From Acidobacteriota bacterium (GTDB lineage Bacteria > Acidobacteriota > Terriglobia > Acidiferrales > UBA7541): a DNA stretch of 36,521 bases. Both the position numbers and the translations under genes were made by a program. The stretch spans positions 190 to 36,710 of the forward strand of contig PMHK01000066.1 of the NCBI GenBank assembly GCA_003156635.1, given 5' to 3'. How positions within the stretch are numbered: position 1 is the stretch's first letter; the number at the start of each line of letters is the position of its first letter. The notes under the pieces were generated by a model. That model did no database searches, was not told the DNA's origin, and saw nothing but the letters and a program-made list of their open reading frames with translations. Below are positions 1 to 36,521 of this stretch, in pieces.

Positions 1-8
1 TAAAAGTA

Positions 9-31
9 GCGGCCCTGATACGACATCCGCT
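9..31 (+). repeat. Copy 1 of a 23-nt imperfect direct repeat upstream of the DGPF gene
   Basis: GCGGCCCTGATACGACATCCGCT; 19/23 identical to 589..611, all differences transitions. Confidence 0.6.
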
Positions 32-51
32 CGACACTTAAGGAGAAGAAA

Positions 52-486
52 ATGCGATTCATGATGATCATGTATCCGAAGGACTACGGAACGGCCAAGG
101 CCGGGTTCGTACCCGATGTCACCGACATGGAAGCAATGAGGGTGTACAACGAGGAGCTGCAGAAAGCCGGCGTGCTGCTGGCGCTGGACGGCCTGACGCC
201 GCCGGCGACGATGAGCGCCCGGGTCACATTCAAGGGCGGAAAATCCAAGTTGACCGACGGCCCGTTTCCCGAAGCGAAGGAAGTGGTCGGCGGCTACTGG
301 GTGATCGACGTCAAGTCGCGCGAAGAGGCGCTGCAATGGGCGTCACGCATTCCGGGCAAGGATATTGAAATGGTTGAAGTGCGCCGGTTCTTTGAGATGT
401 CCGACTTCGGCGCCGCGGCGCAGGAGAACATCGAGGAGTTCGAGAAGAAGACCAACGAGGCCGGCACCAACGTGCCCCAGCAGTAA
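52..486 (+). CDS. YCII-related / DGPF-domain protein
   Basis: ORF 144 aa with AAGGAG Shine-Dalgarno upstream of ATG; MRFMMIMYPKDYG N-terminus and DGPFPEAKEVVGGYWVIDVKSREEALQWASRIP motif typical of DGPF/YCII proteins; sits directly upstream of an ECF sigma gene as in ECF42 loci. Confidence 0.93.
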   Translation: MRFMMIMYPKDYGTAKAGFVPDVTDMEAMRVYNEELQKAGVLLALDGLTPPATMSARVTFKGGKSKLTDGPFPEAKEVVGGYWVIDVKSREEALQWASRIPGKDIEMVEVRRFFEMSDFGAAAQENIEEFEKKTNEAGTNVPQQ

Positions 487-588
487 GCCGGAGAGGGCCG
501 CGAGCCGGTCCGCTTACAAATTCGGTCGTAATGCCGGCCACAACTTTGCCGGACCACACCAATTACACTCGGCCGGTACGCCTGAAGC

Positions 589-611
589 GCGGCCCTGATG
601 CGGCGTCTGCT
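589..611 (+). repeat. Copy 2 of the 23-nt imperfect direct repeat, upstream of the ECF sigma gene
   Basis: GCGGCCCTGATGCGGCGTCTGCT. Confidence 0.6.
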
Positions 612-660
612 ACCTGCCTGCGTTTAGGGCCGTGGCACGGATTGCAGCGCCATGTGAAAA

Positions 661-1998
661 ATGTTCAGATGGATGCCGGACATGTCTTCCGGCACGCGCT
701 CAACCGATTCGCCCGCTAATCCGCATCGCGAGGTCCGCGCCGCGATCGACGTGGTGTGGCGCATCGAATCGCCGCGATTGATCGCGGGGCTGACGCGCAT
801 CACCCGCGACATAGCGGCCGCCGAAGATCTGGCGCACGACGCTCTGGTTGCCGCGCTCGAACAGTGGCCTCGCGAGGGCGTCCCGTCGAATCCCGGCGCG
901 TGGCTGATGGCCGCGGCGAAACACCGCGCGATCGATCTGGTGCGCCGGCGCTCGCTGCTCGACCGCAAGCATGGCGAGCTTGGCCGCGAACTGGAAGAGA
1001 AGCAGGAAAAATCCGTGCCCGACTACGTTTCCGTGCTCGATGACGACATCGGCGACGACCTGCTCCGCCTGATTTTCACGTCGTGCCATCCCGTGCTCTC
1101 GACCGAAGCGCAGCTGGCGCTGACGCTGCGCCTGATCGGCGGTCTCACCACCCCCGAGATCGCGCGCGCGTTTCTGGTGCCGGAGCCGTCGATCGCGCAG
1201 CGCATCGTCCGCGCCAAACGCACGCTTGCGGATGCACACGTGCCGTTTGAAGTTCCCCGCGGCGCCGAGCTTTCCGCGCGTCTCGCGAACGTGCTGAAGG
1301 TGATTTACCTAGTTTTCAACGAAGGCTACTCGGCCACGGCGGGTGACGATTGGCACCGCCCCGCGCTGTGCGAAGACGCGCTGCGGCTTGGGCGCATTCT
1401 CGCCGGGCTGGCGCCGGATGAACCGGAGGTTCACGGCCTGGTCGCGATGATGGAGATTCAGGCATCGCGCGCGCGGGCGCGCGTGAATGCAAACGGCGAA
1501 CCGGTCTTGCTGCTCGACCAGAATCGCGCGCTGTGGGATCAGCTGCTGATTCATCGCGGCCTCGCGGCGCTGGCGCGCGCGGAGGAGTTGAGCCGCGCGA
1601 TGGGCGGCTTTGGGACGTACACGCTGCAGGCGGCGATCGCTGCGTGCCACGCACGCGCGCTCACCGCCGATGCGACGGACTGGCCGCGCATCGCTGCATT
1701 GTATGCTGCGCTGGCGCAGGTTGCGCCGTCGCCGATTATCGAGCTGAACCGCGCGGTGGCGGTGGGCATGGCGGAAGGTCCGGAGGCCGGGCTGGCGATA
1801 CTCGAGGCGATTGGCGGCGATCCGGCGCTGAAGAACTACCACCTGCTGCCGAGCGTTCGCGCCGATTTGCTGCGCAAGCTGGGCCGCCTCGACGAGGCCC
1901 GTGCTGAATTTCAGCGCGCGGCGTCGCTGACCCAAAATTCGCGCGAGCGCGATTTCCTCCTCGCTCGCGCGGCCTCCTGCGGCGGCGAAACGCACTAA
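661..1998 (+). CDS. ECF RNA polymerase sigma factor, ECF42-like with long C-terminal (DUF6596/TPR-like) extension
   Basis: Sigma2 (AAAEDLAHDALVAALEQWP...AWLMAAAKHRAIDLVRR) and sigma4 (TPEIARAFLVPEPSIAQRIVRAKRTL) regions followed by FNEGYSATAGDDWHRPALCEDALRLGRILA extension; DGPF neighbour. Start could be an internal ATG (e.g. 676 or 682). Confidence 0.93.
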   Translation: MFRWMPDMSSGTRSTDSPANPHREVRAAIDVVWRIESPRLIAGLTRITRDIAAAEDLAHDALVAALEQWPREGVPSNPGAWLMAAAKHRAIDLVRRRSLLDRKHGELGRELEEKQEKSVPDYVSVLDDDIGDDLLRLIFTSCHPVLSTEAQLALTLRLIGGLTTPEIARAFLVPEPSIAQRIVRAKRTLADAHVPFEVPRGAELSARLANVLKVIYLVFNEGYSATAGDDWHRPALCEDALRLGRILAGLAPDEPEVHGLVAMMEIQASRARARVNANGEPVLLLDQNRALWDQLLIHRGLAALARAEELSRAMGGFGTYTLQAAIAACHARALTADATDWPRIAALYAALAQVAPSPIIELNRAVAVGMAEGPEAGLAILEAIGGDPALKNYHLLPSVRADLLRKLGRLDEARAEFQRAASLTQNSRERDFLLARAASCGGETH

Positions 1999-2093
1999 GG
2001 TCGCCCGGCCGGCACCCGAAACATCGCCCCGAAATCCACAGTTGTAGGGGCACCCGGCGGCTAAGATAGTCGCAAAATCGAGGGTTTCCCCGG

Positions 2094-2099
2094 TATAAT
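2094..2099 (+). promoter_or_regulatory. Candidate -10 element (TATAAT) upstream of the S41-like gene
   Basis: Exact TATAAT in the intergenic region about 90 nt upstream of the ATG; no convincing -35 seen. Confidence 0.4.
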
Positions 2100-2187
2100 C
2101 GGGTTTTGGCAGGGTTGCATACCGAAGCGCGGTTTCCGCGTCTAATTAGGGGTTTCCTGCGCTGATCCCGGCACGAAGGACTATTTC

Positions 2188-3408
2188 ATGAATTCACTTA
2201 CCAAGAAGATTGTGATTGGCGTTTCGGTGCTGGTGATCGCGTACGTCGCGGCCGGCTACATGCTGGGGAAGTCGTCGAATGACAACGCGTTTCGGGCGCT
2301 GACGGTTTATAGCGAAGTGCTGGATCACATCCAGCGCGATTACGTGGACGATCCGAACATGCACGCGGTGACGAACGGGTCGCTGCATGGACTGTTGGAT
2401 TCGCTGGACCCGCAGTCGGCGTATTTGAGCCCGCTGGAATACAAAGATTTCAAAGAAAAGACCGCGAGCAATCCGCCGGCGGATTCGGGATTGGCGCTGA
2501 CGCGACGGTTTGGATATATCGGCGTGATCGCGGTGTTGCCGGACAGCCCGGCGGCGAAAATCGGGCTGCGCATCGGCGACATCCTGGAAAAGATTGCGGG
2601 ATTCACCACCAGCCAGATGGCGATTGACCAGGCGCAACTGCTGCTGAAGGGCCAGGCGGGGACGACCGTGCCGCTATCGGTAATTCGCCGGGGCAAAGCG
2701 GAACCGCAGGACATGACGATTACTTTGGCGAAGCTGGCACCGTCGAAGCTGGTGGTCGAAGATAAATTGCAGGGCGATGTAGCGTATTTGCGGGTGTCGG
2801 ACTTCGATGCCGGCAGCTCGAAACAAATTCGCGAGCGGCTGGTGCAATTGCAGAAGGCCGGCGCGAAGAAACTGGTTCTGGACCTGCGCGATTGCGCGGT
2901 GGGCGACGATCAGGAAGGAATCGCGACGGCGCAGCTTTTCCTGCAGTCCGGCACGATCACGACGTTGAAGGGGCAGACGGTTACTCCGGTGGTTTCGGCG
3001 GCTGATCCGGCGAAAGTGGTGTGGAGCCAGCCCCTGGCGGTACTGATTGGCAATGGCACGGCGGGGCCGGCGGAAATTCTGGCCAGCGCGATTGCGGACA
3101 ACAAGCGCGGGTCGACGGTGGGCGATCGGACCTACGGCACCGCATCGCAGCAGAAATTAATCGGAATGGACGACGGCTCGGCGCTGATTCTGACCGTGGC
3201 GAATTATTTCACTCCGGGAAACAAGAACATCGCCACGGACGGAGTGGCGGCGACGGTCGAGGTTCGGCCTTCGGTGGAAGATCTGCTCGTGCAGTCGACC
3301 GAGCAAGAGACGCCGATGCCGAGCGCTTCGATCGACGATCCGGTGGTGAAGAAGGCGCTGGATATTCTGCAGGGCAACGCCGCAGTCATCGAAAAGAAAG
3401 CAGCGTAA
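2188..3408 (+). CDS. S41-family C-terminal processing protease homologue with PDZ domain (predicted catalytically inactive)
   Basis: N-terminal hydrophobic segment, DYVDDPNMHAVTNGSLHGLLDSLDPQSAYL, PDZ region GYIGVIAVLPDSPAAKIGLRIGDILEKI, S41 core NGTAGPAEILASAIADNKRGSTVGDRTYGTASQ; SD AAGGA upstream of ATG. Confidence 0.92.
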   Translation: MNSLTKKIVIGVSVLVIAYVAAGYMLGKSSNDNAFRALTVYSEVLDHIQRDYVDDPNMHAVTNGSLHGLLDSLDPQSAYLSPLEYKDFKEKTASNPPADSGLALTRRFGYIGVIAVLPDSPAAKIGLRIGDILEKIAGFTTSQMAIDQAQLLLKGQAGTTVPLSVIRRGKAEPQDMTITLAKLAPSKLVVEDKLQGDVAYLRVSDFDAGSSKQIRERLVQLQKAGAKKLVLDLRDCAVGDDQEGIATAQLFLQSGTITTLKGQTVTPVVSAADPAKVVWSQPLAVLIGNGTAGPAEILASAIADNKRGSTVGDRTYGTASQQKLIGMDDGSALILTVANYFTPGNKNIATDGVAATVEVRPSVEDLLVQSTEQETPMPSASIDDPVVKKALDILQGNAAVIEKKAA

Positions 3409-3422
3409 TTTCAGGACGATTC

Positions 3423-3459
3423 GGGGCATAGGTGGTGACGCCTATGCCCCATTTTTTTT
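3423..3459 (+). terminator. Rho-independent terminator
   Basis: Perfect 10-bp stem GGGGCATAGG / CCTATGCCCC, 8-nt loop, immediately followed by A and a T tract; just downstream of the S41-like stop. Confidence 0.9.
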
Positions 3460-3531
3460 GCAAACGGACAGCGTATCCCTACCTTCTCTCATTTTCAGCA
3501 GGCCGATGGCATTTTTTCGCGGGGTCGAGGT

Positions 3532-4623
3532 GTGTTCCGGATTTTTGCGTTTTTCTGCGTGATTATGCTGGCTCTCGCAGGTTGTGCCAAAAAGCCCGTG
3601 GCGAAAAACGACCTGCGGACGGTGACGACGGAAGTCGTTGCCGCCGCGCAGAAAATCACCAACAACAAATCGCAAATCATCGTGCGGCCTCAGGCGCAAG
3701 CTTCGAAACGTGGAGGCCCGGGCGCGGTTGATGATATTTACATTTCGCTGGTAACCCCAGCCGAAGCGGTGACTCTGAAACAATCACTGGCGGCGATCGC
3801 CGGGCGTCACGGGCTGACCGTTTTAACGACGGTGGCGTCGCCGGGCGTATCGCGTTTCGATTACGTTTTGAACGGAACTCGGACTCATTCGATTCACGTA
3901 GTGATTCCGGTTTCCAAAAATGTTCGAGCGACGCCGCCAGGAAATCTGAAGGTGCGCGGGAGTGGCAATCTCGCGATCGTGATTGACGATATGGGTTATG
4001 ACCGTTCTTTAGCCGATGCGGTGATCGCGCTTCCCTTCCCGCTTACGGTTTCGGTGCTGCCGCATTTGCCGATTTCGAGCGAAGTGGCGGAGGAAGCGCA
4101 CAGCCGGGGTGATGAAGTGCTGCTGCATCTTCCGATGGAGTCTGAAGGCGAGACGGCGAAGGCGGAAGAGATCGAATTACGGGTGGGGATGAGCGCCGGG
4201 CAGGTCTCGTCCACGGTGGCGGGAATGCTCGAAACGGTGCCGCACGCGGCGGGGGTGAACAATCATCAAGGTTCGCGGGCGACTTCGAATGCGGCGCTGA
4301 TGCAGGCGCTGATGCCGCTGCTGCGCGAGCGCGGGCTATTTTTCATCGACAGCCGCACCGAGGCGAAGACCGTGGCGTACGACGTAGCGAAACGGGACGG
4401 AGTGCGGGCCGCATCACGGAAAGTTTTTCTGGATGATGTGGAGACGCGACAGGCGATCGTCGCGCAGTTGGAGCTGGCCGCGCGCGATGCGGCTCGCGAT
4501 GGATTTACGATCGCGATCGGGCATCCGCGGCCGGCGACGATCGCGGCATTGGCTGCGGAGGTTCCGCGGCTGCAAGCGCGCGGCATCCAGTTGGTATTTG
4601 CGTCGGACGTAGTCCACTACTGA
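3532..4623 (+). CDS. Divergent polysaccharide deacetylase family (YibQ-like) lipoprotein
   Basis: Lipobox LAGC in MFRIFAFFCVIMLALAGCAKK; LAIVIDDMGYDRSLADAVIALPFPLTVSVLPHLPISSEVAEEAHSRGDEVLLHLPMES and GVNNHQGSRAT motifs; GTG start. Confidence 0.9.
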   Translation: MFRIFAFFCVIMLALAGCAKKPVAKNDLRTVTTEVVAAAQKITNNKSQIIVRPQAQASKRGGPGAVDDIYISLVTPAEAVTLKQSLAAIAGRHGLTVLTTVASPGVSRFDYVLNGTRTHSIHVVIPVSKNVRATPPGNLKVRGSGNLAIVIDDMGYDRSLADAVIALPFPLTVSVLPHLPISSEVAEEAHSRGDEVLLHLPMESEGETAKAEEIELRVGMSAGQVSSTVAGMLETVPHAAGVNNHQGSRATSNAALMQALMPLLRERGLFFIDSRTEAKTVAYDVAKRDGVRAASRKVFLDDVETRQAIVAQLELAARDAARDGFTIAIGHPRPATIAALAAEVPRLQARGIQLVFASDVVHY

Positions 4624-4665
4624 CGACGACTGACGTGCTGCAGCGCTAAACCGCAGGAAAGTGCT

Positions 4666-5817
4666 TCAGTAGTCTCCACCGACTTCATCAAAAAGCGGCG
4701 TGGTGGGCAAGAGCTGAGCTTTGGTCCCGTCGTGGACCGCGTACTGCACGCGAGCACCATTGGGATGCTTGCCCCACAGGCTGCCCGCGCCGTATTCGCC
4801 GTGTTTATTGAGCGCGTAAAATTGAATGTGGAATTGTTTCAGGCGTTCGGGGAACGCCTGATAGTTGCGCGCGACGCGATGCAGGGCTTCGAGGCAGGCG
4901 TCGGTAGGCGAGGAGCCGCGGCGCATCATTTCGACAATGGTGTGACCGCCGGAAATTTTTATATTCTCTTCGCCGCGGCCGGTCGAGCCGGCGCCGCCGA
5001 CCTCGTTATCGACGAACAATCCCGCGCCAATAACCGGCGAATCGCCGACACGTCCGGCAATTTTCCAGGACAGCCCGGAAGTGGTGGTGGTACCGGAGAC
5101 TTCGCCTTTGGAATTCACGGCGAGGCAATTGATGGTGCCGGTGATCGGATGGGCGACGACTTGTTCGATGTGTTCGCGCCAGGCCATTTTTTCCGGAGTG
5201 TCGAGCAGCGTGGCCAGTTGCGCTTTCCATTGCGGGCTGTCGAGGCCGGGACGCCAGTTTTCGCTGGATTGCGCTTTCCAGGCCAGCCACGCAATCCGCG
5301 AGCGTTCGGTGAGCAGGTTCATGGGAATGAACCCTTCGTCTTCCGCGAACTGCAAGGCTCCAGAGCCGACGATGAACACGTGATTGGTTTTTTCCATCAC
5401 GGCTTTGGCGACGAGCGACGGGTTCTTGATTTTCTGTACGGAGGCTACGGCGCCGGCGCGGTGGGTGGGACCGTGCATCACCGAGGCGTCGAGTTCGACA
5501 ACGCCGTCTTCGTTAGGCAGGCCGCCGTACCCGACCGAATCGTCGTTTGGGTCGTCTTCCACTTTGGTGACGACGGCGAGCGCGGCGTCGAGGGTATCGC
5601 CGCCGGATTTCAAGATGGCCATACCGTCGTCGAGATGGGTGACGCCATTGGCCGAGGAAATGATGATCGGGCGAAAATCCGACGCGGCCGCTGGGCGCGC
5701 GGCGAAGACTCCAGGCGCCGATGCAGAGCTCGTGGCGCCGAACAAACGCTGAGTGCTGGCAGCGAGCGCCGCGCCCAGGGTCGAAAAGAAAAATTTCCTG
5801 CGCGTCCAGTCCGTCAT
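4666..5817 (-). CDS. N(4)-(beta-N-acetylglucosaminyl)-L-asparaginase (Ntn hydrolase), Tat-exported
   Basis: Tat-like RRKFFF signal; TGTINCLAVNSKGEVSGTTTTSGLSWKIAGRVGDSPVIGAGLFVDNEVGGAGSTGRGE with candidate nucleophile Thr at G|TI. Confidence 0.92.
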   Translation of the reverse strand: MTDWTRRKFFFSTLGAALAASTQRLFGATSSASAPGVFAARPAAASDFRPIIISSANGVTHLDDGMAILKSGGDTLDAALAVVTKVEDDPNDDSVGYGGLPNEDGVVELDASVMHGPTHRAGAVASVQKIKNPSLVAKAVMEKTNHVFIVGSGALQFAEDEGFIPMNLLTERSRIAWLAWKAQSSENWRPGLDSPQWKAQLATLLDTPEKMAWREHIEQVVAHPITGTINCLAVNSKGEVSGTTTTSGLSWKIAGRVGDSPVIGAGLFVDNEVGGAGSTGRGEENIKISGGHTIVEMMRRGSSPTDACLEALHRVARNYQAFPERLKQFHIQFYALNKHGEYGAGSLWGKHPNGARVQYAVHDGTKAQLLPTTPLFDEVGGDY

Positions 5818-6137
5818 TTTTTGTCCCCCGAGACTCCCCAGTATGAGTCTGCCGCCGAGTTGGTGGCGGGCTCAAATCCATCGGGAGAATAGCGTCCAGG
5901 CGTAATTGCCGCAAGCTAAGACTCGTTGATCGTTCGGGTTACTTGGCGCGTTCGCGGATTCCATCTGAAATTCAGAAGATCGCGCGCCAAACCAGTTGGC
6001 CGGATGTTTGCCTGTCATTTCGTACAGTAAAAGGTTCTAGCCTGAAAGCTGCACCTACGTTCTATTCACAGCCTCGACGAGCGCCTGTAGTGTTTCTTCA
6101 GCGCCTCTTACGGGTCCCCGAGGCAAGGACGGTGCTT

Positions 6138-6623
6138 ATGTCACACTGGATTGGAACCACATCCCCCTCCGACGCCGGAATGAACGACTTCAAGGAATGC
6201 CTGAAAAACCTCCGCGATGGACAATCGGAAGACGCGCTGCAACACGCCCGGCGAGCGCTGGGTATCGCCCCCAAAAACCCATTTTATTTGTCGTATACCG
6301 GCCTGCTGGCCGCGCTGGCTGAAAAACGATTTGGAGACGCGGAATCGCTGTGCCGCGAAGCGCTGGGCATGAAACACAATCACGCACAGCTGTATTTGAA
6401 CCTGGCGGAAGTGTATTACCAGGCAGGGCGGACGACCGACGCGATTTCGACATTGGAAAAGGGATTAATTTCGGCGGGGCGCGATTTCCGGATCCGGCGC
6501 GCGCTGGAAAAAATTGGAGTGCGGCGCATGCCAGTGCTGACATTTTTGCATCGCAGCCATCCGGTGAACCGGACGCTGGGCAAATGGCGTCAGCGGCTGA
6601 CCGGGCCACCCAAAGCGGCTTGA
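6138..6623 (+). CDS. TPR-repeat protein
   Basis: In-frame ATG at 6138 inside ORF 5943..6623; FKECLKNLRDGQSEDALQHARRALGIAPKNPFYLSYTGLLAALAEKRFGDAESLCREAL...AQLYLNLAEVYYQAGRTTDAISTLEKGL. Confidence 0.85.
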   Translation: MSHWIGTTSPSDAGMNDFKECLKNLRDGQSEDALQHARRALGIAPKNPFYLSYTGLLAALAEKRFGDAESLCREALGMKHNHAQLYLNLAEVYYQAGRTTDAISTLEKGLISAGRDFRIRRALEKIGVRRMPVLTFLHRSHPVNRTLGKWRQRLTGPPKAA

Positions 6624-6718
6624 GCGGAGCGCGAAATATGCCGCTGAAAACTTTGGTTTAGTCCGGAGTAAAAGCAGCCGGCAGAAATTTTTACAACGAT
6701 ATTCCCCAGTGCGCAGTG

Positions 6719-6754
6719 CCGGGACGAGTAGCCTGGCGGGGCCGCTCGTCCCGG
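6719..6754. terminator. Probable bidirectional terminator hairpin between convergent genes
   Basis: Perfect 10-bp arms CCGGGACGAG (6719-6728) and CTCGTCCCGG (6745-6754), 16-nt loop, followed by a pyrimidine-rich tract TCCCCCTTCTTTCTTC. Confidence 0.6.
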
Positions 6755-6813
6755 TCCCCCTTCTTTCTTCAACGTGGTGAGTTTCCTTCGTAAGCGTTGG
6801 CGGTTGGGTGTGA

Positions 6814-7464
6814 CTAGCCCTGGCCCAAAGGCAGGAAGTATTGCGTGCCTTTCACCGGCTGACGCAGACGGCGAAGAAGCTCCTGCAGGTCCTGATTGCG
6901 GGCGACGAAATCAATCTCCGAAGTGTCCACCACCAGCAGATTCGATCCGGAATAGCGGAAGAAAAAATGCTCGTAGGCGTTGGCGACGGCCTCGACGTAT
7001 TCCGGTGAAATCTGGGTTTCGGCGGGATCGCCTTTTTTGGTGACGCGCTTGCGCAAGACTTCCGGTTTGGCTTGCAGGTAAATCACCAGATCGGGCTGAG
7101 GCACCGACGGCAGGAGCATTTCAAAATAGCGGTCGTAGAGTTTCAGTTCTTCGTTGTCGAGATTCAGATAGGCGAAAATCTTGTCCTTCTCGAAGAGGAA
7201 ATCGCTGACCACTGGCGCGGCCGCGTCTTCCGGGCGAGTTTCGAGCAACAGGCGATGGCGTTCGTAAAGGAAATACATTTGGGCGGCGAAGGCGGCGCCG
7301 GGTTTTTCGTCGTAAAAGTCGGCGAGAAAGGGATTATCGTCCGCGTCGAAAATGCGGCGGGCGTGCATTTGCTCCGACAGCTCGCGAGCGAGAGTCGATT
7401 TGCCCACGCGAATCGGGCCTTCGATGACGATGTAGCGGGGCGGTTTGAAAGCTGGGTCACTCAC
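6814..7464 (-). CDS. Deoxynucleoside kinase family protein
   Basis: P-loop IVIEGPIRVGKSTLARELSEQ; DNPFLADFYDEKPGAAFAAQMYFLYERH; PDLVIYLQAKPEVLRKRVTKKGDPAE; GTG start. Confidence 0.92.
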   Translation of the reverse strand: MSDPAFKPPRYIVIEGPIRVGKSTLARELSEQMHARRIFDADDNPFLADFYDEKPGAAFAAQMYFLYERHRLLLETRPEDAAAPVVSDFLFEKDKIFAYLNLDNEELKLYDRYFEMLLPSVPQPDLVIYLQAKPEVLRKRVTKKGDPAETQISPEYVEAVANAYEHFFFRYSGSNLLVVDTSEIDFVARNQDLQELLRRLRQPVKGTQYFLPLGQG

Positions 7465-7472
7465 GGCGCGGG

Positions 7473-7478
7473 ATTATA
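7473..7478 (-). promoter_or_regulatory. -10 element (TATAAT) adjacent to the GTG start of the deoxynucleoside kinase
   Basis: + strand ATTATA at 7473-7478 = TATAAT on the minus strand; start codon at 7464; -35 weak. Confidence 0.5.
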
Positions 7479-7535
7479 GCAAACTGCCGTGAATAACAAG
7501 TGTGCACGTGACGCGACGTTGCGATCGCCGGTGAC

Positions 7536-9806
7536 CTACCAACTCCTGGCAATTGCCGCAACGATCCGACCGAGCGCGTCCACGTCGCGCGTGTCGACCA
7601 CTTCGGCGGGAGAATGGGAATAACGCAGCGCCCAACCCAGCGGAATATCCGCTGAGCCATAACGTACAAACGCCGAACCGTCGTTGCCGCCGGCAGTGAC
7701 TCCATACTGAACCGGAATATTATTTTTGCGGGCGAGTTGAATCACGCGTTCGACCAGATCGTGGCGCGCGATGTTCGAGCTGTCGATGGCGCGGATCACG
7801 AAACCGTCGCCGAGTTTCGCATCGCCGAAGCGTTTGGATTCGAGGGGCGAATCGGAGCTGACGAAAGTGTCGACGGCGAAGACAAAATCGGGAGTATGGC
7901 CTTCGGCGGCCAGGCGATTGGCCAGCTTCCCGGCGCCGACCAGGCCTTCTTCTTCGCCGGTGGACCAGACGAAGGTGACGTCGCGATCTTTCAGCGGCGC
8001 GCCGAGGGCCCAGACCGCGGAGAGGAGGGCGGCGGCTCCCACGCGATCGTCGAAAGCGCGGCCGTTGGCGCGAGTGCCGAGCAGCGGGCGATATCGTTTG
8101 GGGATGGTAATGGTATCGCCGACGCTGATGCCGAGTTTGGCCGCGTCCATCGGGTTGCGCGCGCCGGCATCGACACGGATTACATTTTTGGCGTCGGGCT
8201 TTTGCGGTTCGTCATCCGGCCATTTGAAATCGTGAGTGTCCCAGCCGAGCGGCGGCTCGACGATGGCGTCGAGATCGCCTTTGGCGGTGTGCACCAGCGC
8301 GGGATGGCCCTCGAAATAACTGAGGGAGCCGCTGCCGCGCCATTCGACTTCGAGGCGGCCATCGTTAGCGATAGATTTCACGGCGAAACCGATTTCGTCC
8401 AGGTGAGCGACAACGAGAATGCTGGGAGTCTTGGCGGCGGACGGCGTGCCCAGATGGAGGATTAAATTTCCGGCGGCGTCGGTTTCGGTTTTGGCCCATT
8501 TCGGAAGTAGCGAAGACACCGATTGACGGACCTCGTCCTCGTGGTAACTCACTCCATAGGCCTCGACCAAGACGCGAAGAGCGTTGGAGCTGACGGCGGC
8601 GGCTCGGGTGGTGGCAACGGCATTCGATTCGGCAGGAATGGCTTTGGCCACGGATTCGGAACCCTGCAGGTAACGGCTCAGAAGTTGGGTCAGGTTTTCG
8701 AGGTCGCGGGAATCGATCATTTCGGCGGGAGTGTCGGGCCAGGCGGTGGCAATCGCGAGATGCGCCCAATTCGCCGGAAGGGCCGGCATGGCCAAGTAGC
8801 TATTCGGCAGGAGATTCGCGGAGTAATCGCTAGCGAAGGTAATTTTCGCGGAATCGGCGAGTTGTTTGAGTTGGGAGCCGAAGCTAGTGAGGACACCATC
8901 GGTTTTTTCCACGCCGATGAGGACGCCGCTGCCGGGTTCGCGGCGGGGGGCGTGACGCATGGTGGGCATATCGGGAATCGGGCCGCCGGGCAGCAGGCGG
9001 CCAATGTAGATCATTTCGTCGGCGTGCGTCGCGGTGAGGATGCGCTGCAATCCGCGGGCGCCGGTGCGCTGCTGGACGACGAATGCGATGGTGATGGTGC
9101 CCTTAATTTTTGAGGGATCGAGTTGTTTCAAGGTTTCGATCAGTGCCGCAGCGCCGAAGCGATCACCGACGGACGCGCCGGCGAAGTCGGCGCCGCCCAG
9201 GTTTATCAAGCGGCGGTTGATGGCGATGGGGCTTAACAGGTCGACGCCGGCTTTGCGAACTTCGGCGGCGTTTGCCGCGCCGATATCGACGTAGAAATTT
9301 TCGAGGTCTCCGGCCTTGGGAGCGTTCAGATGCGCACCCTGCAGGTGGACGGAGAGGCCGGCGACTACGCCATCGATCCATTTGCCTTCGGTGGTTTCGA
9401 TTTTCACGGGTTGCGCGGCGTAGAGTTCGTTGAAAACCGGAGGCAGACCGAATTGGGGCAGGCGCTGTACGCGCAGATAGCCGTCGGCGGTAATTTCGCT
9501 GACGACGAAACCCGGCTCATCGATGGGAGTGACGATGAGGCGGTTCGGGGAGCCGGCGCCCATGGTGATGGTCACGTTGCCCATGTTGTCGGTCGCCGGA
9601 TGGAAGGCGGCGAGATCAGTGCGAATCGCTTTTCCCAGTTCGCTCTCGTAGCCGGAGACTGCCGGCGTGTCGACCAGTTGCGAGAGGATGTTCTGCGATG
9701 GGTTGTGAGACACGGCCGGAGCGGGAACGGCTTGAGCTGACGCTGAAGAACAAACAAGAAATGCGAAGCAAAGGGTGGACCAGATGAAGGCCAAGAATCG
9801 ATTCAT
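7536..9806 (-). CDS. Secreted tandem M42-family metallopeptidase (degenerate N-terminal domain + intact C-terminal domain)
   Basis: Internal ATG at 9806 gives signal peptide MNRFLAFIWSTLCFAFLVCSSASAQA with GAGGAA SD; C-terminal half has AHLDEIG, RAFDDRVGAAALL, STGEEEGLVGAG, AVDTF, RYSHSPAEVVDTRD. Confidence 0.92.
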   Translation of the reverse strand: MNRFLAFIWSTLCFAFLVCSSASAQAVPAPAVSHNPSQNILSQLVDTPAVSGYESELGKAIRTDLAAFHPATDNMGNVTITMGAGSPNRLIVTPIDEPGFVVSEITADGYLRVQRLPQFGLPPVFNELYAAQPVKIETTEGKWIDGVVAGLSVHLQGAHLNAPKAGDLENFYVDIGAANAAEVRKAGVDLLSPIAINRRLINLGGADFAGASVGDRFGAAALIETLKQLDPSKIKGTITIAFVVQQRTGARGLQRILTATHADEMIYIGRLLPGGPIPDMPTMRHAPRREPGSGVLIGVEKTDGVLTSFGSQLKQLADSAKITFASDYSANLLPNSYLAMPALPANWAHLAIATAWPDTPAEMIDSRDLENLTQLLSRYLQGSESVAKAIPAESNAVATTRAAAVSSNALRVLVEAYGVSYHEDEVRQSVSSLLPKWAKTETDAAGNLILHLGTPSAAKTPSILVVAHLDEIGFAVKSIANDGRLEVEWRGSGSLSYFEGHPALVHTAKGDLDAIVEPPLGWDTHDFKWPDDEPQKPDAKNVIRVDAGARNPMDAAKLGISVGDTITIPKRYRPLLGTRANGRAFDDRVGAAALLSAVWALGAPLKDRDVTFVWSTGEEEGLVGAGKLANRLAAEGHTPDFVFAVDTFVSSDSPLESKRFGDAKLGDGFVIRAIDSSNIARHDLVERVIQLARKNNIPVQYGVTAGGNDGSAFVRYGSADIPLGWALRYSHSPAEVVDTRDVDALGRIVAAIARSW

Positions 9807-9940
9807 GCGTTTCCTCGGGACTTGATTCACTAAGAGCCGCAAATGTATCCCGGTCGTCCGGATCACGCAAATGAAAGGTAGGGGGTAAGTCGGCAATTGT
9901 CTGAGTCCCGGAAGAAAACGATTCATACGGGAACCTGCGA

Positions 9941-11605
9941 TTACGCGCGGGAAAGTTCGGTGATCAGGGCTTCGCGGCGCTTGAGGGCGATGGAGTCGAC
10001 TTGATTGAGGACCAGGATGTAGCCGACGGCGGCGAGAACGATCAGGAACAGGAAGAGCAGGGTGGCGACCCAGATGCGGCCGGAGGCTCGGGCGGCGATG
10101 AGGGCGAGAGCGCAGAGACCGATGGCGACGGCTTGAATGGCGAGGCTGGCGATGGCGGTGGTGCCGGAGGCGCGCTGGCGGCCGAAGGTGCCGTAGTCGA
10201 TTTTTTTCGGAGTGTAGAGGGAGAGCAAGTTGCCGGCCGCAAGATTCACGAGGAGGCCGAAGGTGACGCCGGTGAGGGTGGCGGCCACGATCTCGGCGGA
10301 AGGCGGGCGGTAAAGAAAACAGGTGCCCAGCCAGACCAGCAGAATTTCGATGGCGATGATGATGGCGTGAGCCAGGTTCTTGCCCAGCACAATTTCACGA
10401 AAGCGCAGCGGAGCGAGAAAGAAAAACTGAACGCCGACTCCGTCGCCGCCGAAGGTGTTGTAGACCAGGTTGGTGAGCATCAAGAGGGTGTAGGCGGCAC
10501 CCACGGGAAAAGCCAGATCGGCGGCGCGAGCAAGGATGCCGCCGGGATCGCCGGTGCGGGCCGAACCAAAACGAAAAATCACCAGAACGACCACCGGCAT
10601 GATGAAGGTGAAAAGCATGGGGCCGCTGCGCGAGAGATAGTGAAATTCTTTTTCGACGACCGCGGAGATCGGGCCGGGAACGCCAGGAATATTCCAGCCT
10701 ACGGTGGGCGCGGCACCTCGGGCGGCGGGTTTGGCAGTGCGCGCGACCGCCTCGCTCAAATTTTCGCCCTGGTACTGCGCACGGAGGCGGATCTTGAGCA
10801 GCCCTAGAATGATCGCGGAATAAAAGCATTGCAGCAGAACGGCACCCAGCGAGCGGAGGAAATCGCCATGCAGCGCGCTGGCGATGGAATCCGCAGCCAA
10901 GCCGGGCGGCAAGAAACGCTGCAGGGGCAAGGCCTGCGCGGAGAAGTGCGACATCGCGGGGCCGGCGCGTTTGCCGAAGTGAAGAATCAGCGGATTGATC
11001 AGCTGAAAACTGATGATAAAGAGAAAAAAAATGACGCCGAGAAGTTCGCGGGTGCGGCGCTGGGCCAGCCATCTTTCGACCCAGACATAAACCATGCGGC
11101 CGAGAAGAATATTCAGGATAGCGAAAGCCAGCAGGGACAGTGCCGCCACAAAAAACAGCGAAGGCGCAGCGACCGTGATTCCGAGCACGATGCCGAGCGA
11201 CCACAAAATGCCGATCGCGGTGGCGGGCTCGAGCGAACCAAAGGCGAGGCGGACCAAAAAGTAGGAGCGGAAAGTCAGCGGGAAACGCAGCAGGTTGGAC
11301 GAATCGATATTTTCGGAAAAGGCGCTGGCCAGCACGGGAAAAAATTGCCAGAAGAGAAATATGAGCCAAAATAGCAGCGCCAGGAATTCAGGTTGGCCGT
11401 GAGAAGCGAAATACCAGGAGGCCAAGCCGAGGCCGACGCTGCCGCCCAGACCCAGCATGCCGAAACCCAGAAACATGAAAATGCGAGCGACCAATTCCAG
11501 TCGCCCACGCACGGTGCGCAGAGAATTTACGAAAAGCTGCCAGCGGACGCGACCGATGGCGGCAAACTGTTCGCGCATGCTGGGACTGAAATCTAGCCGA
11601 GCCAC
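9941..11605 (-). CDS. ABC-2 type transporter permease
   Basis: Many hydrophobic segments; GTG at 11605 (VARLDFSPSMREQFAAIG) overlaps the ATPase gene by 13 nt. Confidence 0.85.
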   Translation of the reverse strand: MARLDFSPSMREQFAAIGRVRWQLFVNSLRTVRGRLELVARIFMFLGFGMLGLGGSVGLGLASWYFASHGQPEFLALLFWLIFLFWQFFPVLASAFSENIDSSNLLRFPLTFRSYFLVRLAFGSLEPATAIGILWSLGIVLGITVAAPSLFFVAALSLLAFAILNILLGRMVYVWVERWLAQRRTRELLGVIFFLFIISFQLINPLILHFGKRAGPAMSHFSAQALPLQRFLPPGLAADSIASALHGDFLRSLGAVLLQCFYSAIILGLLKIRLRAQYQGENLSEAVARTAKPAARGAAPTVGWNIPGVPGPISAVVEKEFHYLSRSGPMLFTFIMPVVVLVIFRFGSARTGDPGGILARAADLAFPVGAAYTLLMLTNLVYNTFGGDGVGVQFFFLAPLRFREIVLGKNLAHAIIIAIEILLVWLGTCFLYRPPSAEIVAATLTGVTFGLLVNLAAGNLLSLYTPKKIDYGTFGRQRASGTTAIASLAIQAVAIGLCALALIAARASGRIWVATLLFLFLIVLAAVGYILVLNQVDSIALKRREALITELSRA

Positions 11606-12447
11606 GAGAGTTCCTGATCGGGGCGGCGCGTGCCACCGACGATGCGCAGAAAAATTTGTTCGAGGGTGAGTTTTTCGCCGGACGCAGGCTGATCGCCGGG
11701 AGCCGCGCCCGAGGCGAGCAGAGCGGTAGCGCTCTGGGCGGCTACGCCCGCGCGGAGTTCTTCGAGCGAGCCCTGGGCGACGAGTTGACCGCGATGAATG
11801 ATGGCGACGTGGCTGCACAGGCGTTCGACGATTTCCAAAACGTGCGAAGTGAGAAAAATGGTGGCGCCGCGGGCGATCATGCTTTGCAGCATGGCTTTCA
11901 GGGTGTTGGAGGCGACGGCGTCAACGCCTTCGAAAGGCTCATCGAGAAATAAAACCTTGGGTCCGTGAATCACAGCCGCGGCGAGAGCGAGTTTTTTCTG
12001 CATGCCGTGGGAATAATCGGTGACCAGGGATTTGGGCTGGTCGGTGAGCTGCATGAATTCGAGAAGTTCGGCGGAGCGTTTTGCGGCGGTGTCGCGATCG
12101 AGGCCGTACATGCGGCCGACGAAATTCAGATACTCGGATCCAGTGAGCCGGCCAAAAAGCGCCATGCCTTCGGGGACCACGCCAATCTGGCGTTTTACTT
12201 CGACCGGATTCTCGGTGAAGTCGCTGCCGAGAATCTGCATGCGGCCCGAACTGGGCGCGAGCAAACCAGTGAGCATTTTAATGGTGGTGGACTTCCCTGC
12301 CCCGTTGGGACCCAGGAAGCCGAAAAACTGCCCGGGCGCCACGCGCAGGTTCACATCCTGCACGGCGGTGAGGTCGCCGAAGCGGCGGGTGAGGTGTTCG
12401 GTAGCGATGGCCGGCGCGGCCGCAACTGGAATTGAAATGGCGCTCAT
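11593..12447 (-). CDS. ABC transporter ATP-binding protein
   Basis: Walker A GPNGAGKST, signature DYSHGMQKKLALAAAVIHGPKVLFLDEPFEGVD. Confidence 0.96.
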   Translation of the reverse strand: MSAISIPVAAAPAIATEHLTRRFGDLTAVQDVNLRVAPGQFFGFLGPNGAGKSTTIKMLTGLLAPSSGRMQILGSDFTENPVEVKRQIGVVPEGMALFGRLTGSEYLNFVGRMYGLDRDTAAKRSAELLEFMQLTDQPKSLVTDYSHGMQKKLALAAAVIHGPKVLFLDEPFEGVDAVASNTLKAMLQSMIARGATIFLTSHVLEIVERLCSHVAIIHRGQLVAQGSLEELRAGVAAQSATALLASGAAPGDQPASGEKLTLEQIFLRIVGGTRRPDQELSWLG

Positions 12448-12491
12448 GGAATTTTCGACTCTAGCACACGACGCGGGGACCGAACGAAAAT

Positions 12492-14264
12492 CTAGTGCGA
12501 GCTGACGCTGGGGGCGAGTGGAACGCTGGGCTGCGGGAATACGGCCATCACGGCCGGCAATTCCAGGCGGAACGTGCAGCCGCCCTCAGGGCGGTTGAAG
12601 CCGAGAATATTGCCGCCATGCTCCTGCATCACACCATAGCAGATGCTGAGGCCGAGGCCGGTGCCTTTGCCCACAGATTTGGTGGTGTAGAAAGGATCGA
12701 AAACTTTGTCAGGCTCTTTCATGCCCGGGCCGGTGTCGGAAAATTCGATGATGACCAGGCCGCGTTCGCGGAGCGTGCGGATCAGCAGCACACCACCGCC
12801 GGCGGACTCCATGGCGTCGACGCCATTGCTGATCAGATGATAGAAAACCTGGAGCAGCTGATTCGGATCGCCGCGGACCGCCGGCAGGACGCTGCGATTC
12901 TCGAGTTCGATGCGGATATTTTTTTCGCGTAGATCGAGATTGCGCAACTGGACCGCGCCGGTGAGCACGGTATTGAGATCCAGCAACTGTTTTTCGGCCG
13001 GCACCTGGCGCGCGAAGCTGAGTAAGTTGGTGACGAGTTCCTTGGTGCGGCGCGCCTGTTCGCGAATTTTTTGGCCGAGCGAATAGGCGCGGCTTTCGGA
13101 TGGATTCTCGAGGGTCAGCAGGTCGGAATAGCCGAGGATGGCGGTAAGCGGATTATTGATTTCGTGCGCGGCGCCGGCGGCTAGCTGGCCCAGCGACGCG
13201 AGCTTTTCGGATTGAACGAAATGGGTCTGGAGGCGCTTGACGTTCTCGAGCGAATCCCAGAGGTCGTGGACCAGCTGGGTGCGTTCCTGGTAAACGAGAT
13301 GCTGGCGCAGGAAGACCAGGGCGCTGACGATGAAGATGGCGGTCAAGGTCACCAGCATTCGGAATTTCCGGACCGGGACGGGCGCATCGCTGAGTTCCAG
13401 GTTCCAAATCGCCAGGAGCGGAGCCGACAGGCAGCCGATGCGGGCCAGACGCGTGGGCCACTGGGTATCGCGCTTGAGCGGCGCGGTCATCGGTTCGGGT
13501 TCAAATTTCAAATCACGGGCGATGATGCCGGTGACGCCGATCCACACGAAGGCGCAGAGCATGGGCAGGCGGAGCAAATATCCGTCGTAGGAAATTTTGT
13601 GGCGAATGGCGAGATCGAGGACGAAAATTCCGGAGATGTACAAGGAAAAGGCGCCGAAGAGATTTCCGTAGATCTTCCGCCAGGAACCCTGCGCGCGAAA
13701 AAACAGAATTCCGAACCCGATGGCGACCACCAAATTTTCGATGAAATATGCGGTAACATCGCGCGAATGAAACAGCGCCGGTTCGTGCTGCACGCTTTTC
13801 CAGGGCATGGCCGCGAAAATATAGATATAGAGCCAGACAATTCCGAGCAGCAGCAGATCGATCAGGCCAAAGCGCAGAGTTTCGCGCATTTTGCGGGCGT
13901 GGGGCATGAGCGCAATGGCGGCCATGAACGGGACCGTGTGCAGAAAAAAGAGCAAATCGGCGGCGAACGGCGGCTGGGTCTGGTGGTGGAGACCAAACTC
14001 GGTGTAAACGAGCACGAGAATCCCGGAGAGCCAGAGGGTGCAGCCCAAGGCCAAGAGCATCCAGAAGCCATTTTGACGGCGGTAGGGCGAGGCGGCGTTC
14101 CAGAGCAAGAAGGTATTGCAAAACAAGGGAACGACACAGGCCAGAACGTAGCTGAAATTTTCAACCATGGGCAGGCGGGACTTGAGCATGGACGACACGA
14201 GAAATCCGCCGACGAAAAATGTCCACGCGCAAAGAATCAGGATGGAATTCCGGGTTAATTTCAT
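12492..14264 (-). CDS. Multi-TM sensor histidine kinase
   Basis: Long polytopic N-terminus; LASLGQLAAGAAHEINNPLTAILGYSDLL H-box; DTGPGMKE...GKGTGLGLSICYGVMQEHGG. Confidence 0.94.
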   Translation of the reverse strand: MKLTRNSILILCAWTFFVGGFLVSSMLKSRLPMVENFSYVLACVVPLFCNTFLLWNAASPYRRQNGFWMLLALGCTLWLSGILVLVYTEFGLHHQTQPPFAADLLFFLHTVPFMAAIALMPHARKMRETLRFGLIDLLLLGIVWLYIYIFAAMPWKSVQHEPALFHSRDVTAYFIENLVVAIGFGILFFRAQGSWRKIYGNLFGAFSLYISGIFVLDLAIRHKISYDGYLLRLPMLCAFVWIGVTGIIARDLKFEPEPMTAPLKRDTQWPTRLARIGCLSAPLLAIWNLELSDAPVPVRKFRMLVTLTAIFIVSALVFLRQHLVYQERTQLVHDLWDSLENVKRLQTHFVQSEKLASLGQLAAGAAHEINNPLTAILGYSDLLTLENPSESRAYSLGQKIREQARRTKELVTNLLSFARQVPAEKQLLDLNTVLTGAVQLRNLDLREKNIRIELENRSVLPAVRGDPNQLLQVFYHLISNGVDAMESAGGGVLLIRTLRERGLVIIEFSDTGPGMKEPDKVFDPFYTTKSVGKGTGLGLSICYGVMQEHGGNILGFNRPEGGCTFRLELPAVMAVFPQPSVPLAPSVSSH

Positions 14265-14453
14265 CTGAATGCCTGGAAAAAATTTTACAGGAGACGGTGG
14301 GGATTGGGCGGAGAACTTCCTAAGCTCTTTCTAAGACAGAACGAGAGAAGGCGAAAGGTTTCGCTGTACTAGTGAAAATAGGTGCTGAGAGGATTCGGGG
14401 GATTGGTTTGGAACTGACTGATTCCTTTGCGATTAGATTGGGGCTAAACAAAA

Positions 14454-14984
14454 ATGGATGGTTCGCATACGCGCGGTTCAATTTTGGGGGAGGCTGACAT
14501 CAGGGACCGAAATGCAGCAGCGCTGGCGGCGGTGAGGATCTCGTTGGGAGCACTGTTTCTAATTTTTGCGCAGTACAAGGTATTCGGCACGGGGTTCACT
14601 TTGGGCGGAGGCTTCCAGTACTGGATCAACCGATTCCTGGCGGAAGGCGCTTACCCGTTCATGGTTCCGGTGCTGCGAAATTTTGTGCTACCGCACGCGA
14701 CGGCGATCGCTTTTTTGACGGCTTATGGGGAGTTGGCGATTGGGCTTTCGCTGGTTCTGGGAGTTCTGGTGCGTCCGGCGAGCGCTTGCGGCGCGATCTA
14801 TATGTTGACGCTGCTTTTTTCCTCGAATTACCCCGGAGCGCACGCGCCGTTCTGGCAATATTTCGGTGCGTCATTGGAGCACCTGGTTCCGGCACTTTGT
14901 TTTGCGGCGTTTCTGGTGGGCGACCCGGCACGGGTGCTCTCGATTCCTTCCTACCTGAAATCCAGAAATCGTGCGGCGCAGTAA
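14454..14984 (+). CDS. DoxX family membrane protein
   Basis: ISLGALFLIFAQYKVFGTGFTLGGGFQYWI and four hydrophobic segments typical of DoxX/DoxD-like proteins. Confidence 0.8.
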   Translation: MDGSHTRGSILGEADIRDRNAAALAAVRISLGALFLIFAQYKVFGTGFTLGGGFQYWINRFLAEGAYPFMVPVLRNFVLPHATAIAFLTAYGELAIGLSLVLGVLVRPASACGAIYMLTLLFSSNYPGAHAPFWQYFGASLEHLVPALCFAAFLVGDPARVLSIPSYLKSRNRAAQ

Positions 14985-14991
14985 AAACGAA

Positions 14992-15948
14992 CTACGGCGA
15001 ACGCAGAACCGGACTGAGCGAGGGAATATCGTCGGAAGGATTTCGACGGTCGGCGGACCATAGCGAAAGGCCGGTGCGGAGCAGCCTGGCGAACTCCTGG
15101 GCCGGCAGCGGGCGACTGAAATAATAGCCCTGGGCCTCGTCGCACCGATGAGCCTGAAGAAATTCGAGTTCGGCCCGGGTCTCGACACCTTCAGCAATGA
15201 CCCGGAGATTCAGGCTGCGGCCCATGGCGATGACGGCGGTGATGATCGCGGTGTCGTCCGGCGTAGCGGTAATCTGGCGGATGAAAGACTGATCGATCTT
15301 GAGCGAATCCACGGGAAATTTCCGGAGATAGCTGAGGCTGGAGTAGCCGGTGCCGAAATCATCGACCGCCAGATGGACCCCGCCGGCGCGCAAGTTTTTG
15401 AGAACGGACTCGGTGGATTCGGCGCGCTTCATCAGCACGGTTTCGGTGAGTTCCAGTTCGAGGCGCCGGGGATTTAAGCCGGTGTCTTGCAGGATGGTGA
15501 ATACGCCGTCGAGAAAATGTTCATGGCGAAATTCGATGGCGGAAATATTCACAGCGATGCTGGCGAGTGACAAGCCCGCATCCGCCCAGGTGCGAACCTG
15601 GCGGCACGCTTCGTGCAGGACCCAATTTCCGATGGGGAGAATCAGGCCGCAGTCTTCGGCCACCGGAATAAATTTGCCGGGGGGAATCGGCCCATGCTCC
15701 GGGTGGTTCCAGCGAACCAACGCTTCCGCGCCGGTGATCTCTCCGGTATTCAAGTCGATTTTGGGCTGATAGTGCACGGTCAATTCGCGGCGATCCAGAG
15801 CGCGGCGCAGACTTTCTTCAATGGATTGGCGCTCGACGGCCCGGACGTTCATGGCCGGTTTGAAAAACTGATAGTTCTGCCGGCCGTTTTCCTTGGCCTG
15901 GTACATCGCCGTGTCGGCATTCTTGATGGGTCTCGGCATCGAGGCCAT
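14992..15948 (-). CDS. EAL-domain c-di-GMP phosphodiesterase module (frame-shifted 3' part of the upstream GGDEF gene)
   Basis: EALVRWNHPEHGPIPPGKFIPVAEDCGLI, VDDFGTGYSSLSYLRKFPVDSLKIDQSFI, AEGVET; begins with KNADTAMYQAKENGRQNYQFF, the missing end of the GGDEF domain. Confidence 0.9.
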   Translation of the reverse strand: MASMPRPIKNADTAMYQAKENGRQNYQFFKPAMNVRAVERQSIEESLRRALDRRELTVHYQPKIDLNTGEITGAEALVRWNHPEHGPIPPGKFIPVAEDCGLILPIGNWVLHEACRQVRTWADAGLSLASIAVNISAIEFRHEHFLDGVFTILQDTGLNPRRLELELTETVLMKRAESTESVLKNLRAGGVHLAVDDFGTGYSSLSYLRKFPVDSLKIDQSFIRQITATPDDTAIITAVIAMGRSLNLRVIAEGVETRAELEFLQAHRCDEAQGYYFSRPLPAQEFARLLRTGLSLWSADRRNPSDDIPSLSPVLRSP

Positions 15949-17104
15949 CGTCGGGATAGACGCTGAGGCCGATGCTGGTGGTGACGTGCAGATCGTGCTG
16001 ATCGATGGAATGGGGTTCGGCGACGGCTTGCAGGATTTTTTTCGCGGTGATGGCCACGTCGCTCGACTGCTTTACTTCGGCGAGAAGGACGACGAACTCG
16101 TCGCCTCCTTGACGACTGACCGTATCCGAAGCGCGGACGCAGTGAACCAGGCGTGCGGCGATGGATTTCAGGAGCTTGTCTCCGATCAGATGACCTAAAG
16201 AATCATTGATGTGTTTGAAGCCATCCAGATCCAGGAACAGCAGCGCTAACTTGGTGGATCGACGGTGCGCCAAGGCGATCGCCTGGCGCAAACGATCGCT
16301 CGCCAGCATGCGATTGGGCAAGCCGGTAAGGAAATCGTGCTGGGCAGAATGGCTCATCTGGCGAGTCATCGCTCGAACTTCGCTGACGTCACGGAACACG
16401 ATCACGGCTCCCGAGGCTTTGCCTTCACGGTCATGAATCGGGGAAATACAGTCTTCTATGGGAATTTCGACGCCGTCGCGGCGCATCAAGAAGCAGTCGG
16501 AGGGCCAGTGTTTCTGATTTAGTTCAACGGCCAAATTCGCCAGATCGGAGTAGTTCCGGTGGGAATCCAGGATCTTGAAAATTTCGGGCATCGGCCGGCC
16601 AGCCGCTTCCAGCAGCGACCAACCCGTCATTTTTTCCGCGACGACATTGAGGTAAGTGACATTTCCAAAATTATCGGTGCAAATGACCGCATCACCGATG
16701 CTGTTGAGGGTGACCTGGGCACGCTCTTTTTCGGCGAAGAGCGCTTCTTCCCTGGCCTTGCGTTCGATCGTGTAGCGCAGTGCGCGAAAAAATGCACGCG
16801 GCTCAAGCTGGCCCTTGATGAGGTGATCCTGGGCGCCTTCGCGCAGAACCTGCTGGGCGAGGGACTCATCGTCGGCCAACCGCACCCGGCGCAAAGCTCC
16901 GATCCCCTGGGCGTCGGGCAAACCTAGATCGAGAAGGATAATGTCGAAATTTTCCGGAGCCAGAAATTCTTCGGCCTCGCGCACAGACTTGGCGCGTTCC
17001 AACTTGGCCGCGACCGAACCGCGGCGGCCCATCATGGAGCGGAGCAGCAGGGCATCGTCGTCGTTGTCCTCAACCAGCAGAATTTTGATCGATGGGTCGC
17101 TCAT
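15818..17104 (-). CDS. REC-PAS-GGDEF diguanylate cyclase (5' part of a frame-shifted GGDEF-EAL gene)
   Basis: REC ILLVEDNDDDALLLRSMM...FDIILLDLGLPD; PAS region; GGDEF with I-site RASDTVSRQGGDEFVVLLAEV; reading frame lost after VYPDDGLDAET. Confidence 0.92.
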   Translation of the reverse strand: MSDPSIKILLVEDNDDDALLLRSMMGRRGSVAAKLERAKSVREAEEFLAPENFDIILLDLGLPDAQGIGALRRVRLADDESLAQQVLREGAQDHLIKGQLEPRAFFRALRYTIERKAREEALFAEKERAQVTLNSIGDAVICTDNFGNVTYLNVVAEKMTGWSLLEAAGRPMPEIFKILDSHRNYSDLANLAVELNQKHWPSDCFLMRRDGVEIPIEDCISPIHDREGKASGAVIVFRDVSEVRAMTRQMSHSAQHDFLTGLPNRMLASDRLRQAIALAHRRSTKLALLFLDLDGFKHINDSLGHLIGDKLLKSIAARLVHCVRASDTVSRQGGDEFVVLLAEVKQSSDVAITAKKILQAVAEPHSIDQHDLHVTTSIGLSVYPDDGLDAETHQECRHGDVPGQGKRPAELSVFQTGHERPGRRAPIH

Positions 17105-17351
17105 CAGCGCGGGCCTCGCAGGCGGGGATCTCCGCGCAGAATAAGTGACCTAAGTAGAGCCAGCATTCTCATTGGCGGCCAGTGGAACGGGATATGGAAT
17201 CCGGCGCGACCCTAAAAGGCTGAGAGGCAGCCGTAGTCGCGCAACGGTTACGGAAGGGAATACAAGCTTATATTGGCACAGGCCGGGGTCAAGTTGAGTG
17301 CAAAAACGAGTGCTGAATCGACCATCAGCGCCAGGGTTTTCGCGGGCCCGC

Positions 17352-18104
17352 TTACAGCTTGGTGTAGTCCGAATTCTGGGTGGCGATCATCAATTGTTTT
17401 TTTACGCCGTCGATGGTGACGGCGGAAACGTGGCTGGTGCCATCAGGAAGCGAACTGAACTGGACCGAGAGATTCATCCCGTCGGTGGGGTCGTCCATGT
17501 AGCTGGCGATTTTGATGCTGCTGATCTGCTTCTGGGCTTTGTTGAAAAAGATGGTCATGGAATCGCCCGGCTTGAGGTAATCGGTAATTGTAACTTTGAC
17601 TTCATCGGGAGAGCCGGCGCTGGGGGAGAATGAGACATTTCCTTTGCCGTAGGCCGCCTGAATCGCGTCCTTGTCCGGCGGAATATATTGCCCGGCGAGA
17701 GTCTTCATCGATTCGGCGTAGTCTTCGTATTCTTCCTTTTTCTTTTCGATGATGCGCTGTTTCAGGCGGCCGCCGCGAGCGCCCGAATTTTGTTGCTGCT
17801 GAGCGGGCTGATCGAGCGAAGTTTTTTGCGGTTTGCCGTCCGAACCCATCCGGACCTGGTAGTTCTGGGTCTTTTTTTGCTCGCCTTTCAGGCTGATCAC
17901 GACGGTTTCGTGCCAGGTGTATTGCGCGAGGGCTTGCTTGTTCTTGGCCATCGAGGCTTTCAGCTCACCGAGCTTCGCTTGCATGTCCCCGCCGGCCTGG
18001 CCGTACAGCGACATGGCAAAAAGGCCGGCGAGGCAGGCCAGAGCTACGCCGAGCGCTCTGGTCTTCATTCTGGTTGGCGAACCGAACCGCAAGTGCTCTT
18101 TCAT
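17352..18104 (-). CDS. Hypothetical secreted protein
   Basis: Signal peptide MKTRALGVALACLAGLFAMSLYGQA (alternative ATG at 18068); no family recognised with certainty. Confidence 0.8.
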   Translation of the reverse strand: MKEHLRFGSPTRMKTRALGVALACLAGLFAMSLYGQAGGDMQAKLGELKASMAKNKQALAQYTWHETVVISLKGEQKKTQNYQVRMGSDGKPQKTSLDQPAQQQQNSGARGGRLKQRIIEKKKEEYEDYAESMKTLAGQYIPPDKDAIQAAYGKGNVSFSPSAGSPDEVKVTITDYLKPGDSMTIFFNKAQKQISSIKIASYMDDPTDGMNLSVQFSSLPDGTSHVSAVTIDGVKKQLMIATQNSDYTKL

Positions 18105-18143
18105 ATTCGTCCCCTCGCTTTTTTTCTTGGCCGTTCGTGGAGT

Positions 18144-18506
18144 TTACTTCGCGCGTGTGGCGGTCCAATCGCCGGTTTTGCCGCGAGCCGCCAGAGTGCC
18201 TTTCATGGTGTCGCCGTCGACGGTGCCGGTGTAGTCGATGCCGGCGCGCGCGGTGACGTGGAATTTAATGTTATTGCCGTCGACCGTGCCGTCGATGGTG
18301 CCGGACTGGCGCGGGCCTTTGAAGGTGCCGGTGATTTTTGTCCCATCCTGCTTGATGACGATGGTCTGGTCGGCGTTTCCGGAATCGCCAGTGACCTTGA
18401 AATTCCAGGTGCCGGCAACGTTGGCGATATCCGCCGCAGCGGCAACACAGGCGACGAAAATAAAAACGGCGAGGAGCGCAGCGGCCTTCATCTTTTGATT
18501 TCGCAT
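18144..18506 (-). CDS. Small secreted beta-rich protein
   Basis: ATG at 18506 gives MRNQKMKAAALLAVFIFVACVAAAADIANVAGTWNFKV; repeating GTFKG/GTIDGTVDG/GTVDGDTMKGTL pattern. Confidence 0.8.
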   Translation of the reverse strand: MRNQKMKAAALLAVFIFVACVAAAADIANVAGTWNFKVTGDSGNADQTIVIKQDGTKITGTFKGPRQSGTIDGTVDGNNIKFHVTARAGIDYTGTVDGDTMKGTLAARGKTGDWTATRAK

Positions 18507-18705
18507 AAAATCCTCCGCAAATTGGGGACCGAGCCTGCCAGGCAAAAAATGAGCAATCGCTGCCCGCGAAAAGCGTTCGAATGGATTTCTCTGGAGAACG
18601 CAGTCCTGCTCAACGGCCGCCGGCCACCGCAATGGAGCGCAGCATACCTCCGGCTAGACTGGCGCGGCAATTGATTTTTCGAGAATTCGAAAGGCGACAC
18701 TTTGA

Positions 18706-18733
18706 TTGACAGCGGCGCGCGGCGCGGTATAAA
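18706..18733 (+). promoter_or_regulatory. Strong sigma70-like promoter for the TolC-MFP-RND-HtrA operon
   Basis: TTGACA (18706-18711), 16-bp spacer, TATAAA (18728-18733); 59 nt upstream of the GTG start. Confidence 0.8.
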
Positions 18734-18792
18734 TTCCGCGCACCGTTCTTGGCAGGAGGCCCGAGCCTCGTCTGGTCGAGAGCCGTTCCGCC

Positions 18793-20187
18793 GTGAGCAA
18801 ACCGCAAATGCCGGAAGGGAGTGCGCGCCGGATCTTTCTGGCTGTGGCGGCGCGTTTTTTTCCTGTCGCAGTTCTGTTTGCAACTGTTGCTGGCAGCGCG
18901 GCGGCGCAGGTCGCCTCGGCGGAATCCCCCGCAGTATTGACCCTGGAAACCGCGCTGGCCGAGGCCCAGCAAAGTAATCGGCTGATCAAAATCGCCAGCC
19001 AAAGCGTGCTGTTTTCCAACGATCAGATTTTGGCGGCGAAAACCCAACGCTATCCGCAATTCAACGTGCAGCTCAGCGGTTCGGGTTTGCTCACGCCGAT
19101 CAGCATCACGGTGCCCAAGGACGCCTTTGGTCTGGTGAATGGCTCGCCGGTGCCGGCGCAGGATTCGAGCATCACCACGAATCCGCATTTCTCGGCGATG
19201 AGTTTCATTCAGATTAGCCAGCCGCTCAGCCAGCTCTATAGCGTGCATTTGAATGTCGAACTGATGAAAGTGGGGAAAACGCTGAGCCAGGAACAACTGC
19301 GGCAGCAGCGGCAAGAGATCACGAATTCGGTGAAAGAGGCTTACTACGGTTTGCTGCAGACGCAGAGCGCTCTGGACGCCGCGAACGAAAATGTGAAAGC
19401 GCTGCGGGAGACGGACCGCACCACCACCTCCTATCTCCAGCAGAAAACGGTGCTGCAATATCAAAGCACGGGCGTAAAGGTGCAACTGGCCCAGGCGGAA
19501 CTGCAAGTGGTCACCTTGCAGGATACGTTCGAAACGCAAAAAGAAAATTTGAACGACTTAATGGGGCGCGATATTCGCACCGATTTCACTTTGAGCGGCG
19601 TGCCGGAAGCGCTGCCGCAAGAACAGAGCATCGAGCTGGCGCGGGAGAGCGCGCAGGCCAATCGAACCGAAATTCGCCAGGCGCAGATAAAAATCGATCA
19701 GGCGGTTTACGCCAAGCGGCTGCAGAAGGCGCAGTACATTCCCGAAGTGGGCATCCAGTATTTGTTTTTTTCGCCGTTTACGATTCAGGGGTTTCCTTCG
19801 AACGTGAACTCGCTGGGGATTTCGTTCAAGTGGGATATTTTCGATTGGGGGAACAAGCGGCATCTGCTGGACGAGAAGCAGCGCGGGATCGAACAGGGCC
19901 AGCTGAATCTACTGGAGACGCGCAGCCAGGTGACGATCGATCTGGATAATCGTTACCGGAAATTGCGCGAGGCGCGCGCCGGGCTGAAAGTGGCGGAACT
20001 GGGGCAGCAGGCGGAGAAAGAAAAACTGGAAGTGGTGATGAAGCAATACAAGCAGAAGGCAGCGCTATTGAGCGCGCTGCAGACCGAGCAGGCCAACATG
20101 GCGCAATCGGCGGCGCAGTATCAGCAGGCCTTGTCGAATTTCTGGAGCGCGCGCTCCGAATTTGAAAAAGCGCTGGGCGAAAACTAA
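18793..20187 (+). CDS. TolC-family outer membrane efflux protein
   Basis: Signal peptide; LTLETALAEAQQSNRLIKIASQ, long coiled-coil pattern with ALDAANENVKALRETDR and KWDIFDWGNKRHLLDEKQRG. Confidence 0.93.
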   Translation: MSKPQMPEGSARRIFLAVAARFFPVAVLFATVAGSAAAQVASAESPAVLTLETALAEAQQSNRLIKIASQSVLFSNDQILAAKTQRYPQFNVQLSGSGLLTPISITVPKDAFGLVNGSPVPAQDSSITTNPHFSAMSFIQISQPLSQLYSVHLNVELMKVGKTLSQEQLRQQRQEITNSVKEAYYGLLQTQSALDAANENVKALRETDRTTTSYLQQKTVLQYQSTGVKVQLAQAELQVVTLQDTFETQKENLNDLMGRDIRTDFTLSGVPEALPQEQSIELARESAQANRTEIRQAQIKIDQAVYAKRLQKAQYIPEVGIQYLFFSPFTIQGFPSNVNSLGISFKWDIFDWGNKRHLLDEKQRGIEQGQLNLLETRSQVTIDLDNRYRKLREARAGLKVAELGQQAEKEKLEVVMKQYKQKAALLSALQTEQANMAQSAAQYQQALSNFWSARSEFEKALGEN

Positions 20188-21324
20188 ATGAATCTACACG
20201 GCAAATTCCGCGGATGCTTGGCGCTGATATTTTTCGTTTTTGTTTTTGCGCAGGTGGGCTGCGAGGCGCCGAGCAAACCTCCCGAGGCGCCGCTGGTTCC
20301 GGTGACGGTCGCCGAGGTGCAGGAATATTCGGGTGCGGAAGGCGTGAACTATTCGGCGAGCATCGTGCCCTACCAGCAGGTTCCCGTGGCGTTCAAATCC
20401 GCGGGATATGTGACCAGTATTTTGCAGCTCCAGGGCGTGGATGGGCGGGTGCGCAATCTGCAGCAGGGCGACTGGGTGAAAAAAGGGATGGTCCTGGCGA
20501 CGGTGCGGCAGTCGGATTATCGCGACGCGCTGAACCAATATAAAGGACAGCTAGAGCAGGCCAAGGCCGGGGCGGAAAAATCGAGTCAGGATTTCGCACG
20601 GGCACAGGCTCTGTATAAAGCGAACGCGATGACCCAGAGCGATTACGACGCGGCCAAGGCGCAATACGATTCGAGCCAGGGCACGGTGGTGAGCGCACAG
20701 GCGGCCGTGGCGCAGGCGAAGCAATCGCTGGCGGATTGCGAAGTACGGGCACCTTTTGACGCGCAGGTTCTGGCCCGGAATATTGAGCTGGGCGCGCTGG
20801 TCGGCAGCGGGACGACGGCGTTTACGATCGGCGAGACCCAAACGGTGAAAGCGGTGTTTGGAATTCCGGACACGGTGCTTTCCGCGGTGACGTTGGGCAA
20901 GAAGCAAGCGGTGCAAACCGAAACGTATCCGCAATCGTTCATGGGGCAAATCACGGCGATTTCGCCGCAGGCGGACCAGAAAAGCCGCACGTTCCAAATC
21001 GAGGTAACGCTCCCCAATCCGCAGGGATTTTTGAAATCGGGGATGGTCGCGACGCTGGTGCTGGGACAGGCCCGGCTGGCGACGCCGCTAATGGTGGTGC
21101 CAATCAGCGCGATCGTATCGTCGGGAGACGGTTCGAAAACATTCAGCGTTTTTCTGGCGGAGCATGACGGTGAAAAAGATGTGGCGCGGCGGAGAACGGT
21201 GACGCCTGGGGCGGCTTTCGGAAATATGGTGGCCGTGGCGAAAGGCGTGAACGTGGGCGACCGCGTTTTGGTAAATGGCGCGACGCTGGTGAATGACGGG
21301 CAGGTCGTTCGAATTATTCAGTAA
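20188..21324 (+). CDS. RND efflux periplasmic adaptor (MFP) lipoprotein
   Basis: Lipobox FAQVGC; barrel-sandwich/hairpin QQGDWVKKGMVLATVRQSDYRDALNQYKGQLEQAKAG, CEVRAPFDAQVLARNIELGALVGSG; TAAATG junction with TolC. Confidence 0.94.
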   Translation: MNLHGKFRGCLALIFFVFVFAQVGCEAPSKPPEAPLVPVTVAEVQEYSGAEGVNYSASIVPYQQVPVAFKSAGYVTSILQLQGVDGRVRNLQQGDWVKKGMVLATVRQSDYRDALNQYKGQLEQAKAGAEKSSQDFARAQALYKANAMTQSDYDAAKAQYDSSQGTVVSAQAAVAQAKQSLADCEVRAPFDAQVLARNIELGALVGSGTTAFTIGETQTVKAVFGIPDTVLSAVTLGKKQAVQTETYPQSFMGQITAISPQADQKSRTFQIEVTLPNPQGFLKSGMVATLVLGQARLATPLMVVPISAIVSSGDGSKTFSVFLAEHDGEKDVARRRTVTPGAAFGNMVAVAKGVNVGDRVLVNGATLVNDGQVVRIIQ

Positions 21325-21348
21325 TTTTTTTTTAGGGCGGGAAGGCGG

Positions 21349-25022
<3,674 letters not shown>

Positions 25023-25026
<4 letters not shown>

Positions 25027-26486
25027 TCGATAATTTGTTGGTGAAACGTTTTGCTCTGGTGCGGCTGGGCGAAATCGTGGCCGCTTCCCTTTTAATTCTT
25101 GGCGCAGTTCCCTCGGCGGTGCAGGCTCAGGCCGCGGCTACAGAAAAAAAATCGGAAGCTATTCACGAGATGAGTGCGACTTTCGTGAATCTGGCGAAGC
25201 GCGTCTCGCCGGCGATCGTCGAGGTGATGGTGACTGGCTTTGGCGCGCCAGATGAAGACGACAAAGATGCGAGCAGCGCGGTGGGACGTGAGCGCAGTCT
25301 GGGAGCGGGGATCATCGTCGAGGCCGACGGCTATATCATCACTAACTATCACGTGGTGAAAGGCTCGGATCGCGTGCGGGTGCGTTTGACTCCGCCACCT
25401 ACCGGAGATTCGCAGCCGTTCGCACAATTACGGGCACATGGGCGGATTCTGCCGGCGAAGGTCATCGGATTCAGCAAGCAGATCGACCTGGCGGTTTTGA
25501 AAGTAGAAGCGACCGGGCTGCCGACCATTCCCATCGGACTTTACGCGCGGGTGCAAAAAGGCCAAATCGTTTTGGCGTTTGGAAGTCCGGAGGGACTGGA
25601 GAATTCCGTTTCGTTTGGATTGGTCAGTTCGGTCGCGCGCCAGCCCGACCCGGAAAATCCGATGGTGTACATCCAGACCGATGCAGCGATCAATCCGGGC
25701 AACAGCGGCGGCCCGCTGATGGATCTGGACGGAAACATGGTGGGGATCGACACTTTTATTTACACCAAGTCCGGAGGAAATGAAGGGATTGGCTTCGCGA
25801 TTCCGAGCGGCATCGTGCGCTATGCCTACGAGCGGATCCGGAAATACGGGCGAGTGCCGCGACGCACCATCGGCGCGGATTTGCAATCCATCACGCCCGA
25901 CCTGGCGGAAGGCTTGGGGCTGGCCACGGAGACCGGAGTGATCGTGTCCGACGTGTTTCCCGATAGCAGCGCGGAGCAGGCAGGTTTGAAGATCAGGGAC
26001 GTCATCGTCAGCATCGACGGGCTGGCGGTGGACAACGTGCCGCTTTTCGCGTTGAGCCTCTATATGCGCGACACGGCTGCTTCGGTGAAATTGCAAATTC
26101 TGCGCGGAGACAAAAAACTGGAGTTGAATGTGCCGGTTTATGAGCCGAAAGACGGGCCGGACCAAATTTCGGAACTGGCCGATCCCTCGAAAGACCTTAT
26201 CGCTCGGCTGGGCATTGTGGGTTTGACGGCTTCGGCGGATGTGCGATCGCTACTGGGCGATTTGCGGATTCCATCGGGAGTGGTGGTAGCTTCGATCGTG
26301 AACGATCAGCTCGCCGTCGATTCCGGCCTGCAAGTGGGCGACGTGATCCATTCGCTGAAAAACGCCGAGATCATCAACGTAGATGGATTACGGACGGCGT
26401 TCAATAAGTTGAAGCCGGGCGAGGCTGCGACGATGCAGGTGGAGCGCGGGGGAAAGCTGACCTACGTTACTTTCGAAATGGAATAG
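25023..26486 (+). CDS. HtrA/Deg-like trypsin-type serine protease with C-terminal PDZ domains
   Basis: GTG at 25023 overlaps the RND stop (GTGA); catalytic TNYHVV, IDLAVLK, NPGNSGGPLMDL; two PDZ-like regions. Confidence 0.94.
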
Positions 26487-26503
26487 CGGAGCCGTCTTAC
26501 TTT

Positions 26504-27208
26504 TTACTTGGGCGACGGCATCGCGCCATACTGCTTCATCTGGGTTACAACCTGCGCGGAAATCTCACCGGCCGTTTTCTTCACCATTTTCTCCGGAGCG
26601 TTCTTTTCCATCACGAATTTGGCGGCGGCTAGGTAAGGGTTCAGGGTGATCACCGCGCCCATTTTGTCTTTGCTGGCGTCGGACTGCGAGACGTCGTACA
26701 GCGGTTTATCGGGATGCGCCAAATCCGTGAGCGTCACATACAAATTCATGGTGGCTTGTCCGGAACCGAATCCAATCATTGCGCGATGAATGCGGCTCCC
26801 TTCGTCCACTTCGGTGAAGACGCCGTGGACCCAAGCTCCGGAAGCGGGCTGCCCTTCGCCGGGGGCGAGGCGCTGCGCGTGGTAGCCGGCTTTTTGCAGA
26901 TCGGAAACCAAATTTTCGGTCATGGTGTTGACTAGTTTTTTGGCTTGGGCTGCGGGGTCCTGCTGTTCTCGCTTGCGCGGCCTTTCGATGAGTCCTGGGC
27001 GATTTTGTCCGACCACTCCGCCCTGGTCCACGGCCACGTCTTGGGCGTCGAGTTCAAAATCGCTGACGTAAATCACCGTGTCTTTGGTGAAGGAATGCGT
27101 CACCGGCGTGGATTGGGCCGGCGCCGCCTGAGCGTGGGCTGGATCCGCGGCAATCCACACAAAAAAAAGAACCGCGACGAACACGAGCAGGCCGAAACGA
27201 ATTTTCAT
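26504..27208 (-). CDS. Secreted DUF4410-like protein
   Basis: ATG at 27208 gives MKIRFGLLVFVAVLFFVWIAADPAHAQA; VIYVSDFELDAQDVAVDQ...LVNTMTENLVSDLQKAGYHAQRL...GVFTEVDEGSRIHRAMIGFGSG. Confidence 0.85.
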   Translation of the reverse strand: MKIRFGLLVFVAVLFFVWIAADPAHAQAAPAQSTPVTHSFTKDTVIYVSDFELDAQDVAVDQGGVVGQNRPGLIERPRKREQQDPAAQAKKLVNTMTENLVSDLQKAGYHAQRLAPGEGQPASGAWVHGVFTEVDEGSRIHRAMIGFGSGQATMNLYVTLTDLAHPDKPLYDVSQSDASKDKMGAVITLNPYLAAAKFVMEKNAPEKMVKKTAGEISAQVVTQMKQYGAMPSPK

Positions 27209-27439
27209 AGCAAGTGACCTCGAATATCTTCGGGATTTTCGCGGCGCTGGCGGTCGCGAAACCAAGTCGAGCGTTTTGGCAGGGATAGTAATGGAGCCCG
27301 GAATCGCCGTAAAGACAAAAACAGATCGCGCCGCGGACCGGCCGCGGGAAATCCGCATTTATGCGCGAAAAATGAATGAACCGAGGTAAGATGGCCGCCG
27401 CTTAGGCCTCTACCCCGACAAGTGAATAAGGCGGACGTG

Positions 27440-29929
27440 ATGAACAACTGGAAAGCGTTTCTGGCTTTGGCCGTGATGGTGTGCCTCGTCGCCGGCGTGG
27501 TTCCTTTCGCTCCGGCGCAGACTGCGGTGGCGGCGAGTGCGGTTCCAGCGTCCGCGCCCGTTCCGCCTTCGTGGCCGAAGGTTATCGATCGAGACGGCAA
27601 CCACGTCATCGTGTACCAGCCGCAACTGAAGAGCTGGCAAAAATACCGCGAACTGGTGGCCGATACGGCGATTTCGATTACGCCGCAAGGGGGCCAGCCG
27701 ATTCTCGGGGTGATTTCCTGGAAGGCCGCCACTAATGCGAACGTGAGCCTGCGCACGGTCTACGTGCATGACATCGAAGTGCTCAATTCGCGATTCCCGG
27801 GCCTGGAGCCCGCGCAAGACCAGGCTATGCAGCAGCGCATCCACCAGATTTATCCGACCATGACTTTCAACATCAGCCTGGACCGGATGATCGCGAGCCT
27901 GCAGAAAGCGAATGCGTCGATCGAATCTATTCCGGTGAGCCCGGACGTGCCGACAATTTTTGTGAGCACGGTGCCGGCGATTTCGTTGATGGTCAACGGC
28001 AAGCCGGTACTGGCCCCGATCGACGGCACGTCGATCCAGTATGTGGTCAATACGAATTGGGATCTTTTCTACGACGGCACAAATTATTTCTTGCTCGACG
28101 GTAAAACCTGGCTGAAATCGAAGGAGGTCGCGGGACCCTGGACGGTCACGACCAAGCTGCCGGCCGATATGGCCAAGCTGCCCAAGGGCCAGAATTGGGA
28201 CGATGTTTTGAAGGCGATACCGCCGCCGGCGGGCGCGCAGGCTGCGCCGAAAGTATTTGTTACGGAGAAACCGGCTGAAGTGATCGTGTTCCGGGGACAA
28301 CCGGTGTACGCACCGATTCCGGGAACGAATCTTTCCTACGCGACCAATACGCAGAGCACATTTTTCATCCACAAGCCGGACAATCAATTGTACGTTTTGA
28401 TCTCCGGACGCTGGTTCCGCGCCGGCAGCCTGGAAGCGCCGTGGGTTTTTGCGGGCAACGATCTGCCGCCAGATTTCGCGAAAATTCCGGGTGGTAAACC
28501 GTATTCCGTGGCGCTGGTGTCGGTACCGGGAACGCAGGTTGCGGACGATGCGGTTCTGTTAGCGCAGGTGCCGACCACCGCGGTAGTGAATCGCGCGGCA
28601 GCGGAAGCTTCGGTGAAGGTGGTGTACGCGGGCGAACCACAATTTGTGGCGATCACCGGCACGACGATGTTTTATGCAACGAACACGGCGGACCGGGTGA
28701 TCCGCGTCGGTGACGTTTATTACCTGTGCTTCCAGGGAATTTGGTTTGTGTCGCGAAGTTCGGCGGGTCCGTGGAAGACGGCGGATTCGGTGCCGGCGGC
28801 CATTTATACGATTCCGCCGAGTTCGCCGGTGTACAACGTAACCTACGTGATTGTTTCGAATCCGACGCCGACGACGGTGCAAGTCAGCTACTCGAGCGGG
28901 TACCTGGGAGTTTTTGTGCTGGGCCTGGCGATCGGCGCGACGGTGGTGTACGGGACTGGATATTATTATCCGCCGTACATTTATTACGGGCCGCGCTACC
29001 CGATTTACTATCCGTATCCTTATACATATGGATGCGCGGCAGTCTACAACCCGTATACCGGATTTTATGGCGTGGGCCACGCGGTGTATGGACCGTATGG
29101 TTCAGTGGGCACGGCCGCCTGGTATAACCCGACGACCGGAATGTACGGGCGCGCGGTCACCACGCAGAATGCGTACGGCGGCCACACCTACGCGCAGGCT
29201 TACAATCCCTACACCGGAACCTACGCCGCGACGTCGCAAGGCCACAACGCCTACAGCCAATGGGGCAATTCGGTGGTCACCAACGGCGACAACTGGGCAA
29301 CCGCACAGCATGTGACCAACGCGAACGGCTCCGCGGGATCGTTTCAGACTTCGAAAGGCAGCGAAGGCGCGGGCGTGACCGGTAAGAACGGCAACAGCGC
29401 ATTCGTAGCTAAGGACGCCAACAACAATAATGTGTACGCGGGCGCCGACGGCAACGTGTACAAAAAAGATTCGAACGGCGATTGGAGCAAATGGGACAAC
29501 GGGAGTTGGACGCCGGTAGATCCTTCGACCGGCGCGGCGCAGACCAAGAAAAATTCGCAGAACCAGAATCTGAGCGGCGCGACGCAGAAGAATCAAACGC
29601 AAGCTCCGGGAACCGCGCCGTCTTCGTCGTCTGGCTCGCAGGCTGGGAACGGGGCGCGCGCGAACGGGAAAGATTCAGGACAAACGACGCAGCCGTCGTC
29701 AGGTCAGGGACGCCAAAACCAACCAGAGAAACCGACGCAACCTGCTACTTCTCCGGCCGCACCGGCGGGCGCGGCATCATCCGGCACGATGGGCCAACTG
29801 CAAAACGACGCGGGCTCGCGCGCACGGGGCGATCAACTGGAGCAGCAAGGGCACAGCGGCGGAGCGAGTGGCAGCGGCCGAGGTTCGGGACGCGGATCAA
29901 GTGGCGGCGGACGTTCGCCGCGTCGTTGA
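27440..29929 (+). CDS. Large exported/surface protein: three ~95-aa repeats, TM segment, Tyr/Pro-rich segment, Gly/Asn/Arg-rich tail
   Basis: ATG at 27440, signal peptide MNNWKAFLALAVMVCLVAGVVPFAPAQTA; internal repeats at about 27950, 28241 and 28570; YYYPPYIYYGPRYPIYYPYPYTYG; C-terminus GRGSGRGSSGGGRSPRR. Confidence 0.88.
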   Translation: MNNWKAFLALAVMVCLVAGVVPFAPAQTAVAASAVPASAPVPPSWPKVIDRDGNHVIVYQPQLKSWQKYRELVADTAISITPQGGQPILGVISWKAATNANVSLRTVYVHDIEVLNSRFPGLEPAQDQAMQQRIHQIYPTMTFNISLDRMIASLQKANASIESIPVSPDVPTIFVSTVPAISLMVNGKPVLAPIDGTSIQYVVNTNWDLFYDGTNYFLLDGKTWLKSKEVAGPWTVTTKLPADMAKLPKGQNWDDVLKAIPPPAGAQAAPKVFVTEKPAEVIVFRGQPVYAPIPGTNLSYATNTQSTFFIHKPDNQLYVLISGRWFRAGSLEAPWVFAGNDLPPDFAKIPGGKPYSVALVSVPGTQVADDAVLLAQVPTTAVVNRAAAEASVKVVYAGEPQFVAITGTTMFYATNTADRVIRVGDVYYLCFQGIWFVSRSSAGPWKTADSVPAAIYTIPPSSPVYNVTYVIVSNPTPTTVQVSYSSGYLGVFVLGLAIGATVVYGTGYYYPPYIYYGPRYPIYYPYPYTYGCAAVYNPYTGFYGVGHAVYGPYGSVGTAAWYNPTTGMYGRAVTTQNAYGGHTYAQAYNPYTGTYAATSQGHNAYSQWGNSVVTNGDNWATAQHVTNANGSAGSFQTSKGSEGAGVTGKNGNSAFVAKDANNNNVYAGADGNVYKKDSNGDWSKWDNGSWTPVDPSTGAAQTKKNSQNQNLSGATQKNQTQAPGTAPSSSSGSQAGNGARANGKDSGQTTQPSSGQGRQNQPEKPTQPATSPAAPAGAASSGTMGQLQNDAGSRARGDQLEQQGHSGGASGSGRGSGRGSSGGGRSPRR
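27950..28820 (+). repeat. Three tandem protein-level repeats of ~95 codons
   Basis: FVSTVPAISLMVNGKPVLAPIDGTSIQYVVNT.. / FVTEKPAEVIVFRGQPVYAPIPGTNLSYATNT.. / RAAAEASVKVVYAGEPQFVAITGTTMFYATNT..; each ends GPW/APW...LP(I)P-like. Confidence 0.8.
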
Positions 29930-29976
29930 TCATGTGTTGAGAATTGTGCGAGAAGCGCCCGGCGGCCATTGCCCGA

Positions 29977-30003
29977 AGGGCACGGCAGGTTATGCCGTGC
30001 CCT
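29977..30003. terminator. Hairpin between convergent genes, probable terminator
   Basis: Perfect 11-bp stem AGGGCACGGCA / TGCCGTGCCCT with 5-nt loop GGTTA; no T tract. Confidence 0.5.
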
Positions 30004-30056
30004 CAGGACTCCACGCATGCCAGTGACAGATCAACTGTCGCCGAACTTGCCTCAGC

Positions 30057-31217
30057 CTATTCGTGGTCTTCCGCGTTCAGTTCCGCCGACACCGGCGTCA
30101 GCGTACCGAACAAACCGTCGGCATAGCCGTTGATGCCCGCCGCGAAGAATAGCGCCGGACCGGTGGAAGGAGTGGCTTCACTGCCTGCTTCGTTGCTCCC
30201 TCGGTTATCGAACTCCAGCCCCCACAGTCCCGAGATGGCGATCGGTGCGCCGCTGGCGTTCAGCAGGTTCCCGAGGAACTTACCGGTGGTGGCGTCAAAC
30301 GCCGCGATCGTTCCACCGAAGCGGTTGCCGATCAGCAAATCGTGGCTGAAGAATCCGAAGTCCTGCGGTGCCAAAGCGACTCCCCAGGGAGCCATCAGCC
30401 ACGGGCCCGGTTCCAGACGTTGCACGAGCCTGCCGTTGGCGGTGAAGACGTCCACAAAACCGCACTGCTCACCGCAAGTGTCATCGGCGGCGTTCTTGGT
30501 CGAATTCTGTTTCGCATAGGTGACCACGACGGTGGCGCCGACGGCCTGCACATTGTAAGGAGCAAAATCGCGCGGAATCAGCTCGTCCTCGAAGGCTTCC
30601 GGGGAGACTTTTACGCGCGTGAAGTTCGTATCGAATTTCTCAATCCGGTTCTGGCTGAAATTGGCGGCGAGCAGGAAATGGTTGCCGTCCATTTCGACCC
30701 AGGAGAGGCCGGTGAAGACCGCGCCTTCTTTCGATTCGTCAACTTTGTTGATAGCCGTCGACGTCCCGGCCGCGGTTACGGGCGTTGCGGGGGGCCCCCA
30801 GGCGGAAATCGTGCCGTTCTTCGTGGAGAAAATGAATGCCGCAGGATTGTTCGGGGCCAAGGCGAAGTCGGAGGTGCCATTGAAGATGATCCCGGTTGGT
30901 TCGGAGGGACCTTTGGCGCCCGCGGAATTAGGAATGGTGACAACCAGCGGTACGGTGGCGCCTGCTCCACTGTGCAAAGTGGAGGTCCCGGTTCCGGCGT
31001 TATTCACCCACCAAGGACTCGCAGCGCCGCGCGCCACACCCCAGGCGTTTTTAAGATTCAGATCGACGGTTACATTCGTACCATCGGCGTTGTCGGGCTG
31101 GGAAACGTCAGACACCAGATTCTCCTGCGTGTAGTGTTGCGCAAACGTAGCTACCGGAAGAACGGCCAACACGGTGCCGGCCAGGAAGGCCTTCACGACT
31201 CTTGTCGAATTTCTCAT
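30057..31217 (-). CDS. TIGR03118-family secreted protein
   Basis: Signal peptide; QHYTQENLVSDVSQPDNADGTNVTVDLNLKNAWGVARGAASPWWVNNAGTGTSTL, LLIGNRFGGTIAAFDATTGKFLGNLLNASG, ISGLWGLEFDN. Confidence 0.85.
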   Translation of the reverse strand: MRNSTRVVKAFLAGTVLAVLPVATFAQHYTQENLVSDVSQPDNADGTNVTVDLNLKNAWGVARGAASPWWVNNAGTGTSTLHSGAGATVPLVVTIPNSAGAKGPSEPTGIIFNGTSDFALAPNNPAAFIFSTKNGTISAWGPPATPVTAAGTSTAINKVDESKEGAVFTGLSWVEMDGNHFLLAANFSQNRIEKFDTNFTRVKVSPEAFEDELIPRDFAPYNVQAVGATVVVTYAKQNSTKNAADDTCGEQCGFVDVFTANGRLVQRLEPGPWLMAPWGVALAPQDFGFFSHDLLIGNRFGGTIAAFDATTGKFLGNLLNASGAPIAISGLWGLEFDNRGSNEAGSEATPSTGPALFFAAGINGYADGLFGTLTPVSAELNAEDHE

Positions 31218-31530
31218 CGGATGTATCTCCTATAGGAAAACCGTTGAATTCGTCTGGTACGACTGCTCGGCCGAACCATGGCGATGCGCATCCGGCGGAC
31301 TTCCCGGATTTTCGGATACGCCCTACGGACGCTACACCCGCAGCAGGGCCTTGCTTGTATTTCGGCGGTCACTAGCTCGTAAAATGATCGGTACCTACTG
31401 CTGACAAGAAAGTGACAATTCGCAATCCCCCGTTCACCAAGGACGTTTGGATCTCCAGGCGAGGGACCGCGAGACGATTGCTGGAGGCTGGGGATGGAAA
31501 AACGGGGCTGGACCAGGATCTACAATCGCT

Positions 31531-33294
31531 CTAGGAGTTCACCATCTGGGTGGATTGACTAGAGACAGGCTGCGCGCGCGGAAATCTCACAAGAAAGGTT
31601 GTCCCGGAAGCGCCGGTACTCTCGACCGCGACCGAACCGCCGTGGTCGTGGATCACTTTATGCACGATCGCCAGCCCCAGGCCCGTCCCGTTCGATTTGC
31701 CGAAACTGACAAACGGCTCAAACAAAGTCTGCCGAATCGAGGGCGACACGCCCGGGCCGCAGTCCGATACGCGAATCTCAAAAAATTCGCCCACCGATCG
31801 AATATCGACCTCGATCGCACCCTCCACCTGAGCTGAGGCTTCGCAGGCGTTCAACACCAGATTAAAGAGCGCTCGCTCCATTTTTTGCGGATCGAACACG
31901 CCGGCCAGGTTTCCGGAGGAACGGACAGAGATCGCTCGCGCCTTCATCTCGGAACGCACCCGGGCCGCGTCCACCGCCCGGCGGACGGTTTGATCGATAG
32001 CGGCCAGACGCGGAGCAATGGATACGTCCTCGCGCGACAGCTCCCGGAGCGAAACGAGCAGGTCGGTGATTTGTTCGGCGGCTGTTTTGATTTCGCCATA
32101 AATCTCGTCGCGATTCAATTTAAGCTTCTCCGCTTCGTAGAGGAATTCCGCGTTGGCCACTACGGCAGCGAGGTAATGGCGGAGGTCATGGGATATGGAG
32201 CGCGCGGCCCGGCCCAGTGCGGCGACTCGCTCAGTTACAAATCGACGTTCTTCGGACGCCCGCAGGTCTGATCGCATTTTCGCGAAGGCCGCACCAAGTT
32301 CGGCAACTTCGCTGCTGCCTGCCGGGTTTACCGAATACGAGTAGTCCCCTTGCGCGAGGGCTCTTACGCCTGCGACCAGATCATCCAGCGGTCGAGTAAT
32401 CGTCCGCGAAGCAAGAATGAGAAGCAGACCCGCCACGAGAATAGCGGAAACGCCGAGCAGCACAATCCGGCGATTGAGCCTCGCAATGAACGCATTCGTG
32501 GGTTGCAAGGGCATCAGCACGTAGCACTTCACGGCCGGAAACCGCCCCTCTTGAAACGAAACACTGGCGACCTGGTAGGGAGTTTCGCCCAGGAGTATTT
32601 CTCGAGACGCGGATCCCGTGTCTGCACCCTGGGCGATCAAGGCCCGCAAACCTCTCATGCCGGCGGTCGAAAGCGTGGTCGCAATAATTTCGTTGCCGGT
32701 GGCGAGAGCGATCTGGCTGCCGGACGCGATCGAAAGTTGTTCGGCGACGCTCAAATCAATTTTATAACCAATGGCGATGTTCCCGAGCTGGCGTTGGCTG
32801 TCGTCGCTACCAGCCAGGATCGGACGCAAAAACACGCGGTAGAGTTGACCGTTGCCGTACCACCAGGCCGTGGAGTCTCCGTCCTCGACGGATTTCTTCA
32901 GATCCGCTTCCGCCAGTCCGGGTTCCCATCCCGGGGTGGACATATGAAAGGCGAAAATACGGCCGTCCGAGCTTGAAAGGACAAAGAGTTGGCTGCCCGC
33001 CAGCTTCCAAAAGGGTTCGGAAGCGTCTTGAATCGTCGGTTCATGCTGCGTAGCCATCACCGCCTTGAGGGTCGGCAATTCTGCCAGCAGTGCGGCGGTC
33101 TGGGAAAGTTGCACATCGCGCTCCCGCTGCAACACTTGGAAGGCGTGGAGCGACGCTTCGGTGCTCTGGCGCACCCCTTCGCTAATTTCCGAACGGACCG
33201 TATGGCGGACGACCAAGAGAACGGCGGCCAGTAAAGTACAAATCGTCAGCAGTGCGGCGACCAGCAGTTGGGTTCGTAGTCGGAGAGAAGCCAT
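31531..33294 (-). CDS. Sensor histidine kinase with extracytoplasmic sensor and HAMP domain
   Basis: N-terminal TM, Cache-like periplasmic region, second TM, HAMP TRPLDDLVAGVRALAQGDYSY, SISHDLRHYLAAVVANAEFL, ATPase NLVLNACEA, GTGLGLAIVHKVIHDHGG. Confidence 0.94.
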   Translation of the reverse strand: MASLRLRTQLLVAALLTICTLLAAVLLVVRHTVRSEISEGVRQSTEASLHAFQVLQRERDVQLSQTAALLAELPTLKAVMATQHEPTIQDASEPFWKLAGSQLFVLSSSDGRIFAFHMSTPGWEPGLAEADLKKSVEDGDSTAWWYGNGQLYRVFLRPILAGSDDSQRQLGNIAIGYKIDLSVAEQLSIASGSQIALATGNEIIATTLSTAGMRGLRALIAQGADTGSASREILLGETPYQVASVSFQEGRFPAVKCYVLMPLQPTNAFIARLNRRIVLLGVSAILVAGLLLILASRTITRPLDDLVAGVRALAQGDYSYSVNPAGSSEVAELGAAFAKMRSDLRASEERRFVTERVAALGRAARSISHDLRHYLAAVVANAEFLYEAEKLKLNRDEIYGEIKTAAEQITDLLVSLRELSREDVSIAPRLAAIDQTVRRAVDAARVRSEMKARAISVRSSGNLAGVFDPQKMERALFNLVLNACEASAQVEGAIEVDIRSVGEFFEIRVSDCGPGVSPSIRQTLFEPFVSFGKSNGTGLGLAIVHKVIHDHGGSVAVESTGASGTTFLVRFPRAQPVSSQSTQMVNS

Positions 33295-33315
33295 GTGCCT
33301 CGCGGCCGGAGTATT

Positions 33316-34047
33316 CTATTCGCCCCGCGGATTCGCTCGATCGCCAGGTAGGAATTTGTAACCCGAGCCGTGCATCGTAAGAAAATAACGCGGGTTAGCG
33401 GGGTCGGGTTCGAGCTTTTGCCGCAAGCGCAGGACGTGGTTATCCACGGTGCGCGTGGTTGGGTAGTTTTCATATCCCCAAACTTCATTCAGCAATTCCT
33501 CGCGGGAAATAACCCGGGAAGGAGATTTCGCGAAGTATCGCAGCAGTTTAAATTCCTGCGCCGTAAAGCTCAGGGGTTTCGATCCGTTGGTCCCGATCAT
33601 GGAGGTGAAGTCGATGCGGATCTCATCAAACGCGAGCACATCATGCGCGCTCGCTTGGCTCGTCGGGACCAGCGAAGCGGATTGGTCTCCACGCCGCATT
33701 GCGCGCCTGACCCGCGCCAGCAGTTCTTTGGGACTGAACGGCTTGGTAACGTAATCGTCCGCGCCAAGCTCGAGCAACAAGACCTTGTCCTCGACCTCAT
33801 CGTTGGCACTGAGCACGACGATCGGTACCGACGCCGCCTGGGCCTTGAAGGCCCGGCATACTTCTTTCCCTGGCATGCGCGGAAGGTTCAAATCCAACAC
33901 CACTGCACTCGGAGTTATGGCGCGGAAGCTCTCCAGCCCGGCTACGCCGTCTGCGGCAAGCTGTACGTTCAAACCATCCGCCTCAAAAAGGCGCTGCAGC
34001 GTGCGCTGCATCGGCCGGCTGTCCTCAATCACTAGCACTGTATCCAT
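33316..34047 (-). CDS. OmpR/PhoB-family response regulator
   Basis: ATG at 34047 MDTVLVIEDSRPMQ; SAVVLDLNLPRMPGKEV; GADDYVTKPFSPKELLARVRR; winged helix LLNEVWGYENYPTTRTVDNHVLRLRQKLEPDPANPRYFLTMHGSGYKF. Confidence 0.96.
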   Translation of the reverse strand: MDTVLVIEDSRPMQRTLQRLFEADGLNVQLAADGVAGLESFRAITPSAVVLDLNLPRMPGKEVCRAFKAQAASVPIVVLSANDEVEDKVLLLELGADDYVTKPFSPKELLARVRRAMRRGDQSASLVPTSQASAHDVLAFDEIRIDFTSMIGTNGSKPLSFTAQEFKLLRYFAKSPSRVISREELLNEVWGYENYPTTRTVDNHVLRLRQKLEPDPANPRYFLTMHGSGYKFLPGDRANPRGE

Positions 34048-34381
34048 TCGGTCCCCTGCGCCCATCACCGCTCGCGACGTCGAGCTCCCGGTTAGCGGGT
34101 TAGCCACTAATTTTTATTGTACATCCGCCGGCCACCTGCCAGCTTGTGGTTCGCTGGCGTCGGCACGCGGTCGGTCACGAAGGCCCATGTTTCGGCGGCG
34201 GCCAATTCAAAGACTTCCGGAAGCCTTAGCCTCCGGGTCCAACGTAAAGAACTTGCGCGTCCATCTTGTCGCTGCGCTGTTAGCCAGTTGTCAACAGGGC
34301 GTAAATTCGTAATCTGTGCCGGACGGGAGCTGCAGCACCGCTGACCGACGAACCGAGCCAAAACCAAAGGGCTACTGGTCC

Positions 34382-35134
34382 CTATCGGTCGTAATCAGAC
34401 TGGGGAGGAGGCACGTAGTCGAGACCGTACTTATTTTTGTGTGCCGGTCTTAGGTCTGATGCTTCGCTGACCCGAATTGCTCCGAGCGCGACATTGGCAT
34501 TCAATATCGACACAACTCGCGTAAGTGCTTGGAGCTCTTCCGGGGTTGCAAGCTCGTACCATATGTTTAACCGATAGGAACCCTCTGGCACGTCAGGAAT
34601 GACCACGTGACCGGAATGGTTCGAGACCGCGAAATAATTAGTGTCGAGCGCGATGACCACCGCGCTCATTTCGGCATGAATGTTGCAGAAAAGAAAGCTC
34701 ACTCCGGACCGATCGAAACGAACCGAGCGCGACATACCTGATTCGTATAGGCCTAGATCGAAGCGTCTGCCGTCATAGAGTGAAAAGATATTGTGGAAGA
34801 ATGGATCCTCGTTCGGAAATACGACGAGAGTACCTACCGGTACGACCAGCAGGTGCGGCTCGAACGTCTTATTCCGTTGCACGAGCCGGGGTGGTTGGTC
34901 TCTCCCCGCGGGAGGCACTGCTGGCGGCTCCGCGGCGCGATCCAGTGGCGTAAGCCAAACAACTACGTTCGAGGCGTCGCGAACTGCGGTGGTGGAGGTT
35001 TCCACACTCTTGTTCCCTGCCCGGGTAATCACAAAGTCTGCTGAGACCGAATGCCGCTGCACCGGCACAGGCGCAACACTTGGTCCAGCGACCAAGAACG
35101 TCAAACAGGTGAGCATGTAAAACGTCTGCTTCAT
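34382..35134 (-). CDS. Methylamine-utilization-like secreted cupredoxin protein
   Basis: ATG at 35134 MKQTFYMLTCLTFLVAGPSVA; LLVVPVGTLVVFPNEDPFFHNIFSLY and FLFCNIHAEMSAVVIAL give His...Cys-x2-His-x2-Met ligand set; C-terminal HSGHVVIPDVPEGSYRLNIWYE. Confidence 0.85.
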   Translation of the reverse strand: MKQTFYMLTCLTFLVAGPSVAPVPVQRHSVSADFVITRAGNKSVETSTTAVRDASNVVVWLTPLDRAAEPPAVPPAGRDQPPRLVQRNKTFEPHLLVVPVGTLVVFPNEDPFFHNIFSLYDGRRFDLGLYESGMSRSVRFDRSGVSFLFCNIHAEMSAVVIALDTNYFAVSNHSGHVVIPDVPEGSYRLNIWYELATPEELQALTRVVSILNANVALGAIRVSEASDLRPAHKNKYGLDYVPPPQSDYDR

Positions 35135-35147
35135 TCGACTGCTCCCA

Positions 35148-36521
35148 TCAGAACAGATAACCAACACTAAGCGTAATCTGATTGGCAGAATTTGCGTTGC
35201 TGTCCAGGGTGTAGGTCTGCAGGCGGCGATACTCGACGGAAACCAGGACATCGGAACGCACGCGGTAAATGAAATTTGCAAACGGGCTCAGGTTGCGAGA
35301 AAGCAAACTGCCATAAAATGCCCCAGATGCAGGGAATGCTCGCAACTCACTGGCGAACGGGTTATCCAGGCCGTAGGCCAGATTCACTTCGAAATTGGTC
35401 TTCGGCTTAATCTTAAGTTGAAGCCAGCCCCCCACCGAATCCAGCCCGTGGATGATGGTGTCCGCATTGGCGATTGGCCCCGACAATATGATGCTTTGGC
35501 CGATGCCCCCGCTCAATCCTCCCACTGCCCTGCCGCGATAGGCTTCCGCGCTCAAGTCAAAGAGGGATCCTAAGGGGAGGGTCGCGTCGAAGGTTGCGGC
35601 CCAGCCATCGACCTTTCGCCCGAAGCCCCAGTTTTGGCGACCGTAGTAGCCACCCGATCCTAACGTCAAGTCTTTGCCAAAAACCTTTCCGGTCCAGGCA
35701 ATGCGTGAGGCGTACGCGGGCTGACCCGACTGTTCGCCCACGGTCGGGGACCTGTATTGCTGCGTAGGAATATCTCCCGTCAATGAGTCGAGGATGCCGG
35801 CCTCCAGCAGCAGACTTGAGTCCGAGGAGAGATGAATGCGGTGCTCGACGCGGATTTGAGGTGTCCAGGTCCATAGATTTCCGCTGTAGGAAAGTGCCGG
35901 TATGGCTAAAGACGCCAGCGACGTCGGCGTAAGCGGACTGATGAACAGCGCATCCTGCCCCGCGACCAGCGAAGTATTTTCCCAGTCAAGGCGGATCGTC
36001 CCAGTGCGCAAGCGCACGATACCAAGAGCCGAGCCGTTGGGAATGTCGGGAAAACCGCCAGCAAAATCGAATTTCACATTCGCGCTGGTGCGCGCTCCAG
36101 CGATGTCCGGCCCAAACGCTTCGATTCCAATCTGCGACTGACGGAGCGATCCCGAGAATGCTCCGGATGTACCGGGTGTGGCTGCCGGGGTAGCCATCTG
36201 CGGAAAGTCCAAATTATCGACGGCGCCCCGCGTTATGGCGGTATTGAGCAGTACGATTCCTGACAGACGAACCCGGTACTTCGATCCGCTTTCGACCTTG
36301 GTCTGGCTTTGTTCGACCACCTTGTCGTTTAACAAATGTTCGTCGTCTCGCAAATCCGAGATCTGTTGCTCTAGGGATACTCCGGTTTCCTGGGTAACAG
36401 TTATCGCCGGTTGGGATTGGGTGGAGATTGCGGTTCGACGTGTTGACGGAGACTTCGAGGTGTCGTCGGCTTGGACGGTCGCCAAGGCCAATGCTGAGTT
36501 CGCGCGGTTCAACTCGGTGCG
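35148..36521 (-). CDS. Outer-membrane beta-barrel (porin-like) protein, 5' end truncated by the window edge
   Basis: Frame stays open to the window end; short heptad-like region ISDLRDDEHLLNDKVVEQ then alternating amphipathic strands; C-terminus ITLSVGYLF with terminal Phe. Confidence 0.8.
   Translation of the reverse strand, partial: RTELNRANSALALATVQADDTSKSPSTRRTAISTQSQPAITVTQETGVSLEQQISDLRDDEHLLNDKVVEQSQTKVESGSKYRVRLSGIVLLNTAITRGAVDNLDFPQMATPAATPGTSGAFSGSLRQSQIGIEAFGPDIAGARTSANVKFDFAGGFPDIPNGSALGIVRLRTGTIRLDWENTSLVAGQDALFISPLTPTSLASLAIPALSYSGNLWTWTPQIRVEHRIHLSSDSSLLLEAGILDSLTGDIPTQQYRSPTVGEQSGQPAYASRIAWTGKVFGKDLTLGSGGYYGRQNWGFGRKVDGWAATFDATLPLGSLFDLSAEAYRGRAVGGLSGGIGQSIILSGPIANADTIIHGLDSVGGWLQLKIKPKTNFEVNLAYGLDNPFASELRAFPASGAFYGSLLSRNLSPFANFIYRVRSDVLVSVEYRRLQTYTLDSNANSANQITLSVGYLF

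Follow-up and report, generated by a model that had tools for sequence, protein, structure and literature searches.

One gene of the window, as we call the whole 36,521-nucleotide stretch of acidobacterial DNA analysed here, probably encodes an M42 aminopeptidase that is exported and whose single active site is shared by two subunits of ancient duplication, fused here into one chain. Comparison with its relatives also makes it fairly likely that this is one form of a phylum-wide aminopeptidase, with one site assembled from two M42 paralogues, in which the apparent pseudo-enzyme is a co-subunit that donates a loop histidine in trans.

The 756-aa open reading frame starts at the ATG at 9806, which is served by the ribosome-binding site GAGGAA; a longer open reading frame of 796 aa reaching 9926 is a mechanical extension. 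On inspection of the 756-aa protein, residues 1-24 were found to resemble a type I signal peptide (MNRFLAFIWSTLCFAFLVCSSASA/QA), in agreement with the export proposed in the original prediction. Both halves of the protein matched the Pfam M42 profile (PF05343) far above the cut-off, the N-half at 1.6e-30 over profile positions 1-292 and the C-half at 3.7e-56 over positions 1-290 of 292, and their earlier description as two homologous M42 halves holds. M18 was not the best profile for this protein, for which Pfam gave M42 and then only M28 and M20. The features of the gene are collected in Table 1.

Table 1. Features of the tandem M42 gene, in window positions; residues in brackets or given as equivalents are PhTET2 residues.
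Feature	Positions	Strand	Remarks and basis
Tandem M42 gene	7536..9806	minus	756 aa, exported; ORF list, Pfam M42 matched twice
Ribosome-binding site GAGGAA	9811..9816	minus	4 nt before ATG; sequence
Signal peptide, residues 1-24	9735..9806	minus	cleavage after ASA likely; sequence inspection
N-terminal M42 pseudo-domain, residues 28-385	8652..9725	minus	HMM, Pfam, AF2, Foldseek
Pro94, at metal ligand position His68	9525..9527	minus	N-domain; alignment
Asp96, equivalent of Asp70	9519..9521	minus	N-domain; present in every pseudo-domain
His154, loop histidine (His123)	9345..9347	minus	N-domain; present in every pseudo-domain
Gly214, at bridging ligand position Asp182	9165..9167	minus	N-domain; alignment
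Gln246-Arg247, at catalytic Glu212 and ligand Glu213	9066..9071	minus	N-domain; alignment
Gly269, at ligand position Asp235	9000..9002	minus	N-domain; alignment
Asp358, at ligand position His323	8733..8735	minus	N-domain; alignment
Interdomain linker, residues 386-396	8619..8651	minus	HMM limits; low pLDDT in AF2
C-terminal M42 domain, complete metal site, residues 397-756	7539..8618	minus	HMM, Pfam
His468, metal ligand (His68)	8403..8405	minus	C-domain; alignment
Asp470 (Asp70)	8397..8399	minus	C-domain; alignment
Trp522, at loop-histidine position, His lost	8241..8243	minus	C-domain; alignment
Asp586, bridging ligand (Asp182)	8049..8051	minus	C-domain; alignment
Glu618-Glu619, catalytic Glu212 and ligand Glu213	7950..7955	minus	C-domain; alignment
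Asp646, metal ligand (Asp235)	7869..7871	minus	C-domain; alignment
His731, metal ligand (His323)	7614..7616	minus	C-domain; alignment

Residues were numbered as in PhTET2 via alignment to 1xfo, the chain of which is numbered four ahead of PhTET2. The alignment confirmed that the C-domain retains all five metal ligands, the catalytic Glu and Asp70 (H468, D470, D586, E618, E619, D646 and H731). In the N-domain all five metal ligands and the catalytic Glu212 are replaced, and the Asp of the H-x-D motif (Asp70, here Asp96) alone remains, a pattern that supports the proposed pseudo-enzyme. The replacements of His68 by Pro94 and of His323 by Asp358 had been recognised in the original prediction, but the Glu-Glu pair is replaced by Gln-Arg and not by Gln-Gln: VQ-Q-R-TG of the N-half aligns with VQ-E-E-VG, hence Glu212 becomes Gln246 and Glu213 becomes Arg247. 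Two further losses, of Asp182 (Gly214) and of Asp235 (Gly269), had not been spelled out. A conserved alternative metal site was looked for among the relatives of the N-half and none was found. Complete metal loss may not extend to all N-domains, some of which (L065, L073, L077 and L090) retain several ligands.

The loop histidine, at the position of His123 in a flexible loop of PhTET2, is distributed in the reciprocal manner. Among distinct domains with readable positions, it was present, as was Asp70, in 96/96 metal-degenerate domains and absent from 92 of the 99 metal-intact ones (91 pair members and one clostridial protein, L172), counts that are not independent since C-domains may have lost it in a single early change of His to Tyr or Trp. 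An Alicyclobacillus domain among the 96 degenerate ones falls outside the N clade and its loop alignment is unsure. The seven intact domains that possess the histidine comprise five outside the paired clades (L089, L101, an Anaerolineae single and two from Alicyclobacillus) and two inside, L082 and L083, which are the true exceptions among the 93 metal-intact members of the pair, 91 of them lacking it. The position is occupied in live, metal-intact partners by Trp, Tyr, Phe or other residues, and M42 enzymes outside the pair mostly have both the metal site and the loop histidine. The alignment column is sound, because all but one of the domains have the same spacing of 8 residues from the preceding strand (99/99 intact, 95/96 degenerate). 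The window's C-domain also has a private histidine three residues past Trp522, His525, and in pairwise HMMER alignment it falls on the PPH motif. In the live partner at L097 (2553-3926), the loop that lacks the histidine is extended by almost 60 inserted residues, many of them Pro, Ala and Gln.

A scan of well-filled alignment columns gave the same picture, with the loop histidine in 33/33 N-domains, 17/18 M42 enzymes outside the pair and 2/32 C-domains. Three columns were conserved in N-domains and not in C-domains, namely the loop histidine, a Gly-to-Leu change private to N-domains and a Thr/Ser swap, of which only the His and, weakly, the Thr also occur in M42 enzymes outside the pair. The opposite list, conserved in C-domains and lost in N-domains, includes H468, D586, E618, E619 and H731. 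If the histidine acted in cis, the reverse of the observed pattern would be expected; if it acts in trans, the histidine of the dead subunit and the metals of the live one suffice for a dimer in which one site is dead, and this is the pattern found. Covariation between the domains (mutual information, MI, with APC, on 89 N/C pairs with an effective number of 55) mainly reflected lineage and yielded no informative coupling.

A search with the N-domain gave a match in 55/89 genomes of the window's family, 49 of them strong and six weak via other peptidases, and in 40/396 genomes of an even draw across the phylum at E <= 1e-15. The pair of live and dead M42 domains is spread over the Acidobacteriota; fused copies were found in Terriglobus roseus DSM 18391, in Granulicella, in Candidatus Acidiferrales and also in proteobacterial bins, one of them assigned to Steroidobacteraceae. 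An assembly artefact was ruled out by the recurrence of the pair in dozens of genomes, among them that of T. roseus DSM 18391, which is complete. That genome also contains two single M42 genes (L174 and L181; G488:C1:2661953-2662828 and 3122472-3123347) about 460 kb apart, with identical scores and identical key residues, possibly a recent duplication. The fused pairs of the proteobacterial bins (L157-L168, including the Steroidobacteraceae L167) are probably due to horizontal transfer, unless the contigs are misbinned, and L167, the proteobacterial-bin pair included in the tree, groups within the Acidobacteriota clade.

Outside the window's family each domain often has a gene of its own, and this arrangement is seen in many lineages. 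Such split pairs lie on one strand, with the dead gene first in 16 of 18 and the live gene first in the other two, and the stop and start codons overlap by 4 nt in 12 of the 15 pairs where the second start could be placed. Hydrophobic, signal-peptide-like N-termini were found on both proteins in 18/18 split pairs, as judged by hydropathy and by eye, and a few of the live members resemble lipoproteins. The shared strand, the 4-nt overlap and the joint export-like N-termini all speak in favour of an obligate pairing of the two proteins.

In a tree of 84 domains all N-domains formed one clade (bootstrap 100/99) and all C-domains another (100/98), and the fused and split states interchanged 3-4 times. 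Next to the C clade branches L089, an exported single M42 protein in which both the complete metal site and the loop histidine are present. The tree and the gene arrangements together point to one old duplication that gave rise to two specialised subunits; fusion or separation of these followed on more than one occasion. The original prediction of an internal duplication with a pseudo-enzyme domain was thus right as to the pseudo-enzyme and the homology of the halves, but a recent internal duplication was ruled out: the halves are old paralogues, falling into two clades with 100% bootstrap, and are still separate neighbouring genes in many Acidobacteriota.

The mature chain was modelled by AF2 on 45 fused homologues, which gave a pLDDT of 91 and a pTM of 0.90 for the whole chain; a pTM this high for two domains in one chain means that their mutual arrangement is predicted confidently. 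M42 enzymes made up all of the 50 best PDB matches, and PDB 9a5r, which belongs to the context of M42 paralogue heteromers, was among the structure matches. Modelled alone, the N-domain was again predicted to adopt an M42 fold (pLDDT 90), with TM scores of 0.75-0.85 to TET structures in Foldseek and M42 enzymes as its best PDB matches, so that the model upholds the earlier assignment of the N-half to this fold. Relative to the N-domain alone, the whole chain gained 6 to 11 in mean pLDDT per ten residues, a rise confined to residues 91-110 and 121-150 in mature numbering, the latter stretch holding the loop and its histidine (131, that is His154). This rise lends indirect support to docking of the N-domain loop on the partner domain.

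A histidine acting across subunits has precedent in the same clan. Human DNPEP, an M18 enzyme, has its bound substrate analogue in contact with His170 of the opposing subunit, and its H170F mutant is inactive; the authors noted that the loop histidine is conserved in M42 and inferred a loop-swapped site there also, although the relevant loops are disordered in M42 crystals (PMC3472314). The proposal for M42 came from an M18 structure and was left open because of this disorder. His123 of PhTET2 may lie near the site of the adjacent subunit, as it does in some structures, and its mutants bind substrate more weakly, by up to tenfold (PMC8993905). DNPEP resembles the protein described here in that an opposing subunit's loop histidine completes the active site (PMC3472314) but differs from it in family and in having homodimeric units with two complete sites. 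The M42 TET aminopeptidases (PhTET1/2/3, TmPep1050 and PepA) share the fold, the ligands of the C-domain and the PPH-type loop histidine of the N-domain, and dimers are their building blocks; in the present pair, by contrast, ligands and histidine are split over two specialised domains, and the window protein is exported and, in this lineage, single-chain. M42 paralogues are known to associate, as in the PhTET2-PhTET3 heterododecamers and in YtoP-YsdC of Bacillus subtilis, a documented heteromer (PMC10090944); the PhTET2-PhTET3 particles, unlike the pair proposed here, were modelled from homodimeric blocks (PMC4220976), and the accessible portions of these sources describe no metal-dead partner for either system. 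In M20 PepV a single chain likewise performs the role of a dimer in related enzymes, with His269 of the lid domain placed near the substrate (PMC6271292), but PepV has one catalytic domain and its lid is not a dead copy of a whole enzyme. We found no description of the present M42 pair in the literature on tandem, pseudo- or hetero-oligomeric M42 enzymes or on Acidobacteria, in a search that covered mainly openly available papers.

We propose that the packing of the two domains resembles that of an M42 dimer, with the loop of the N-domain reaching across, so that His154 would bind the substrate carbonyl or stabilise the intermediate at the metal centre of the C-domain. Metals and catalytic Glu would come from the C-domain and the histidine from the N-domain, making one composite site, and hence one working site per chain as against two per dimer. 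The C-domain's own loop would face the dead site, and its histidine would thus be free to decay. Split pairs would be the heterodimeric form, and fused proteins the single-chain form, of the same aminopeptidase, which outside the cytoplasm would remove residues from the N-termini of short peptides. Such an exported, peptide-trimming enzyme is likely because the C-domain is nearest by sequence, among solved structures, to PhTET1. As a counterweight to the shared site, the effect of the loop histidine in PhTET2 is moderate and the C-domains of L082 and L083 retain theirs.

The N-domain might instead be a structural partner only, capping the dimer interface to give a stable single-chain dimer or building a half-active tetrahedral shell, with the loop histidine retained for packing. 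We regard this as unlikely, even though M42 assemblies are built from dimers (PMC4220976), heteromers such as YtoP-YsdC are known, and a fold without a metal site is usual in scaffolding pseudo-enzymes; it does not account for why all N-domains retain the one catalytically relevant residue that C-domains lost. The same point bears on the original suggestion that the dead domain replaces self-assembly contacts, which may be correct but is incomplete, as the loop histidine is common to the dead domain and ordinary M42 enzymes and is lost in the live domain. It is because this histidine is kept in the one and lost in the other that the dead domain looks like a catalytic co-subunit and not a mere scaffold.

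A regulatory or substrate-binding N-domain, holding peptide ends in its dead site and so feeding or gating the C-domain, would fit its retention of the whole M42 fold. The residues of the dead site vary by lineage, however, with many types at each ligand position and no conserved ligand site visible, and the invariant residues of N-domains are mostly Gly, Asp and Glu together with the loop histidine, which leaves this reading highly improbable. Scarcely credible is a functionless second domain degenerating towards loss: N-domains do evolve faster (depth ratio 1.41; the faster partner in 31/32 pairs), but across the phylum they remain open and well-folding, with invariant positions and conserved gene coupling.

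If the shared-site proposal is correct, the pair would be a natural demonstration of loop-swapped, shared sites in M42 enzymes. Because this natural protein carries its metal site on one domain and its loop histidine on the other, the two roles would be separable by single point mutants. The coexistence of split and fused forms in one phylum would also lay out how a homodimer can become an asymmetric heterodimer and then a single-chain enzyme, and the case cautions against dismissing 'dead' peptidase paralogues, which may be indispensable components of active enzymes.

M42 paralogues may lend one another the loop histidine more generally, as partner genes are seen both in Bacillota and beside clostridial L172. 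Operons of three adjacent M42 genes are common in Bacillota (L226-L245), and all 18 of the clusters examined whole contain one gene in which the metal site is complete but the loop is shortened and lacks the histidine, which the other two genes have. L172, metal-intact and without the loop histidine, adjoins a second M42 gene. Alicyclobacillus contaminans (L170, 1273-4423) has three consecutive M42 genes; in the third, Glu212, Glu213 and His323 are replaced, which makes it a second degenerate M42 partner, apparently a separate one.

ABC genes upstream and a deoxynucleoside kinase downstream of the tandem gene are common only to near relatives and no phylum-wide conserved neighbour was found; with no neighbour conserved beyond near relatives, the gene context gives no function. 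Two genes downstream, at 4666-5817, the window encodes an Asparaginase_2-family hydrolase with a twin-arginine-like N-terminus (TRRKFFFS), and a Sigma-70-like factor with a DUF6596 C-terminal domain lies at 661-1998. The open reading frame at 21349-25026 encodes an AcrB-type pump of 1225 aa, the N-terminal part of which looks unusual or inserted, since its best Pfam stretch starts at residue 294 (profile position 142).
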